64,000 nt of DNA from assembly GCF_000734895.2 (NCBI RefSeq), contig NZ_CP011382.1, positions 372,001 to 436,000 of the forward strand, given 5' to 3'. This document shows, piece by piece, positions 1 to 64,000 of the stretch. The notes below the pieces were generated by a model. It saw only the letters and a program-made list of their open reading frames with translations, was not told the origin of the DNA and did no database searches. Position 1 is the first letter of the stretch. Every line of letters starts with the position of its first letter. The stretch is from Calothrix sp. 336/3 (GTDB taxonomy: Bacteria > Cyanobacteriota > Cyanobacteriia > Cyanobacteriales > Nostocaceae). The position numbers and the translations under genes are program-made.

Positions 1-422
1 ATAGACCAATTGGTAAGCAAGGGAAAATGTTCACGAATTAGCATGGCGATGCTGTAGGGTTCTTGTCCATTCGAGCAAGCAGCACACCAAATGTTGAGCG
101 ATCGCTCAGGAGAACGTTTTTTGATTAACTCTGGTAGTATGTATTGTCTCAGTGCTTCAAATGGGTGATGATCTCGAAAGAATGAGGTTTCATTAGTGAC
201 TAATGCCTCGATGGTTTGGATGTGAAGATAATTAAAGGGTTGAGTGCGTAGATGTGCCACCAGCTCAGCAATTCCAGCAAATCCTCCTGATTCGGCAATT
301 GGCTGTAAATGTAGCTCCGCCAGATAGCTTTTCTCAGCAGACAACACAACTGCTGAATGCTCATGAACTAATTGACGAAGATACTCAAAATCATTGGCGC
401 TTACGCTTTGAGTCTGTTTCAT
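1..422 (-). CDS. cheR: CheR chemoreceptor methyltransferase (partial, C-terminus off the left edge)
   Basis: The first about 140 codons of a CheR S-adenosylmethionine-dependent glutamate O-methyltransferase, which methylates the cytoplasmic part of chemoreceptors to set their adaptation state. I translated it by hand from the ATG at 422: an all-helical N-terminal domain (residues 1-60) is followed by the family motif TNETSFFRD (near residue 75) and the SAM-binding stretch NIWCAACSNGQEPYS (near residue 115). Its ATG overlaps the TAA stop of cheB by one base (TAATG), so the two are translationally coupled. It is the last visible gene of the minus-strand cheA-cheW-mcp-cheB-cheR operon and would act on the receptor encoded at 1519-2820. 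The catalytic domain continues outside the window. Confidence 0.93.
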   Translation of the reverse strand, partial: MKQTQSVSANDFEYLRQLVHEHSAVVLSAEKSYLAELHLQPIAESGGFAGIAELVAHLRTQPFNYLHIQTIEALVTNETSFFRDHHPFEALRQYILPELIKKRSPERSLNIWCAACSNGQEPYSIAMLIREHFPLLTNWS

Positions 423-1495
423 TACAGACCTGAAATAGGAATTTGATGATCACGAATTCGGTGCATAATTTCACTTGCCATTTGCTCAAGGGGAACAATT
501 TGATCGGCAAGTCCAGCATTAACCACAAAACCAGGCATTCCCCACACTACGCTACTGGCTTTATCTTGGGCTAGCACTTGTCCACCCGCCTCACGGATAC
601 ACTTACAGCCATGTAACCCATCTTGCCCCATACCTGTAAGGATGACTGCGATCGCGCTACTGCCATAAACCTCTGCTACTGAGCGGAACAGTACATCTAC
701 TGAAGGACGACAGGAATTTTCGCTCGGTGCTTGATGAGTTGCAAGTCTAACTACATCTTTGTCACGCTGCACAACTAAATGAAAATCTCCCGGTGCAATC
801 CAAGCTTGTCCAGGTTCTAATACCACTCCCGGAACCGCTTCATTCACTGGGATTTGACATTTAGAAGATAAGCGTTCAGCTAATAGTTTCGTAAACATGG
901 GGGGCATATGCTGCACAATCAGAACGGGAACTGATAAATCGGCTGGAAGCTCTCTAAGCAATACAGTTAGGGCATTAGGTCCCCCAGTAGAAACCCCAAT
1001 TGCGACAACCTCTACCCCCTGGGGATGGGTGGAAACAGGAAAAACAACTGGATGATCAACCATACTTGGTGTTGTCACTGTGGTAGTTATTGCACCAAAT
1101 ACTTTAATTTTGGGAATTAAATCCCCTTGAATATGTTGATTTATCGCCTCTACACTTCCTAAGTTACTAGGTTTTGTGGAATAATCTGAAGCCCCTAAAG
1201 AGAGAGCTTCGAGGGTGGCGATCGCTCCAGTCTGTGTAGAGGTACTGAACATAATCACTGGTAGCTGGGGGTAGATTTGTCGAATCGCGGACAGAGTTTG
1301 TAAACCATCCATTTCTGGCATTTCGATATCCAGAATCACAATATCAGGATTGACCTGGGGAATTTTGGCAAGGGCAATGCGACCGTTGGCAGCGACTCCT
1401 ACCACTTCCAGTTCTGGATCGATGGATAAAATCTTACTGATTCGGCTGCGAACTACTACCGCATCATCAACAACTAGTACCCGAATTTTGGGCAT
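422..1495 (-). CDS. cheB: CheB protein-glutamate methylesterase/glutaminase with receiver domain
   Basis: A full-length CheB of 357 residues. Residues 4-120 form a receiver domain with the acidic pair D10/D11, phosphorylatable D56 (in ILDIEMPEMDG) and K108. A linker of about 40 residues leads to the methylesterase domain (about 160-350) with the Ser-His-Asp triad visible as S169 in GVSTGGPN, H196 in VQHMPP and D292 in GMGQDG. It removes methyl groups from the chemoreceptor, opposing CheR, and is activated by phosphotransfer from CheA. It lies 23 bases after the receptor gene and its stop overlaps the cheR start, so the adaptation enzymes are co-expressed with the receptor and kinase. Length and motifs are normal for the family. 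Confidence 0.96.
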   Translation of the reverse strand: MPKIRVLVVDDAVVVRSRISKILSIDPELEVVGVAANGRIALAKIPQVNPDIVILDIEMPEMDGLQTLSAIRQIYPQLPVIMFSTSTQTGAIATLEALSLGASDYSTKPSNLGSVEAINQHIQGDLIPKIKVFGAITTTVTTPSMVDHPVVFPVSTHPQGVEVVAIGVSTGGPNALTVLLRELPADLSVPVLIVQHMPPMFTKLLAERLSSKCQIPVNEAVPGVVLEPGQAWIAPGDFHLVVQRDKDVVRLATHQAPSENSCRPSVDVLFRSVAEVYGSSAIAVILTGMGQDGLHGCKCIREAGGQVLAQDKASSVVWGMPGFVVNAGLADQIVPLEQMASEIMHRIRDHQIPISGL

Positions 1496-1518
1496 TGGGG
1501 ATTGGGGATAGGGAAAAA

Positions 1519-2820
1519 CTAATATATAAACTGGCTGACGACTTTTTGCAAATCTACTGCCATACGCGATAATTCTGTAGCTGCCTGTAAGGTATTACTC
1601 GTACCAATCGTTGTACTTTGAGTATTCAATGCCACAACTGCGATATTTTTGGCAATATCAGATGTTCCTTGGGCTGCCTCAGCAATATTGCGGTTAATTT
1701 CATTTGTAGTTGCTGTTTGCTCTTCAATGGCACTCGCGATCGTGCTTTGAAAGTCGTTGATTTGATTGATAATATCAGTAATCTGAGTGATGGCTTGAAC
1801 CGCAGCTTTTGTATCTGTCTGAATCGCTTCTATACGTTGGCTAATATCTTCAGTGGCATTTGCTGTTTGTTTGGCTAATTCTTTCACCTCGTTTGCCACT
1901 ACAGCAAATCCTCTCCCCGCATCCCCAGCTCTTGCAGCCTCAATTGTCGCATTCAGCGCCAGTAAGTTTGTTTGCCCTGCGATCGCCGTAATCACTTTAA
2001 TTACTTTGCCAATTTCAATGCTGCTTTGACCAAGTTTATTAATTGTTTCATTGGTGCGGTCAGCTGTTTTAACTGCTTGAGTCGTGACTTTTGCCCCTTC
2101 TATGACGGTTTTAGCAATTTCTTGAATGCTGGCATTCATCTGCTCTACCGCAGTCAAAATTGTACTGCTATTTTGGCTCACCTGTTCGGCGGAGCTAGAT
2201 GCTGAGGTTGCCTGTTCAGCAGTTTGTTCGGCGTTTTGAGTCATTTCTGTGCTAACTGCGGTCAATTCTTCTGATGAAGACGCAACGGCTGTTGCAACTT
2301 CTGCCATCTGCTTGATTGAAGACTTCAAGCTGCTAATCATCTGATTGGCATTATCTGTGAGTTGCTTAAAATCTCCAGCATTACTCTCCTCAATTTGTTT
2401 GGATAAATTTCCTTGGGCAACCACAAGGGTGACTTCATTAATACTTTGAATCTGCTCTTTTAAATTTGTAGACATTTGGTTAAAGTTATCAATTAATCCT
2501 TGCCAACTCCCCTCTGCTCCTTTGACAACAGCTTGAGAGCCAAGTTTCCCTTCTGTACCAATTTCGGTTGTTAGGCGAGAAACTTCTTGGGCAAAGTTTT
2601 GGTTTAAACTTACCAATTCATTAAAAACTGAGACAATTTCACCTAGTTCATCATTCTCGTTAGCTAAACGGACGCTAAAATCACCATTTCTTACAGATTT
2701 CAGTGCTAATAATAACGCTTGCAGTTGCTCTTTTGTGACACCGTTATCACTCGGCGAAGCTACACTAGCCTCGGAGGAAGATTTAGAGTTGGCTGTTTTT
2801 GCAGTCCGATTCGTAGTCAT
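1519..2820 (-). CDS. Methyl-accepting chemotaxis protein, soluble, HAMP-containing
   Basis: A 433-residue chemoreceptor. No hydrophobic segment long enough to cross a membrane is present, so it should be cytoplasmic. The N-terminus (1-30) is Ser/Thr/Ala rich and low in complexity. One HAMP-like segment lies around 35-85 and a second around 120-175, followed by the long signalling coiled coil. The hairpin tip that contacts CheA and CheW is clear near residues 275-320 ([18 protein letters not shown], then [15 protein letters not shown]). Candidate methylation sites are the Glu/Gln-Glu pairs on the flanking helices; the neighbouring cheR and cheB genes suggest it is really modified. No ligand-binding domain is visible, so the stimulus is unknown; it could sense through HAMP partners or an internal signal. 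Confidence 0.93.
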
Positions 2821-2837
2821 TGCAAAGCGCTCCTCAA

Positions 2838-3308
2838 TTACTCGGTAACATGATTTATCAAATTAACATTTAGAATTTTTTGGGGATCTAAAACCAGCAA
2901 GAATCCATCTGGGAGAGGGTAACTTCCGGCTAGCATCCAACGAATTTTACCTTTTAAGGTTGTAGGTGGGGGTTGAAACTTATTTTGTGGAAACTCTAAG
3001 ACATCGCCAACATCATCGACGAACAGACTGACTACTTCATCCTCAAAACTTACAATCAGATTAAATCCCTGGAACTCATCTACAAGTTTTATATTTGATT
3101 GTGTCTGTTGTTGGCTCATCTCTAATCGACGTTGCAAATCGATGACAGTAATAATTTGTCCGCGTAAATTAATTAAGCCACAGATATCTGGTGGGGCTAG
3201 GGGTATACGAGTTATTGTTTGTGGGCGAATCACTTCTTGAACGTGTCGCACGTTAATACCAAAATAAACTCCTTGAAGAAAAAACGTACAAATTTGTTGT
3301 TCAGCCAT
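2838..3308 (-). CDS. cheW: CheW chemotaxis coupling protein
   Basis: A 156-residue single-domain CheW that bridges receptor and CheA kinase. The characteristic core is visible as [17 protein letters not shown] near residues 14-30 and the [15 protein letters not shown] segment near 44-58. Its ATG overlaps the end of cheA by eight bases (ATGGCTGA holds both the start and the TGA stop), so translation is coupled. It sits between cheA and the receptor gene, the expected order for a self-contained signalling array. It is slightly shorter than the Escherichia coli protein but complete. Confidence 0.95.
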
Positions 3309-5487
3309 TAGTCATCAATTGCAGTAAATGAGGGTTAGCAATGCGAATTACAGCCTCAATATCAAGGATTTCTGTAATTTTACCCTGAAATACAGCGCAA
3401 AACAGTATACCTGGTCTACTAGAGACACCTGTGATTATCAGTGGTTCTTCTACAATGTCAAGAATGCGATCAACGACTAGTGCCAAGCTGAGTTCTGAGG
3501 AGGGGGAGACAATCACTATCTGGAGAGTCTCTGCAAGGTTTGTCTGAATGCGATCGCGGAGATCATTTTTATCACTAGGGGAAAATATCTTGTGCAGGTC
3601 AATTAGTGGCAAAATTTTACCGTAAGACTGTATGACATCTTGATTACCTACTTTCTCTACCGCAGAGCAAAGAATCTCTTCAAGGCGAAAGGCAATGGTC
3701 AATGGAATGCCCATACGAGCGCCTGCGGGTCCCTCAAACAATAATATTGTTTGGCGATCTATAACTTGCTCTTGGTCTTTTGTCGCGTTTTCAATTAATA
3801 ACTGCTGCTTTTGTTTTGCGGTTACACCAGAGCGGTTTGCCAAACCCACAATATCAATAATTAATGTTACTGTGCCATCCCCTAGAATAGTTGCTCCCGC
3901 AAATAAAGATTGCGCCTTTAATTGTTTTCCTAGAGGTTTCACCATAATGTCTTGGATATCTTCAATTGTGTCTACAACTAATCCAAATTGATAGTTATCA
4001 ACTTGTACAATTACGAGACTGAACATTTCCAAATTAGTGAGACTATTGGGTATTTGTAATACTTGATTTAAATAAACTAGTGGTACAAGAGTGTCCCGCA
4101 AACGATACACAGGGACATCGTAAAATATCTCAATCCGATGAACTGCCTGTGCTTCTAGACGTACTAGCTCTTGTATACTTGCTTGGGGAATAGCATAGCG
4201 ATCGCCACCACTGGTGACAATTAATGCGGGAATAATTGCCAAGGTTAGGGGAATCTTAATTTTGAATGTTGTTCCTTGTCCTGGCTGGCTATAAATTTCA
4301 ATCGCGCCGTTAATTTTATCAATATTACTCTTGACAATATCCATCCCGACTCCCCGTCCAGAAAGGTTTGTCACCTGTTCTGAAGAAGAGAAGCCAGGTA
4401 AGAAAATTAAGTCTATTGCCTCCGAATCACCCATGGAGGCAACTTCTACAGCACTGACTAACCCCAGTTGCAGCGCTCGTTTTTTTAATTTTTCGGCATC
4501 CAGACCACGACCATCATCGCCAATTTCAATATTGACTTTACCACTTTCATGAAAAGCTCTTAAAAATAACCGTCCCACAGACGACTTTCCACAAGCAGTC
4601 CGCTCGGTTGGTAACTCAATGCCATGATCTATACAGTTGCGTACTAAGTGAGTTAAGGGATCTTTAATCGCTTCAATAATGCTTTTATCCAGTTCAGTAT
4701 CTCCTCCCTCCATCTCCAGTTTCACTTCTTTACCGGAAGCGATCGCCAAATCGCGGATGACGCGAGGAAACTTTTGCCAAATGGTACCAATTGATTGCAG
4801 CCGAGTTTTCATGATTTCTTGCTGCAACTGGGATGTCAACAGACTCAGGTGTTGGCAAGTAGCATTAAAGCTACTATCGTTAAACTTGGAACTAAATCCC
4901 ATCACCTGATTACGGGTTAAAACTAGTTCACCCATGAGGTTCATCACCTGATCTAACAAGTTAACATTAACTCTGATCTGTGAAGATTCTGATGCTGTCG
5001 GGGTTGAGACTTCTGGAAATTCGTTATTGAAATACGTAGTATCAATATTTGTCTGTGACTCTGGCGGATTAACAACAGATGCGATCGTTGTCTGCTCAGG
5101 TGGTTGCAATTGAGTTAAACTCGTAATCAGTGCTGAATAATCGCGATCGCCTTCATGCCTCGTTGCTTCAATTTCCGACAGAATCTGCCGAATGCTGTCA
5201 AGTATTTGCAGTAAAGTATTGATAACCGTAGGGGTGATTGCTAGTTGGCGATCGCGTAAAGACGAGAGCAAATTCTCCCCAGCATGAGCAAGTGATTCCA
5301 ATTTGGGAAATGGTAAAAAGCCGCAGTTTCCTTTAATTGTGTGGAGTGACCGATAAATACGAACTAGGGCTTCTCCTTGTTCTGATACTTTCTCAATAGA
5401 AATAATATCTTGTTCAATTTGATTTAGATTTTCATAACTCTCAATCAGGAATGCTTCTATATCATCGTTGATTTCAGTTAACTCCAT
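3301..5487 (-). CDS. cheA: CheA chemotaxis histidine kinase with two CheW-like domains
   Basis: A 728-residue CheA. An N-terminal Hpt domain carries the phosphorylated H49 in the motif SLHTIKGNCGFL. A variable linker (about 110-165) shows no clear CheY-binding P2 domain. Dimerisation helices follow (about 170-230; NLMGELVLTRNQ), then the ATPase with N-box LVRNCIDHGIELP, G1 GDDGRGLD and G2 GRGVGMDIV. Two CheW-like regulatory domains follow, about 415-555 and 565-720; the second is an extra copy compared with the classical single P5 domain. There is no fused receiver domain. It is the first gene of the operon; the 690-base spacer upstream separates it from the divergent cheY-like gene and should contain its promoter. 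It should phosphorylate CheB and probably the regulator at 6179. Confidence 0.95.
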   Translation of the reverse strand: MELTEINDDIEAFLIESYENLNQIEQDIISIEKVSEQGEALVRIYRSLHTIKGNCGFLPFPKLESLAHAGENLLSSLRDRQLAITPTVINTLLQILDSIRQILSEIEATRHEGDRDYSALITSLTQLQPPEQTTIASVVNPPESQTNIDTTYFNNEFPEVSTPTASESSQIRVNVNLLDQVMNLMGELVLTRNQVMGFSSKFNDSSFNATCQHLSLLTSQLQQEIMKTRLQSIGTIWQKFPRVIRDLAIASGKEVKLEMEGGDTELDKSIIEAIKDPLTHLVRNCIDHGIELPTERTACGKSSVGRLFLRAFHESGKVNIEIGDDGRGLDAEKLKKRALQLGLVSAVEVASMGDSEAIDLIFLPGFSSSEQVTNLSGRGVGMDIVKSNIDKINGAIEIYSQPGQGTTFKIKIPLTLAIIPALIVTSGGDRYAIPQASIQELVRLEAQAVHRIEIFYDVPVYRLRDTLVPLVYLNQVLQIPNSLTNLEMFSLVIVQVDNYQFGLVVDTIEDIQDIMVKPLGKQLKAQSLFAGATILGDGTVTLIIDIVGLANRSGVTAKQKQQLLIENATKDQEQVIDRQTILLFEGPAGARMGIPLTIAFRLEEILCSAVEKVGNQDVIQSYGKILPLIDLHKIFSPSDKNDLRDRIQTNLAETLQIVIVSPSSELSLALVVDRILDIVEEPLIITGVSSRPGILFCAVFQGKITEILDIEAVIRIANPHLLQLMTNG

Positions 5488-6178
5488 TGTCTTTTCTGTG
5501 AAAAAGTAGATGCTTTGTGTTCATATTAATTTAATTTCAAGCCTCAGCAATATTCCGCTTTCAAATAATGTTTAGATTTTTAATCATGAAAATGATAGTG
5601 TTATTTTAATGGTAAACTAATAAATATGCAATCTCATTGTTGCTATTCAACTCGAACTTTCAACAATAATTTGGAAAGGAAGAAAATGTTACAAATGTCA
5701 ATGATATAGTCATCAGTCTCTCGAATCTTACCAACTTTGGTACTACTCCAACGATTTCAAGCAATTGTATCTCAATATACATCTTAAAGGCATGAGTCTG
5801 CCAGAAGCCAATCGGGCAAAGGATGTTCAGCACACGACTATTTTACATTGGCTTAGTCAAGCCAGACTTAACTTAGATAAAATTTAAAATACTTAACTGA
5901 GGTTTAGTTATACTCTATGGGACTCACATTTAATTGATTGTTGTTGGCGTAGCCCGGGCTTAAATCTAAATTATCTGGAAGCTTGTCAGATAAATCTTTG
6001 TTTCAAAGTATACTTAGCAAAATTCAAGTAAGCTTTCAATCCATGGATTTTAAGGATTTTTAACTTAAACAACAAAATTGAAATGATTATTTATGGTATT
6101 GAGGTCATCCTATTAATATTTTAGGTAACTGAATATTAATTAACAATTCTTGAGCTAAAACACAAAAGGGCAGAGATA
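5488..6178. other. Intergenic spacer between divergent chemosensory gene blocks
   Basis: AT-rich spacer of 691 bases between cheA (leftward) and the regulator gene (rightward). Promoters for both directions must lie here, but no single box is convincing enough to assign. It contains the transposase relic listed at 5705-5887. Just right of it, near 5945, is a short TTGGCGTAGCCCGGGC stretch resembling fragments of repeats seen elsewhere in the window. Confidence 0.6.
5705..5887 (+). pseudogene. Relic of a transposase helix-turn-helix region (IS1-like)
   Basis: An open stretch without a plausible start encodes about 60 residues ending at TAA. Its centre reads LNIHLKGMSLPEANRAK followed by DVQHTTILHWLSQA, which has the layout of the recognition helix region of IS1-type and related transposases (GMSxxxxxxxxGVxHTTVxxWxxxA). 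No catalytic domain follows and no terminal inverted repeats were recognised, so I read it as a decayed insertion-sequence fragment. The family assignment rests only on motif resemblance; a chance open frame is possible. Confidence 0.4.
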
Positions 6179-6544
6179 ATGGCATTAGTTTTAATTATTG
6201 ATGATGCAGCCTTTTCTCGCAGAATGATTCGTAAGTTTCTGCAAGTTGATGGTTACGAAATTATAGAAGCAACTAATGGGCGTGAGGGATTAGAATTAGT
6301 TCACCAGCGCCAACCCAATTGCGTATTAGCAGACCTGCTGATGCCAGACATGAATGGGTTTGAATTTCTACAAGCTCTACAAGATGAAGAATTAAAAATT
6401 CCCACAATTATCATCTCAGCCGATATTCAAGAAGGCGCACGCAATCAAAGTTATAGTCTGGGGGCTATTAACTTTATTAATAAACCACCGAAAGAAAATG
6501 AATTGCGAAAAGCAGTACAGCAAGTTATTAATCCTAAGGAATGA
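6179..6544 (+). CDS. CheY-like single-domain response regulator
   Basis: A 121-residue receiver domain with no output domain. The acidic pair is D8/D9, the phosphorylation site is D52 in LADLLMPDMNG, the switch residue is the Ser of IIISAD, and the conserved Lys is in INKPPKEN near residue 104. The upstream GGGCAGAGATA leader places a purine-rich ribosome site before the ATG. It is the first gene of a plus-strand block with a CheC-type phosphatase and a hybrid kinase, divergent from cheA, so it is the obvious candidate for the diffusible output of the cheA system, which lacks a cheY of its own. The actual kinase partner is inferred. Confidence 0.92.
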   Translation: MALVLIIDDAAFSRRMIRKFLQVDGYEIIEATNGREGLELVHQRQPNCVLADLLMPDMNGFEFLQALQDEELKIPTIIISADIQEGARNQSYSLGAINFINKPPKENELRKAVQQVINPKE

Positions 6545-6550
6545 GTTGTG

Positions 6551-7156
6551 ATGAATCTAACAGCAGAACAACTGGATGCACTTCAAGAGTTGATTAATAT
6601 TGGCATTGGTCGAGCCGCAAGTCTACTAAATGAGATGGTAGACTCTCACATTGGTCTCAAAATTCCATTTGTGAAAGTATTAACTGCTGCTGAAGCCTAT
6701 CAGGACTTAGCAACACGATTCCACAATGACAGCTTGGCATCTGTAAGACTAGGCTTTACAGGTTCTTTTTCTGGTGCTGCTGGCTTAATTTTTCCTACTG
6801 AAAGTGCATCATCACTAGTTGCGGTGCTTACAGGTGAAGAGCCAGGTTCTGCTGAGTTAGATGCGGTGAAAATTGGTACTCTCAGCGAAATTGGTAATAT
6901 TGTCATCAATGGGGTAATGGGTTCACTGAGTAATGTCCTAAAGCAGCATGTGAACTACACATTACCTGTTTACTTAGAAGATACAATTGAAAGCTTATTA
7001 TTATCTACCTATGAAAGCGATTCCAAAATATTGCTAGCACAAGCTCGATTCATAATTGAACAGTTAGAAATTATTGGGGATATTATTTTAATATTTCACG
7101 TAGGTACATTTGATGCACTCATCAATGCAATTAATGATGAAATTGCAGTTATGTGA
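6551..7156 (+). CDS. cheC: CheC-type CheY-phosphate phosphatase
   Basis: About 201 residues with the two repeated active-site signatures of the CheC family: ELINIGIGRAASLLNEM near residues 12-28 and LSEIGNIVINGVMGSLSN near 112-129, each containing the conserved Glu and Asn used to hydrolyse the CheY aspartyl phosphate. Both sites look intact, as in true CheC rather than the one-site CheX. A GTG three bases upstream (6548) is an alternative start. The gene begins only six bases after the regulator's stop, so the pair is probably an operon in which CheC dephosphorylates that regulator. Family assignment is firm; the substrate is inferred from position. Confidence 0.88.
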   Translation: MNLTAEQLDALQELINIGIGRAASLLNEMVDSHIGLKIPFVKVLTAAEAYQDLATRFHNDSLASVRLGFTGSFSGAAGLIFPTESASSLVAVLTGEEPGSAELDAVKIGTLSEIGNIVINGVMGSLSNVLKQHVNYTLPVYLEDTIESLLLSTYESDSKILLAQARFIIEQLEIIGDIILIFHVGTFDALINAINDEIAVM

Positions 7157-7226
7157 TCCAGGAAACTTCCTAGCCTAGCTCAATCAAAATATTGAAATCT
7201 TCTGCTTAAATGCTAACGATAAAATA

Positions 7227-8864
7227 ATGAATACCATAGAAAAAGCTCATGAACAATTTAGTCTTTTAGATAAAATTCCTTTAGGGGCTTTTGTTATACA
7301 GTCAGATTACATTGTTTTATTCTGGAATTGCTGCTTAGAGGAATGGACAAAAATTTCCCGAAGTCAAATTTTAGGAAATTCTCTTCATGAATATTTTCCT
7401 CATTTGAATCAGCCTCGTTATACTAGTCGCTTAGAGCAAATTTTTCAAGGTGGACCTCCCGCAATTTTTTCTTCTCAACTGCATAAATATATTATTCCGA
7501 TACCGCTATCTGAAAATAAATATCGCATTCAGCAAACAACAGTAACTGCTGTGTCTGCGTTGGATGAAAATAGGTTTTATGCTCTCTTCTCAATTGAAGA
7601 TTTCACAGATTTAACTTTTCGAGTTCAGGAATATAAAAATTTACGAGATCAAGCACTAGCACTAGCAGAAGATCGCCAGATAGCGCAAGAAGCTGCTGAA
7701 TCTGCAAACCGCATTAAAGATGAATTTCTCGCAATAGTTTCTCATGAACTTCGTTCTCCTCTTAATCCAATTTTGGGTTGGGCAAAGCTACTGAAAAATA
7801 GCTCATTAAACGAAGCTACTACTGTGCGTGCCATTGAAACAATCGAACGCAATGCTTTACTACAGGCTCAATTGATTGAAGACTTGTTGGATATCTCCCG
7901 CATTCTTAGAGGCAAACTAGCACTTAATTTAGAAACGGTTGATCTTGCTTTTATTATTGAAGCAGCGTTAGACACAGTACATTTAGCGGCAGAAGCCAAG
8001 TCGATTCAAATTCATCTTTATCTAGGTCTAAAAATTGGACAAGTTAAAGGTGATGGTAGTCGTCTTCAACAAGTTGTTTGGAATTTACTCTCTAACGCCA
8101 TTAAATTCACTCCATCCGGCGGAAAAGTCGAAGTCTACTTAGAACAAATTGATTCTCAGATAGAACTCAGAATCATTGATACGGGCAAGGGTATTAATCC
8201 TGATTTTCTGCCGCACGTATTTGAGTATTTCCGTCAGGCAGATAGTAGTACAAGCCGAAGTTCTGGTGGATTAGGACTTGGTTTGGCGATTGTGCGTCAA
8301 CTTGTCGAACTGCATGGTGGTACAGTTTGGGCACAAAGCCCTGGCGAGGGGCAAGGGGCGACATTTACAGTTTGCTTACCAGTGGTTCAACAGAGTCTGG
8401 AATTTAAAATTGAAGATCAGAACGCCTCTGACGATCTCTATCCATCTTCTATGCTTTATGCTCCCCTAGAAGGGATACGGTTATTAGTTGTGGATGATGA
8501 TGCTGATACGCGGGAGTTTCTTGTCTTCCTATTGGAGCAGTATGGAGCGATCGTGGCAAGCGCAGCATCCGCCAGCGAAGCATTCGCCATAATACCAGTG
8601 TCAAAACCCGATTTGCTGTTGAGCGATTTGGGTATGCCAGAAGTTGATGGCTACGCTTTGATCAAAAAACTACGAGCAATGTCTGCTAATCAAGGTGGAC
8701 AGATTCCCGCGATCGCCCTAACTGCTTATGCCGCAGAAACTACACAAAAACAGGTTTTAACCGCTGGATTTCAACTTCATATCACTAAACCAGCCGATCC
8801 CTCAAAACTTGTGGCTGCAATTGCAGCACTTGTTGGTATGAGACAAGATACAAGTAAAAAGTAG
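7227..8864 (+). CDS. PAS hybrid histidine kinase with C-terminal receiver
   Basis: A 545-residue soluble hybrid sensor kinase. A PAS-like sensor covers about residues 10-130. A short helix leads into the dimerisation domain with phospho-acceptor H173 in IVSHELRSPLNPILG. The ATPase has N-box NLLSNAIKFTPSGG (287-299), G1 DTGKGI and G2 GGLGLGLAIV. A receiver domain (417-540) follows with D467 in LLLSDLGMPEVDG and a Lys in ITKPAD. No membrane segments are present, so it senses in the cytoplasm. It lies 70 bases after cheC on the same strand and probably belongs to the same transcription unit. The ligand is unknown. The fused receiver suggests either self-regulation or a phosphorelay. Confidence 0.93.
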   Translation: MNTIEKAHEQFSLLDKIPLGAFVIQSDYIVLFWNCCLEEWTKISRSQILGNSLHEYFPHLNQPRYTSRLEQIFQGGPPAIFSSQLHKYIIPIPLSENKYRIQQTTVTAVSALDENRFYALFSIEDFTDLTFRVQEYKNLRDQALALAEDRQIAQEAAESANRIKDEFLAIVSHELRSPLNPILGWAKLLKNSSLNEATTVRAIETIERNALLQAQLIEDLLDISRILRGKLALNLETVDLAFIIEAALDTVHLAAEAKSIQIHLYLGLKIGQVKGDGSRLQQVVWNLLSNAIKFTPSGGKVEVYLEQIDSQIELRIIDTGKGINPDFLPHVFEYFRQADSSTSRSSGGLGLGLAIVRQLVELHGGTVWAQSPGEGQGATFTVCLPVVQQSLEFKIEDQNASDDLYPSSMLYAPLEGIRLLVVDDDADTREFLVFLLEQYGAIVASAASASEAFAIIPVSKPDLLLSDLGMPEVDGYALIKKLRAMSANQGGQIPAIALTAYAAETTQKQVLTAGFQLHITKPADPSKLVAAIAALVGMRQDTSKK

Positions 8865-8972
8865 CAAGATACTTTGAAGCGATCGCCAACTTATGCGGCA
8901 CGTTATACCACCGATGTAGACGATAAACGAGCAGAAGGGATAGCAAAAAAATTCCGGCAGACGAAGATTTAT

Positions 8973-9524
8973 TTAAGCTTTACGTCTGAATCTACGCCAC
9001 TGCGATCGCAAATACCGCCACTGCTCTGCCATGTGTAAAAACACCGCCGCCAAAAAAGTATAACCCAACCAAAAATGTAAATTTCTACCCAGTGCCCCCA
9101 ACTGTGGATCTACGGGAAAAAGCCGGGGTAAAACAATCGGAGTCGCAAAAACTACCACATCATGATTACCAGCATTGGACATCATATAACCACTGATGGG
9201 CATAAACAACATAAATCCGTACAAAAAACTATGCAAAATTAAACTTTGCCACCATTCCCTAGTTGCTTTTGGCTTACGGTAACGATACTTATGTCGTAAA
9301 ACAGCTAACAAGACAACGATTCTTGCTAGTAATAAGCTCATCACTACCACACCCAAGGTTTTATGAAAGTCGTAAAACAACCTCCGATAGGGAGCATCCC
9401 CCAAGAAGTTTGCCATATAAGTACCACCAATAAATAGCAGCAGAAAAAAAGCTGCCATCAACCAATGCAGAAACCACAAACGTTGAGCCGCAGATTTTTT
9501 CTTAACTGGTTTTACTGTGGTCAT
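8973..9524 (-). CDS. Cytochrome b561-like di-haem membrane protein
   Basis: A 183-residue protein with four predicted membrane helices (about 18-38, 52-75, 95-115 and 148-168). Histidines placed for b-haem ligation lie in these helices: H20, H54 (FHKTLG), H98 (LILHSF), H150 (HFWLGY) and H164 (FLHM). This is the layout of bacterial cytochrome b561 proteins, which pass electrons between quinones and periplasmic acceptors or superoxide. Both termini are very basic (KKKS at the start, RSQWRRFRRKA at the end), which fits cytoplasmic ends. It stands alone, converging with the hybrid kinase gene, so the partner is not indicated by context. Confidence 0.85.
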   Translation of the reverse strand: MTTVKPVKKKSAAQRLWFLHWLMAAFFLLLFIGGTYMANFLGDAPYRRLFYDFHKTLGVVVMSLLLARIVVLLAVLRHKYRYRKPKATREWWQSLILHSFLYGFMLFMPISGYMMSNAGNHDVVVFATPIVLPRLFPVDPQLGALGRNLHFWLGYTFLAAVFLHMAEQWRYLRSQWRRFRRKA

Positions 9525-9889
9525 TTTTACTACTCCTAAATATCAAGACTCGCTGCAAAATGCGGGAAAGCTAAAACCGACGTTGCATTTATCTTGCTGT
9601 ATGCAAGTTCATCAGTGAGTATTCCTATAAAATATCTGAAAAATATATATTAGGGTAGCAAGGCTAAAGAGTTTTTGCATATAAGCATCATATTTGACTT
9701 TTGAAAAACATCTAGGGTACTGTATAACTCTAGTGGTGAGCTACAGCGAAGCTTGACAAGCCTAAAATATTACATCCAAGTCAAAGCGCGGAAACGTCAA
9801 ATTTTTTCTATAGTATCATTGCAGCGTACCATCTCACCACAACATCTAGTACCTTATCGTATAAGTTGTGATAGGTAAAAAATGTGTAC

Positions 9890-9908
9890 TGGGAGTGTCT
9901 CGCTCCCA
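9890..9908. repeat. Short palindrome TGGGAG-loop-CTCCCA
   Basis: Six-base perfect stem (TGGGAG / CTCCCA) around a seven-base loop, followed by AAATTTT. It could work as a weak terminator, but no gene reads into it directly. The stem ends are the same as those of the terminal repeats of the element at 56051-56156, so it may belong to the same repeat family. Confidence 0.5.
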
Positions 9909-9947
9909 AATTTTAGGAATTAGACAATACTTCCGCGTGAATCGTTC

Positions 9948-9976
9948 GCAGAGCATCTTCTCAGGAGATACGCTGC
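9948..9976. repeat. Imperfect inverted repeat, 11-base arms
   Basis: GCAGAGCATCT and AGATACGCTGC form an 11-base stem with two mismatches around a seven-base centre. It resembles the interspersed palindromic repeats common in filamentous cyanobacteria. No coding function is visible. Confidence 0.5.
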
Positions 9977-10211
9977 CAGCAGTAAAGTATCAAAATTAAG
10001 TAGGATAGACCTCTAGGTTTTTTTAATCACCAAACCAGAGCTTCTATAGCTTTTTTAGGATAAAACTTATTATCCCATAAAAGATGCAATCCCACAGAAT
10101 ATACCTGTGAGTTGCAATTATTATATAAATATAATTTTAAGTATTGGGAACCTATCTATAAAAACTGAATAGCCATGCTGTAGGAGGAGCGAGAGTAAAA
10201 TTGTCTTTTTC

Positions 10212-10505
10212 TCAAGTCATCAGACTATGCTGAGATTTATTTTGGACACTATTCACACAAAAAATAATGTGATCACGAATAGCACGCTCATAAACCACTG
10301 TCTGCTTGGTGCGTATTCCCACAGGCTGATAGACCAACTTAATATCGGGAAAATCAGACCAAGACATTAAAAAAATATCTTTAGCAGGAGTAGTGATTTC
10401 ATAACTATTTTCTTGTATTTTCTTCTGAAGTCTACAATTATTTAGTCGTAACTTCTGTCTAAACAATTGTTCAAATTCTGTAACAAGACTAGAAGAGCTT
10501 TCCAT
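10212..10505 (-). CDS. Small hypothetical protein
   Basis: A 97-residue protein that I do not recognise. It is mixed charged and aromatic, with the segment DIFLMSWSDFPDIKLVYQP in the middle and no signal peptide or membrane helix. It starts at an ATG and is flanked by non-coding DNA on both sides. Codon use and composition look like coding sequence, but there is no domain evidence, and it could be a spurious frame or a fragment. Confidence 0.5.
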   Translation of the reverse strand: MESSSSLVTEFEQLFRQKLRLNNCRLQKKIQENSYEITTPAKDIFLMSWSDFPDIKLVYQPVGIRTKQTVVYERAIRDHIIFCVNSVQNKSQHSLMT

Positions 10506-10674
10506 GATTTATACACGTTAAAACGTGTGGCGTGATAAGAAATATCAGATGATATTAATCAGTATAACACTTCAGCTATACTCAAAACTGCTAAAATCTA
10601 TACTTGTATCATGGTAAACATAACTTATTAATTTTCCCCGTATTATACCTTAGGCTATCCCTTTAATTTCATAC

Positions 10675-11091
10675 TCACGCCCGAATCACAGTAATAGTAC
10701 GCTGATTCTCCGTCACCACAACCTGAGTAGATAAACGTTCTTCCATTGGTAGGGCATTTTTCCGCCTATCAAACACAAACAACCAACCAAAATCCAACCC
10801 CAAACGCCCTAAATAGGATTCTAGCTGCTCAATCCCTTCCCCTTGGGGGTCACGCTTTTTCTCTCGCCATACCTTTAACTCAATACCTAGGGTGACATCT
10901 CTGTAACGCAGACATAAATCCATTCTGTCACTACCAATGGCATATTCCCTTTCTGCCGCGTTAAAATTTCTCAGGGTTACAAGGACCTGCAATATTAAAC
11001 CAGCGAGACATGGGATTTGGCAGTTAGCGGACACTTTGAGTTTAGACGATTTTGGGTTTGAGGATTTTTGTTTCAACTTTGTGGAAGTCAA
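10675..11091 (-). CDS. PD-(D/E)XK nuclease-like domain, probably the remnant of a larger AAA protein
   Basis: A 138-residue protein. Residues about 45-138 carry a restriction-endonuclease-like core: SDRMDLCLRY supplies the acidic Asp and GIELKVW the E-x-K pair, followed by the conserved EQLESYLGRLGLDFGWL helix-strand and an ITVIRA end. In cyanobacteria this domain usually forms the C-terminal end of a much longer protein with an N-terminal AAA-type ATPase. Here the first 40 residues are low-complexity (Lys/Ser rich), and the ATPase is missing; only 50 bases separate it from the divergent hydrolase gene. I read it as a truncated gene that keeps its catalytic residues. Whether it is expressed is unknown. 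Confidence 0.65.
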   Translation of the reverse strand: MTSTKLKQKSSNPKSSKLKVSANCQIPCLAGLILQVLVTLRNFNAAEREYAIGSDRMDLCLRYRDVTLGIELKVWREKKRDPQGEGIEQLESYLGRLGLDFGWLFVFDRRKNALPMEERLSTQVVVTENQRTITVIRA

Positions 11092-11142
11092 CTAGTATAA
11101 ATACGATAATTAGTAAATAAGTAATCTTTCTAGCCTTTGATA

Positions 11143-12756
11143 ATGACACTTCCATCACCAAATAAAGTCGATGAATTATTTTCTGAATGGGATAAACCAG
11201 GCTCTCCTGGTTTTGCTTTAGCCATCATCAAAGATGGTAAGACTGTCTATAAGCGCGGCTATGGTATGGCTGACTTAGAACACAACATAAAGATTTCTCC
11301 AAATTCGGTCTTTGATATTGCCTCAACCTCCAAGCAGTTTACAGCGATGTGCATTGCTTTACTTGCAAGAAAGGGGGAACTTTCTTTAGATGACGAGATC
11401 CAAATCTACATTTCAGAGATACCCAGATATGAGTATCCCATTACTGTGCGGCATCTGATTCACCACACAAGCGGCATTCGTGATTACCTAACCCTCATGG
11501 AATTGGCAGGAATGCGATGTGAGAATGAGTATCCTGAGAACGAAATCATTGGTTTAATAGCTCGTCAAAAAGAATTAAACTTCAAGCCAGGAGATGAGCA
11601 TTTGTACAGCAACTCAGGATATTTTCTTTTGGCAGAAATTGTAAAACGTGTCTCTGGAGAATCTCTGGCGGTTTTTGCTGATCAGCATATTTTCAGTCCG
11701 CTTGGGATGAAGACAACTCACTTTCACGATGATTTCACAAGGATTGTTAAGAATAGAGCGATCGGCTACTCTGTGAGGGACGAAGGTAGCTTTCGGATTG
11801 ATATGTCTATTTTTGATGTCGTGGGTGACGGTGGTATCTATACCACAGTTGAGGATCTATGTATCTGGGATGAGAATTTTTACCAAAACAAATTAGGAGG
11901 ATATGGGCAAAACCTGATCGAAGAAATCATTACACCTGGAAGATTGAATAGCGGCGAAGGGATAGATTATGCCTTTGGTTTAGTTATAGGGCATTACCGA
12001 GGATTAGAAACCATCAGCCACAGTGGTGGATGGATGGGTTACAGATCACAGATGCTTCGATTCCCCAAACAGAGATTCTCTGTAATTTGCTTGTCAAATT
12101 TGGGCAGCGCTAAACCGCCAGAACTTGCCAGAAAAGTTGCAGATATCTACTTAGTTGATGACTTTACTGAGCAAAGCATAGAATCTGTAAGCCGCCAAAC
12201 CCAAATAAGAGAAATTCCATCGGTTGATTTAGAGAGCAAGACTGGCTTTTATCAAAACCTAAAAACAGGAACCGTTTGGGAGTTATTGGTAAAGGATGGA
12301 AAATTAATCGTGGAATTTGCCGGAATGAGCTTTACACTTGCTCCTGTGAGTTCAAGTCATTTTGTCATAATGGATATTCCTTCTAATCCCGATGTTGAAT
12401 TTGAAGAGTCAGGTTTAGATGAACCCTCTCATCTTTACGTTTGTGTGGATGGCAAACGACGGGACGTTTTCCAACGGCTAGACTTTGCTCCTCCTGATTC
12501 TGAACAGTTGATGGATTTTACAGGAGAGTATTATTGCCAAGAGTTAGATGTCACCTACAGAATCAGTATAGAAGATGGAGAGTTGCTGCTAAATCGAAAA
12601 AATTCTCTTCGAGAAACCCTCAAACCAATTAACAAGGATTTACTGAAAGGGATGGACATCACTTTGCAGTTTTTCCGTGATGGCTTACATCAAGTGACTG
12701 GATTCAATATGAGCGCAGGATATGGAAGTGTCAGAAACATTCAATTTGTGAAATAA
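11143..12756 (+). CDS. Serine hydrolase, class C beta-lactamase/esterase fold
   Basis: About 537 residues (537 from the ATG at 11143; a TTG six bases upstream is a weaker start). The N-terminal 340 residues form a class C beta-lactamase / D-alanyl-carboxypeptidase-like domain: nucleophile motif S-T-S-K (near residue 61), Tyr motif YSNSG (near 155) and HSGG (near 295) replacing KTG. The C-terminal about 190 residues form beta-rich lipocalin-like domains of the type found in DUF3471-bearing family members. No signal peptide is visible, so it may act in the cytoplasm or on small esters or peptides. The substrate cannot be deduced; a resistance role should not be assumed. It is a single gene without an operon partner. 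Confidence 0.85.
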   Translation: MTLPSPNKVDELFSEWDKPGSPGFALAIIKDGKTVYKRGYGMADLEHNIKISPNSVFDIASTSKQFTAMCIALLARKGELSLDDEIQIYISEIPRYEYPITVRHLIHHTSGIRDYLTLMELAGMRCENEYPENEIIGLIARQKELNFKPGDEHLYSNSGYFLLAEIVKRVSGESLAVFADQHIFSPLGMKTTHFHDDFTRIVKNRAIGYSVRDEGSFRIDMSIFDVVGDGGIYTTVEDLCIWDENFYQNKLGGYGQNLIEEIITPGRLNSGEGIDYAFGLVIGHYRGLETISHSGGWMGYRSQMLRFPKQRFSVICLSNLGSAKPPELARKVADIYLVDDFTEQSIESVSRQTQIREIPSVDLESKTGFYQNLKTGTVWELLVKDGKLIVEFAGMSFTLAPVSSSHFVIMDIPSNPDVEFEESGLDEPSHLYVCVDGKRRDVFQRLDFAPPDSEQLMDFTGEYYCQELDVTYRISIEDGELLLNRKNSLRETLKPINKDLLKGMDITLQFFRDGLHQVTGFNMSAGYGSVRNIQFVK

Positions 12757-13343
12757 AAAACGCGCTCAATAATCTCATTACACTGACTTGAAAAAGCAGG
12801 GGAGCTGGGGGACAAGGGAGAAACAATTAATGCCCAATGCCTATTTTCATCTGTCCTGGTGTACGCAGTTCATGACGGCTACTTACTAAATAATTAATTA
12901 ACCTGAGTTGATGAGTTGTAAAGCCTGAAACTCCTACCCAGTATTCTTTAAAAGAATCAAGAGTTTCTAAAAAACTCGAAGCTTATTGAGAATAAAATCA
13001 GCAACTCTTGAATTTATTGATTATTAACTTTGTTCTCAACTAATAATTGAAGTAACTTTGAACCTTAGCTTTCAAAACCTTTGATTTACAAGGATTATAG
13101 CATTTCAAATATGTCGAACTCACGTTAATTACGGCAATTTGCGTCTTGGTAAAGAGAAAAGGCGATTTGATATTTCAATATCAAAGAAAAATTAAATCTA
13201 ACCCATTTTCTCATACTTTTCTTAACTGCGAACGCTCAAATCAGTTAATATAGTCTCCTTCACTTGGAAATGATTAATTATCTAAGTAACAATCTTGCTT
13301 TTCAATAAGTCTGAAAAGGCTAAAACTCAGATGATAAAATCAA
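12757..13343. other. Intergenic spacer between convergent genes
   Basis: A 587-base AT-rich spacer between the converging hydrolase and PBP1C genes. A G-rich piece, GGGGACAAGGGAG near 12808, matches the unit of the tandem repeat at 21719-21771. No gene or clear terminator was recognised; a run of several degenerate inverted segments near 12950-13020 is too imperfect to call. Confidence 0.5.
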
Positions 13344-15587
13344 TTATCTCACAGAGAAACCGCGATTTTTTGGCTGGTAATTACCAAGCTCAACAGTAAA
13401 ATTGACTCGATGGCTCAACTCACCACTTTTCACAATTAATTCCCACTTTCCAGGATGCAGAGACCAAAATATAGCTTGTTGAGTTCCTTCATCTATTTTA
13501 CTACCATTCAGCCACCACTCCACCTTCTCCTGGGGTGTTTTTACTAACTTTAATTGTAGTTTATCCTTACCAATATTTCCTGGTGTAACTAAGAAGATAT
13601 CTTGATTTTGGGGAGATGCTAATTTGAAGGAACTATCTAAATTTTCCCTCACTAAACTTTGCCCTTGGTGGTAATTAGCGACATCTTCCTTAAAGAAATA
13701 TTCCTGTACCACGGAACTACATTTATCTGTTGGTTTTAAACCTGTCTCTGCACAAATTGGTAGTTGTACCATTCCCTGGGGGGGAGAAAATTCCTCAGGT
13801 TCTTGCTGCTCGTGGAGATGTAACATGATGCGATTCCACAAAGGGGCAGCACCTGTAACACCTGATACTTGCTTCATCGGTTCACCATTAAAATTACCTA
13901 CCCAGGTGGCAACGGTATAATCTTTACTAAAACCTACTGTCCAAGTATCGCGGTAATTAGAGGAAGTACCTGTTTTCACGGCTGCGGCAAAGGGTAAATT
14001 TAATACTGAGTCTACACCGAAAGCGGTGGCACGAGCATGGCGATCGCTCAACATATCGCCGATCAATTGCCATGTCTTGCTAGGTGGTGGGGGGTTGGGA
14101 GTCGGAGCGGAAGAAATTATGGGAGTTAAAGGTAATTTTTGTCCCTGATTTGCCATGGTTAAATAAGCTTGGGTGAGTTCCCATAAATTCACTTCCCCAC
14201 TACCTAAAGTTAAACCTAATCCATAGTGTTCTGCACTTTGATTGAGATTTTGAAATCCTAATTCTTTTAATCGTTCAAGAAAGCTATGTACCCCAACTTT
14301 TTCTAATACTTTGACTGCCGGAACATTCAAGGAATTAGCTAGGGCTATTCTAACTCTCACATTGCCGAGAAAATTTTTAGTATAATCGGTGGGGCTATAA
14401 AGTTTAGCTCCGGGAATTGCGTAGTGGGTGGGAACATCTGCAAGGAGAGAATTGGGTTTAATTACTCCCTTTTCTAAGGCTAATTCGTAGAGGAAAGGTT
14501 TTAAGGTGGAACCTGGTTGTCGCAGTGCTTGCACACCATCATTTTTACCGATATTTTCTTGGCTAAAATAGTCAGGAGAACCAACGTAAGCTAGTACTTC
14601 TCCCCGATGGTTATCTACAACTAATGCTGCACCGTGGTGAACATTGTTATTTTTCAAATTAGCGAGAATTTGCCGTAATTGCGCTTCCGTAAATTGTTGT
14701 AATTCTCTATCAATTGTCGTGACAATGGGTGCAGAAGTCTCAGAATTACTTTCCCCTTGCTTTGCTAACCAAAAGAGAAAATGGGGAGCGGCAATAATTC
14801 CCTGTTGTCGTTGAAAAACTACTTTTTCTATAGATGCTAATTTCCCATCCTCCTGACTAATATATTTATCCTGAATCATCCTTCTCAACACATATTTTTG
14901 GCGTTTTTTTAACCGTTGCCAATGTTGATAGGGATTGAAATAGGTGGGGTTATTGGGAATTGCTGCAAGTAAACTTGCCTGTGCTAAATTTAAATCCTTG
15001 GCGGGTATGGAAAAATAAGTACGAGCTGCTGCTTCTACACCATAGATATTTCCTCCCATGGGTAAACGATTGATATATGCAGCGAGAATTTCATCTCGAT
15101 TCATCCCTGCAAATAATCGCCATGATGTCCATATTTCCTGGATTTTACCTGATAAATTCCGGGGTGAACCATCTAACATCCGCGCTAATTGCATGGTAAT
15201 AGTGGAAGCACCAGAGGTAATGCGCTTAGTATAAATTGCATCTTGAGTTGCGCGGGCGATCGCCTTTAAATCTAAGGCTCCGTGATGGTAAAAGTCTCCA
15301 TCTTCAGCAGCAAGAATTGCCTGGATAAATATTGGTGAAACTTGCTTGAGGCGAACAACTGCTGTATGCTCTTGGTCACGGGTGAGAATGGTTCCTAAGG
15401 GTAAACCGTTTCTATCGGTAAATTCTAGAGATAATCGAGTTTGGGCAATATCTGCGCTGCGAAGGGGTGCAAGATAGGGTATGAAGCGCACAAATAGACA
15501 TAGTAATATGACTGAGATAGCTATCTTGACTGATTTGTGACGGATTCGTAACTGGGGAAAAAAGGGTAATCTGTTAACAAGTTTCAT
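13344..15587 (-). CDS. pbpC: Penicillin-binding protein 1C (bifunctional transglycosylase/transpeptidase)
   Basis: About 747 residues from the ATG at 15587; a TTG 33 bases upstream would add 11 residues but is a poor start. One membrane anchor lies near residues 20-42. The glycosyltransferase domain carries the catalytic Glu in LAAEDGDFYHHGALD and the second Glu in NRDEILAAYINRLPMGG. The transpeptidase domain has S-T-L-K in RQPGSTLKPF, SLN in ANSLNVPAVKV and KTGTSSNYRDTW. The C-terminal about 90 residues form the BiPBP_C domain, which identifies the PBP1C subfamily. It polymerises and cross-links peptidoglycan on the periplasmic side. It is divergent from the alpha-2-macroglobulin gene at 16002, a pairing well known in Gram-negative bacteria, where the two are thought to act in defence and repair of the envelope. 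Confidence 0.94.
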   Translation of the reverse strand: MKLVNRLPFFPQLRIRHKSVKIAISVILLCLFVRFIPYLAPLRSADIAQTRLSLEFTDRNGLPLGTILTRDQEHTAVVRLKQVSPIFIQAILAAEDGDFYHHGALDLKAIARATQDAIYTKRITSGASTITMQLARMLDGSPRNLSGKIQEIWTSWRLFAGMNRDEILAAYINRLPMGGNIYGVEAAARTYFSIPAKDLNLAQASLLAAIPNNPTYFNPYQHWQRLKKRQKYVLRRMIQDKYISQEDGKLASIEKVVFQRQQGIIAAPHFLFWLAKQGESNSETSAPIVTTIDRELQQFTEAQLRQILANLKNNNVHHGAALVVDNHRGEVLAYVGSPDYFSQENIGKNDGVQALRQPGSTLKPFLYELALEKGVIKPNSLLADVPTHYAIPGAKLYSPTDYTKNFLGNVRVRIALANSLNVPAVKVLEKVGVHSFLERLKELGFQNLNQSAEHYGLGLTLGSGEVNLWELTQAYLTMANQGQKLPLTPIISSAPTPNPPPPSKTWQLIGDMLSDRHARATAFGVDSVLNLPFAAAVKTGTSSNYRDTWTVGFSKDYTVATWVGNFNGEPMKQVSGVTGAAPLWNRIMLHLHEQQEPEEFSPPQGMVQLPICAETGLKPTDKCSSVVQEYFFKEDVANYHQGQSLVRENLDSSFKLASPQNQDIFLVTPGNIGKDKLQLKLVKTPQEKVEWWLNGSKIDEGTQQAIFWSLHPGKWELIVKSGELSHRVNFTVELGNYQPKNRGFSVR

Positions 15588-16001
15588 AAAAATATTTTTA
15601 TTATCTAAATATGAACACAATCGCCTCTGGGAGAATTCCGAAAGGTATCACCTCGATATCTCTGAAATTCAACTGCGAAGGAGCAAATCTAGGAAAGAAA
15701 TTAATAGCAGAGAAGGTTCGGTAAGATTATGTTGCAAATATCTGGAAGCTTATCTTTTCTTAATATCCTATGGTTTGATTGTTGGGTGACAGAGAATGGA
15801 ATCGGTTAAAAGCTGAATCTATCCTTTAATTTTAAATCCTATCCTCTGACGGGAAATCAGTACAAAAAGTTGCAATAAATTTACATTTTTTAAACTCCGA
15901 TGAAAATAATTTAAATATAAAAAGTTATCTCATATTTCTGGAATTCACCCTATGGATAGGGTATCTTAAGAGACTTAATCTCTCATCAATCCCCAGCATT
16001 T
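15588..16001. promoter_or_regulatory. Divergent promoter region of pbpC and the alpha-2-macroglobulin gene
   Basis: A 414-base spacer between the two divergent starts. It must hold both promoters. AT-rich tracts near 15885-15935 would suit the rightward -35/-10 region, but no consensus pair is strong enough to state positions. No gene is visible. Confidence 0.45.
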
Positions 16002-19000
16002 ATGAAAACCCTTGTCCGTATCCTGTTAATCTTTACATTATTTTTAGGATTAGCAGGATGTAACTTGATAGGAATATCCTCCCAACAAGAGCAACTTGCT
16101 ACCGTTGCAGCACTCCCTACACCCCAATTACCTGCATGGATTGAGCAAATTAGTCCCCTGGGGGAAGCTACACCTTTGCAACAAATTCGGATTCGGTTTC
16201 GAGAACCTTTAATTCCTATCGAAAGTTTAGATAATCCGCAGCAGCAAAACTTACTGACAAAATTTGTTTTAGAACCACCAATTAAAGGACAATTTCGTTT
16301 TTTAACTCCTCGGATGGTGGGTTTTCAAGCTGAAAAAGCTTTACCGAAAGCGACTCGATTAAAAGTGACTCTCAAATCTGGTTTGGCAGATTTAAAAAAT
16401 CACCGTTTAAATCAAGATTTAGCCTGGACATTTAATACAGAAAGTATAAAAATCAGCAATTTACCGGGGAAAAACCCCGTTGAAGATGCAGAAAATGAAC
16501 CGATTGATTTAAAACAAAAATTACAAGCTACTGCTAATACAGAATTAGATATTAGTTCTCTACAACAACATTTACAGTTAATTCCGGAAGGTAAGAAGGA
16601 AGGGATAAAATTTAATATTGAATTAGATAAGTCTGATAATAGTCAAGATAGCACAGACCCCTTGGAAAAGTTTGACCCTTCCCAAAGAAATTGGATTTAT
16701 AATCTGACACCCCAAAAGGATTTAGAAAAGTCTGCTAAATATCGCTTAGTTTTTGCTCCGGGAATTCTCCCTAGCTATGGTAACTTACCCAGTGATAAGG
16801 AATTTTCCAGTAAAATTAATACCTATTCCCCCCTCGCATTTAAACAAATTAAATTTTACGGATTACCTGATGGAGCAGGAGCCTATGGTAGGTTTGTTAA
16901 TGGTAGTCCCCAATTAGAATTTAATAATGGATTGGTGGCAGAATCTGCAATTAAAAGTATCACAATTAATCCCAAGCCCCAAGATATTTCTCGTCTAATT
17001 CAAGCAAATGATAATGAGGCAATTATTAGTCTCAATCCCTATGGTTTAGAACCGAATAAAACCTACACCATTACTATTGACGGGAATCTCCAAGATAAAT
17101 TTGGACAAACCTTAGGAAAACCAGTGACGGTGAAATATAGCACCGGGGATGTTGCTGGGGATATGTGGGTTCCTAATGGTTTAAATATTTTCCCATCTGG
17201 GAAGGATTTACAGTTAAATATTTCGGCAGTTAATCTACCAGAGAAAAAATATCAAGCTGCATTTAAGGTAGTAGAACCTAGGGATTTAGTCTACTCTAAT
17301 TCTGCTTCTCCCCTATTACCACAACAGAGTCAATGGCAAAGTTTTCCGATTCCCACAAAGAAAAACCAACTCCAACAAATTGCCGTTTCCTTGAAAGATA
17401 AACTCCCTAATAGTACAGGAATGTTAGCCTATGGGGTACAAGCAAAGATAAATAAGTATCAGGAGGAGGGTAAGGAACTTTGGCGAGAACCGACAACCTA
17501 TGGTTTGGTACAATTAACTAATTTAGGTGTATTTTCCCAATGGTTTCCTGACTCTGGTTTAATTCGAGTACACCATTTAAATGATGGTTCCCCTGTAAAT
17601 GGGGCAAATGTGGAAATTTACCAGTCAAAATTAGAAGAAAAATCGACTACAACACCTCTACCCTGTACATCAGGAAAAACAGATACTAACGGATTACTGC
17701 AACTAAAAAATTCAGATTTACAGGGATGTTTTCCGAATCAAGCATCCTTTAGCAAGTCACCCCAACTATTAGTAATAGCGAAGGAGAATCAAGATTGGGC
17801 ATTTGCCCGCACTGAGGAATATAGTGGTAGTTACGGTTATGGTATCTATGCAGATTGGGATGAAGGTAAACCCTTATCACGGGGTGTTATCTTTTCTGAT
17901 AGACAATTATATCAACCAGGAGAGAAAGCTTGGTTCACCGCGATCGCCACTTTTTTCCAAAATAGAACGATTCAACAGGATATGAATGGGGAATATCAGG
18001 TAAACCTGGTTGATGCGAATGGTAAAAAGACGAATTTAGGCAAGAAAACCACAAATGAATTTGGAACTTTCTCCCTGGAATTACCCATTCAAAAAAATCA
18101 GCCCCTAGGTTACTATACTATCCAAGCGACAGGGAAGAATGGGCGAGAAATTTCTGGAGAATTTCGGATTGCGGAATTTAAACCACCTAACTTTAAAGTC
18201 GATCTAAAATTAAATCAGGAATTTGCCTATCTCGATGAGAAAATTACTGCTCAAACAGCAAGTAACTATCTTTTTGGCGCTCCTGTTTCCGGGGGACAAG
18301 CAAAATACTTTGTTACCCGTGAGAAAGTCAATTTTACCCCGAAGAATTGGGAAGAATTTACCTTCGGTAGACAATGGTTTTATCCGGAAGAAGCACCAAA
18401 TATCACCAGTGATGTGCTGCAAACTACTACCCAGTTAGATAATACGGGTAATAGCAATCAAATAATTACCGTAGCCAAGGATTTACCCTACCCCATGGAG
18501 TATCGGGTAGACGTGCAAGTGGCAGATGTTTCTAATTTATCCGTAGCTAGTTCGCAAAAGTTTACTGCTTTACCAAGTAAAAATTTAATTGGCTTAAAAA
18601 ATAATTTTGTCGCCGATGGGGGTAAGGAGTTTCCTGTAGAAATTATCGTTACCGATGCAGCTGGTAAACCCCAAGAAAATCAACGGGTACGTCTAGAATT
18701 ACAAGAGATGAAATACAGTAATGTTACCCAAGTTTTAGAAGGAACTCGTACCCAGAAAAACCAAATTGAATATCAAACAGTTGCCACCACAGAAGTTAAC
18801 TCTAAAAATAGTCCCCAAACCGTCAAATTCACACCCAAAACATCAGGCTCCTACCGTATCCGTGCCAATTTCAGCAATACCAAAGATGAAATTACTGCCA
18901 CCGACACACAAATTTGGGTGACAGGAGATAACTCTGTAAATTGGACTTCCGATGATAAAAATCTCCTAGAAGTTAAACTCAATAAAAAGGAATATCAACC

Positions 19001-21698
19001 GGGTGAAACTGCCACTGCTTTAATTCAATCTCCCTACCCCGAAGGAGAATTATATTTTGCAGTCATCAAAGACAAACCCCTTTACCAAAAAGTCACAAAA
19101 GTCAAGGGAGGAGCGCCACAAATTCAATTTCAAATCACCCCAGAAATGCTACCAAATGCAGCAGTACAAGCTGTATTAGTACGTCAAGGTGTTCCTCTAA
19201 AACAAGTGGAACCCGGAACCGTGGATAAACTCGTAAAAATTGGTTTTGCACCCTTCAAAGTCAACCTGCAAGAGAAGTATTTAAACACCAAAATTACCCC
19301 TCTGCAACCATCCCTAGAACCCGGTGGAGAGGAAACCATCCAACTCGAATTGACAGATAAGCAAAATCAACCCACCAAAGGGCAATTAACCGTCATGGTA
19401 GTCAACGAAGCAGTACTGCAACTATCAGGTTATCGTCCCCCCGATTTAGTGAATACAGTATATGCAGAGCAACCCCTCTCGACAAGATTTGCCGATAATC
19501 GCCCCGATGTGGTAGTAGAGCAGAGCGCGATCGCCAAACCGAAGGGATGGGGTTACGGTGGTGGGTTATCCGATGCAGCTGCTAGTACCCGTATCCGCAA
19601 AGAGTTTCAAGCATTAGCCTACTATAACGGTTCCTTAGTCACCGATGATACCGGAAAAGCACAGGTGACATTTAAACTTCCCGATGACTTAACTACCTGG
19701 AGAGTCATGGTAGTTGCAACCGATGGCAATTTACGGTTTGGCAATGGTGACGCAAGTTTCCTCACAACTAAACCTGTACTAACTAATGCCATTCTTCCCC
19801 AATTTGCCCGCCCAGGAGATAGATTTCAAGGGGGATTATCGGTGACAAATAATAGTGGGAAATCTGGTAGTCTTTCTCTAAATGGCGAGTTTACAGGAAC
19901 AGTCAAATTTGCAGAGAAAAATTCCCTCACTACTAACCTCGAAACTGCTACCCGTGCCTACCGCTTCCCCATGGTAGCCGACAAAGTTGGCACTTCCGAA
20001 TTAAAATTTACCACCCAAGTTGATGGAACTTCTGTGGATGCTTTTGCTGTTCCCCTAGAAGTCAAACCCCTAGCAGTTACAGAAGCAGTCGTAGAAACTG
20101 GAGTCACTACCAAAACTACAAAAATTCCCCTAAATATTCAAAAGGAAAAAGTTAGTGATGATGGCTTAGAAATTCAAATTGCCAGTACTCTCATTCCCGA
20201 AATTACAGCCCCAGCTAAAGAAGTTTGGGAAGAAGAACTGCCCTTTGCTGAACCAGCAACCAGTCAATTAAAAATTGCCGCCAGTTTACAAACCATTGCC
20301 ACAACCTATAAACAAAACTTTGCCGAATTTCAACCTGAAAATAAAGCCAAACAAGCCTTAGAAAAGCTACAACAACTGCAACTTACAGATGGCGGTTTTG
20401 CCTCCTATCCAGGACAAGAAAAATCTGACCCCTGGGTGTCTGCCGACATTGCAGAAGCTCTCTCTCAGACAAATCAAGCATTTCCTCAGTTAGTTAAGCA
20501 ACCAACTATTTCCCGTCTTCAAGGATATCTCAACAATGTTGCAGCTAATCCTGGTAAATTCGTGAATTGTAAAGAATCAGGTTGTAAAAGTCAGCTACAG
20601 TTAAATGCTTTAATTGGCTTAGAAAAACTAGGAGAAAAAAGGAACAGTTTCCTGGCAGATATCTACAAACAAAAAGATACCTTCTCCATTGTCAATCAAA
20701 TTAAGTTAGCGCGATACCTCACCCTGTTCCCCGAATGGCAGGATGAAGCCAAAGCCTTAACTAATAAATTACAGCAGAACATCTCCGAAACAGGTAGAAG
20801 TGCCAGCATTAATTTACCCAGTAATTGGCGCTGGATGAACTCCCAAACTGCTGCCCAATCCCAAGCTTTACGCCTATTCATCTCCCAGAAAAGCAAACCA
20901 GAAACCCTAGACAAGATTCTCCAAAGTCTGTTAAATCTACGTCGTGATGGCACATGGCAAAGTAGTTATGATAATGCGGAAGCCTTAACCTCCTTAGCTG
21001 ACTATGCACAACTAGAAGCAACACCACCAAATTTCCTCGCAACCGTCAAATTAGCTGGTAAAAAACTGTTAGAAAATAAATTCGTCGGATATACTAACCC
21101 CAGCGCAGCAACCAAAGTTTCCCTAGAACAAATACCCCAGGGTAAGCATGATTTAGTCATGGAAAAATCGGGACAGGGTAAATTACACTACCTCGTTGCC
21201 TACCGTTACCGTCTCCCTGGCAATCAACCAGGAAGGTATCAAGGATTACGAGTATCTCGACAAATTCGAGAAGTCAACGGGGAGAAACCCTTGCAGGAAA
21301 TGGGCTTGTACGCTACTGATAAACCAACTCGCCTTAACGTCGGTCAAGTATTTGACATTGCCTTAGAGTTAATTACTGACCATCCCGTAGACCATGTATT
21401 AATTACAGACCCCCTAGCGGCAGGTTTAGAAGCCATAGACCAAAGTTTCCAAACTAGTACCTCCGCACTGCAATCCCCCACAGATAGCTGGGAATTAGGA
21501 TACAGAAATATTTACCGCGATCGCCTGGTTGCCTATGCAAACCACTTGGAACCGGGAGTTTATAGCCTCCACTACTTAGTACGTTCCGTCACACCGGGAA
21601 CCTTTACCCATCCCGGAGCAGAAGCACACCTGAAGTATGCACCGGAAGAGTTTGGACGTTCTGCGGAGTCTACCTTAGTTGTGGAGGAGAAAAGTTAG
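16002..21698 (+). CDS. Bacterial alpha-2-macroglobulin lipoprotein (thioester-less)
   Basis: A 1898-residue periplasmic protease-trap protein of the YfhM/YfaS type. A lipoprotein signal peptide ends in the lipobox LAGC with Cys20 as the lipidated residue. Many macroglobulin-like beta domains follow; the MG2-type segment SDRQLYQPGEKAWFTA lies near 640. The bait/A2M region lies about 1150-1290 with TWRVMVVATDG. An alpha-helical thioester-domain equivalent covers about 1390-1720, followed by the C-terminal receptor-like domain. The C-x-E-Q thioester motif is absent: at the expected place the sequence reads ELPFAEPATSQLK, and the few cysteines are elsewhere. It should therefore trap proteases non-covalently, if at all. 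It is divergent from pbpC, its usual genomic partner. Confidence 0.92.
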   Translation: MKTLVRILLIFTLFLGLAGCNLIGISSQQEQLATVAALPTPQLPAWIEQISPLGEATPLQQIRIRFREPLIPIESLDNPQQQNLLTKFVLEPPIKGQFRFLTPRMVGFQAEKALPKATRLKVTLKSGLADLKNHRLNQDLAWTFNTESIKISNLPGKNPVEDAENEPIDLKQKLQATANTELDISSLQQHLQLIPEGKKEGIKFNIELDKSDNSQDSTDPLEKFDPSQRNWIYNLTPQKDLEKSAKYRLVFAPGILPSYGNLPSDKEFSSKINTYSPLAFKQIKFYGLPDGAGAYGRFVNGSPQLEFNNGLVAESAIKSITINPKPQDISRLIQANDNEAIISLNPYGLEPNKTYTITIDGNLQDKFGQTLGKPVTVKYSTGDVAGDMWVPNGLNIFPSGKDLQLNISAVNLPEKKYQAAFKVVEPRDLVYSNSASPLLPQQSQWQSFPIPTKKNQLQQIAVSLKDKLPNSTGMLAYGVQAKINKYQEEGKELWREPTTYGLVQLTNLGVFSQWFPDSGLIRVHHLNDGSPVNGANVEIYQSKLEEKSTTTPLPCTSGKTDTNGLLQLKNSDLQGCFPNQASFSKSPQLLVIAKENQDWAFARTEEYSGSYGYGIYADWDEGKPLSRGVIFSDRQLYQPGEKAWFTAIATFFQNRTIQQDMNGEYQVNLVDANGKKTNLGKKTTNEFGTFSLELPIQKNQPLGYYTIQATGKNGREISGEFRIAEFKPPNFKVDLKLNQEFAYLDEKITAQTASNYLFGAPVSGGQAKYFVTREKVNFTPKNWEEFTFGRQWFYPEEAPNITSDVLQTTTQLDNTGNSNQIITVAKDLPYPMEYRVDVQVADVSNLSVASSQKFTALPSKNLIGLKNNFVADGGKEFPVEIIVTDAAGKPQENQRVRLELQEMKYSNVTQVLEGTRTQKNQIEYQTVATTEVNSKNSPQTVKFTPKTSGSYRIRANFSNTKDEITATDTQIWVTGDNSVNWTSDDKNLLEVKLNKKEYQPGETATALIQSPYPEGELYFAVIKDKPLYQKVTKVKGGAPQIQFQITPEMLPNAAVQAVLVRQGVPLKQVEPGTVDKLVKIGFAPFKVNLQEKYLNTKITPLQPSLEPGGEETIQLELTDKQNQPTKGQLTVMVVNEAVLQLSGYRPPDLVNTVYAEQPLSTRFADNRPDVVVEQSAIAKPKGWGYGGGLSDAAASTRIRKEFQALAYYNGSLVTDDTGKAQVTFKLPDDLTTWRVMVVATDGNLRFGNGDASFLTTKPVLTNAILPQFARPGDRFQGGLSVTNNSGKSGSLSLNGEFTGTVKFAEKNSLTTNLETATRAYRFPMVADKVGTSELKFTTQVDGTSVDAFAVPLEVKPLAVTEAVVETGVTTKTTKIPLNIQKEKVSDDGLEIQIASTLIPEITAPAKEVWEEELPFAEPATSQLKIAASLQTIATTYKQNFAEFQPENKAKQALEKLQQLQLTDGGFASYPGQEKSDPWVSADIAEALSQTNQAFPQLVKQPTISRLQGYLNNVAANPGKFVNCKESGCKSQLQLNALIGLEKLGEKRNSFLADIYKQKDTFSIVNQIKLARYLTLFPEWQDEAKALTNKLQQNISETGRSASINLPSNWRWMNSQTAAQSQALRLFISQKSKPETLDKILQSLLNLRRDGTWQSSYDNAEALTSLADYAQLEATPPNFLATVKLAGKKLLENKFVGYTNPSAATKVSLEQIPQGKHDLVMEKSGQGKLHYLVAYRYRLPGNQPGRYQGLRVSRQIREVNGEKPLQEMGLYATDKPTRLNVGQVFDIALELITDHPVDHVLITDPLAAGLEAIDQSFQTSTSALQSPTDSWELGYRNIYRDRLVAYANHLEPGVYSLHYLVRSVTPGTFTHPGAEAHLKYAPEEFGRSAESTLVVEEKS

Positions 21699-21718
21699 TA
21701 GTCTGTCAAATTTGAATT

Positions 21719-21771
21719 GGGAGACAAGGGAGACAAGGGAGACAAGGGGGACAAGGGGGAACAGGGGGGAG
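21719..21771. repeat. Tandem 9-bp repeat array (GGGAGACAA)
   Basis: Three exact copies of GGGAGACAA followed by GGGGGACAA, GGGGGAACA and a partial unit. It lies 20 bases after the alpha-2-macroglobulin stop. Short tandemly repeated sequences of this kind are typical of Nostoc-like genomes. A single related piece lies near 12808. Confidence 0.85.
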
Positions 21772-21820
21772 ATATCCCTCAAATTAACCTTGACAGTGTA
21801 CTAGTACTGCTACGCGGAAT

Positions 21821-21850
21821 GCTCCCTGTGGGAGAGCTACGCTAACGTAA
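21821..21850. repeat. Interspersed hairpin repeat (GCTCCC...GGGAGAGCTACGCTAACG)
   Basis: GCTCCC and GGGAG(AGC) pair around a short loop, followed by TACGCTAACGTAA. The same phrase occurs at 48180-48229, which marks an interspersed repeat family. The rest of the 21699-22075 spacer shows nothing else that I can assign. Confidence 0.65.
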
Positions 21851-22075
21851 CTACTTTGCTGCAAGTGTTTCAGACATTTGGAATGGGTGGTTTATTTCAG
21901 CCGCCCTGTAATAGTTAATTTCACTACACCAACAACACCAAAACCGCTTCTTTAACCCAAGCAGTACAATACAGTCATTCTACGTTTATGCGTCCGCTAT
22001 GGTTCAAACCCCTACGCAAGCAATCACCACTAAATTATGCGAACTCGACATCACACGCCAACTTTTGCTTATCAC

Positions 22076-23176
22076 CTATCCCCCAGTCATCCCTTGTAAT
22101 ACTTGACTAATCACCTCACTACTAACTGTATCCGTGACTGTCACTGCTCCTATCTGGGTGGGTAAGACAAATCGGACTTTTCCAGCTTTCACCTTCTTAT
22201 CTAACTGCAATGTGATCGCGATCGCGGTGATATCCAAACCCTGGGGTAACTTTGTTGGTAAACCTGCTTGAGTAATTAAAGCATCCTGCTTCACAGCTTC
22301 CGCTTCTGTCCACATTCCCAGGGCAACAGCTATTTTACCAGCCGCTACCATCCCGATCGCCACTGCTTCGCCATGATTCACCAGGGTGTAACCCGTCAAA
22401 CTTTCCACTGCATGACCAATAGTATGTCCGTAGTTGAGTATCGCCCGTAACCCGGCTTCCTTCTCATCCTGACTGACAACATCCGCCTTGGCTTGGCAAG
22501 ACCGAGTTAAAATTAAGTTAATTAACTCCGGGGAAATACTGTCCATCCTATCCAACCCCGAACTAGCTGCCATCTTGGCAAATAATTCCCCATCCCAAAT
22601 CACCCCATACTTAATCACCTCTGCCATCCCAGCTCGAAATTCCCGTACAGGGAGAGTTGACAATACTTCCGGGTCAATTAAAACTAAACGTGGTTGATGA
22701 AACGCACCAATTAAATTTTTGCCTTGGGGATGGTTTACCCCCGTTTTTCCACCAATTGAGGCATCCACCATTGCCAAGAGAGTAGTGGGCACTTGGACAA
22801 AATTGATACCACGCAACCAAGTCGCCGCCGCAAACCCAGTCATGTCACCAATGACACCACCACCCAAGGCTACCATGGTGGCAGAACGTTCCAGGCGATT
22901 TTCTAGGGCAGTATTATAGATTTGCTGAATAGATTCCAGGGTTTTGTAATTTTCGCCATCGGGGAGTAGACACTCAGAAACATCAAAACCTGCACTTTCG
23001 AGAGAGGCGATCGCCCTTGCACCATACAAAGGGAAAACCGTGGAATTAGAAACCAGTAATATATTCTTACCGAGTTTCAACCCTGATAAATACTCACCTA
23101 ATTTATCCAAACCATGGGATGCAATCACAATCTCGTATGCATCCTGGGGTAAATTCACGGGAATCACAGCAGCCAT
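22076..23176 (-). CDS. aroB: 3-dehydroquinate synthase
   Basis: A 366-residue AroB that converts DAHP to 3-dehydroquinate, the second step of the shikimate pathway to aromatic amino acids, plastoquinone and tocopherol. The NAD-binding GGGVIGD lies at 105-111, the substrate loop [19 protein letters not shown] at 131-149, metal-ligand Glu in MAEVIKYG at 184-191, and the metal-binding His motif NYGHTIGHA near 248. Length and motifs are those of the standard bacterial enzyme. It is a single minus-strand gene, 96 bases from the divergent PaaK-like gene. Confidence 0.97.
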
Positions 23177-23272
23177 AACTAATACTCTTCTCCTAGCGCC
23201 TGTGTATTCTACCGCAAAATTTGACCGGGAAATTTGCAGCTATATTGATGACATGAGTCGTGAGGCAGAAGT

Positions 23273-24748
23273 ATGGATGAGAGACTGAACCGTGCTACCC
23301 AAGCATTAACTAATTTCCTAGCTACACCCCTAGATACCCAACTCCAAACCCCTAGGGAACCTAACATCTTAAATCTATTTCAAGATGTGGCTGCAACAGT
23401 TCCTGCATACCAAGCTTTTCTCCAGGAACATGACATCAACCCTAGCTCCATCAAAACATTAGCTGATTTCCAGCAGCTACCCCCAATTACCAAGGAAAAT
23501 TATTTACAAAAATATCCCATATCTGCGTTATGTCGCCATGGCAAACTAGAAACCTGTGACATGATTGCAGTCTCCTCTGGTTCTACGGGAAAACCCACAT
23601 TTTGGGGGCGTTTTTTCAGCGATGAGTTACAAATTGCTACCCGTTTTGAGCAGATATTTCATGATAGTTTTGCTGCTGATACCCGTCGCACCTTGGCAGT
23701 CATTTGTTTTACCCTGGGGACTTGGGTAGGGGGAATGTACACGACAAATTGCTGTCGTTACCTTGCGTGGAAAGGTTATCCCCTCACCGTTGTTACTCCC
23801 GGTAATCACAAGGAAGAAATTTTTCGGGTAGTGGGGGAAATGGGTAAATTATTTGACCAAGTGGTTCTACTGGGATATCCCCCTTTCTTGAAAGATGTTA
23901 TTGATACGGGGATTGCCCGTGGTATTCCCTGGAAAGAATATCAAGTAAAATTAGTGATGGCAGGGGAGGTATTTAGTGAAGAATGGCGGAGTTTGGTGGG
24001 GGAAAGAATCGGTGCAGTCAATCCTTGTTATGATTCTGCGTCTTTGTATGGAACTGCGGATGCGGGGGTATTGGGAAATGAAACACCTTTGAGTATTTGT
24101 ATTCGCCGCTTTTTAGGGGAAAATCCAGAAGCTGCCAGGAAGCTATTTGGTGAATCTCGTTTACCTACCTTGGTACAGTATGACCCCCAGAGTCGTTTTT
24201 TTGAAGTTGTGGATAACACCTTATTATTTTCTGGTGATAACGGTATTCCTCTGATACGTTACAACATCCTAGATAGGGGGGGAATTATTGGTTATGGGGA
24301 GATGTTGGAGTTTTTAGCTGAGTATAATTTTCATCCTACCTCGGAATTAACCAATGTACGTCACTTACCCTTCGTCTATGTGTTTGGACGTTCTAATTTT
24401 ACAGTCTCCTATTTTGGCGCGAATATTTACCCGGAAAATGTCACCGTGGGGTTAGAGCAACCTGTGATTCAGGATTGGGTGACAGGAAAGTTCGTCTTAC
24501 AAGTTCTTGAAGATACAGATAAAAATAAGTTGCTGACGGTGGTGGTGGAGTTAGCTCCAGGGGTAGAAGCAGACTCAGGGAAGAAAGAGGCGATCGCCAC
24601 TGCAATTCTTACCCAATTACGACGCTTGAATAGTGAATTTGCTAACTATGTACCCCCAGAATACCAAACCCCCCAAGTCACTCTCAAACCTATGGGTGAT
24701 GTGGAATATTTTCCCTTGGGAGTGAAGCACCGATACACCCGTAAGTAA
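23273..24748 (+). CDS. PaaK/CapK-like adenylate-forming enzyme
   Basis: A 491-residue member of the phenylacetate-CoA ligase-like branch of the ANL superfamily. The P-loop-like ATP motif SSGSTGKPTFW lies near residues 102-112, a Tyr-rich region SLYGTADAG near 260, and the Asp-containing IRYNILDRGG near 330. The C-terminal swinging domain (about 390-491) is present. Such enzymes activate an aryl or acyl acid as an AMP ester for CoA transfer or other conjugation. It is not in a catabolic paa cluster; its neighbours are aroB and a membrane glycosyltransferase, so the substrate is unknown. ATG with GAAGT upstream gives only a modest ribosome site. Confidence 0.82.
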   Translation: MDERLNRATQALTNFLATPLDTQLQTPREPNILNLFQDVAATVPAYQAFLQEHDINPSSIKTLADFQQLPPITKENYLQKYPISALCRHGKLETCDMIAVSSGSTGKPTFWGRFFSDELQIATRFEQIFHDSFAADTRRTLAVICFTLGTWVGGMYTTNCCRYLAWKGYPLTVVTPGNHKEEIFRVVGEMGKLFDQVVLLGYPPFLKDVIDTGIARGIPWKEYQVKLVMAGEVFSEEWRSLVGERIGAVNPCYDSASLYGTADAGVLGNETPLSICIRRFLGENPEAARKLFGESRLPTLVQYDPQSRFFEVVDNTLLFSGDNGIPLIRYNILDRGGIIGYGEMLEFLAEYNFHPTSELTNVRHLPFVYVFGRSNFTVSYFGANIYPENVTVGLEQPVIQDWVTGKFVLQVLEDTDKNKLLTVVVELAPGVEADSGKKEAIATAILTQLRRLNSEFANYVPPEYQTPQVTLKPMGDVEYFPLGVKHRYTRK

Positions 24749-24762
24749 TTTTTCCCCAAATA

Positions 24763-26307
24763 CTAATTAGGGGGTAATACTTCAATTAACTTCGCTGTTT
24801 GTACATTTCCCAATACACGATGGGGTACTGCTGTCAAGCTCAAATCCTTGGGTATCCAAACATAGCTATGACTAGGTAATTGGGAGAGAGAATCAACTCG
24901 TTTGCCATGGTGGGGGGTATAAAAGTTGAGTAAAACGGCTGTTTTGCCACCTATAGGGAGAAAATGCACAGGGTGATTTTGCAGAATTGGGGCGATCGCC
25001 GGTTGTTGGATAAATGCTTTGACATCGGGATTATAGTCGTTGAAAAAGCCATTCACAGCAGCAACCGCTAAACCTAACCAAGTTGCTACCAACCAGCTAG
25101 CTATCCAAGATTGGTGGGAATATTTCTGCCATCTCAGCAAACATAACCAACTTCCACCCACAGCGATCGCCACCATCCCATACAGAGGAATTTGCCCATT
25201 CCCGATAATTACAGCAGCTATCCCAGCAAGGAATAAAATTACACCAAATATGCCAAAAATATAACTCAAACTGAGTTTAACTCGTTGTCTGAAGGTGGTA
25301 ATTTCTCCTAATCCTGCTAAACCCACAGCTGCGAGTAAAGCAATAAAGGGATAAACACAGAGACTATAGTGAGATAGACGTGTGGAGAATAAAGTTAATT
25401 CTGTAAATAAAGTCAGAGGAAAACCCACAATTAATAATTGATAGCGGGGTAGGGGATGACGCAGGAGTAAAATTAACCCCAAAACGGCAAATAAGCACCA
25501 AGGAAAAGATTTCAGGGGGAGATTCCAGAAGTAAAATTCCAAACCGTTATTACCGCGATCGCCAGAACCCAAGGTGACGACAAAATTTAGTAATGCACCT
25601 GTACTGCGAGCTTGATAACGTTGGGAACTCAACCATAACCACACCAGAGTGGGAATCAATCCCAAAAGATATCCCAGATACAATAGGGGATTATATAGGT
25701 GACGATGACGGTTATTTTCTGTAATTAAATAGGGGAATAATGCCACCGTGGGCAAAATAATCATAAAACTTCTGACGAGAAATCCTAAACCTAGACAGAA
25801 GCCAGCAATGAAACCATAAAAATAGTATTTCTGCGGTTCCCTTTCCCCTTGCAACAAACAAAAAATTGCCAAGAGAACTAACAGCATCATCGGCATATCT
25901 GGAGTCCCCAAACGGGCATATTGTACCCAAAGAAATTCCCCAGTTAAAATTGCCCCAGCTAACCAAGCTAAATACTCCCCATAAATAATTCTACCAATTT
26001 CATAAACCAGTAATAGACAACACATACCCGCAATCATTACCGGCAACCGCACAGTCATTTCATTCATTCCCAAAAGCTTGTATGATAAAGCCAACAGCCA
26101 GTAAAAGCCGGGAGTTTTATGGTGAGGTTCAGACCAAGGGTTAATCCAATCACCAGACTCTAACATCAAGCGCGATCGCCAAGCATAAAGTCCCTCATCA
26201 TGAGCCATTAAACTACTTTGCCCAGAACTTAAAAACAATAAAGGCAGTAATAAAAGTAACAAACTCAAATAATGTAATCTGCGTCCATTGAATCGTAATT
26301 TTGATAA
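24763..26307 (-). CDS. GT-C fold membrane glycosyltransferase (family 39/ArnT-like)
   Basis: About 514 residues from the ATG at 26307; a GTG 78 bases upstream would add a polar 26-residue leader. Eleven or so hydrophobic helices are visible. After the first helix, the large extracytoplasmic loop contains HDEGLYAWRSRLML, where the Asp-Glu pair matches the catalytic acidic residues of GT-39/ArnT proteins, followed by HHKTPGFYWL. A soluble C-terminal tail follows residue 420. Such enzymes transfer a sugar from a polyprenyl-phosphate carrier to lipid or protein at the outer face of the plasma membrane. The donor may be supplied by the DPM1-like transferase at 31459. Confidence 0.85.
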   Translation of the reverse strand, partial: LSKLRFNGRRLHYLSLLLLLLPLLFLSSGQSSLMAHDEGLYAWRSRLMLESGDWINPWSEPHHKTPGFYWLLALSYKLLGMNEMTVRLPVMIAGMCCLLLVYEIGRIIYGEYLAWLAGAILTGEFLWVQYARLGTPDMPMMLLVLLAIFCLLQGEREPQKYYFYGFIAGFCLGLGFLVRSFMIILPTVALFPYLITENNRHRHLYNPLLYLGYLLGLIPTLVWLWLSSQRYQARSTGALLNFVVTLGSGDRGNNGLEFYFWNLPLKSFPWCLFAVLGLILLLRHPLPRYQLLIVGFPLTLFTELTLFSTRLSHYSLCVYPFIALLAAVGLAGLGEITTFRQRVKLSLSYIFGIFGVILFLAGIAAVIIGNGQIPLYGMVAIAVGGSWLCLLRWQKYSHQSWIASWLVATWLGLAVAAVNGFFNDYNPDVKAFIQQPAIAPILQNHPVHFLPIGGKTAVLLNFYTPHHGKRVDSLSQLPSHSYVWIPKDLSLTAVPHRVLGNVQTAKLIEVLPPN

Positions 26308-26423
26308 CATTTCAGCAATCAGGGATGAATGTTGTTTGGTAGACTCGTTTATTTTCCCGTCTTTTTCTAAGATTATGTAAGGCACTATACATTTTGCCCT
26401 AACCTTTTCGGAATTGAAGTTTT

Positions 26424-27068
26424 ATGTTGCTGAGACCAAATCAACGCACTAAGCTAGATGACACAGATGACAAGTTATTTTATGTTTATCCTCGCTTTGT
26501 CACCCATGTAGACGAAGGGTTCATTCAACAGCTAACAGATTTATATCGCGATCGCCTCCAACCCCACACACGCATTTTCGATATGATGAGCAGTTGGGTA
26601 TCCCACCTTCCAGAAGAGCTACAATTTGACCATGTGGAAGGACATGGATTGAATGGAGAAGAACTCAGTCGCAATCCCCGATTAAATAACTATTTTGTCC
26701 AAAATCTCAACGATAATCCCAAACTACCCTGCAAAGATGGAGAATTTGACGCTGTTCTCAACTGCGTCTCTGTACAATACCTCCAATATCCCGAAGCCAT
26801 ATTTACCGAAATCCATCGCATTCTCAAACCTGGTGGAATTGCCATCATTAGCTTTTCTAATCGGATGTTCTTTCAAAAAGCTATCCAAGCATGGCGAGAA
26901 GGCTCCGAATCAACTCGCGTGGAATTAGTCAAGGGCTATTTTACCTCAGTTCCTGGCTTTACTCCTCCAGAAGTAATTATTCGCCAATCTAGCGCTCCTA
27001 ATTTCCTCCAGTGGCTAGGTGTGGCAAGCGGCGATCCATTTTATGCTGTGATAGCTTACCGAGATTAG
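26424..27068 (+). CDS. SAM-dependent methyltransferase (class I, type 11-like)
   Basis: A 214-residue putative methyltransferase. The post-II motif DAVLNCVSVQYL (near 110) and the motif III region EIHRILKPGGIAIISFSNR (near 132-150) are typical of small-molecule methyltransferases of the Methyltransf_11 kind. The N-terminal SAM glycine loop is atypical: DMMSSWVSHLPEEL replaces the usual GxGxG. It is divergent from the GT-C gene. The substrate cannot be told. Confidence 0.75.
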   Translation: MLLRPNQRTKLDDTDDKLFYVYPRFVTHVDEGFIQQLTDLYRDRLQPHTRIFDMMSSWVSHLPEELQFDHVEGHGLNGEELSRNPRLNNYFVQNLNDNPKLPCKDGEFDAVLNCVSVQYLQYPEAIFTEIHRILKPGGIAIISFSNRMFFQKAIQAWREGSESTRVELVKGYFTSVPGFTPPEVIIRQSSAPNFLQWLGVASGDPFYAVIAYRD

Positions 27069-27149
27069 CTCATCAAAGTCAGAGAAATGTAAATTTTCTC
27101 ACCATATCACTCATACACAGGTGATAATTGCCCAGTCAAGCAAAGTAGC

Positions 27150-27239
27150 GGTTATCAATGGAGTGAGATTCCATTTCGATTCCTCAAAAGCTTGTGGGAT
27201 GGGTATTTATCCTCCCTACAACCCTTCCATTGATAAACC
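27150..27239. repeat. Inverted repeat pair, 13-14 base arms, enclosing 63 bases
   Basis: GGTTATCAATGGA (27150-27162) is mirrored by TCCATTGATAAACC (27226-27239); the arms match apart from one inserted base. Inside, GGGAT and ATCC-TCCC can form a second small hairpin. It lies in the 299-base spacer between the methyltransferase and the lipoprotein gene. It could be a structured leader RNA of the lipoprotein gene or a small decayed mobile element. A 68-codon open frame runs through it, but a gene is unlikely there. Confidence 0.55.
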
Positions 27240-27367
27240 ACTATCAAGTTTTGTTTTGTACAACTTCATATCTCGGAAAAAGGTGAAGTATAAAAGAACA
27301 GGGTATATAGATATACATTCATCGTAAATCTAGATTCCCCTGATAAGAACCGATTTAGGAGCCTAAA

Positions 27368-27883
27368 ATGGATTTAAAACGCACACCCAAAATTTTAACT
27401 GCCCTCTTATTATCAGTGTTAATACTGACAACAGCTTGTTCAAGTGCGAAAGAACCCAGTCGTTTTGATCAAGCACAGAAAGATAGTAGTACCGCCAAAA
27501 GTGGACAAGCTGTATCTAAAAATGCTACCCAGGGTAGTGAATTTAACAAGTTCTTCCCCCAAGGCGGAAGTGGCTACAGTCGCGTTTTTACCCAAGAGAA
27601 GAAGGGTTTTGCAGAAGCCAAATTAAAGAAAGATGGTAAAGATGTGGCGATGCTGTCAATTTCTGATACCAAGAGTACACCTAGTGCGGCAGCGAAATTT
27701 ACGAAAAGTACCAAGGATATCGGTGGTTATCCCTCCATCGAAGTTGGTAACACCCAAACCGCAGTCTTGGTAAAAGAACGCTACCAAGTCAAAGTACTGT
27801 CTCGAACCCCCTCATTTAAAGCTAGCGATCGCGCAACTTGGATTCAGAAATTTAACCTTGATGGTTTAGCAAAACTCAAATAA
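27368..27883 (+). CDS. Small lipoprotein of unknown function
   Basis: A 171-residue secreted lipoprotein. The signal peptide (about residues 1-24) ends in a TTAC lipobox, so Cys24 or its neighbour is lipidated. The mature part has a Lys/Ser/Thr-rich linker followed by a domain of about 110 residues containing FFPQGGSGYSRVFTQEKKG and KFTKSTKDIGGYP. A good AGGAG ribosome site lies seven bases before the ATG. Proteins of this pattern are common in cyanobacteria, but I know no assigned function. The gene at 27953 follows on the same strand at 69 bases, so the two may be co-transcribed. Confidence 0.8.
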   Translation: MDLKRTPKILTALLLSVLILTTACSSAKEPSRFDQAQKDSSTAKSGQAVSKNATQGSEFNKFFPQGGSGYSRVFTQEKKGFAEAKLKKDGKDVAMLSISDTKSTPSAAAKFTKSTKDIGGYPSIEVGNTQTAVLVKERYQVKVLSRTPSFKASDRATWIQKFNLDGLAKLK

Positions 27884-27952
27884 TTCATCTCTCATAGCGA
27901 AAAGTCAACAAATCAATCACCCTTCAATAGACAAAATTCAGGAGCTAAATTT

Positions 27953-28840
27953 GTGAGTAAAGCAATTTTTGAAATGGTAGATGAACTACCAACTAGTGGC
28001 TTAACAATTTCCATGTTAAACGCCCTCGATTTTGCCGCTCCTGGAGAATGGCAAAATACTGTGGGTTTTGTCAATACCATTAAAACAGTTACTGGTGAAG
28101 AGGATGAAAGCTTAATTCAAGCCATTGGTGAACGGGCTATTTACCTGTATAATGACCGTTCCCAGGGATACCAACGAGCAATGTGGTTATATCAAACCGT
28201 TGATGGTACAGATAAACTCCTAGGTGCGGCAGCTTTAGCAAACAAAGTCGGTGAAACAATTCCCCTCCTGGGTTTTTTAAACTCAGTCACCCCCAAACCT
28301 GACAAAGCTCAAACTATTGATTTATGTCTGAAATTAGTAGTTGAGTTAGTTGCTTTCTGTCAAATTAATGGTATTCCCGGTGACAGTATTGGTGATTTTG
28401 TTGCTTCCTTGGGAGAGTATAGCGGTGAATCACTAATTCGGATGGTGGCATTAGTTTGTGTTGATGGTTTAATACCTTTAGGTCCAGATTTCATCACTAA
28501 AGCTCTTTCTAGTATTAATAGTATGAGTCCCCAAGACTTAGAGCACAATTCCACTTTCCAAAATATCAAAAATGATATTCCTGGAGATAATTCTGGTAGT
28601 AAACTCAACTTTATCGGTCAAAGTTTTGATTCCGTCAAAGGTTGGATGAGCAATTTAGTTGCAGATCGTAATTTGACACCTAGCAAAGTTTTACATAACT
28701 TCCAAGGTTTTGTGGAAATTGCTGACGATAAACTCGATTATGTTGCGGCATTTTTAGATGTTTCTACCAACTACTATGAACATACGGGGACACAAACCCT
28801 AGCACGACGTTTAATTGAACGTGCGGTTGCAGAAATTTAA
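27953..28840 (+). CDS. Conserved hypothetical protein, GTG start
   Basis: A 295-residue protein that I cannot assign. It is largely alpha-helical, with a hydrophobic-amphipathic stretch at about 60-150 (DKLLGAAALANKVGETIPLLG; LCLKLVVELVAFCQ) and no signal peptide. The GTG start at 27953 is supported by AGGAG at 27940-27944 with the proper spacing. It follows the lipoprotein gene and ends in a clear terminator at 28928. A soluble or peripheral membrane protein is likely. Confidence 0.8.
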   Translation: MSKAIFEMVDELPTSGLTISMLNALDFAAPGEWQNTVGFVNTIKTVTGEEDESLIQAIGERAIYLYNDRSQGYQRAMWLYQTVDGTDKLLGAAALANKVGETIPLLGFLNSVTPKPDKAQTIDLCLKLVVELVAFCQINGIPGDSIGDFVASLGEYSGESLIRMVALVCVDGLIPLGPDFITKALSSINSMSPQDLEHNSTFQNIKNDIPGDNSGSKLNFIGQSFDSVKGWMSNLVADRNLTPSKVLHNFQGFVEIADDKLDYVAAFLDVSTNYYEHTGTQTLARRLIERAVAEI

Positions 28841-28927
28841 ACCTCCAAATATTCCATATTTTGAAGTAGTTAAGAATCATCTTATCACCTCAAAATTTCG
28901 GCATATATAAGTGAATAAAGTATAATT

Positions 28928-28952
28928 AGGGCAAACTATTTGCCCTTTTTTT
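28928..28952 (+). terminator. Rho-independent terminator
   Basis: GGGCAAA and TTTGCCC (28929-28935 and 28939-28945) form a perfect seven-base stem, extended to eight by the flanking A and T, around loop CTA, followed by seven T. It ends the lipoprotein/unknown-gene unit. Confidence 0.9.
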
Positions 28953-28993
28953 ATTCATACCATCGGCTGATTTTTTGCCAGACGAGATTAATA

Positions 28994-30919
28994 TCACTTT
29001 TTCAGAAAAATTGCTATTTGCTCACCAACCCAACTACGAGTAAATTTATTACCCTGAAAAGATACTTCTTCTACCTGTGCTTGCTTACTCCTTTTCGTCT
29101 CCATATAAAATACTGCACAAGGATTAAATGTATTGTTTTGAGCAATATGAGTCTTCAATCCCGAATTATTATTGACATTAATGTGTTGCAGTTGTAAATC
29201 TTTCATCCCAGCTTCAGACAAAAGCATCCATAGTGGATATTCCCAAGCATCATTACCCATCATTAAGCCAATTTTAGAGCAATTTTTTTCCTGAAGGAAT
29301 TTTACGCTTTCCTGGTAAGTTTTTTGCATATTTGGTCGATTACTAAAATATTGCTCTATCCGGGCAGTCTGCCAAACATTTTGATGACCAATTAGAGGTT
29401 TATAACGATTGAATGCTAGCCAGGGAAGTGAGGAAATCAACAAAAAAATTACAATCAAATTAACAATTCTTTTTTGAGTTATTCTGGATAGGATAATTCC
29501 CAGAAATGGTGCAACTAAAATAAAGAAAGGCAAATGTAAGCGACTATGCCAAGGTTGCCATTTTACTAAGAAACAAAATATTAAGAATGTACTAGCAGAT
29601 GTTATCAGATAGGCTGTTAAATATCTTTCATGATATTTCTTTCTTCCCCAAATATATAGGGAAAATAATGCCACAAATAACAAAAAATGCCAGAGATTAC
29701 CTGCACTATTTTCATTTCCTGGAAATCCGAGAGTAGACCAACCACCGGGTACGAAAAAAGTCTTAGTAAAAGTAGTTCTGGGGTCACTAACATCAATACC
29801 AATAAAACTATGTAATATCTGGATAATTTTATTAGTTGCTCCACTCAGAAAACCAATTGGTGTGCCTAAATGTAATCCAGAATTTCGTAAAATATTTGAT
29901 AATAGAACCTGAATCCCTAAAATTTCATTTTTATAGCTACTCGGTTCCCCTAAAGGTGAGGCAAATACTTGATAATTCCGCAGATAATGATTGATATTTA
30001 ATGATAAGCCTAGAAATGCCACAATAGCAGCAGGTTTCCAAACAGACCAACGTAATCGTAAAATCTGAGAAATACTCAGCCAAACTAAGAAAGGTAAAAC
30101 GTATACATAGGCAGTACCTTTAGTGAGAATTGCTAAACCCAAACTACTTCCGAGGAGAAAATACTCACTCAATTTGGCATTTTTCCCTGCTTGTATCACA
30201 CTAATTGTGTAATATGCCAAGGAAATTAACCAAAATCCTAAAGCATAATCATTCTGAGTACTGGAAGCTTGTAAGATTCCCATGGGTATAGTTGCTGTGA
30301 CAACTGCGGTAAAAATTTGTCCGCGCAAATCTGCACCTAATTTTTCAGCAATTAAAGAACTACCCAGAACACAACCAATCAAACTCCACCACTGCATACA
30401 ATTAGCAAAGTAATCACCACCACTCAGAAATTGGAAATGTAAAATTACATATTCAGACCAAGGATTTTGATAGATTTGGGGAGTGTAGCTAGTGGGGTAG
30501 TGAGCTACCGTTTGATGCTGTATCCAATACATGATACGACTCATGTGATAATCCATGGAATCCCAGTTATTGGGTGGTGATGCAATACAAGTTATGCCAA
30601 TAGTGAAAATAATTAAACTGACACCACTTACTAATATTTTAGCGAATGGAGGTATGGTAGATAACTGATACCATAATTTAGTCAGATTAGTACTAAAAAC
30701 GGTGCGAGAATATTTAACTAGGAGCAGGATAATAAAAATCAGCCAACTAGAGGAGATGGCTGTGAAATTAAGAATATGGAAATAACTTAGAACTTCTGTT
30801 ATCAGAGTCAGAATAACCCCCCAAATCACAGATGTTTTTAAGAAGCAATATCGAATTTCGGGTTCACTACTGTAGCAAATAGCGAAAATAATTGCTAGGA
30901 CAATAATAGTTATTAGCAT
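28994..30919 (-). CDS. Multi-spanning membrane protein, GT-C-like glycosyltransferase
   Basis: A 641-residue protein with about eleven hydrophobic segments and a C-terminal soluble part (about 530-641). In the loop after the third helix the sequence WDSMDYHMSRIMYWIQHQ (near residue 117) has the acidic/aromatic layout seen in large GT-C-type transferases and O-antigen-related membrane proteins. The assignment is by architecture; specific catalytic residues are less clear than in the two other GT-C genes here. It lies in the same glycosylation-rich stretch. Confidence 0.65.
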   Translation of the reverse strand: MLITIIVLAIIFAICYSSEPEIRYCFLKTSVIWGVILTLITEVLSYFHILNFTAISSSWLIFIILLLVKYSRTVFSTNLTKLWYQLSTIPPFAKILVSGVSLIIFTIGITCIASPPNNWDSMDYHMSRIMYWIQHQTVAHYPTSYTPQIYQNPWSEYVILHFQFLSGGDYFANCMQWWSLIGCVLGSSLIAEKLGADLRGQIFTAVVTATIPMGILQASSTQNDYALGFWLISLAYYTISVIQAGKNAKLSEYFLLGSSLGLAILTKGTAYVYVLPFLVWLSISQILRLRWSVWKPAAIVAFLGLSLNINHYLRNYQVFASPLGEPSSYKNEILGIQVLLSNILRNSGLHLGTPIGFLSGATNKIIQILHSFIGIDVSDPRTTFTKTFFVPGGWSTLGFPGNENSAGNLWHFLLFVALFSLYIWGRKKYHERYLTAYLITSASTFLIFCFLVKWQPWHSRLHLPFFILVAPFLGIILSRITQKRIVNLIVIFLLISSLPWLAFNRYKPLIGHQNVWQTARIEQYFSNRPNMQKTYQESVKFLQEKNCSKIGLMMGNDAWEYPLWMLLSEAGMKDLQLQHINVNNNSGLKTHIAQNNTFNPCAVFYMETKRSKQAQVEEVSFQGNKFTRSWVGEQIAIFLKK

Positions 30920-31458
30920 TTACAATAATGATTAATTAATATGGTTATCATCAGTTTTTCGACTGAATAACTTATGCAATAGACGGGATATAATATAGTA
31001 GTTACATTTGATTTTTATGAGCATAAGTTGTACTTTTTGATGACAGAATATCTTATTTAGTTTTTATGCCCCAATGTTTGTAACTATGGCGTTAGTCTAT
31101 TGTTTACACACCCTAGATATATATTAAAAATCAATTCATATCCCTAGACTTTTATCGCAATGCAAGTATTTGTTTGGCAATGGCATAAATGCCTAGCTTC
31201 GCAGTTAATACTGTTTTATTTCAGTGGTTATACTGGTGATGATGACGAAATAAAGTTACAGTATTGTATTATGTAAACACAAAAAACAGTTATTATACAA
31301 AATTGTGTCATCTCGATGTTTTTTTAATCTTGAGTCAATCTCTTCGTGCCCCATCTGAACATCGGTTTCAGCTTGGGGATTCTTTTTTTTCGAGATGGCA
31401 AGATAAAATTTCCTGAAAAACTTCCATTTATCCTGTTTTCGCTTTAAACTCTATTTTT
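30920..31458. other. Spacer with promoter-like AT-rich DNA and a probable small transcript
   Basis: A 539-base spacer between divergent genes. It is AT-rich, with a promoter-like GTTATTATAC stretch near 31290 and a strong terminator at 31349-31390 (listed separately). No protein gene is supported. Confidence 0.5.
31349..31390 (+). terminator. Strong intergenic terminator: end of a candidate small RNA or leader attenuator
   Basis: CCCCA-T-CTGAA pairs with TTCAG-CT-TGGGG: two five-base helices separated by a small asymmetric internal loop, with a seven-base apical loop, followed by ATTC and nine T. It reads in the plus direction although no plus-strand gene precedes it for 2 kb. The transcript it ends must start within the spacer, probably near 31305 downstream of TATTATAC, giving an RNA of roughly 85 bases. 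It lies 69 bases before the DPM1-GtrA ATG, so it could also be an attenuator for that gene. Confidence 0.65.
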
Positions 31459-32703
31459 ATGAATATCAATTACCCTCATCCCTTGCTATTAGTACCTTCT
31501 GGAGCTTTACAAATCCCTGACTCACCTGCAACCTTGCCAGGTGCGACTACCCCAAACCCTTTATTCTCTTTAGTAATTCCTACCTATAACGAAGCAGCAA
31601 ATATTCATAAAATCGTGCGAATACTCTGCCAAATCCTGGATGAATCGATTCCTGGGGAGTATGAGCTAATAGTTGTGGATGATAACAGCCCGGATGGTAC
31701 CTGGGAAATTGCTCAGAAATTGACTGTAGAATACCCGCAATTGCAAGTGATGCGACGGGAAAAGGAGCGTGGTTTATCTTCGGCAGTGATTCGAGGTTGG
31801 CAAGCAGCAAGGGGGCAAATTCTAGGGGTAATTGATGGGGATTTACAGCATCCACCCCATGTCCTGTTGCAATTGTTGGAAAATATTCAAAATGGGGCAG
31901 ATTTGGGGGTTGCGAGTCGTCACGTTGAAGGTGGTGGGGTAAGTAGTTGGAGTTTCATCAGGCGTTTTTTATCTCGTGGTGCCCAATTATTAGGATTAGT
32001 TATTTTACCAGGGGTTTTGGGTCGAGTTTCTGACCCGATGAGTGGTTATTTTATGTTTAGACGGGAATGTGTCGTCGGGCAAATTCTCAACCCAGTAGGG
32101 TATAAGATTCTCTTGGAGGTGATTGGGCGAGGTAGGGTGAAGAGAATTGCGGAGGTTGGCTATGTTTTTTGTGAGCGCAAAGAGGGTGAGAGTAAAGTTA
32201 GTTGGAAGCAGTATATTGAGTATATTCATCATCTGCTGCGTTTAAGATTCTCTACGGGACATTTAGGTAAATTGACAGAGAAATTTAATTTCCCCTTAGA
32301 TCGGTTTGTGCGGTTTGGTTTGGTGGGTTTAACTGGGGTATTTGTGGATATGGTAATGCTTTATTTGTTAAGCGATCCTAGTACCTTGGGTTTACCTTTG
32401 ACACGAAGTAAAATTATCGCTGGTGAAATTGCTGTATTTAATAACTTTTTATGGAATGATGCTTGGACATTTGCGGATGTGTCGATGAAACAAAATGAGT
32501 TGCGTCAGCGTCTCAAGAGATTTCTCAAGTTTAATATTATTTGTTTGGCGGGTTTAGTGATTAATGTGATGGTATTGAATTTGGTATTTAATTTCATCGT
32601 TCCCAACCGTTATATTGCCAATTTGGTAGCGATCGCCGTGGCAACAGTCTGGAATTTCTGGGTAAATCTCAAATTAAGCTGGCGTGTGACTGAGGTAAAA
32701 TAG
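31459..32703 (+). CDS. Dolichol-phosphate-mannose synthase-like GT2 fused to GtrA-like membrane domain
   Basis: A 414-residue fusion. Residues about 35-265 form a family 2 glycosyltransferase of the DPM1/polyprenyl-phosphate sugar synthase type, with FSLVIPTYNEAANI, the metal-binding VVDDNSPDGTW and GVIDGDLQHPP. Residues about 285-414 form a four-helix GtrA-like domain (RFGLVGLTGVFVDMVM; NNFLWNDAWTF). The N-terminal part should load a sugar on a polyprenyl phosphate at the inner membrane face, and the GtrA part may assist flipping. The product would feed GT-C enzymes such as those at 24763 and 32850. The fusion is known in prokaryotes. Confidence 0.9.
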   Translation: MNINYPHPLLLVPSGALQIPDSPATLPGATTPNPLFSLVIPTYNEAANIHKIVRILCQILDESIPGEYELIVVDDNSPDGTWEIAQKLTVEYPQLQVMRREKERGLSSAVIRGWQAARGQILGVIDGDLQHPPHVLLQLLENIQNGADLGVASRHVEGGGVSSWSFIRRFLSRGAQLLGLVILPGVLGRVSDPMSGYFMFRRECVVGQILNPVGYKILLEVIGRGRVKRIAEVGYVFCERKEGESKVSWKQYIEYIHHLLRLRFSTGHLGKLTEKFNFPLDRFVRFGLVGLTGVFVDMVMLYLLSDPSTLGLPLTRSKIIAGEIAVFNNFLWNDAWTFADVSMKQNELRQRLKRFLKFNIICLAGLVINVMVLNLVFNFIVPNRYIANLVAIAVATVWNFWVNLKLSWRVTEVK

Positions 32704-32849
32704 TCGCCTCAGGATGGGTGGGGATTTTCCGGAAAAATACTGTTGTGTGGTATGATGTTGCGGGTACGCTACGCCAACAAAATTTAAAATATGAAGTTTA
32801 AATTTTAAGTTTTGTCTTGTGAATTGTGTACGGGAGCGCAGCGACAGTT

Positions 32850-34547
32850 ATGAATACCTTACGTCAGTTTTTTCCCTTTAAGTCTTCAAATATCCTGCTG
32901 CTGATTTTGTGGTTAGTTGTGGGTACGGGTTTACGTTTTGCCAATTTAACAGCTAAATCACCTTGGACTGATGAATTTTCGACTTTGGTGTTTAGTTTAG
33001 GCAATAGTTTTATACCTGTTCCTCTGGATGAAGCAATATCTATTGATACTTTACTACAACCTCTACAGCCGCACATAGGAGCAAGTATTGCGGATGTTTT
33101 ACATCATTTATTTCAGGAGAGTAATCATCCACCCTTATATTTTATCCTTACCCATCTATGGTTGCGTTTGTTCCCCACTGAGTATGGTTTGGTGTCTTTG
33201 TGGGGTGGGCGATCGCTGGCTGTTATCTTTGGGGGTTTATCGATAATTGCAATTTATGGTTTAAGTTATTTGGCTTTTCGCTCTCCTCGTATCAGCCATT
33301 TATCTGCTGCTTTGATGGCTATATCACCCTATGGAATTTTTCTGGCACAGGAAGCCAGACATTATACTTTAGCTATTTTATGGGTGATTGCTTCCTGCGG
33401 TTGTTTAATGGTGACAATTCGTCATATTTATAACCGTTCTCAACTTTCTTGGTGGTTGGTTTTCACTTGGATTTTGGTGAATGCTTTGGGGATTGCCACC
33501 CATTATTTTTTTGCTTTGACGCTGTTAACTGAGGTAGTTGTTTTAATTATCTTTGCTTGGCAACAAATCTCACCTAATAATATCACCTTACCGTGGTGGA
33601 GAATTTTTGTGGTGGCGATGGGTACTGGGGTTGCGGGTATGGTTTGGATTCCCGTATTTTTACAAAATACCTATGGTGATAAATTAACAGATTGGATTCA
33701 GGGCGATCGCGTGGGTTTAGCTTTACTGAGTCCGATATTTCAAGCTTTAGCTGCTTGGATTACAATGATTATTTTATTACCAGTGGAATCGCCTAACCTG
33801 GTGATAGTTATTATCTCCGGGTTAATCATGGGGATATTCTTAATTTGGGCAATACCCATTTTTTGGCGAGGTATTCAAGAGCAGTTTCGCCAACCAGAAA
33901 ACCGTGTGATGATGGAGATGCTGGTGCAACTGATTGGTAGCGCGATCGCCATATTTTTCATCTTTACCTATTTTCTCGGTATTGACCTGACAAGGGGAGC
34001 TCGTTACAATTTCATTTACTACCCAGCAGTACTGTTAATCCTAGCAGCCAGTTTAGCAGTAGCTTGGCAAAAAAATCAGCCAGTTCAATGGGGAGTTCCT
34101 GGAAAAGTCGCAGTCTGCATAATTTTATTCATGGGTTTCTTGAGTGCAGTGACTGTCACCTCCAATTTAGGCTATCAAAAATACTATCGCCCAGATTTAT
34201 TTGTGCAATTAATTACTGAAAAATCTTCAGTATCCAGAATAATTGCCACAACTCAAATTACCCATGTACAAATTGGGGAAATGATGGGAGTTGCAAGAGA
34301 ATTGAAAATCACCGATGGGGATATTGTTGCGAATACGCAATTTTTTCTCCAGAATCTAGATAAAAACTTGGATACGAACAATAAATTAGATAATGTTATC
34401 CGGCAGATATCTCAACCTCTTGATGTTTGGCTAGTTAACCTCCAGACTTCCGAACCAGAAGCTGTGCAAAAATGTATTCTGGATACTCAAGATTTACCCA
34501 ACATCAATGGTTACGTATATAAACTGTATCATTGTGGTTCTAACTAA
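32850..34547 (+). CDS. GT-C fold membrane glycosyltransferase
   Basis: About 565 residues from the ATG at 32850; a GTG 24 bases upstream is the alternative. About ten membrane helices. In the first extracytoplasmic loop, TDEFSTLVFSLGN carries the Asp-Glu pair expected of GT-39-like enzymes, followed further on by ESNHPPLYFILTHLWLRLF, the second conserved loop. A small soluble tail follows residue 465. It lies 146 bases after the DPM1-GtrA gene on the same strand, which suggests that the two supply and use the same lipid-linked sugar. Its stop overlaps the stop of the convergent PEP-CTERM gene by four bases. Confidence 0.85.
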   Translation: MNTLRQFFPFKSSNILLLILWLVVGTGLRFANLTAKSPWTDEFSTLVFSLGNSFIPVPLDEAISIDTLLQPLQPHIGASIADVLHHLFQESNHPPLYFILTHLWLRLFPTEYGLVSLWGGRSLAVIFGGLSIIAIYGLSYLAFRSPRISHLSAALMAISPYGIFLAQEARHYTLAILWVIASCGCLMVTIRHIYNRSQLSWWLVFTWILVNALGIATHYFFALTLLTEVVVLIIFAWQQISPNNITLPWWRIFVVAMGTGVAGMVWIPVFLQNTYGDKLTDWIQGDRVGLALLSPIFQALAAWITMIILLPVESPNLVIVIISGLIMGIFLIWAIPIFWRGIQEQFRQPENRVMMEMLVQLIGSAIAIFFIFTYFLGIDLTRGARYNFIYYPAVLLILAASLAVAWQKNQPVQWGVPGKVAVCIILFMGFLSAVTVTSNLGYQKYYRPDLFVQLITEKSSVSRIIATTQITHVQIGEMMGVARELKITDGDIVANTQFFLQNLDKNLDTNNKLDNVIRQISQPLDVWLVNLQTSEPEAVQKCILDTQDLPNINGYVYKLYHCGSN

Positions 34548-35305
34548 TTGCCTCGACTGCGGGAAAAATTTTGGCGACGACACAGCAAGTAAATTCCTAA
34601 TACGGATAAACCCGCGATCGCTCCTGGTTCTGGAATCGTTTTTGGTCTAATTACTTGCTTAATTGTGCCATAAATAGAGGCTGTGGTATCTTCTCCTTCC
34701 AACACACTGAAGAAGTTGACAAAACCATTTTTCTCGCTAAAACCTGTGAGTTCTAAGGTATATTCCTTATCTTGGTAGAAAAACGTTTGCTCACTCACCT
34801 GATTCAACACCGTGATGTAATCAGCATTTTCTGTGGGTGTGCCCACATTTGGGGTATTGTGTAGCAGGAAACGGAAATCGAAATTTTTGGTAATGCCAAT
34901 ATCTGCAAAGGATACAGTTAGATTTAATGGTACCGATTCAACACTCGTATCTTCTAAAACTGTACCGTTGAAGTAACTCAAATTACCAATCTTGAATTGG
35001 GAACCAATATTCGTATTGAATGCACTACCATTAAATGTCAGCTTATTGGGAGGAGTACCAAATACTGCATTTTGGGGACAGGGGTTAATATCTCCTGCTA
35101 AACAAGCTCTCCCCCAGGTGAATGTATTTGTTCCCACACCTGTAGTTTGGGGATTTTGATTAATACCTGGGTTCGGATTACCCCAGATACCACTAGAGTT
35201 ACCCGAAAAATTTGCGGCAGTAGCGCTTTCAGAAATAGCAGAGATAGAGATTGCACTTACAACGACAGTGGATAGCGTGGTAAGTAAGACTGAAAGATGT
35301 TTCAT
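34544..35305 (-). CDS. PEP-CTERM sorted extracellular protein
   Basis: About 253 residues from the ATG at 35305; the upstream in-frame start at 35335 would precede the signal peptide with ten extra residues. A signal peptide covers about 1-30. The mature region is beta-rich, begins with GVGTNTFTWG near residue 55, and resembles choice-of-anchor domains of secreted proteins. The C-terminal PEP-CTERM signal is clear: IPEPGAIAGLSVLGIYLLC followed by RRQ. It would be processed by an exosortase, which I do not see here. Such proteins in cyanobacteria are linked to exopolysaccharide, which fits the glycosyltransferase neighbourhood. Confidence 0.88.
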   Translation of the reverse strand: MKHLSVLLTTLSTVVVSAISISAISESATAANFSGNSSGIWGNPNPGINQNPQTTGVGTNTFTWGRACLAGDINPCPQNAVFGTPPNKLTFNGSAFNTNIGSQFKIGNLSYFNGTVLEDTSVESVPLNLTVSFADIGITKNFDFRFLLHNTPNVGTPTENADYITVLNQVSEQTFFYQDKEYTLELTGFSEKNGFVNFFSVLEGEDTTASIYGTIKQVIRPKTIPEPGAIAGLSVLGIYLLCRRQNFSRSRGN

Positions 35306-35596
35306 TGTCAGACCAAAAGCTCCCAAGGCGTTCAAGTAGCTATGCTTTTTAGATTAGTAAATACACTGAATGATTGCCAGCTCTGAGGTGAATCATTCAC
35401 GGAATCTTTATGAAGTGTTTGTGATTTCTTATCACAGAATATTAAACCCAGTCTCAACATATTTTTCACCGCTACTTAGATATTCTTTTGACTGGTAGAT
35501 GCCCTTTAATAATCTGCAAAAAACTCTCAACAAGCTGTCTTGTTTCTTTTTGCCAAAGTTATCCTAGCAAAGATACGGATGTTTTGTCATTTTTTA

Positions 35597-36922
35597 TTAC
35601 AATTGATTCCGAGCTTTCAGCTGCAAGTATCTATCTATTAACTGGTCTGTTATTTGATTTGCTGGTGCATCGAGAACTAATACACCTTTTTGTTGTAGTT
35701 GGGCAAAGGCTACTTGACGTTGTGCGAGTAAGTCTAGGGCAACGGCGCGGGTATAGGCGGTATTGACATCAGTGGTAAAATTTTCGGCGATAGTATCGAC
35801 TTGGCGATCGCGCAGGGTGACGCAAAAGGGTAAATAACGGGGAGCGAGTCGGGTGAGGGCGGCTAGAAGTTCGGAGGAGGCGGTGGTATCAACGATATCA
35901 GTGATGACTACAACTAACGCCCGTCGGGTTTGCTGTTGTACCACATGGGTGACGGCTCCTAGGTAGTCAGATTCTAGGAGTACGGGTTGAATGGGTGTGA
36001 GGCGATCAATCAGGTGATTCAGATGTCCCTGTCCTCTTTCTGGGGGAATCCACGTATGTACTTGGCGGTCAAATACACCAATTCCCACGCGATCGCCTCG
36101 GTGTAAACCAGCTAAAGCTAGGGATAGGGTGGCATTTAAACCCCAGTCAAAACGTTGTAAACCCTGAACTCTGGCGGTCATTAACCGTCCTCTGTCGAGT
36201 AAAATTAATAGGGTTTGTTCCTGTTCTGGTTCTAGAACTCTGACTAGGGGGGAAGCGTTGCCATAGGAACCAATTCTGCGAGCAGTTGCTTTCCAATCGA
36301 TTAAGCGTAAATCGTCACCTGTGCGGTAATTTCTTAATTCTGCGAATTCTGTACCGATACCCATTTGCCGAATTTGCCGCATTGCTCCGGAGGATTGCAG
36401 AGTCAGACGAATGGATAGCGATCGCAATCCTACTAAATCGGGATAAACTTTGACTTTCTCGGTTTGGGAAATCTGCCAATTATGCCAAGCTAAACCTAAA
36501 GCTCCGAGTTGTCGCACCTGAATGTTCCCCCAGGTGTATTCACCCCGTTGGTTGGGGTTGACGGTGTAGGTTAATTCTGAGGTGGTATCTGGTTCTAATT
36601 TAGCTCGCAGCAGTGGGGAGGATACGTTGATTTCGCTGGGGTAAAAATCTCTAATTTGCAGGATTGCTTGGGTTTTCCCTGATTTTACGGATAAGACTAC
36701 GGGGTTATCTCTACCAATGGATAAACGGGGGGAGATATCACGGGAAATTGTGACGCGGTGTTGACGGACGAGGAACCTATCTAGGAAAGTTAATAATAAT
36801 AAGATGGTATCGAAACCGAGGGTGATTAGAATACTAGTGGAAATATTGAGTAAGATTGCACTGATAATGGCGATCGCGATGCCACCAAGGAGTAATAAAT
36901 AAGTACGTTGAGAAGGAAGCAT
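35597..36922 (-). CDS. DUF58 family protein
   Basis: A 441-residue protein with two N-terminal membrane helices (about 8-28 and 30-46), a beta-sandwich region and the DUF58 core, GTEFAELRNYRTGDDLRLID followed by WKATARR near 190-217. A von Willebrand A-like fold follows (TLLILLDRGRLM; RALVVVITDIVDTT). DUF58 proteins are usually coded next to MoxR AAA ATPases, as here (the MoxR gene at 37317 is upstream on the same strand, 394 bases away). The pair is thought to act in metal or cofactor insertion or envelope stress, but its role in cyanobacteria is not established. Confidence 0.9.
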   Translation of the reverse strand: MLPSQRTYLLLLGGIAIAIISAILLNISTSILITLGFDTILLLLTFLDRFLVRQHRVTISRDISPRLSIGRDNPVVLSVKSGKTQAILQIRDFYPSEINVSSPLLRAKLEPDTTSELTYTVNPNQRGEYTWGNIQVRQLGALGLAWHNWQISQTEKVKVYPDLVGLRSLSIRLTLQSSGAMRQIRQMGIGTEFAELRNYRTGDDLRLIDWKATARRIGSYGNASPLVRVLEPEQEQTLLILLDRGRLMTARVQGLQRFDWGLNATLSLALAGLHRGDRVGIGVFDRQVHTWIPPERGQGHLNHLIDRLTPIQPVLLESDYLGAVTHVVQQQTRRALVVVITDIVDTTASSELLAALTRLAPRYLPFCVTLRDRQVDTIAENFTTDVNTAYTRAVALDLLAQRQVAFAQLQQKGVLVLDAPANQITDQLIDRYLQLKARNQL

Positions 36923-37316
36923 GGGAATGAGTAGGGAGTAGGGAGCAATGACAATAGTTTGGATAAGACGATGTAGAGACGTGTTAGCGTTAGCGACTAA
37001 TTTCCTCTGATATGATGTTCGGGTATTAGTTACGATATAAAGTTTGCAGAGTTGTTATATCCCAAAATATCAGCGTCATTTTTATCGTAAGTGTTCAAGT
37101 GAACATCATATGAAAGAGGCTATATCGCGTCTGTAGGGGAGTGGATTATTTTCTTACAGGAAATGATTGTGTATGAATTTTTAACCCCTGAAACACAGTC
37201 TAGGTAATGGATGATGGGGAATAGAGAAAATATCTTTTATATTATTTCTCTAAATTCCAGCTACAGATAATTTCTCCCCTGCTATCTATGTGTAGCTTGA
37301 TGTTGGAGAATTGGTA
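36923..37316. other. Spacer between moxR and the DUF58 gene
   Basis: A 394-base spacer, unusually long for a MoxR-DUF58 pair. It contains a short GAGTAGG repeat near 36930 and, near 36981, GTGTTAGCGTTAGCGACTA, which is the reverse of the GCTAACGCTAACG phrase in the repeat at 48180-48229. No gene was seen. Confidence 0.5.
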
Positions 37317-38267
37317 TTACCTGGGTACAGGAACTTTATTCATAATCCCTGCAATCACTCCATCAATATTAATTCCGTCTAACATTGCTTCAGGTTTCAA
37401 AATAAAGCGGTGACGTAACAGAGGTGCAGCAACTGCTTTCACATCGTCAGGGGTAACAAAATCTCTTCCTGCGAGATATGCAGCTGCTTGTGCTGTGGAA
37501 AACCATGCACCTGCTGCACGGGGGGAAGCACCTAAAGCTAAATCTGGGAACTGTCGGGAAGTGCGTACTAATGCTAACAGGTAATCAATTATTGCCTCGG
37601 ATACCTGAACTTTTCGTACTGCTTGCCGTAATTCTAATATTTCTTCTACCTGAGCAACAGGTTCAATGCGGTTAATATCTGCACGTTTGGCTGTAAATCC
37701 TGCCTGACGATTCAGAAGCATTTGTTTTTCGGCTGCTGCCTCTGGATAGTCTACTACCAATTTGAAGATAAATCTATCTAATTGTGCTTCTGGTAGGGGA
37801 TAGGTTCCTTCAAATTCTAGGGGGTTTTGGGTGGCAATTACCCAGAATAAATCTGGTAGGGGTAAACTTTCACCATCCAGTGTCACCTGCATCTCTTCCA
37901 TTGCTTCGAGTAATGCAGCTTGGGTTTTGGGAGGGGTGCGGTTAATTTCGTCTGCGAGGAGTACTTCGGTGAAAACGGGACCTTTTTTGAGGGTAAATTC
38001 ACGACTATTTAAATCAAAAATGTTGGTTCCGGTGATATCCGCAGGTAAGACATCGGGTGTGAGTTGAATCCGACTAAAGTCTGCTTGGATTAACTGTGCT
38101 AGGACTTTGACTAATAGGGTTTTGCCTGTTCCGGGTACTCCTTCTAAAATAACGTGTCCCCCAGCTAACAAGGCAATTAAGAGTTGTTGAACTAGATGGG
38201 ATTGTCCGACTACGACTCGATTGAGTGCTTGATTCAGACGGTTTAATGCGGGATGAGTTGCGCTCAT
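37317..38267 (-). CDS. MoxR family AAA+ ATPase
   Basis: A 316-residue AAA+ ATPase. Walker A is GVPGTGKT (near 43-50), Walker B and following helix are VLLADEINRTPPKTQAALL, sensor 1 lies in FWVIATQNPLEFEGTYPLP, the arginine-finger region in PEAQLDRF, and the C-terminal lid has GASPRAAGAW. It is a chaperone-like partner of the DUF58 protein next to it. Length and motifs are complete. Confidence 0.95.
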   Translation of the reverse strand: MSATHPALNRLNQALNRVVVGQSHLVQQLLIALLAGGHVILEGVPGTGKTLLVKVLAQLIQADFSRIQLTPDVLPADITGTNIFDLNSREFTLKKGPVFTEVLLADEINRTPPKTQAALLEAMEEMQVTLDGESLPLPDLFWVIATQNPLEFEGTYPLPEAQLDRFIFKLVVDYPEAAAEKQMLLNRQAGFTAKRADINRIEPVAQVEEILELRQAVRKVQVSEAIIDYLLALVRTSRQFPDLALGASPRAAGAWFSTAQAAAYLAGRDFVTPDDVKAVAAPLLRHRFILKPEAMLDGINIDGVIAGIMNKVPVPR

Positions 38268-38340
38268 AAATCAATACAAAATTCACACCATGACCCAAGG
38301 ATACATCTGTGATAACACTGATGTGCATCTGTTGGTATAT

Positions 38341-38646
38341 TTAAGATTCTGTTTTTGATGTCCCTTGAAACAGAATTTGGATTCCTAACGCAACTAATCC
38401 CAGAGCAACTATGGCAAAGATTCCAGTTCCGAGGGTGGCAATTCCGACAACTAGGGTACGAACTGCGGCGGAAATTTTTAGAGCGATATGGTTATCTGAG
38501 TGGAGAGGTTTGTTAGCAAAGGAGGTGGCGATCGCCATCATCAAGTTATATGCAGCGAATGCTAAACCACTGGAAATTAGTCCCCCAAGTAGACAACGCG
38601 CAGGTGTGAGGGGTGGTGGATTGGTTGGGGAATTTTCCTGACTCAT
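38341..38646 (-). CDS. DUF3082 small membrane protein
   Basis: A 101-residue protein with two membrane helices (about 20-40 and 62-90) and short polar ends. It matches the cyanobacterial DUF3082 family in size and in the LGGLISSGLAFAAYNLMMAI segment. It is the third gene of rsmA-ispE-DUF3082, with the start of ispE only 23 bases upstream. The function is unknown. Confidence 0.82.
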   Translation of the reverse strand: MSQENSPTNPPPLTPARCLLGGLISSGLAFAAYNLMMAIATSFANKPLHSDNHIALKISAAVRTLVVGIATLGTGIFAIVALGLVALGIQILFQGTSKTES

Positions 38647-38669
38647 GGTTAATGATTGGGGGTTGAAAT

Positions 38670-39617
38670 TTATTGACCATCTACATGAATACCACGATGG
38701 CTCATCTTGGTCACGAATAATTCTAAATCTGGATTGGGGAATCTGTTCCTCATTTGTAATTTAACTTCTTCTGCTTGGGTTTTCGATGCACAAATTGCGA
38801 AGACGCTCGGACCAGAACCGGACATCATGGTTCCCAATATACCCATCTGGGAAAAAGTTTCCCGTAGTTCCCGAACTTGGGGATAGGTGGGGAGGATAAC
38901 TTTTTCTAAATCGTTGTGTAATTTCTGGGCAATTTCCTGGGGATTTTTTTGTAAAATCGCTTTGACCATTTCCCCGGAATGTACCGCAGCCGCTCTAGCT
39001 GCTAAACTTTCTGTATCACGGAGGTAGGTATGACCATATTCCTGACGATAGCTTTTGTATGCTCCGGCGGTGGATACTTCCAGACTGCGATATTTTGCCA
39101 ATACTATATATATGTCTTCTAAGTAGGGTAGGGGAGCTAATTGTTCTCCTCTTCCTGTGGCGATCGCGGTTCCTCCCAAAATACAGAAGGGAACATCGGA
39201 ACCTAATCTTGCTCCTAATTCCCCTAATTCTGACTGGGTTAATCCTAAATTCCAAAGTAAATCTATCCCTACCAATACCGCAGCTGCATTACTCGAACCC
39301 CCTGCTAATCCCGCAGCTACGGGAATATTCTTGCTAATGGTGATATCTAATCCTCCATATTTGGCGAATGCTTCGGGGAATTCTCCTGCCATTAGCTCTG
39401 CCGCTTTGTAGGCTAAATTACTTCCATCTACGGGGACTTGCGTATGGTCACAATGCAGCAAAAAGCTTTTATCATCGCGCATTTCCAGGTCTATGATATC
39501 TGCTAGCTCAATACTTTGCAGTATCATTGCTAACTCATGAAATCCATCGGGACGATTGCCGATAATTTCCAAATAAAGGTTGATTTTGGCAGGTGCAATT
39601 AAACTGTAGCTATGCAT
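38670..39617 (-). CDS. ispE: 4-diphosphocytidyl-2-C-methyl-D-erythritol kinase
   Basis: A 315-residue GHMP kinase of the MEP pathway, phosphorylating CDP-methylerythritol on its way to IPP and DMAPP for carotenoids, phytol and quinones. The N-terminus SLIAPAKINLYLEIIGNRPDGFHEL is diagnostic in its PAKINL and RPDGxHxL parts. The ATP loop is PVAAGLAGGSSNAAAVL (near 93-109), and the C-terminal motif is MMSGSGPSVFAI. It sits between rsmA and the DUF3082 gene, the conserved cyanobacterial order. Confidence 0.97.
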   Translation of the reverse strand: MHSYSLIAPAKINLYLEIIGNRPDGFHELAMILQSIELADIIDLEMRDDKSFLLHCDHTQVPVDGSNLAYKAAELMAGEFPEAFAKYGGLDITISKNIPVAAGLAGGSSNAAAVLVGIDLLWNLGLTQSELGELGARLGSDVPFCILGGTAIATGRGEQLAPLPYLEDIYIVLAKYRSLEVSTAGAYKSYRQEYGHTYLRDTESLAARAAAVHSGEMVKAILQKNPQEIAQKLHNDLEKVILPTYPQVRELRETFSQMGILGTMMSGSGPSVFAICASKTQAEEVKLQMRNRFPNPDLELFVTKMSHRGIHVDGQ

Positions 39618-39759
39618 GGGGGAAGAGGGAAGGGTAAAAACTTTTTTATTTCCTAGTAGTCTGCCACATGATATTTTAAGGATTGTAGTAAGGGCTTTAG
39701 CTGTTGATTTGAAAGATAAATCGCTACTACGAACCCCTCAGAATTAATCTGGTCGAATA

Positions 39760-40611
39760 CTAGTCAAATAAATGGTTGCATAACTCAACCCATTGAGCAA
39801 TACTCAAATCTTCTGCTCGTACCTGGGAATTGAGAGCTATTTTTTCCAGAAGTTGGTTTAAGTTGTCGCGTTCCATCACAGATTGTAGATTATTCCGGAG
39901 CATCTTGCGTTTAGAACTAAACCCTAACTTAACAATTGTCTCTAATTTTTTGGGATTATTTGCGGGGGGGTAAGTTGCTCGTGGGGTTAATTTTACCACG
40001 GCAGAATCTACCTTGGGTGGTGGGTAAAAAGCTTTGGCGGGAACTGTACAAACATACTCGCATTCTGCCAGATATTGTACCCTAACTGTTAAGGCTCCAA
40101 AAGCTCTAGAACTGGGTTTTGCCACTAAGCGTTCGGCAACTTCTTTCTGAATTAATAGAACAATTGATGTGAAGGGTTGGGGGTTGGGTTGAGCGATAGT
40201 TCCGAGAAGTTTTTCGATGATTGGTCCAGTAATATTGTAGGGAATATTCGCCATCACTTTTTCCGGTTGTTGAAACTCTGGATATGCTGCTAATATTCCA
40301 GCTAAATCTAACTCCAAAAAATCTCCTTGTAGCAGGATAAAATTTTTTTTCTCTCGATACTTCTGCACCAATAATTTACATAAATTTCGGTCAATTTCTA
40401 CCGCAACCAAGGACTTAACCAGGGGTAATAAACGCTGAGTCAGAATACCTGTACCTGGACCAATTTCCAAAATCTTGTCCTGACTACTTAACTCTCCTGC
40501 GTTGATAATTGCGCTCAAAGCTGCTTCACTACGTAGCCAATGCTGGGCAAAGACCCTGCGCGGCTTTACTTCCCCAAATCCCCTATCATCAAAATTTTCA
40601 GAATTTGCCAT
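39760..40611 (-). CDS. rsmA: 16S rRNA (adenine1518-N6/adenine1519-N6)-dimethyltransferase
   Basis: A 283-residue KsgA/RsmA that dimethylates two adenines near the 3' end of 16S rRNA in late small-subunit assembly. The N-terminus has FAQHWLRSE, which corresponds to the usual GQHFL region, then SAM motif EIGPGTGILTQRLL, and the catalytic motif NIPYNITGPI. The C-terminal lid is helical (SKRKMLRNNLQ). It is the first gene of the rsmA-ispE-DUF3082 group, with 142 bases to ispE. Confidence 0.96.
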   Translation of the reverse strand: MANSENFDDRGFGEVKPRRVFAQHWLRSEAALSAIINAGELSSQDKILEIGPGTGILTQRLLPLVKSLVAVEIDRNLCKLLVQKYREKKNFILLQGDFLELDLAGILAAYPEFQQPEKVMANIPYNITGPIIEKLLGTIAQPNPQPFTSIVLLIQKEVAERLVAKPSSRAFGALTVRVQYLAECEYVCTVPAKAFYPPPKVDSAVVKLTPRATYPPANNPKKLETIVKLGFSSKRKMLRNNLQSVMERDNLNQLLEKIALNSQVRAEDLSIAQWVELCNHLFD

Positions 40612-40760
40612 GAAATCTATTTCTTACTTTTTGCTTACTTTGACTAGGCTCTTTTTAGTGCTTATGTACTAAAAGGCGAAGGATACTGGATGGCGATCGC
40701 CGCTTCGTCGGAGCATAGCTCTATCGCCCATCTAGATAATAGGGATTTGGGGGAAAAACA

Positions 40761-43286
40761 TCAAATTTGTTTCATGGGAATAGCAATGAAAAATTCTGTC
40801 CCTTCCCCTGGTATGGAATTGCAGGTAAGTTTACCACCATGATGCTCAACCACAATTTGATAGCTAATCGATAAACCCAAACCTGTACCCTTACCCACCT
40901 CTTTTGTCGTAAAGAAAGGGTCAAATAATTTTGAGATAATTCCTGGGGGAATTCCCAGACCATTATCGGCAATCCTAATTCCAATCCAGTCAGGGTAAAC
41001 TAATTCTGTATAGATATAAATTTGAGGAGATGTCACCAACTGTTTTTGGACAGCTTCATCTAGAGCATCAATCGCATTAGTTAATAAATTCATGAATACC
41101 TGATTCAGTTGACCAGGATAACATTCTACCAGGGGTAAAGAAGTATAGTTTTTCACTACCTGAATTTCTGGCAATTCCGACTTAGCTTTCAAGCGATTGT
41201 GGAGAATCATCAAAGTACTATCAATACCTTCGTGAATATCCACTTGCTTATATTCTGACTCATCCAGACGGGAGAAATTCCGCAGCGATCGCACAATTTC
41301 CCGAATTCTCGTTGTCCCCACACTCATGGAATTGAGCAACTTGGGTAAGTCATCCTGGAGAAAATCTAAGTCAATTGCTTCTATTTCCTCTTGGATTTCC
41401 GACACCGGTTGAGGATAATACTCTTGATATAGAACCACAAGATTCAATAAATCATTGACATAATCGCAGGCAGGAGTCAAATTTCCATGAATAAAATTCA
41501 CAGGATTATTGATTTCATGGGCAACACCTGCCACCATTTGTCCTAGGGAAGACATTTTTTCACTCTGAATTAGCTGTGACTGGGTAAGTTGCAATTCTCG
41601 CAGAGTATTTTCCAATTCCTGGGTTTGTTTTTGTAAAAGTTCTTCCGCGCGTTTGCGTTCAGTTACATCTACAGACACCCCAATAGTGCCAATAGTATTA
41701 TCCTTGTTATCCCGTATAGGAACCGAGCGAGTCTCGAAATAAAATCCAGCTACTTCCACTACAGTTGTCAGTTCCTCACCCGCCAATGACCTAGTAATAT
41801 TTGCTAAAACTTCTGGAAAATCTTGGTAAACTTCATATACAGATTGACCAATTAATTCCCCTGGTTGCAACCCCAAAGCACTTAAACCTTGACCTTCGGA
41901 AATTACAAACACGCCCTGACTATCTAAAGCATACAAAATAATTGGCGCAGAACTAACAACAGTTCTCAATCTGGCTTCACTCTCTTTTAATGCAGTTTCC
42001 GCACGTTTAAGTTCCGTAATCTCTGTGGAGATTCCCCCCACAGCATACACCTCACCAGCAGCATCTAGCAAAGGAAACTTAATTGACACATAGGTATGCT
42101 CCCCATCCGGTAAGTTCATAACTTCTTCCGTTTGTATGGGGGTGAGATTTTTTATTACCTCTAAGTCATTACCCCAAATTTTCTTGGCAGTTTCTGAGGG
42201 AAAAATATCATAGTCAGTCTTACCAATCAAATTCTTACCCCCCAGGGTGGTAGCAATCTTCTGACTGGCAATCAAATATTTCCCCTCCACATCTTTCAAG
42301 TAAATTGCCACTGGAGCATTATCTAAAATCGCTTGTAGTTGTGCTTCACTTTTTTTCAGTGCAATTTCTGCTTGCTTACGGATAGTAATATCAATTACAC
42401 AACCAAACCACACAATCGCACCATCGGGTTGTAGTTGGGGTTGGGACAAACCTTGGAGCCATTTTTCCCTACCAGAAGGTGTTATAATTCGCCACTCATA
42501 CTCCCATTTTTCCAGATTCTGCGCGGAATTCAGCATGGCTGCTTGTACACCCGATACATCATCTGAATGAATCAATAGGTAGGTTGCATGGGGATTTTCT
42601 TGCAACTGCTCTGGAGCAATTTCATAAATTCCTCGACATCCAGAGGAAACGTAAGGGAAATAGGTGGTGTTATCAGGTTCGAGACGAAACTCATAAAACA
42701 TCCCCGGTACATTATCTGCTAGTTTTTCTAACCTCGCCTCACTCTGACGTAAATCTTGAGTACGTTTTTCCACCTCTGCTTCTAATTCTTCATTCAGTTG
42801 CCGTAAAGTATTATCAATTTCCTTAGTTTCAGTAATGTCAATCAAACATCCATCCCAAAGAATCCTACCATCTACTTGTAAGCGAGGACGAGAAACTCCC
42901 CTCAACCACTTCTTTTTTCCCCCAGGAGTAGTCACCCTCCATTCCGACTCCCAGTTTTCCAAAGCTTGAGCAGAAATAGAAATCCGTTGCTGTAATTGAG
43001 GCAAATCCTCTGGGTATATATTTGAAAATAATAGTTCTGGTTTCTGGGTAATCTCTTCTGGTTCCAGTTCGTAAATTTCTCGACACCCAATAGAGACATA
43101 AGGGAAAGTGATTTTTCCATCAGGATATAGACAAAACTGATAAATCATCCCAGGGACATTATCTATCAGTCTCTGAAGTTCTAATATATATTCTTTTTGT
43201 TCTTTAACTAAGCAACGTAACTCTTCTAATTCTCTTTGCAGGGATTTATAGTCAATTTCATTTACCGTAACTTGATTCATACCCAT
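40761..43286 (-). CDS. Multi-PAS soluble histidine kinase
   Basis: An 841-residue cytoplasmic sensor kinase. Four PAS domains follow a short coiled coil: about 35-150, 185-305, 315-430 and 440-550. The first two are of a related kind (NVPGMIYQF and NVPGMFYEF), which shows internal duplication. The kinase core has phospho-acceptor H590 in [13 protein letters not shown]-box NLLTNAIDAL, G1 DNGLGI and G2 [11 protein letters not shown]. There is no membrane segment and no receiver domain. It is closely related in the kinase core to the gene at 43945, the next gene on the same strand. The signals are unknown; PAS domains often bind haem, flavin or small molecules. Confidence 0.92.
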   Translation of the reverse strand: MGMNQVTVNEIDYKSLQRELEELRCLVKEQKEYILELQRLIDNVPGMIYQFCLYPDGKITFPYVSIGCREIYELEPEEITQKPELLFSNIYPEDLPQLQQRISISAQALENWESEWRVTTPGGKKKWLRGVSRPRLQVDGRILWDGCLIDITETKEIDNTLRQLNEELEAEVEKRTQDLRQSEARLEKLADNVPGMFYEFRLEPDNTTYFPYVSSGCRGIYEIAPEQLQENPHATYLLIHSDDVSGVQAAMLNSAQNLEKWEYEWRIITPSGREKWLQGLSQPQLQPDGAIVWFGCVIDITIRKQAEIALKKSEAQLQAILDNAPVAIYLKDVEGKYLIASQKIATTLGGKNLIGKTDYDIFPSETAKKIWGNDLEVIKNLTPIQTEEVMNLPDGEHTYVSIKFPLLDAAGEVYAVGGISTEITELKRAETALKESEARLRTVVSSAPIILYALDSQGVFVISEGQGLSALGLQPGELIGQSVYEVYQDFPEVLANITRSLAGEELTTVVEVAGFYFETRSVPIRDNKDNTIGTIGVSVDVTERKRAEELLQKQTQELENTLRELQLTQSQLIQSEKMSSLGQMVAGVAHEINNPVNFIHGNLTPACDYVNDLLNLVVLYQEYYPQPVSEIQEEIEAIDLDFLQDDLPKLLNSMSVGTTRIREIVRSLRNFSRLDESEYKQVDIHEGIDSTLMILHNRLKAKSELPEIQVVKNYTSLPLVECYPGQLNQVFMNLLTNAIDALDEAVQKQLVTSPQIYIYTELVYPDWIGIRIADNGLGIPPGIISKLFDPFFTTKEVGKGTGLGLSISYQIVVEHHGGKLTCNSIPGEGTEFFIAIPMKQI

Positions 43287-43944
43287 ATTCAGTTATATTG
43301 CTTTTATCAAGCAGACACTAGTTATATTATTTATACTTCCCAAATTTATACACAGAATCTATCTTTCTATCATCCAGTATTAAGCTAGTAGGTATTTAAT
43401 TTGTATGTTGAAGGTAGAAAATGCTTTGACATTTTTTACTTATAGAGAGGAATTTCACAATTGTCATGAGAAATCAAGGCTTTGAGATTGCTAACCTACG
43501 TCGCCATGACGGAAAAATATTGCGTAAGTCCTGATATAATTTAACTGCTTAGAAATCAAAGACTATACAAAAAAAGCATTCTGTGTATGGAACGAAAGAT
43601 TTTGTTCCATAATTTTGGTAACTGGCGATCGTCAAAATATGATTAACAAGTCTATGTGTTATTTTGACATATTCAAACAACAGGTAATACCAATTTGAAA
43701 AAGCATACGATGCCTTGACAAAATCCCTCACCCTTTGCCTTTAGGTAGTTTGGGTATCAGACACAATATATAATTATGGTGGATTACGGCAATTTTGACT
43801 GCTACTCATACTCAAACTCCGGAAAAATACATTGCCAATAAAAGGGAAGAGTGGGTTGACAAATATGCTTCCATAATTCACGCCAAAGTCCCTGAATAGG
43901 GTATTAGCAAAAAGCGTGAAAAATCGAATCGTTTCTGATAATGA
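43287..43944. other. Spacer between two histidine kinase genes
   Basis: A 658-base AT-rich region without a supported gene. It holds a perfect eight-base hairpin at 43586-43611 and, near 43803, TACTCATACTCAAACTC, which resembles a sequence at 63527. Short open frames in it are not gene-like. Confidence 0.5.
43586..43611 (-). terminator. Possible terminator hairpin of the upstream kinase transcript
   Basis: TATGGAAC and GTTCCATA form a perfect eight-base stem around ten bases. In the minus-strand direction a T-tract follows after about ten bases, more distant than in a classic terminator. It could end transcription from the kinase gene at 43945, some 335 bases after its stop; a recombination or protein site is also possible. 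Confidence 0.4.
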
Positions 43945-45660
43945 CTAATTCAAAGTACCCATCTTCCGAGGAATCTCTATAACAAATTCTGCCCCTTCTC
44001 CCACCACAGAATTACAATACAATCTACCACCATGCTTTTCCACCACTATTTGATAACTGATAGATAAACCTAATCCTGTACCCTTCCCAACTTCCTTAGT
44101 AGTAAAGAAGGGGTCAAAAAGTTTTGGTAAAACTTCTGGGGGAATACCTCTACCATTATCTTGAATCCGAATCGCAATGAAATCTGGAGATATCATCTGA
44201 CTATGAATGGAAATTCGTGGTAGGAAATTCTGATTCTTTTGTACCTCTTCCTCTAATATATCAATGGCATTCACAAACAGATTCATAAATACCTGATTCA
44301 ACTGTCCAGGGAAACAATCAATAGGTGGTAACTGACTATATTCCCTGATTATCTTAATTTCTGGATGATGGGGTTGAGCTTTGAGTCGATTCTGTAAAAT
44401 CATCAAGGTACTTTCAATACCTTCGTGAATATCCACAGTCTTACAGTCTGCTTCATCTAAACGAGAAAAATTCCTCAAAGATAAGACAATTTGACGAATT
44501 CTTTCCGTTCCCACCACCATTGACTGAAGTAACTTCACCAAATCATCTTTGATAAATTCCAAATCTAGATTTTCTATTTCCTCTTGAATTTCCTCTGATG
44601 GGTTGGGGTAGGCAGATTGATACAAAGATATGATATGTAGTAGGTCTTGGGTATATTCGCAAGCAGGAGTCAAGTTTCCGTGAATAAAATTCACAGGATT
44701 GTTAATTTCATGGGCAACACCTGCTACCATTTGACCCAAACTAGACATTTTTTCACTTTGAATTAACTGAGCTTGGGTTCTTTTCAACTCTCGCAAGGTA
44801 TTTTCTAAATTCTTAGCTTGTTTCTGTTGCTTACTGATGTCTGTGACACAACCATACCAAACAATTGAACCATTCTCCTGGGAAATCGGACGAGAAAAAC
44901 CCTGTAACCACTTTTCCTCACCACTTGGGGTAAAAATTCGCCATTCATACTGCCAATTTTGCAAAGTTTGAGCAGATTCAGCAACAGTTGCTAAAAAACC
45001 GGGTAAATCTTCAGGATGCACACATTCATGCATTAACTGAGCATTCTGCAAGATTTCCTCTGGTTCTAAACCATAGACATCTCGACTACCGGAAGAAACG
45101 TACATGAAATTCATCTCACCATCCGGGGATATATCAATTTCATATAGCATCCCTGGGACGTTTTCTGCTAAATACTGCAACCGTTGTTGACTGCGATGCA
45201 GTTCCTCTGTAGGTTGAGAACTTTTTATTTGTGGGGTTGTCTCTGCTTCGTGACGGGATACCACATCTTCCGCAACGATGATAATACCAATAGTATTACC
45301 GTGGGCATCGTACCATGGATTTATTCGCAAATTTACCCATTTAGTCTGACCATCAGCCAGGGTAAGAGCTTCTTTGATATTTATACCAGCTTTTATTTGT
45401 AAACACTCGTGGATAATTTCTTGACACTGTATCGAGAAGTTATCCCCAATCTGATATTCATATTGCCAAGAGGGGCTAGCAAACAAGTAACGCATCCGAT
45501 AGTCGAATACCGCGATCGCGGTGGGAACAGATGCAACCATCAATTGCATTTGCTCATAACTTTGCCGATTTAAGTTATCTATAGTGCTACGTAGTTGCAA
45601 TAACTCTGTGTGCAGAGATTCATATATATCTCTGTCAATGGAAATCAGATTACTAGCCAT
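43945..45660 (-). CDS. PAS histidine kinase, paralogue of the neighbouring kinase
   Basis: About 571 residues from the ATG at 45660; 15 residues could be added upstream (start at 45705) but look unlike the family. Two PAS domains (about 30-145 and 160-280) precede the kinase core. H317 lies in [12 protein letters not shown], the N-box is [11 protein letters not shown]1 DNGRGI and G2 [11 protein letters not shown]. The core and the second PAS (NVPGMLYEI) are very similar to those of the kinase at 40761, so the pair came from tandem duplication. It is soluble and has no fused receiver. No response regulator gene is adjacent. Confidence 0.91.
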
Positions 45661-45869
45661 AATATAGGGTTTTGCTATCACACTTGTAATGTATAGTTCC
45701 CACAAAAAAACATCAAACTAACAAAACAAAATATATTTTTTGCTTCCAGAGTAAAGCTTTGATTTTCAAGGTTAACAACAGGTTAATCTCCGTAATCACC
45801 CCAGGAAAGTTTACCTAAACAGAGTCAAATAATTTGTTAGTTTCTAGCTAAACCCTTACCCGATAAGGC

Positions 45870-45946
45870 TTGTATATTTAATTTGTATATAGAAATATGA
45901 GATAAAAAGCCCATTTATTAATAGTTGTATATTTGATTCGTATATA
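45870..45946. repeat. Two 22-bp near-identical direct repeats beside the recombinase gene
   Basis: TTGTATATTTAATTTGTATATA at 45870-45891 (22 bases; read here as TTGTATATTT plus AATTTGTATATA) recurs at 45925-45946 with two differences, 55 bases apart centre to centre. More TATAC motifs follow up to 45985. They lie just 3' of the recombinase gene, in the 333-base spacer 45661-45993. They could be arm-type binding sites for the recombinase, an operator, or a plasmid-type iteron remnant. Confidence 0.65.
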
Positions 45947-45993
45947 CACACACATCAAATGTATACTGAGTGTTATATACACGAAAACTAAAA

Positions 45994-47463
45994 TCATTCT
46001 CGTGAATTCAAAAATTCCTCCAATTGCTGATTCACCAACAATCCCCTTAAAGTTTCATTTTCTGCCTTTAAAGTCAAGTTTTCTAACTCTAGCTCCTTAA
46101 TTCTCTCCTTCAAGACTTCCTTACTAGTTCCCTGTCGCAGCAATACCACCTCTCGATAAATTTCCAGGTTAGTATCCTGATTCATCCAACGCTGATAGGT
46201 TTTGGTATGCTCCTGTACCGTATGTCCCATATAATCAGCCATAGTTTTCATCGGAACTCGTAAACGATGACCACGGATAGCATAACCATGGCGTAAATCG
46301 TAGGGACGGAAACCTAAATTTACATTTCTAAAACGTATCTGAATTTTGGCAGTTTGATTACTTAGGGAAGCAATATAACTAGGGAGTTTGACATTTTTCA
46401 AATCAAAAAGTTCTACCCAGTGAGGGTATAGGGGAGGAATACCACAACTTCTCTCACCTGTTTTCGTTCCTGCTGTTAAACTAGGGTTGAGACTGACAAG
46501 GTGAAAAGTATTTCCTGGGTCAGTAAAAGCCCCAATATCCACTGCAAACAGTTCATGGGGTCTTAAACCGTAGGTAGCTAACATCCCATATATCCATTGC
46601 CATTGTAGGGGTAGAATGCGATTATCCTTGCTCGCATAGGGAGATAGGGGAGTACCAATTTGATGATAACCAGCAATAACTTCCTCATCACTGGGTATTT
46701 TGCGAATAGATGGTGAGGGTAAGGGTGTCGCGTAGGATGAAATTAATTTATCAGCATCAAAATTACAGAAATTACAGAACTTTTTCAATTGCCAAACTAG
46801 ATAAAATCTGGCAACGGTATTAGGTTGAGTTTGCGATAGAGCAGTTTCTAAAGCATCCAGGGAAATAGGTACATCCTGAGGCAATTTTTTCAGATGTCGC
46901 AAATAATGACTTTCCCAGGTGCGTAAACCTTGACGATTCCTTTCATGGACTTTCCAGAATTCTCGTTCATACTCCTGAATTAATTGATGAATTAGCTTTG
47001 TAGCTTCAGTTTCCAGGATGGTTTTTTGTGCTTGCTTACCAAGTAATTCCGGTGTCCATTGAAATTGCTTAGTAACTAACAGTAAATCCAATTCCCTTGC
47101 TTTGGTAATTGCAGCTTTGACTCCCAAATCATTCGCAGCAAAGCCAAGAGAAAGGGTGTATTGTTTATTCGGACTGCCATTCTTGCCTATATCCCCTAAT
47201 TTACAGGGAAAAGTCCCTTGGAGTCCAATAGACTTATAGGTAGTCAATTTCAGTTTAATCTTGACCCGATCCAAGCTTAATGCCGTATTTGCCTGAATAA
47301 CCAGGTGTTTAACTCTCAGGTACTCCCGCTCCTGTTTTACACAATCATCTGTAGTTTGTTTTGGTTTCCACTGCTTCCACAGGGAAACTTCCCAAGAATC
47401 AATGGCAATCCCATCCCATTCTCCACGACGAGGATCGTAATTACTACTTTGCTGACTCGGCAT
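45994..47463 (-). CDS. Tyrosine recombinase/integrase with C-terminal coiled coil
   Basis: A 489-residue site-specific recombinase. The first 245 residues hold a DNA-binding region with an integrase-type core-binding helical bundle (about 150-235). In the catalytic domain, box I Arg is R301 in TYGLRPHEL, box II is RPYDLRHG with R391 and H392, H414 is in ADYMGHT, and the nucleophile Y423 is in HTKTYQRW. The first His of the usual HxLRH motif is Tyr388. After the catalytic Tyr a leucine-heptad coiled coil of about 40 residues (449-485; ELELENLTLKAENETLRG) ends the protein; this is unusual. It likely moves an element or excises a sequence. Attachment sites are not identified; the repeats at 45870 are candidates. 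Confidence 0.88.
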   Translation of the reverse strand: MPSQQSSNYDPRRGEWDGIAIDSWEVSLWKQWKPKQTTDDCVKQEREYLRVKHLVIQANTALSLDRVKIKLKLTTYKSIGLQGTFPCKLGDIGKNGSPNKQYTLSLGFAANDLGVKAAITKARELDLLLVTKQFQWTPELLGKQAQKTILETEATKLIHQLIQEYEREFWKVHERNRQGLRTWESHYLRHLKKLPQDVPISLDALETALSQTQPNTVARFYLVWQLKKFCNFCNFDADKLISSYATPLPSPSIRKIPSDEEVIAGYHQIGTPLSPYASKDNRILPLQWQWIYGMLATYGLRPHELFAVDIGAFTDPGNTFHLVSLNPSLTAGTKTGERSCGIPPLYPHWVELFDLKNVKLPSYIASLSNQTAKIQIRFRNVNLGFRPYDLRHGYAIRGHRLRVPMKTMADYMGHTVQEHTKTYQRWMNQDTNLEIYREVVLLRQGTSKEVLKERIKELELENLTLKAENETLRGLLVNQQLEEFLNSRE

Positions 47464-47561
47464 AAGAATTAGGCAAATAAGAGTGTAGTCGCTTTGTAAA
47501 TTTATGCTGATTTTATAACAGTTGGGGGGAATTCTGTTACAGAAATCAGACAGGAATTATT

Positions 47562-48089
47562 ATGCATACTACTAAAGCTTATATTTACTCCCTAGTGGCG
47601 ATCGCGCTCACCCTCAGCAGTTGCCATTCCACCCCCACCACAGTACAACCATCCCCCACCATCAGTGCTGCGGTGAAACCACCCACAGAAACACCAGAAT
47701 CCCTCCTACCCAATCAATCTAGCTCCCATAGTATTTCCGGCAAAAAAGTTAATATCACCCTCTACACTAGCGATACCCAATGTCAAAAACACCTTCCTCA
47801 AGCTGTAGCAGTTGCAGCAAATGCACCTGTAACCAATGCAGTTGCGCAAATACTGGAAAAGGAAGATACGGCAGATTTTAGTATTTCTGGTTATCGCGTC
47901 AAATTACAAAATGGAGTTGCCACAATTGATTTTCGAGTAGCTCCTAGCTCTCAGCGTCAAATTAGTTCCCTTTCCAGTTGTGAACAGTTTGCCCTATTTG
48001 GAAGTTTACGAAAAACTCTTACCAGCAATCCACAATGGAAAATTAAACAAGTGAAATTTACCCAACAAGGAGAAGAAATCATTCTTTGA
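47562..48089 (+). CDS. GerMN-domain lipoprotein
   Basis: A 175-residue lipoprotein. The signal peptide ends in LSSC (Cys21 region), followed by a Pro/Thr/Ser-rich linker (about 22-58). The domain at about 62-175 fits the GerMN family: VNITLYTSDTQCQKHLPQA at the start, AVAQILEK in the middle, then NGVATIDFRVA and a CEQFALFGSLRKTL helix. The family was named from spore germination but is common in cyanobacteria as a periplasmic module of unknown role. It is divergent from the recombinase gene. Confidence 0.82.
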   Translation: MHTTKAYIYSLVAIALTLSSCHSTPTTVQPSPTISAAVKPPTETPESLLPNQSSSHSISGKKVNITLYTSDTQCQKHLPQAVAVAANAPVTNAVAQILEKEDTADFSISGYRVKLQNGVATIDFRVAPSSQRQISSLSSCEQFALFGSLRKTLTSNPQWKIKQVKFTQQGEEIIL

Positions 48090-48155
48090 CATACTTCCCC
48101 ACTCGGAAGTCACAATGATAAAACTCCGGTTTTGATTAGGGATGAGGTTTAAAAT

Positions 48156-48229
48156 AATTCGTAATTCGTAATTCGTAATGCTCCCTTCGGGAGAGCTACG
48201 CTAACGGGAGAGCTAACGCTAACGTAATT
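48156..48229. repeat. Heptanucleotide tandem repeat followed by an interspersed hairpin repeat
   Basis: Three copies of AATTCGT (48156-48176) are followed by GCTCCCTTCGGGAGAGC, a five-base stem with a TTC loop, and by GCTAACGGGAGAGCTAACG, a second partial copy, up to GCTAACGTAATTA. The hairpin part matches 21821-21850. The 275-base spacer 48090-48364 holds nothing else that I can assign. Confidence 0.7.
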
Positions 48230-48364
48230 AGGTTTTGTGACGGGGATTTAAACCCCAAAGTTGATTAATTTATAAATTACGTCTAATGTGAATTAGAAAT
48301 ACCTCTGATTCCATAAAAGTTTCAGGGCTTAATTTACTACTTATTACTTATTACTCCTTACTCA

Positions 48365-48634
48365 CTACTCCCCATCTATCTGTGACTTTAACCACTGTTC
48401 AACCAAGCCTGTGATAATATCACTCATTTGCTGCTCTTGTGCAGTAGCAAGGGTTTTCAGTTGGCGATGTAACTGTTTTGGCAAATAAATTGTTGTGCGA
48501 ATATAATTAGGGTCTGTACTCTTAGTTTTGCGATAATTATTATCAACAACAGTTTCTATCTTATCCCGTGTTTGACGACTCCTTGCAGCATCAATTAACT
48601 CCTCAAATCGACTACTTTGCTTTTCTTGACTCAT
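48365..48634 (-). CDS. Ribbon-helix-helix DNA-binding protein partner of ParA
   Basis: An 89-residue protein. A basic N-terminal tail precedes a ribbon-helix-helix fold of the CopG/ParG type: the strand YIRTTIYLP, then helix KQLHRQLKTLATAQEQQ and helix MSDIITGLVEQWLKS. It follows the ParA gene by eight bases and is on the same strand, so it is the expected centromere-binding or regulatory partner of the ParA protein. The start at 48634 is an ATG. Such pairs are usual on plasmids and islands. Confidence 0.87.
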   Translation of the reverse strand: MSQEKQSSRFEELIDAARSRQTRDKIETVVDNNYRKTKSTDPNYIRTTIYLPKQLHRQLKTLATAQEQQMSDIITGLVEQWLKSQIDGE

Positions 48635-48642
48635 TATTCCCT

Positions 48643-49239
48643 CTACAAATTATCTAATATTTCCTCACCCACTGCTGCATACAAACGCCATGCAATGCGC
48701 GCATAATCATCTTTGACTAAATTTACAGGTACTCCTTCCAAAGCTGCCTTTTGGAATACAGATAAACGTCTAATTCCTGACTTAAATAGGGGCAAACCTG
48801 CACTTTCTAGAGCAATTCTGGCTTCATCACCCGCTTTATTCGGATGGGGAGGAATTAAAGTTAACAAAATTTTGTATTTTGTCGGAAAACGTTGGATTTG
48901 ATTCACCATTTGCAAAGTTGCTGCCATGGCGATCGCGTCTGGAGTTGTGGGAATCACTAAAAAGTCACATCCACAAACAAGAGTTTTTAACTCCCTCTCA
49001 TCCGGTTTTGCAGGAGTATCAATCACTATATGCTCGTACAACTTAACTAAACTCACACCCTGCTTTTCATCGGCAACTTTAAAGGGTAATTTCCCACGAT
49101 TTGCCCAATCCAATGCACTACGGTTCAAATCCCCATCAATTAATAGAGTATCCGCTTTGGTTTGCAAATATGCAGCTAAGTGTAACGCTGTTGCAGACTT
49201 GGCAACTCCCCCCTTAAATGCAGCTACAGTGATAATCAT
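48643..49239 (-). CDS. ParA-family partition ATPase
   Basis: About 198 residues from the ATG at 49239; the longer start (49269) adds ten residues not typical of the family. The deviant Walker A is KGGVAKSAT (K9, K14), with Ala16 in place of the usual Thr. Walker A' lies in DTLLIDGDLNRSALDW, and Walker B in YEHIVIDTPAKP. It is a small ParA similar to plasmid ParA/ParF proteins. With the RHH gene downstream it forms a partition-type module, but no plasmid replication gene is seen nearby. It may be a plasmid remnant or part of a chromosomal island also carrying the recombinase at 45994. Confidence 0.9.
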   Translation of the reverse strand: MIITVAAFKGGVAKSATALHLAAYLQTKADTLLIDGDLNRSALDWANRGKLPFKVADEKQGVSLVKLYEHIVIDTPAKPDERELKTLVCGCDFLVIPTTPDAIAMAATLQMVNQIQRFPTKYKILLTLIPPHPNKAGDEARIALESAGLPLFKSGIRRLSVFQKAALEGVPVNLVKDDYARIAWRLYAAVGEEILDNL

Positions 49240-49456
49240 TTTTAGGCAAGATTTTAGACATAGGGACATTTAACCATACAAATATTTAAAAATCTAGACT
49301 TCTAAAAGTTTAGATGCTTGATATACGTAATAAACATATATAAAAAGTAAGTAAGCTTTTATTTAAAAAAAGAAATATCTGCACTCAAAAAATACGCAAA
49401 GCAAAATTCAGTACAATAAAGAATATGCAAAAGGCGATCGCCCCTGTAAGGAATGA

Positions 49457-49756
49457 TTAATACCCCCGATCCCGTTCTAAGTCCCAAATAACTTTCTCTA
49501 AGTACCACTGTTGGGATTTACCTGGATTTTGTCTCTTGGCATGAGATATTAAACGAGTAGCTGTTTGTCTTTCGCCAGCAACCAAGTTTAGTAAGTGTTT
49601 TTCTAGTTGTTTCGTTTTGTTTTTTATTCTTCTGGGTGAGGAGTCAGACACAGCAGGATTTTTTCTTGTAACATTCGCGTTATGGATGAGAACGTAAATG
49701 TTGTAAATCAGGACAAAGAGGGTTGCGAGCAGACAAATGATGGTACTAACTTCCAT
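49457..49756 (-). CDS. Small membrane-anchored hypothetical protein
   Basis: A 99-residue protein with one N-terminal membrane helix (about 5-25) followed by a basic linker and a helical part (about 50-99) with AGERQTATRLISHAKRQNPG and ending in KVIWDLERDRGY. No domain is recognised. It starts at an ATG. The gene is upstream of, and on the same strand as, the ParA module; the two are separated by about 220 bases. Confidence 0.7.
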   Translation of the reverse strand: MEVSTIICLLATLFVLIYNIYVLIHNANVTRKNPAVSDSSPRRIKNKTKQLEKHLLNLVAGERQTATRLISHAKRQNPGKSQQWYLEKVIWDLERDRGY

Positions 49757-49991
49757 AGGTAGGGGGTAGTAGCATTAATCACTCTCAATATGCAATATCC
49801 CCTAGCGATCGCCCATGGGAGAATACAACATTTTTTATTTAAAGAGATGAAAAAGATTTGAGATTTTTACGGATAACAAAAAAATCAGTTCACAAATACC
49901 CAGGAAATCCTTACCACTTTTGAAAAACGCTCTCCACCAAAGCAGAAGGGCAAGTTATAATTTTCCTGGCAGACAACCGTAACAAAAATTT

Positions 49992-50321
49992 ATGAGTAAT
50001 CCTCTTCTACAAGCATTTTTCGTGGGTAGAGCAGTAGCCGAAGTCATTAACGAACGACTAGAACACACACTGACAGACGCTTTGAGCGAGTTTGGAAAAT
50101 TCGATGCCGAACTGCGCGAGCAAATGCGACAGTTTACCGATGAAGTCATCGAGCGAGCAAACCGAGCATCAGAAGCAGCCGAATCTGGAGTATATACCTC
50201 AGGAACCGCTGATTCTGGAGCAAATTCCGCAGATTTGCAAGAAACAATTGATGAGTTACGGGCAGAAATCGCTTTGTTAAGAACTGAACTCCAAAGATAT
50301 CGCAGCAGTTCTGCGGGTTAA
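49992..50321 (+). CDS. Conserved small protein (DUF6825-like)
   Basis: A 109-residue protein with an amphipathic helical N-terminus (NPLLQAFFVGRAVAEVINER), a helical middle rich in Glu, a low-complexity Ser/Ala/Gly linker (about 62-80) and a coiled-coil C-terminus (LQETIDELRAEIALLRTELQ). I recall this pattern from a conserved cyanobacterial/plastid family annotated DUF6825; no function is established. It lies 130 bases before the ABC1 kinase gene on the same strand and may be co-transcribed. Confidence 0.75.
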   Translation: MSNPLLQAFFVGRAVAEVINERLEHTLTDALSEFGKFDAELREQMRQFTDEVIERANRASEAAESGVYTSGTADSGANSADLQETIDELRAEIALLRTELQRYRSSSAG

Positions 50322-50451
50322 TCTTAATAGTAGGAGAGAGTTTAGTTATTCATCACCCACTGATGGGATTTTGGCATGGAAATCAATCCACCAAAGTCAA
50401 AACAAAGAACATCTACTGATAACAGTGCAACACCGACGGTAAGCGGAGCAT

Positions 50452-52137
50452 ATGGAAAAAGGATATTCAGAGAAAGCATACCGTTGGAATCGGGAGAACT
50501 ATTCCAGTAGACGGCGCTTTATAGATATTTGGGGTTTTGTGTTGACTTTGTTGTTTCGCCTCTGGTTATACAACAAGTCTTGGAGTTATATAGGTGGAGT
50601 TACAGAAGCCAAACAAGCAGCAAGACGCAGAAATCTAGCTGTGTGGATTCGTAATACTTTTCTAGATCTAGGTCCAACCTTTATTAAAGTCGGACAATTA
50701 TTCTCCACCCGTGCGGATATTTTCCCCGGTGAGTATGTCGAAGAACTATCAAAACTCCAAGATAAAGTCCCAGCTTTCGGTTATGACTTGGTAGAAAAGA
50801 CCATTGAGCAGGAATTAGGAAGAAAGATTCCCCAACTTTTTGAAAGCTTTGAAGTTGTCCCCCTCGCTGCTGCCAGTTTAGGGCAAGTACACAAAGCAGT
50901 ACTACATTCCGGGGAAGCAGTTGTCGTCAAGGTACAACGTCCGGGTTTAAAAAAATTATTTGAAATTGATTTACAAATCCTCAAAGGTATTGCTCGCTAC
51001 TTTCAGAATCATCCGAAATGGGGGCGAGGAAGAGACTGGATGGGCATCTATGAAGAGTGTTGCCGCATCCTTTGGGAAGAAATTGACTACTTAGGTGAAG
51101 GTCGCAACGCGGACACCTTCCGACGCAATTTCCGAGGCTATGATTGGGTAAAAGTGCCACGGGTGTACTGGCGTTATGCCACTCCCCGTGTTCTGACCTT
51201 GGAATATATCCCTGGGATAAAAATTAGTCAGTACGAAGCCCTAGAAGCCGCAGGTTTGAACCGTAAAACCATTGCCCGCCAAGGTGCCCAAGCCTATCTA
51301 TTACAGTTACTAGATAATGGCTTTTTCCATGCTGACCCCCACCCTGGTAATATTGCTGTCAGTCCAGATGGCTCATTAATTTTCTACGACTTTGGCATGA
51401 TGGGGCGGATTAAGTCGAATATCCGTGAAGGTTTGATGGAAACGTTATTTGGCGTTGCTTCCAAGGACGGCGATCGCGTAGTCAAGTCTTTAATCGAATT
51501 AGGGGCGATCGCTCCGGTAGAAGACATCAGCCCCGTACGCCGCTCCGTCCAATTCATGTTAGATAACTTCATGGATAAACCCTTTGAAGCGCAATCTATC
51601 ACCGCAATTAGTGACGATTTGTACGAGATCGCCTATAATCAGCCATTTAGATTTCCTGCAACCTTCACCTTTGTCATGCGTGCCTTCTCAACCCTAGAAG
51701 GAGTGGGCAAAGGTTTAGACCCAGAATTCAACTTCATGGAAGTTGCCCAACCCTATGCCATGCAGCTAATGAGCAACATGAATGGTGTCGAAACCAACAG
51801 CTTTATCAACGAATTAAGTCGCCAAGCAGTGCAAGTTAGCAGCACCGCCCTTGGTCTACCACGTAGATTAGAAGATACACTGGATAAATTGGAACGGGGT
51901 GATGTCCGAGTCCGGGTACGCTCCATTGAAACAGAGCGGATGCTAAGACGACAGGGTAACTTGCAACTTAGTATGACCTATGCTGTAATTATCAGTGGTT
52001 TTACCCTTTCGGCGACTATATTATTAGTCAAAGATTATATCTGGTTAGCGGCGATCGCCGGTTTAATTGCAGCAGCTGTCTCGTGGCTGTTAATTCGACT
52101 GCTGTTACGCCTCGACCGTTACGACCGTATGTATTAA
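50452..52137 (+). CDS. ABC1 (AarF/UbiB) family atypical kinase
   Basis: A 561-residue ABC1-family protein. The family-specific KxGQ motif appears as FIKVGQ near 77-82, the Ala-rich nucleotide loop as AAASLGQVHKAVL near 136-148, the ATP-binding Lys in VVVKVQRPG, the catalytic region as HADPHPGN and the metal site as YDFGMMG. Two membrane helices close the protein (about 505-525 and 530-550). In bacteria UbiB supports quinone synthesis; plant and cyanobacterial homologues affect plastoquinone and tocopherol metabolism and stress. The PP2C gene follows at 16 bases, so the kinase and a phosphatase share a transcript. The substrate is unknown. Confidence 0.92.
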   Translation: MEKGYSEKAYRWNRENYSSRRRFIDIWGFVLTLLFRLWLYNKSWSYIGGVTEAKQAARRRNLAVWIRNTFLDLGPTFIKVGQLFSTRADIFPGEYVEELSKLQDKVPAFGYDLVEKTIEQELGRKIPQLFESFEVVPLAAASLGQVHKAVLHSGEAVVVKVQRPGLKKLFEIDLQILKGIARYFQNHPKWGRGRDWMGIYEECCRILWEEIDYLGEGRNADTFRRNFRGYDWVKVPRVYWRYATPRVLTLEYIPGIKISQYEALEAAGLNRKTIARQGAQAYLLQLLDNGFFHADPHPGNIAVSPDGSLIFYDFGMMGRIKSNIREGLMETLFGVASKDGDRVVKSLIELGAIAPVEDISPVRRSVQFMLDNFMDKPFEAQSITAISDDLYEIAYNQPFRFPATFTFVMRAFSTLEGVGKGLDPEFNFMEVAQPYAMQLMSNMNGVETNSFINELSRQAVQVSSTALGLPRRLEDTLDKLERGDVRVRVRSIETERMLRRQGNLQLSMTYAVIISGFTLSATILLVKDYIWLAAIAGLIAAAVSWLLIRLLLRLDRYDRMY

Positions 52138-52153
52138 TAATTGTCGAAAATTT

Positions 52154-52882
52154 ATGAAACTTAATTTTACCGGTATCAGCGACCCAGGACTGATTCGAGC
52201 AAATAATCAAGATGCCTATTATATCGACCCCGAAGGACGCTTTTTTATCGTTGCCGATGGTATGGGTGGTCATGCCGGTGGAGAACAAGCAAGTCGCATC
52301 GCAACCCAGGAAATTCAAAAGTATCTTTTAGAACACTGGAAATCTGACCTCTCTTCCCAAGAGTTACTAGAAGTTGCTTTACAACAAGCCAACGAAGCAA
52401 TTCTCCAAGACCAACAAAACCACCCCGAACGGGCAGATATGGGAACTACGGCAGTAGTCGTCATCTTCCGTTCTCCTGATAGTCCTCTATGCGCCCACAT
52501 CGGCGATTCTCGACTCTACCGTCTGCGAGCATCCCAACTCGAACAAATTACCGAAGACCATACCTGGGTAGCTCGCGCCACAAAAATCGGTGATATCAGC
52601 GCCGACGAAGCACGTAATCACCCCTTCCGTCACGTTCTCTCTCGCTGTCTAGGACGGGAAGACCTACATCAAGTTGATATTCAGCCCTTAGACCTGAAAA
52701 CAGGAGATTGCCTCCTACTCTGTAGTGATGGGCTTACAGAAGAACTTATTGACGAGAAAATCTCTAGTTATCTCCAAGAAAAGACTTTAATGGAAAAAAT
52801 CGCCCTCAACCTTGTGGAAGCTGCCAAGGAACAAGGAGGACACGACAACATTACAGTCATCCTCGTTGCCATGGATGATTAG
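52154..52882 (+). CDS. PP2C-type serine/threonine protein phosphatase
   Basis: A 242-residue soluble metal-dependent phosphatase of the PPM/PrpC type. Motifs in order are: SDPGLIRANNQDAYYI, VADGMGGHAGGEQAS, GTTAVVVIF, HIGDSRLYRL, LLCSDGLTE and GGHDNITVIL; all the metal-binding Asp residues are present. The start of the gene lies 16 bases after the ABC1 kinase stop. Cyanobacterial members dephosphorylate the PII signal protein or Ser/Thr kinase targets; which one applies here cannot be told. A strong terminator follows at 52954. Confidence 0.93.
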   Translation: MKLNFTGISDPGLIRANNQDAYYIDPEGRFFIVADGMGGHAGGEQASRIATQEIQKYLLEHWKSDLSSQELLEVALQQANEAILQDQQNHPERADMGTTAVVVIFRSPDSPLCAHIGDSRLYRLRASQLEQITEDHTWVARATKIGDISADEARNHPFRHVLSRCLGREDLHQVDIQPLDLKTGDCLLLCSDGLTEELIDEKISSYLQEKTLMEKIALNLVEAAKEQGGHDNITVILVAMDD

Positions 52883-52953
52883 ACGGTACATATACTCAGC
52901 ATTTTGTTCAATCTGAGCATTTTTCCTATCCACAACTTGATACAAATACTTTT

Positions 52954-52987
52954 AGCCTCCTCAGTTAACTGTGGAGGCTGAGTTTTT
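52954..52987 (+). terminator. Rho-independent terminator of the kinase/phosphatase unit
   Basis: AGCCTCC and GGAGGCT (52954-52960 and 52973-52979) enclose the perfect palindrome CAGTTAACTG, giving a long stem with one T-T mismatch, followed by GAGTTTTT. It ends the PP2C transcript. Confidence 0.88.
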
Positions 52988-53392
52988 ACAGATTTTCACA
53001 CTTTGGTGTGTTGACATATTGCACACTTTCCGGTATGACGAGTATAATTCACATTTATACTCCCCTTGCTTCTCTACCCTAGAGATGAAAAGGGTTGTAG
53101 ACCGAACTCTTGCTACACCTGTGGCAGTCAAGCCAGGTCATTCATATCGCCAATCACCAAAATTACCCGGAATTTATCCAGGTAACCTTGGGGTTTATAT
53201 CAGCAGACTGAAACCAAAAAATTTCAGCTTGCCAAAAATCAACCATAAGGATATGGGCAATCTGTCAAATAATTGTTATCTTTCTTAATACAGAGGAACA
53301 AAAGATAGACATGAATCAGGTCTGTATCCCTTTTGGGCTTCTGTTACCGTTGTCAACTTGTTCGCGTTCTCTGTTCTTTTTGGAGTCAAACC
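52988..53392. other. Upstream region of nblA
   Basis: About 400 bases between the terminator and nblA. It must contain the nblA promoter, and perhaps a long leader. I looked for the NtcA box GTA-N8-TAC and found no good copy. A small possible reading frame is listed at 53085. Confidence 0.4.
53085..53288 (+). CDS. Possible small protein (doubtful)
   Basis: A 67-codon frame from the ATG at 53085, basic and Pro/Lys-rich (VKPGHSYRQSPKLPGIYPG). No ribosome site or known motif supports it, and it lies in what should be the nblA leader. It is listed because its composition is unlike random AT-rich spacer. A non-coding leader is at least as likely. Confidence 0.2.
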   Translation: MKRVVDRTLATPVAVKPGHSYRQSPKLPGIYPGNLGVYISRLKPKNFSLPKINHKDMGNLSNNCYLS

Positions 53393-53590
53393 ATGAATCA
53401 CCCAATTGAATTGACCTTAGAGCAACAATTCAACATTCATTCCTTTGCAACTCAAGTGCAAGGCATGAGTCATGACCAAGCAAAAGACTTCTTGATCAAA
53501 CTCTATGAGCAAATGGTTGTCCGCGAGGCTACTTACAAAGAACTCTTAAAACATCAGTGGGGTATCGATTCCGGCTCCGCTATGGCATAG
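53393..53590 (+). CDS. nblA: Phycobilisome degradation protein NblA
   Basis: A 65-residue NblA, the small helical adaptor that drives phycobilisome breakdown during nitrogen or sulfur starvation by linking phycobiliproteins to a Clp protease. The family pattern is complete: PIELTLEQQFNIHSFATQV, then MSHDQAKDFLIKLYEQMVVR and the C-terminal YKELLKHQWG with the Lys/His needed for phycobiliprotein binding. I chose the ATG at 53393 over longer frames because it gives the family length and has TTGGAG nine bases upstream. It marks the organism as phycobilisome-bearing. Confidence 0.96.
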   Translation: MNHPIELTLEQQFNIHSFATQVQGMSHDQAKDFLIKLYEQMVVREATYKELLKHQWGIDSGSAMA

Positions 53591-54039
53591 AGTTTGCTTT
53601 ATGTCGCAGTGGGCGACCTCCTTCTCTTGCTAGGTTCCCAGAACGGAAAAGAGCCGGGGATGTTGGGGCGTCAACTTCGATTCCCAGTAACAAAATAATT
53701 AACACAGGTTTGCTATTGTTGTGAAATTACCAGGAAAACCCCTAGTAATGTTGACCTCAAAGCTACCCCAAGATTGCGTGGAAATTTAGTCAGAAAAAAT
53801 GACTAGAAAAATAATCGCCCTATCAGCAGACTCAAAATCACAAAGATTTAGCTACTAACATTTATATTTCTTATAACTAAATTTCCTGCTGAATACATAA
53901 CTTTTTAACATTAATTAATATATAGAATATAGGTAATACATATAATACGGCAAGCTTACAAGTAGAAATAGGGATTTTTTCTTTTCCCTTCAGGTTAGTA
54001 TTTATGCTGTAGCCATTGCCGAGAAGGGAGTGTTTGTTT
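53591..54039. other. Spacer downstream of nblA
   Basis: A 449-base region. The first 110 bases are GC-richer with several short complementary pieces (for example CTTGCTAGGTTCCCAG and GATTCCCAG), possibly the 3' end of the nblA transcript. The rest is AT-rich and has no recognisable gene or RNA. Confidence 0.45.
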
Positions 54040-54717
54040 GTGCAACCAGACTTGTTAGGTTTGGAAATCTCTCCAGGGGAATTAAGACGCTTAACAGGGT
54101 TTGAGCCAGAGGATGTATTTCGTCCTTCGGTTTTGAGCGATCGCTCTCGCAATGGTTCCCAACGTTGGAGCTTCCTGTTGAATGAAATCCTGGTAGCACT
54201 GGCATTAACACCAATCATTGTCGGTTTTATCTACGGATTTTTGGTTTTACCGTTTTTTAGTTCTTCCACTGTGATCGGGGTTGTTTTATTGATTCTCGCA
54301 CCCCTAGGTGTGATTATTGGGCGTTGGGTGTGGCGTAAGTTTGCCTATCCGCAAGTACTCACAGTTCTCCTAGATGAAGTAGATAAATACCACGCTCTCA
54401 TCCAAGCTATAGATATTAATGACCAATTAGCCGACTCCGGCAATACCCAGAATCATCTGCGGGATAGAGAAAAAATTATCGCTGCATTACAATTAATTCG
54501 GGAAGATTTAGTCCGGGCATTAAAAACAGAGCGGATTTTACGGGATAATAAAAAGCTGCTTGCAAATAACCAAGAATTATTTGTCAACAATTTAGCTAAC
54601 CTCCAAGCCTTGCAGGTCAGTACCCAAGCTGGAGAATACGCCCAACTTTTGCATCAATCATTCCAAATTGCCCTCGATGTGCAAGCAGAACTGAGAAAAT
54701 TGCAGTCTTCCCAGTAA
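54040..54717 (+). CDS. Conserved membrane protein of unknown function, GTG start
   Basis: About 225 residues. The GTG at 54040 is chosen because GAAGGGAG lies about nine bases upstream; a TTG at 54016 would overlap that ribosome site. The N-terminal 55 residues are soluble (GLEISPGELRRLTGFEPEDVF reduced to its core GELRRLTGFEPEDVF). Two membrane helices follow (about 50-75 and 80-105), then a cytoplasmic coiled-coil-rich C-terminus (about 115-225; REKIIAALQLIREDLVRALK). No domain is known to me. The DUF1537 gene begins seven bases after its stop, so the pair is an operon. Confidence 0.82.
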   Translation: MQPDLLGLEISPGELRRLTGFEPEDVFRPSVLSDRSRNGSQRWSFLLNEILVALALTPIIVGFIYGFLVLPFFSSSTVIGVVLLILAPLGVIIGRWVWRKFAYPQVLTVLLDEVDKYHALIQAIDINDQLADSGNTQNHLRDREKIIAALQLIREDLVRALKTERILRDNKKLLANNQELFVNNLANLQALQVSTQAGEYAQLLHQSFQIALDVQAELRKLQSSQ

Positions 54718-54724
54718 TATTAAA

Positions 54725-56044
54725 ATGACTACCAAACCAAAAATTATTGTCCTGGATGACGATCCCACAGGTTCGCAAACAGTCCATAGTTGCTTGTTGC
54801 TGATGCGATGGGATGTGGCAACCTTACGCACTGGGTTACAGGATGATGCACCAATTTTTTTTGTATTAACGAATACAAGAGCTTTGCCTCCAGAGGCAGC
54901 AGCAGCAGTTACTAGGGAAGTTTGTCAAAATCTCAAGGTAGCATTAGCAACAGAAGGAATTAGGGATTTTCTTGTGGTTAGTCGCTCCGACTCCACCCTA
55001 CGGGGACATTATCCCATCGAAACCGACGCGATCGCCGAAGAATTAGGTGACTTTGATGCCCATTTTCTCGTTCCTGCCTTTTTTGAAGGGGGAAGAATCA
55101 CCCGCGATAGTATCCACTACCTAATAGTTGATGGTGTACCAACACCAGTACATGAAACAGAATTTGCCCGGGATTCCGTCTTTGCCTACCATCACAGTTA
55201 TTTACCAGAATATGTAGCAGAGAAAACCCAAGGGAAAATCCCCCCAGAGCAGGTGGAAAGATTCCTACTGGCAGATATTCGCCAGGGTTGTCAAGAAAGG
55301 TTAATGCAATTAACTGGAAATCGCTGTGGGGTAGTAGATGGGGAAACCCAAGCTGATTTAAATCAATTTGCCACAGATATTCTCAGTGCCGCAAGTCAGG
55401 GTAAAAGGTTTTTATTCCGCAGCGCCGCCAGTATTCTCACCGCTTTGGCAGGTTTACCCCCCCAACCCATTGCCCCCGAAAATATGGCTGAGTACGTGCG
55501 AGAAGGTAAGCCAGGGGCAGTAATTGTCGGCTCCCATGTGAAAAAGACTACTCAGCAGTTAGCAGCGCTTCTAGAAGCAGAGGGAACCGCAGGAATTGAA
55601 ATAGATGTTAGTCGCTTAGTTAATGATACAGGAGCGGAGTATCAACAATTACTCGATGAAGTGTTACAAAATGTACATCAATTCCATCTTGCGGGTAAAA
55701 CCCCTGTAGTCTATACCAGTAGACAAGAGTTAACTTTTGTGGATGTGAAAACTCGTCTTGACTTTGGGGCGAATGTTTCCGCTTTATTGATGGATGTTGT
55801 GCGCGGTTTACCGGAAGATATTGGCTTTTTAGTCAGCAAGGGTGGCATTACTTCCAACGATGTGTTGAGTACAGGGTTAGCTTTAACCTCCGCACGACTA
55901 CTGGGACAAATTTTAGCAGGTTGCTCCTTGGTACGAACTGCCCCAGAACATCCCCAGTTTCCCAATTTACCAGTGGTGTTATTTCCCGGTAATGTAGGTG
56001 ATAGCAATGCTTTAGCTACGGTTTATCGCCGATTGAGTAAATAA
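54725..56044 (+). CDS. Four-carbon acid sugar kinase family protein (DUF1537)
   Basis: A 439-residue protein with the N-terminal signature IIVLDDDPTGSQT of the OtnK/DtnK (DUF1537) kinases. The sugar-binding N-terminal domain has VSRSDSTLRGHYP and FFEGGRIT. The nucleotide-binding C-terminal domain has VSKGGITSNDVL and LVVLFPGNVGDSNAL-like sequence (here PVVLFPGNVGDSNAL). Characterised members phosphorylate four-carbon acid sugars such as erythronate or threonate in catabolism; here no dehydrogenase or aldolase is adjacent, so the substrate is open. It follows the membrane protein gene at seven bases. Confidence 0.9.
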   Translation: MTTKPKIIVLDDDPTGSQTVHSCLLLMRWDVATLRTGLQDDAPIFFVLTNTRALPPEAAAAVTREVCQNLKVALATEGIRDFLVVSRSDSTLRGHYPIETDAIAEELGDFDAHFLVPAFFEGGRITRDSIHYLIVDGVPTPVHETEFARDSVFAYHHSYLPEYVAEKTQGKIPPEQVERFLLADIRQGCQERLMQLTGNRCGVVDGETQADLNQFATDILSAASQGKRFLFRSAASILTALAGLPPQPIAPENMAEYVREGKPGAVIVGSHVKKTTQQLAALLEAEGTAGIEIDVSRLVNDTGAEYQQLLDEVLQNVHQFHLAGKTPVVYTSRQELTFVDVKTRLDFGANVSALLMDVVRGLPEDIGFLVSKGGITSNDVLSTGLALTSARLLGQILAGCSLVRTAPEHPQFPNLPVVLFPGNVGDSNALATVYRRLSK

Positions 56045-56050
56045 TACACC

Positions 56051-56156
56051 TGGGAGTATCCCAGTAGTGCAGGCATCCTGTCTGCTTTAGTTATGAAAGT
56101 AGGGAGAAAAATGCTCCTACTACCGTCTTTATTTTTGCAAAATTGGGATGCTCCCA
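56051..56156. mobile_element. MITE-like element with inverted ends and flanking direct repeats
   Basis: A 106-base non-coding unit whose ends are TGGGAGTATCCCA (56051-56063) and TGGGATGCTCCCA (56144-56156); each is inverted relative to the other with one mismatch. TACACC occurs immediately outside both ends (56045-56050 and 56157-56162), as expected of a target-site duplication. Inside are two more hairpins: GCAGGCATCCTGTCTGC (56069-56085) and one formed by GTAGG and CTCCTAC (56099-56120). It fills almost the whole spacer between the DUF1537 gene and minC. No coding capacity. Confidence 0.65.
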
Positions 56157-56187
56157 TACACCTTAACCCTTTCCCCTTCAATTCGGT

Positions 56188-57165
56188 ATGTTTCCTGATT
56201 TAGACGCTAATTCTGCGGATGCAGAACCTATTTCCTCTCTGACTCATCTAGAGGCAGAATCAAGTAATCCTGTGCTTCCGGATGTGGAAGTTGAATCTGT
56301 TTTGCTGTACCTCAAGGAAAATACTGAGATTCCCCCATCCGTTGAGGAAGAAAAACCAGAAATTCCGGCTGAGACTTCCGAAATAGAGCTAGATTTAGAT
56401 TCCCTTGATGCACCTTTACCGGAAGGAAAGGTAAAACAAAATGTACAAGTACAGATTAAGAGTGAGGCAGAAAGATTATTACTAATTTTACCCACTGAAT
56501 CCCAATTACCAGCTTCTGAGGTCAGTTGGTCAGAAATGTGGCAACAGTTAAAGGTACGATTGAATGGTAGCGATCGCCTGCGTATACCCCATGTAACTGT
56601 TCATCTGTTAGCTGGCGATCGCCTCCTGGATACCCGACAATTACAAGAATTAGCCGAAACCCTCAAGGATATAGATTTACATCTGAAGTCGGTGGCAACT
56701 AGTCGCAGACAAACGGCGATCGCTGCGGCAACTGTGGGTTACTCAGTCGAGCAAATTCAACGGGAAAACACCCTCGCTTCCCCTCCCCAAACCACCACCG
56801 CACCCCTTGCTGACCCCCTGTACGTGGAAATGACTGTACGTTCTGGTGTCGATATCCGTCACCCTGGAACGGTAATTGTTATGGGAGATGTCAACCCCGG
56901 TGGTAGTATTGTCGCCGATGGTGACATCCTGATTTGGGGAAGATTAAGAGGTTTAGCCCACGCTGGGGCAAATGGCAACCGCGATTGCCTAATTATGGCA
57001 TTGCAAATGGAACCGACTCAATTACGAATTGCCGAAGTTGTCGCCAGAGCTCCCGAAAAATCACCGAGTCAGTTTTATCCTGAAGTAGCTTATGTTACGG
57101 AACAGGGAATTAGGATTACTCGCGCGGTGGATTTTTCTAAAGCTGTGTTATCGAGAAATTCTTAG
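56188..57165 (+). CDS. minC: Septum site-determining protein MinC
   Basis: A 325-residue MinC, the FtsZ inhibitor that keeps division away from wrong sites. The N-terminal about 75 residues are an acidic Glu/Pro/Ser-rich tail. An N-terminal domain at about 85-190 (SWSEMWQQLKVRLNG; HLLAGDRLLDTRQLQ) precedes the C-terminal right-handed beta-helix (about 212-310; VRSGVDIRHPGTVIVMGDVN, PGGSIVADGDILIWG, LRGLAHAGANGN). In most cyanobacteria minD and minE follow directly. Here the next genes are an opposite-strand toxin-antitoxin-like pair, so minD and minE must be elsewhere. The start is an ATG. Confidence 0.93.
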   Translation: MFPDLDANSADAEPISSLTHLEAESSNPVLPDVEVESVLLYLKENTEIPPSVEEEKPEIPAETSEIELDLDSLDAPLPEGKVKQNVQVQIKSEAERLLLILPTESQLPASEVSWSEMWQQLKVRLNGSDRLRIPHVTVHLLAGDRLLDTRQLQELAETLKDIDLHLKSVATSRRQTAIAAATVGYSVEQIQRENTLASPPQTTTAPLADPLYVEMTVRSGVDIRHPGTVIVMGDVNPGGSIVADGDILIWGRLRGLAHAGANGNRDCLIMALQMEPTQLRIAEVVARAPEKSPSQFYPEVAYVTEQGIRITRAVDFSKAVLSRNS

Positions 57166-57206
57166 GTTGATAAGGTTTGCGCGTCTCCTCGTGTTGTTAG
57201 ACTACC

Positions 57207-57557
57207 TCACCATGGAAGATAGTGAATTTGTCCTTCCATCTCTCCATCTTGAGCGCACTCTACTAATACAAGAATATCCTCAAGAACTCGACCGATTGGA
57301 GCATCTGTGCTAACTTCAATCACTCCTGGCATAGGCTGTTCCTCTGTGACTCGATCGTAGGCATAGCGAGTAATCGTAGCAACATCGTGAGTTAGCAAAA
57401 TTCGCCCCTCTTGTGCTGCCCATTCTAAGACAGTTGGATCATCTTTACCTGATAATCCAACATCTTGCACACGAACAATATCAAGAGTTGGGTTACGGCG
57501 AAATAGTCCTCGCACAATTGTATTATCGAAGTTCTCGTCAGCCAGAAATTTCAACAT
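57207..57557 (-). CDS. DUF5615 PIN-like protein (putative toxin)
   Basis: A 116-residue PIN-like protein of the DUF5615 family, with the N-terminal acidic motif FLADENFDNTIVRGL, the central VRVQDVGLSGKDDPTVLEWA and GRILLTHDVATI. These proteins are usually encoded just after a DUF433 protein, as here (overlap of seven bases), and are regarded as putative toxins of a type II toxin-antitoxin pair with predicted RNase activity. The pair lies between minC and smc, on the opposite strand. Activity has not been shown for this family member. Confidence 0.88.
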   Translation of the reverse strand: MLKFLADENFDNTIVRGLFRRNPTLDIVRVQDVGLSGKDDPTVLEWAAQEGRILLTHDVATITRYAYDRVTEEQPMPGVIEVSTDAPIGRVLEDILVLVECAQDGEMEGQIHYLPW

Positions 57558-57889
57558 ACTTCTTGTTCAGTTCTGCGGGAAAGAAGGCGATCGCGTAAAC
57601 CTTGCGGGTCAAATCTCCCTTGATTCATTTTCCGAATCTCTTGCGATTGCTGCCGTCGTTTTTGTAAGTAAGCATCTACTTCCGATTGGTGCTTAAGATA
57701 AAAAGCAATGGTCGCATAAACATCAGCTAGATTCAGTGACGGATACCGATAAGTAATTTCCTCTGCTGTTGCGCCCTGATGAAAGACAGCAACCACAGTA
57801 TCCAAAGTTACACGAGTTTTTCCTACAAGAATTACACCATCTTCGTTCGCTTGTAAAGGAGCAGATTCAGCCACGATTATTAATGTCAT
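57551..57889 (-). CDS. DUF433 protein (putative antitoxin)
   Basis: About 112 residues from the ATG at 57889; longer upstream starts (up to 58018) add a stretch not typical of the family. The DUF433 core is visible: PLQANEDGVILVGKTRVTLDTVV, shortened here to its motif GVILVGKTRVTLDTVV, followed by FHQGATAEEITYRYPSLNLADV. This is a winged-helix-like DNA-binding fold. The C-terminal helix region (QKRRQQSQEIRKMNQGRFD) is basic and may contact the toxin or DNA. It overlaps the DUF5615 gene by seven bases, so the antitoxin is translated first. Confidence 0.87.
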   Translation of the reverse strand: MTLIIVAESAPLQANEDGVILVGKTRVTLDTVVAVFHQGATAEEITYRYPSLNLADVYATIAFYLKHQSEVDAYLQKRRQQSQEIRKMNQGRFDPQGLRDRLLSRRTEQEVC

Positions 57890-58162
57890 AACCACTTCCA
57901 AGGTCACTGCTTTGATGGTAGCAAACGAAATCAGTGCATAATTACATCCCAGGCTCAATACCATGACTCCAGGTTTATCAATCACCTGATTGGCGATCGC
58001 CTTAATCGGGAGTCTCAATGGTACACTTGAACTTCAGAGAGAAAAGTATTGAGCGTTGAGTAAATTGCAGCACTTAATGGTATGTTGGAATGTCATTTAT
58101 TGTAATGCTGACCACAATTTACAACTCCGCATTCTGTACTCTGTACTACACAAAGCGCCTCT

Positions 58163-61100
58163 ATGGTTCATATTAAGCGCGTGGAACTGACAAACTTTAA
58201 ATCCTTCGGGGGGACAACTGCTGTACCTCTGTTGCGGGGATTTACCGTGGTTTCTGGTCCCAACGGTTCCGGAAAATCCAATATACTAGACTCATTATTA
58301 TTCTGCTTAGGACTTTCAGGTTCTAAGGGAATGCGTGCAGATAGACTTCCTGACTTAGTTAATACTACCCAGGTAAGTAAGGGACGTTCCACAGTCGAAG
58401 CAAGTGTAACTGTCACCTTTGACTTATCTGATCATGTGCAGGAAGAAGAATTAGAGGTTCCTGTCTCCGTGGTGGAAGTGGAAGAGACGGAAGAAATAGA
58501 GGAAGAAGCAAAGGAAGAAGCAGAGGAAGAGAAAAACCGTTACGAAAAAATTCGCGCCATTCCTGGGGGAGAATGGAGTGTGACACGACGGTTACGGGTA
58601 ACTCCCCAGGGAACCTATACTTCTAATTACTATGTGAATGGAATTTCCTGCACCCTGACAGAATTACATGGAGAGTTGGAGCGTTTGCGGGTGTATCCGG
58701 AAGGTTACAACGTAGTGCTTCAGGGGGATGTTACTAGCATTATCTCCATGAATGCGCGGGAAAGACGGGAAATTATCGACGAGTTAGCAGGGGTAGCAGC
58801 ATTCGACAGAAAAATTCACCAAGCCAAGGATACCCTAGAGGAAGTTCGGGAAAAGGAAGATAGTTGTCGAATTATTGAGACGGAATTACAAGCACAGTGC
58901 GATCGCCTATCTCAAGATAAAGCCAAGGCGGAAAAATATCAAAAGTTACGCACAGAATATTTAGAAAAGCAGAAATGGGAAGCCGTTTTATCCTGGCGAT
59001 CGTTGCAAAATCAGCAGGAAAAACTTTCTACCCAAATCCAAGCAGGAGAAAGACAGCAAGGGGAATTTACTGCGGAATTAACTACCCTCAATCAAAATAT
59101 TCTCAGTAAAAATACAGAATTAGACCAACTTAACGCCCATGTCAAAGCCCTGGGAGAGGAAGAACTGTTACAAGTACAGGGCATTCTCGCCACCCAGGAT
59201 GCTGAACGCAAACAGTTAGAGCGTCAACAACAGGAAGTCACAGCTGCCCAGGAAGACACAAGCAGGCGTTTACAGTCAACTCAAGGCGAAATTAGCCAAT
59301 ATCAGCAAAATATTACGAACCTCACCCAGGAAGGAAATACAGCTAGGGAAAATTTTGTCTCCCTCCAAACCCAACGGGATACCGCCCAAGCCAACCTGGA
59401 AGCTTCTCGACAAATCGCCACAGAAATAGCTTCCGCTTCCGAAGCCTGGGTACAACAACAAACTGCCCTGAGTCGGCAAATTGAAACCTTACTGCAAACC
59501 CTGGAACCCCAACGCACCGAACAAGCTCAACTGGGAGAACGTCACGACCAGCTTCAGCAACAAATTCAGGAGCAAACCCAACTCATTGCCACCCTAGAAC
59601 CACAGTTAGGGGAAAAGGAAAGAGAATGTCAAGCTTTAGAAACAGAATTTAATAGTTCTGCCGCTCCCATCCAAACCCTTGCAGAAACCCTCGCAGCTAC
59701 GGAGCAGGAATTACAAGTTCAACAAGACACCCAGAAACGCTTACTCCAGGAACAACGAGACAAGCAACGTCAACTCGATAAATTGGAAGCACAAGCACAA
59801 GCACAACAGGAAGTTCAGGGAACAGGAGCCAGTAAGGTCATCTTACAATCAGGTTTACCAGGTGTGTGTGGCTTGGTGGTACAGTTAGGGAAGGTAGAAC
59901 CCCGTTACCAAATGGCTTTGGAAATTTCCGCCGGGGCGCGCCTAGGGCATATTGTTGTGGAAGATGATAGTATTGCGGCTGCCGGAATTGAGCTATTGAA
60001 ACAGAAACGGGCAGGTAGGGCAACCTTTTTACCCTTAAATAGAATTCATACACCCAAATTTACCCAGGATGCTACCCTCCGTCTAGCTCAGGGTTTCGTC
60101 GGCTATGCAGTCAATTTGGTAGAGTGCGATCGCCGTTACAAAGATGTCTTTGCCTACGTTTTCGGCAGCACAGTAGTATTTGACACCCTAGAACACGCTC
60201 GTAAAAACCTCGGTTTATATCGCATTGTCACCCTAGATGGGGAACTTTTGGAAACCAGTGGAGCGATGACAGGGGGAAGCGTCACCCAGCGTTCTGCTTT
60301 GCGTTTTGGTAAGGGGGAGAGTGGAGAATCTGAGGAAGTTGTGGGATTAAGAAGGCGCTTGGCAGATATTGAGCGAGTTTTAGAACGTTGCAACGAAGCC
60401 TTAACTATCCTAGCTCCGAAAACCAAGGCAATTTCCCAGGAATTAACCGAAGCTCGTCAAAAACGTCGCGAACAGCAATTACAACTGGAACAGTTACAAA
60501 AAGACATCAAAACCATTGCCAGTCAGTTAGAAACAGCGCGATCGCAACTCCAACAAAACCAAGAACGCCACACCACCGCCCAATCTCGTCTCGAAATCCT
60601 CCACCGGGAATTACCAGGACAGGAGCAGCAATTACAACAATATCGCCAGGAACTTACTGAGCTAGAAGCCTCCCAAACCCCCCAGGAATGGCAACAAATT
60701 CAGGCACAAATTAAACAGCAAGAGCAACAATTGCAACAACAGGAAATTCTCCTCCGGGAAGCTGCCCAACGCATTAGTAACCAGGAGAATCAACAGCAGA
60801 GGTTACAGGAAAAAATTCAAGAAGCAGAGCAAAGAATTATTGAGTATGAAAAATTGCGAGTCAATCAGCAAAATCATCTAGAAAGTTTAAACTCCCAATA
60901 TTCCACCCTGACAAACCAAATCACCCAGACAAGGCAACGTCTGACAGAGATGGAAGGTAAACTAGGGGAAGAAAAACAAAAGCGCGATCGCCTAGAAGCA
61001 GAATTGCGCTCCGACTTACTGCGTCAACAACAACTGGAATGGGAACTTGAAAAGCTGCAAGAAACCCAAACCAAGCACCGAGAAGAACTCCTCACCGTGC

Positions 61101-61828
61101 AAACCCAACTCCAAACCGTTTCCGCAGAGCTACCTTCCCCCCTCCCCCCAGTCCCCGACAAGGTAGACTTAGAAGAACTCCAAAAAGAACTCCGCAGCCT
61201 TGCCAAGCGTCTCCAAGGGATGGAACCAGTTAATATGCTGGCACTAGAACAATTTGAACGCACCCAGAAACGTCTCGAAGAACTTAGTCAAAAATTACAG
61301 ACATTAGAAGCCGAACGCACGGAACTATTGTTAAGAATTGAAAACTTTACCACCCTACGACAACACGCATTCAAAGAAGCATTCGACGCAGTCAATGAGA
61401 ACTTCCAATCGATTTTTGCCACCCTTTCCGAAGGTGACGGCTATTTACAATTAGACAACCCAGAAGACCCCTTTAGTAGCGGTTTAAACCTAGTTGCCCA
61501 TCCCAAGGGTAAACCAGTACAACGCCTAGCTTCCATGTCAGGAGGCGAAAAATCCCTCACAGCTCTCAGTTTTATCTTCGCCCTGCAAAGATACCGCCCC
61601 TCCCCTTTCTACGCTTTCGACGAGGTAGATATGTTCCTAGATGGAGCAAACGTAGAGCGATTAGCTAAAATGATTAAGCAACAAGCGCAGCAAGCACAAT
61701 TTATAGTTGTGAGTTTGCGCCGTCCGATGATAGAATCAGCCGAACGCACAATCGGCGTTACTCAAGCAAGGGGAGCTTATACCCAAGTTTTAGGTATCAA
61801 GTTACAATCATCCCATACAAGCGCTTGA
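58163..61828 (+). CDS. smc: Chromosome segregation protein SMC
   Basis: A 1221-residue SMC ATPase. N-terminal head: Walker A GPNGSGKSN (K38). An acidic insertion of about 35 residues (93-127, mostly Glu) interrupts the head after the second strand. Long coiled coils (about 200-525 and 690-1040) flank the hinge (about 535-680; GVCGLVVQLGKVEPRYQMAL, read as GVCGLVVQLGKV, and GAMTGGSVTQRS). C-terminal head: signature SGGEKSLTALS (1126) and Walker B FYAFDEVDMF (D1153). It compacts and organises replicated chromosomes with ScpA/ScpB, which are not in the window. The gene stands at the end of the minC-toxin/antitoxin region; the PRC gene follows on the same strand. Confidence 0.97.
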   Translation: MVHIKRVELTNFKSFGGTTAVPLLRGFTVVSGPNGSGKSNILDSLLFCLGLSGSKGMRADRLPDLVNTTQVSKGRSTVEASVTVTFDLSDHVQEEELEVPVSVVEVEETEEIEEEAKEEAEEEKNRYEKIRAIPGGEWSVTRRLRVTPQGTYTSNYYVNGISCTLTELHGELERLRVYPEGYNVVLQGDVTSIISMNARERREIIDELAGVAAFDRKIHQAKDTLEEVREKEDSCRIIETELQAQCDRLSQDKAKAEKYQKLRTEYLEKQKWEAVLSWRSLQNQQEKLSTQIQAGERQQGEFTAELTTLNQNILSKNTELDQLNAHVKALGEEELLQVQGILATQDAERKQLERQQQEVTAAQEDTSRRLQSTQGEISQYQQNITNLTQEGNTARENFVSLQTQRDTAQANLEASRQIATEIASASEAWVQQQTALSRQIETLLQTLEPQRTEQAQLGERHDQLQQQIQEQTQLIATLEPQLGEKERECQALETEFNSSAAPIQTLAETLAATEQELQVQQDTQKRLLQEQRDKQRQLDKLEAQAQAQQEVQGTGASKVILQSGLPGVCGLVVQLGKVEPRYQMALEISAGARLGHIVVEDDSIAAAGIELLKQKRAGRATFLPLNRIHTPKFTQDATLRLAQGFVGYAVNLVECDRRYKDVFAYVFGSTVVFDTLEHARKNLGLYRIVTLDGELLETSGAMTGGSVTQRSALRFGKGESGESEEVVGLRRRLADIERVLERCNEALTILAPKTKAISQELTEARQKRREQQLQLEQLQKDIKTIASQLETARSQLQQNQERHTTAQSRLEILHRELPGQEQQLQQYRQELTELEASQTPQEWQQIQAQIKQQEQQLQQQEILLREAAQRISNQENQQQRLQEKIQEAEQRIIEYEKLRVNQQNHLESLNSQYSTLTNQITQTRQRLTEMEGKLGEEKQKRDRLEAELRSDLLRQQQLEWELEKLQETQTKHREELLTVQTQLQTVSAELPSPLPPVPDKVDLEELQKELRSLAKRLQGMEPVNMLALEQFERTQKRLEELSQKLQTLEAERTELLLRIENFTTLRQHAFKEAFDAVNENFQSIFATLSEGDGYLQLDNPEDPFSSGLNLVAHPKGKPVQRLASMSGGEKSLTALSFIFALQRYRPSPFYAFDEVDMFLDGANVERLAKMIKQQAQQAQFIVVSLRRPMIESAERTIGVTQARGAYTQVLGIKLQSSHTSA

Positions 61829-61886
61829 GTTTTTGTTAATAATAGTGTATAGATAAACCGGATTCGAGATCAGGACTCGGTATAGA

Positions 61887-62873
61887 ATGACCTCTGAACA
61901 AACTGTTAGACGTTCCGATATATTAAACACCCAAGTAATTACCCGCGACAACGGCAAGCGAGTCGGTATCGTCAGCCAAGTCTGGGTAGATATAGATCAG
62001 CGAGAAGTTGTAGCGTTCAGCTTACGAGACAGCCTGATCTCTGTTTCTAGTATTCCTCGTTATATGTACTTGGACAAAATCAACCAAATCGGTGATGTGG
62101 TTTTAGTTGACAACGAGGATGTGATTGAAGACTTAGACCCAGAAATGTACAGTAACTTAATGAACTGGGAAGTCATCACTGAAACAGGGGAAGTATTAGG
62201 CAGGGTACGCGGTTTTAAATTCGATACGGAAAATGGTAAAATCTACTCGATTACCATTGCTTCCTTGGGATTACCACAAATTCCCGACCAGTTTTTAAGC
62301 ACCTACGAACTCTCCATCGAAGAAATTGTCAGCACCGGACCAAATCGCCTGATAGTATTTGAAGGGGCAGAGGAACGAGTCACCCAATTGACAGTCGGTT
62401 TTCTGGAACGTTTGGGTATTGGTAGAGCCCCCTGGGATAATGCTGATGAGGAGTATAGTTACACTCCCCGTTCTGTTGCACCAGCAAATCAGCTTCCTAG
62501 TGGTGTACCCCTAGAACCACCCAAACAGAAAGTTCGCGCTCCCGAACCCGTAGCACGGGAAGAATGGGACGAAGATTACTATGAGGAAGAACGTCCCCGT
62601 CGTCAAGTCATGGAAGCACGTTCCTACGAGTCGATTCGCTATGAAGAAGAAGACGAAGACGACAATTGGAGCGAAGCTAGTGGCAAGGATAAATATCAAA
62701 AAGCTGCCAGTTATGAACCCCCCGCACCGAGTAAAAAATCCTACGGAGATGACTACGATGACTTTCAGGATGATTTAGATAAGGATGCGTGGGATGATGA
62801 ACCAGCCAAACCTCTAAATATTCCTAAGAAAGTTAAAGAGAAGCAACCAGAATACGAAGAAGAAGGGTATTAG
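61887..62873 (+). CDS. PRC-barrel domain protein with acidic C-terminus
   Basis: A 328-residue protein. Two PRC-barrel units can be seen: about 8-85 (ILNTQVITRDNGKRVGIVSQ; EVVAFSLRD) and about 88-170 (WEVITETGEVLGRVRGFKFD; GKIYSITIASLGLP). The C-terminal 150 residues are strongly acidic and disordered with many Glu/Asp/Tyr and Arg/Pro patches. PRC-barrels bind RNA or act in photosynthetic complex or cell-division contexts; this cyanobacterial form has no proven role. It is 58 bases after smc on the same strand, which hints at a link to chromosome or division functions. A terminator follows at 62903. Confidence 0.88.
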   Translation: MTSEQTVRRSDILNTQVITRDNGKRVGIVSQVWVDIDQREVVAFSLRDSLISVSSIPRYMYLDKINQIGDVVLVDNEDVIEDLDPEMYSNLMNWEVITETGEVLGRVRGFKFDTENGKIYSITIASLGLPQIPDQFLSTYELSIEEIVSTGPNRLIVFEGAEERVTQLTVGFLERLGIGRAPWDNADEEYSYTPRSVAPANQLPSGVPLEPPKQKVRAPEPVAREEWDEDYYEEERPRRQVMEARSYESIRYEEEDEDDNWSEASGKDKYQKAASYEPPAPSKKSYGDDYDDFQDDLDKDAWDDEPAKPLNIPKKVKEKQPEYEEEGY

Positions 62874-62902
62874 GAAGCATTAATTATCTAGTTACATATC
62901 TC

Positions 62903-62934
62903 AACCTCCTCAAAATTAGGGGAGGTTTTGTTTT
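62903..62934 (+). terminator. Rho-independent terminator after the PRC-barrel gene
   Basis: AACCTCC (62903-62909) and GGAGGTT (62921-62927) form a seven-base stem around an 11-base loop, followed by TTGTTTT. It closes the smc/PRC transcription unit. Confidence 0.8.
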
Positions 62935-63005
62935 GGCAATCCAGCAAAGTGCTAGGTAATAACTGTAGGAATGAATTGAGCAAATTTTTCGATAAAAATA
63001 AATCA

Positions 63006-63062
63006 ATGACACGCTTTATACATGATCAATTTGCCAAAGATTATCTCGAAGAGTTACTGACT
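63006..63062 (+). pseudogene. N-terminal relic of an Rpn/DUF4351-type protein
   Basis: From the ATG at 63006 the frame reads MTRFIHDQFAKDYLEELLT, which is the highly conserved opening of cyanobacterial Rpn-type/DUF4351 proteins (recombination-promoting nuclease or transposase-like family), then breaks off into the 3' end of crcB on the opposite strand and stops at 63092. Everything after residue 19 of the original gene is missing. It is clear evidence of a deletion or rearrangement next to crcB. Confidence 0.75.
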
Positions 63063-63066
63063 AATT

Positions 63067-63465
63067 CTATTTCAACCGCATTCCTAAGATAATACCTAAC
63101 TGTACAGCAAGAATACCCAAAAAGGCGCTACCTGCCCAATAGAAAATAGCTGTGAATAAACTAGCATTTCTCCACAAATTCACACTATCAATACCGTAGG
63201 TAGAAAAGGTGGTATATGCGCCAAGAAAACCCGTAAAAATGATTAAGCTCAACTCCGGGGAAATCAGATTAACTTTCTGCACAAACACAGTGGTGAGAAA
63301 CCCCATGGCGAAGCAACCAGTAACATTAATAAAAAATGTGCCGTAGGGAAAACCCGTACCAAAGCGACTAGCAAACCACAGGGTAAGATAATAACGAGTC
63401 AAAGCACCAGCGATCGCCCCCAGAGAAACAGCGATCGCCCGACGAATTTCTGGATGTTGCACCAT
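63067..63465 (-). CDS. crcB: CrcB/FluC fluoride ion channel
   Basis: About 132 residues from the ATG at 63465; a TTG 12 bases further upstream is less likely. Four membrane helices. Family motifs: [12 protein letters not shown] in helix 1, the Asn of [13 protein letters not shown] in helix 2, and [16 protein letters not shown] in helix 3, which holds the central Na+ site and the conserved Phe and Thr residues of the fluoride pathway. It exports fluoride from the cytoplasm as a dual-topology dimer. No fluoride riboswitch was recognised in the upstream 250 bases. Confidence 0.93.
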
Positions 63466-63712
63466 TCTCACAACCAAAGATAATTCCCCATTTTACCTCT
63501 GAAGATAGATGCAAAAAGTAGCGGATACTCATATCAGTTCAACTCTGGAAAAAAGGCTTAAATTCTCAGGAAAATCCGCAAAATAGCTAATTATAAAGTA
63601 GGGAAACCGTACTGGATGAGAGAAAAATTTCTACCTGATATTTCTATTCCTAGATAGATAAAATCAGGGTAATCCTTAACATACCAGAGAATTTACAAAA
63701 ATTATTACTTCC

Positions 63713-64000
63713 ATGGGAAATCAATTCAAAACCCTAGTTTTACTTGCTGTCCTCAGTGCCATTTTAATTAGTATTAGTTATGCGGTAATTGGTGGTACCA
63801 CAGGTATTATCGTCGGCGTTGGTTTAGCAGCAGTCACTAATTTATTATCTTGGTATCAATCAGATAAAATTGCCTTGGCAGCATACCAAGCTCAACCAGT
63901 GTCTGCCCAAGAAGCACCAGGACTTTATCAAATGGTAGAACGACTGGCAAGACGAGCAAATTTACCTATGCCTGGGGTATATATTGTACCTAGTCAAGCA
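63713..64000 (+). CDS. htpX: HtpX-like M48 zinc metalloprotease (partial, C-terminus off the right edge)
   Basis: The first 96 codons of an M48-family membrane protease. Two membrane helices lie near residues 6-22 and 25-45 (the second holds GGTTGIIVGVGLAAV). They are followed by SDKIALAAYQAQPVSAQEAP and the conserved LYQMVERLARRANLPMPGVY segment (MVERLARRANLPMPGVY), which is typical of HtpX just before the zinc site. The HExxH motif is outside the window. HtpX removes damaged membrane proteins under stress. The start is ATG at 63713 with weak ribosome-site complementarity. Confidence 0.88.
   Translation, partial: MGNQFKTLVLLAVLSAILISISYAVIGGTTGIIVGVGLAAVTNLLSWYQSDKIALAAYQAQPVSAQEAPGLYQMVERLARRANLPMPGVYIVPSQA

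Follow-up and report, generated by a model that had tools for sequence, protein, structure and literature searches.

The Calothrix sp. 336/3 genome (6.42 Mb in 4 contigs) holds the stretch of 64,000 nucleotides analyzed here, which we refer to as the window. Toward the end of the window, a gene of the four-carbon acid sugar kinase type, whose product scores under the cut-offs of the NCBIfam kinase models that it matches, is followed on the same strand by minC (Table 1). The spacer between the two genes contains a 104-bp element (56052-56155) with the ends GGGAGTATCCC/GGGATGCTCCC, terminal inverted repeats of 11 to 13 bp with one mismatch. An 8-bp direct repeat, ATACACCT, borders both sides of the element, and the first A of its left copy is the final base of the kinase stop codon. 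The initial annotation had described 13-base ends with one mismatch, a span of 106 bases, the hexamer TACACC outside both ends, and 31 bases up to the minC start. The ends (56051-56063 and 56144-56156), the span, and the distance to minC are all present. TACACC is likewise present on both sides, but the repeat is really 8 bp, not 6; the boundary had been placed one base outward on each side.

The interior of the element consists of two palindromes arranged head-to-head with their GTAG tags outward. The second lies within 3 mismatches of the REP of the family, and a search of the first against the family REP pattern at 3 mismatches gave 0 matches. No ORF of at least 90 amino acids is present inside the element. 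The left end is incomplete, with about 21 bp missing behind position 12, before the first REP. Head-to-head GTAG REP dimers are known in filamentous cyanobacteria (accessible part of PMC3733652).

At up to one mismatch, the end motif GGGAGCATCCC occurs 6 times in the 64-kb window, compared to 0.82 expected. Two of the six matches face each other at the kinase-minC element, and four are unpaired. An exact match at window position 9390 has no partner end.

Table 1. Features of the kinase-minC locus and interiors found within related ends
Feature	Position or locus	Strand	Remarks
Upstream gene, four-carbon acid sugar kinase type	54725..56044	+	SBD_N and NBD_C domains
Left target-duplication copy ATACACCT	56044..56051	+	Direct repeat
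Left terminal inverted repeat GGGAGTATCCC	56052..56062	+	Family consensus GGGAGCATCCCAAATGTGTAAATT
First REP-type palindrome, outward GTAG tag (GTAG TGCAGGC..GTCTGC)	56064..56085	+	GTAG head-head dimers, accessible part of PMC3733652
Second REP-type palindrome, outward GTAG tag	56102..56123	-	3 mismatches to GTAGTGGGAGCATCTTGCTCCC; 0 in 100 shuffles
Right terminal inverted repeat, subterminal part intact, GGGAGCATCCCAATTTTGCAAAAA on minus strand	56132..56155	-	Same end on the L400 insertion sequence
Right target-duplication copy ATACACCT	56156..56163	+	Direct repeat
Septum site-determining protein MinC gene, downstream	56188..57165	+	Same strand as the kinase gene
Terminator-like sites	56069-56085 and 56064-56050	+ and -, respectively	Both in the element; third site in minC
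Interior with GAAGGACACGAAGG or close form	L108, L109, L236, L237, L309, L139		Same ends or a few bases off
Interior with TGTCATGCTGA-type palindromes	L138, L238, L239		Same ends or a few bases off
Interior with short palindromes	L264, L266		Same ends or a few bases off
Another interior	L119		Same ends or a few bases off
Interior with TGTCATTGCGAG-type palindromes	L019 (own genome), L145, L146, L148		Only first 10-12 end bases in common
Further interiors	L117, L142, L154		Only first 10-12 end bases in common

A multicopy family with duplicated targets

A sequence search that excluded the query's own place detected other copies of the element in the Calothrix sp. 336/3 genome (e.g., E values of 1e-9, 3.6e-9, and 9.8e-7). 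A genome search for the ends, which the initial annotation had proposed, returned 11 matches to a 23-base end pattern at up to 2 mismatches and none to the control. The copies inspected in this genome are diverged and badly preserved. Among relatives, 38 of 60 genomes contain the end pattern when 2 mismatches are allowed; with 1 mismatch allowed, it was found in 151 of the 217 family genomes scanned, representing 46 of 56 genera. Neither genome set includes another member of the genus. One genome (G002) contains 145 ends at up to 2 mismatches. The control for these scans was the reversed pattern, which gave 0 matches in every genome listed. Named records with the same ends come from Nostoc, Anabaena, Sphaerospermopsis, Goleter, Scytonema, Brasilonema, and Scytonematopsis. 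Three plasmid records match the family, and a search of phage records gave no match.

Many of the matches in relatives stop at query position 656 or no more than a few bases from it; this position corresponds to window position 56155, the right edge of the element. Typical full copies have the form GGGAGCATCCCAAATGTGTAAATTTA - cargo - TTTTTGCAAAATTGGGATGCTCCC. An alignment of nine sequences gives the window copy 71 to 78% identity to each of the other eight, counted over the bases that it aligns; the six copies taken from other genomes match one another at 85 to 98%. Tandem arrays of MITEs were also seen (L102 235-486 and L094 286-610), with one 8-bp target sequence common between the units; in L094 the later units have no left end. 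In another copy (L096, about 41-272), the inner repeat ATTAGGGAGCAAGATGCTTGAT is expanded.

Target duplications were assessed at 61 insertion sites. Among these are the window copy, both tandem units of L102, and members of related subfamilies whose ends differ in part. These were obtained from 129 raw end pairs by dropping pairs that end at the inner REP stem (82 left) and containing pairs (77 left), reducing the remainder to 65 unique sites, and merging one repeated site. The duplication is exact over 8 bp at 30 sites and over 9 bp at 11; 12 more sites have an 8- to 9-bp duplication with one mismatch, and 8 sites have none of this length even when one mismatch is allowed. Among 3660 mispaired flanks used as a control, there were two 8-bp duplications and no 9-bp duplication. 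The exact 8-bp duplication at the kinase-minC element is thus of the length typical for the family.

The locus had initially been read as a MITE-like insertion with a target duplication, with the proviso that the element might occur only once or that the TACACC repeat might be a coincidence. Neither is the case: the family is multicopy, duplications of 8 to 9 bp recur at other sites, and an insertion sequence with the same ends exists, as described below. The kinase-minC element is a real MITE.

Insertion sequences with matching ends

A transposase flanked by matching ends, which the initial annotation had suggested looking for, was found in a relative. The element (L400; G072 contig 109, 8753-10525) is a 1773-bp ISKra4-family, ISMich2-like insertion sequence with the left end GGGAGCATCCCAAATGTGTAAAA, the right end GGGAGCATCCCAATTTTGCAAAA, and an 8-bp target duplication (aattgttc). 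Its left-right asymmetry is that of the MITE, and it is the autonomous element with the exact MITE ends, found in one genome only. The transposase matches NF033572 with 277.8 bits (cut-off, 205) and is encoded by two minus-strand frames that overlap at 1584-1692, the second frame lying one base back. The overlap spans a nine-base homopolymer (1627-1635). Taken by itself, the first frame matched no NCBIfam model. In the ISMich2 group, the transposase is encoded by two ORFs joined via a -1 frameshift (accessible part of PMC3942029), and the frame arrangement of L400 is that of a putative frameshift of this kind. Placement of L400 in the ISMich2 group is suggested by its frames, size class, and ends, not by a tree. 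L400 also contains an extra ORF at 232-714 on the same strand as the transposase; the part searched (235-642) has no Pfam or NCBIfam match. In this it differs from the ISMich2 elements covered by the accessible part of PMC3942029, which are all plain insertion sequences.

The ends are associated with ISKra4 transposases more generally. At up to 2 mismatches, an inward-facing end core lies within 400 bp of the transposase at 14 of 30 ISKra4 loci but only 1 of 34 ISL3/IS1595 loci, and within 60 bp at 9 of 30 versus 0 of 34. Paired ends with a duplication were found for 16 distinct ISMich2-like elements of 1166 to 1227 bp (18 of 53 entries, two copies appearing twice), with duplications of 7 bp in one, 8 bp in seven, and 9 bp in eight; a pair was listed only if the duplication was at least 7 bp, or 8 bp with one mismatch and few end mismatches, and 35 of the 53 entries gave no pair. 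ISMich2-like elements other than L400 have the first 10 to 12 end bases in common with the MITE, and some also have a T run followed by GCAAA in their ends.

Neither one profile nor one protein query (E up to 10) detected an ISKra4 transposase in the Calothrix sp. 336/3 genome. Twenty stretches beside seemingly unpaired ends proved to be MITEs or lone ends with no match to three ISKra4 proteins. IS1595 and ISL3 had at first been suspected as parents from the 8- to 9-bp duplication and the GGG ends, but IS1595 (PF12762, in 3 of 60 genomes) and ISL3 (PF01610, in 32 of 60) were both rejected on the counts given above for their 34 loci. An element that we take to be IS1-like was also rejected as a parent. 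It splits a MITE copy of the own genome (L088, about 154-1020; C1, about 768353-769220), inside which it is bounded by separate ends and by a separate 8-bp duplication (aaaatttg). The split copy has lost its right end.

Cargo of the ends and alternative origins

REP pairs are one of several interiors found within these ends. Other copies, with asymmetric ends that are the same or differ at a few bases, contain GAAGGACACGAAGG-bearing repeats or close forms of them, among other interiors, and additional interiors occur where only the first 10 to 12 end bases are common (Table 1). Interior repeats of the TGTC type are presumably kin of CGTC-type REP. The interior of L019, in the own genome, gave 22 matches there, some of which are neighboring pieces of one place; 18 have no end core within 140 bp (up to 2 mismatches), and 4, including L019 itself, have one. 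The inner REP stem GGGAGCATCTTGCTCCC and the end GGGAGCATCYCA (e.g., in L095) have their first 9 to 10 bases in common.

REP-matching sequence also occurs in a second inverted-repeat shell with the arms ATAAGTTGTGATGGGTAAAAATGTG ... AACTATCAAAATTAATGACA. An arm of this shell was found at 13 of 30 REP-matching loci in the own genome (30 loci taken from 42 matches to a REP-bearing query), compared to 1 of 30 in the control. The window contains one copy at 9846-10016 (CTAG...ATAAGTTGTGATAGGTAAAAAATGTG ... AAGTATCAAAATTAAG...CTAG), with 5 mismatches per arm to the typed arms and a REP-like stem at about 9888-9910. The related stem that had been pointed out at 9890 is kin of the interior REP palindrome of the kinase-minC element, but it is unrelated to the ends and belongs to a different repeat.

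These observations bear on the alternative that a RAYT (Y1 HUH) transposase moved the whole structure as a REP/BIME cluster, with the outer GGGAGCATCCC palindrome a mere target of the REP pair. The GTAG tags are outside and in head-head order, REP-matching sequence is found in a second shell as well, and in the accessible part of PMC3733652, many GTAG-15 dimers of A. variabilis are surrounded by long palindromes. The own genome encodes one RAYT-like protein, from the sole Y1-type transposase gene found there (PF01797; L310 1102-1878), but it scores below the curated cut-off (70.5 versus 80 bits), and no clear REP palindrome was seen by eye beside the gene. The duplications are at odds with this alternative in that they sit outside the GGGAGCATCCC ends, whereas, to our knowledge, Y1 transposition produces no target duplication. 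Furthermore, the same ends and duplications occur with interiors other than GTAG REP pairs, and the same ends enclose a transposase gene in L400. A RAYT origin is thus largely refuted for the outer ends, and we regard it as very unlikely for the element as a whole. RAYT activity may account for the entry of the REP pair into the shell. For REP pairs and the other repeats, insertion into the shell or capture by the ends may have occurred, and both fit.

That selection maintains the element for a role in minC regulation, as promoter, terminator, or attenuator, is more improbable still. The element occupies the spacer to within 32 bp of minC, its strand folds better than 200 of 200 shuffles (z = -4.5), and terminator-like sites number 3 compared to 0.3 expected from shuffles, two of them in the element. 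However, the nested inverted repeats that characterize the family lead to hairpins of this sort and to a strong fold. The initial annotation had supposed that the element may carry a promoter, but a scan of the element region, which covers the sigma-70-like type only, found none, and an Rfam search of the element gave no match. An effect on minC expression is therefore put here as a possibility only. At 17 of 19 parsed orthologous loci (plus-strand loci only, 19 of 29), minC follows the kinase gene within the fetched flank. No end pair (up to 2 mismatches per end) was detected at any of the 29 orthologous loci, all from other genera, in a search that did find the window's own locus; a stricter search gave the same outcome. 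The relatives compared are about 70 to 78% identical over the kinase end. The window copy is also decayed relative to its family. A chance inverted repeat beside a chance hexamer, for which one could cite the shortness of the ends and their mismatch, is refuted by the family, the duplications, and the parent element and has next to no probability.

We consider it very probable that the 104-bp element is a decayed nonautonomous MITE with ISMich2-like (ISKra4) ends and a REP-pair cargo. Given the loss of about 21 bp behind the left end and the failure to detect an ISKra4 transposase in the genome, it is most likely immobile and neutral, and the copy is probably a fossil. Its ISKra4 transposase, which we take to be of the Mutator-like DDE type, would have acted in trans on the two asymmetric ends, giving insertion at the kinase stop codon with duplication of 8 bp of target. 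The head-to-head GTAG REP palindromes would be cargo and would not belong to the transposon proper. If the kinase gene and minC are cotranscribed, the mRNA would contain a stable hairpin 33 to 136 bases before the minC start that could modestly change minC output.

Relation to known elements and meaning

Nezha, reported by Zhou et al. in 2008, is a cyanobacterial MITE of A. variabilis and PCC 7120. It resembles the elements described here in being a cyanobacterial MITE, as far as the papers citing it describe it. A genome scan with the exact pattern found 45 stretches, only in Goleter, Scytonema, Brasilonema, and Scytonematopsis; it demanded exact ends in one genome per species and does not settle kinship with Nezha. 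The MITEs of Anabaena sp. strain 90 can be set beside the window MITE by description, not by sequence. In the group shown, their inverted repeats fall into three sets, and 132 of 147 are intergenic. They are classed as type II because that genome yielded no insertion sequence whose ends resemble theirs (accessible part of PMC3542288).

The family resembles the ISKra4/ISMich2 group in its ends and its 8- to 9-bp duplications, and L400 adds an NF033572-type transposase over two frames. In contrast to an ISMich2 insertion sequence, the window element is 104 bp long and contains a REP pair but no gene. The ISMich2 group belongs with the p-MULT 4 Mutator-like DDE transposases (accessible part of PMC3942029). 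The cargo resembles the GTAG REP dimers in the accessible part of PMC3733652 in having two palindromes with outward GTAG tags. It differs from them in that the surrounding palindrome consists of the paired ends of a DDE insertion sequence, flanked by target duplications, and is not the same in sequence as the palindrome given in that paper. We found no description of ISKra4-derived MITEs in cyanobacteria in the searched literature, including the accessible parts of PMC3733652, PMC3542288, PMC10969869, PMC3942029, PMC9208149, and PMC3852290; most subscription literature lay outside the search.

Tentatively, and with somewhat less than even confidence, we propose that ISMich2-type ends form an interchangeable shell, that this shell has repeatedly taken up unrelated palindromic intergenic repeats (GTAG REP pairs, TGTC-type repeats, and others), and that a DDE transposase has carried them across the family. 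Some of the REP load would therefore travel without RAYT, and transposon ends would make up the long palindromes described around REP dimers. The occurrence of one end pair with differing REP-like cargo bears on how REP sequences spread, and the end sequences supplied here are testable. For minC, the element is probably an ordinary neutral insertion; for the cyanobacteria, these results link a widespread repeat to a named transposase family.
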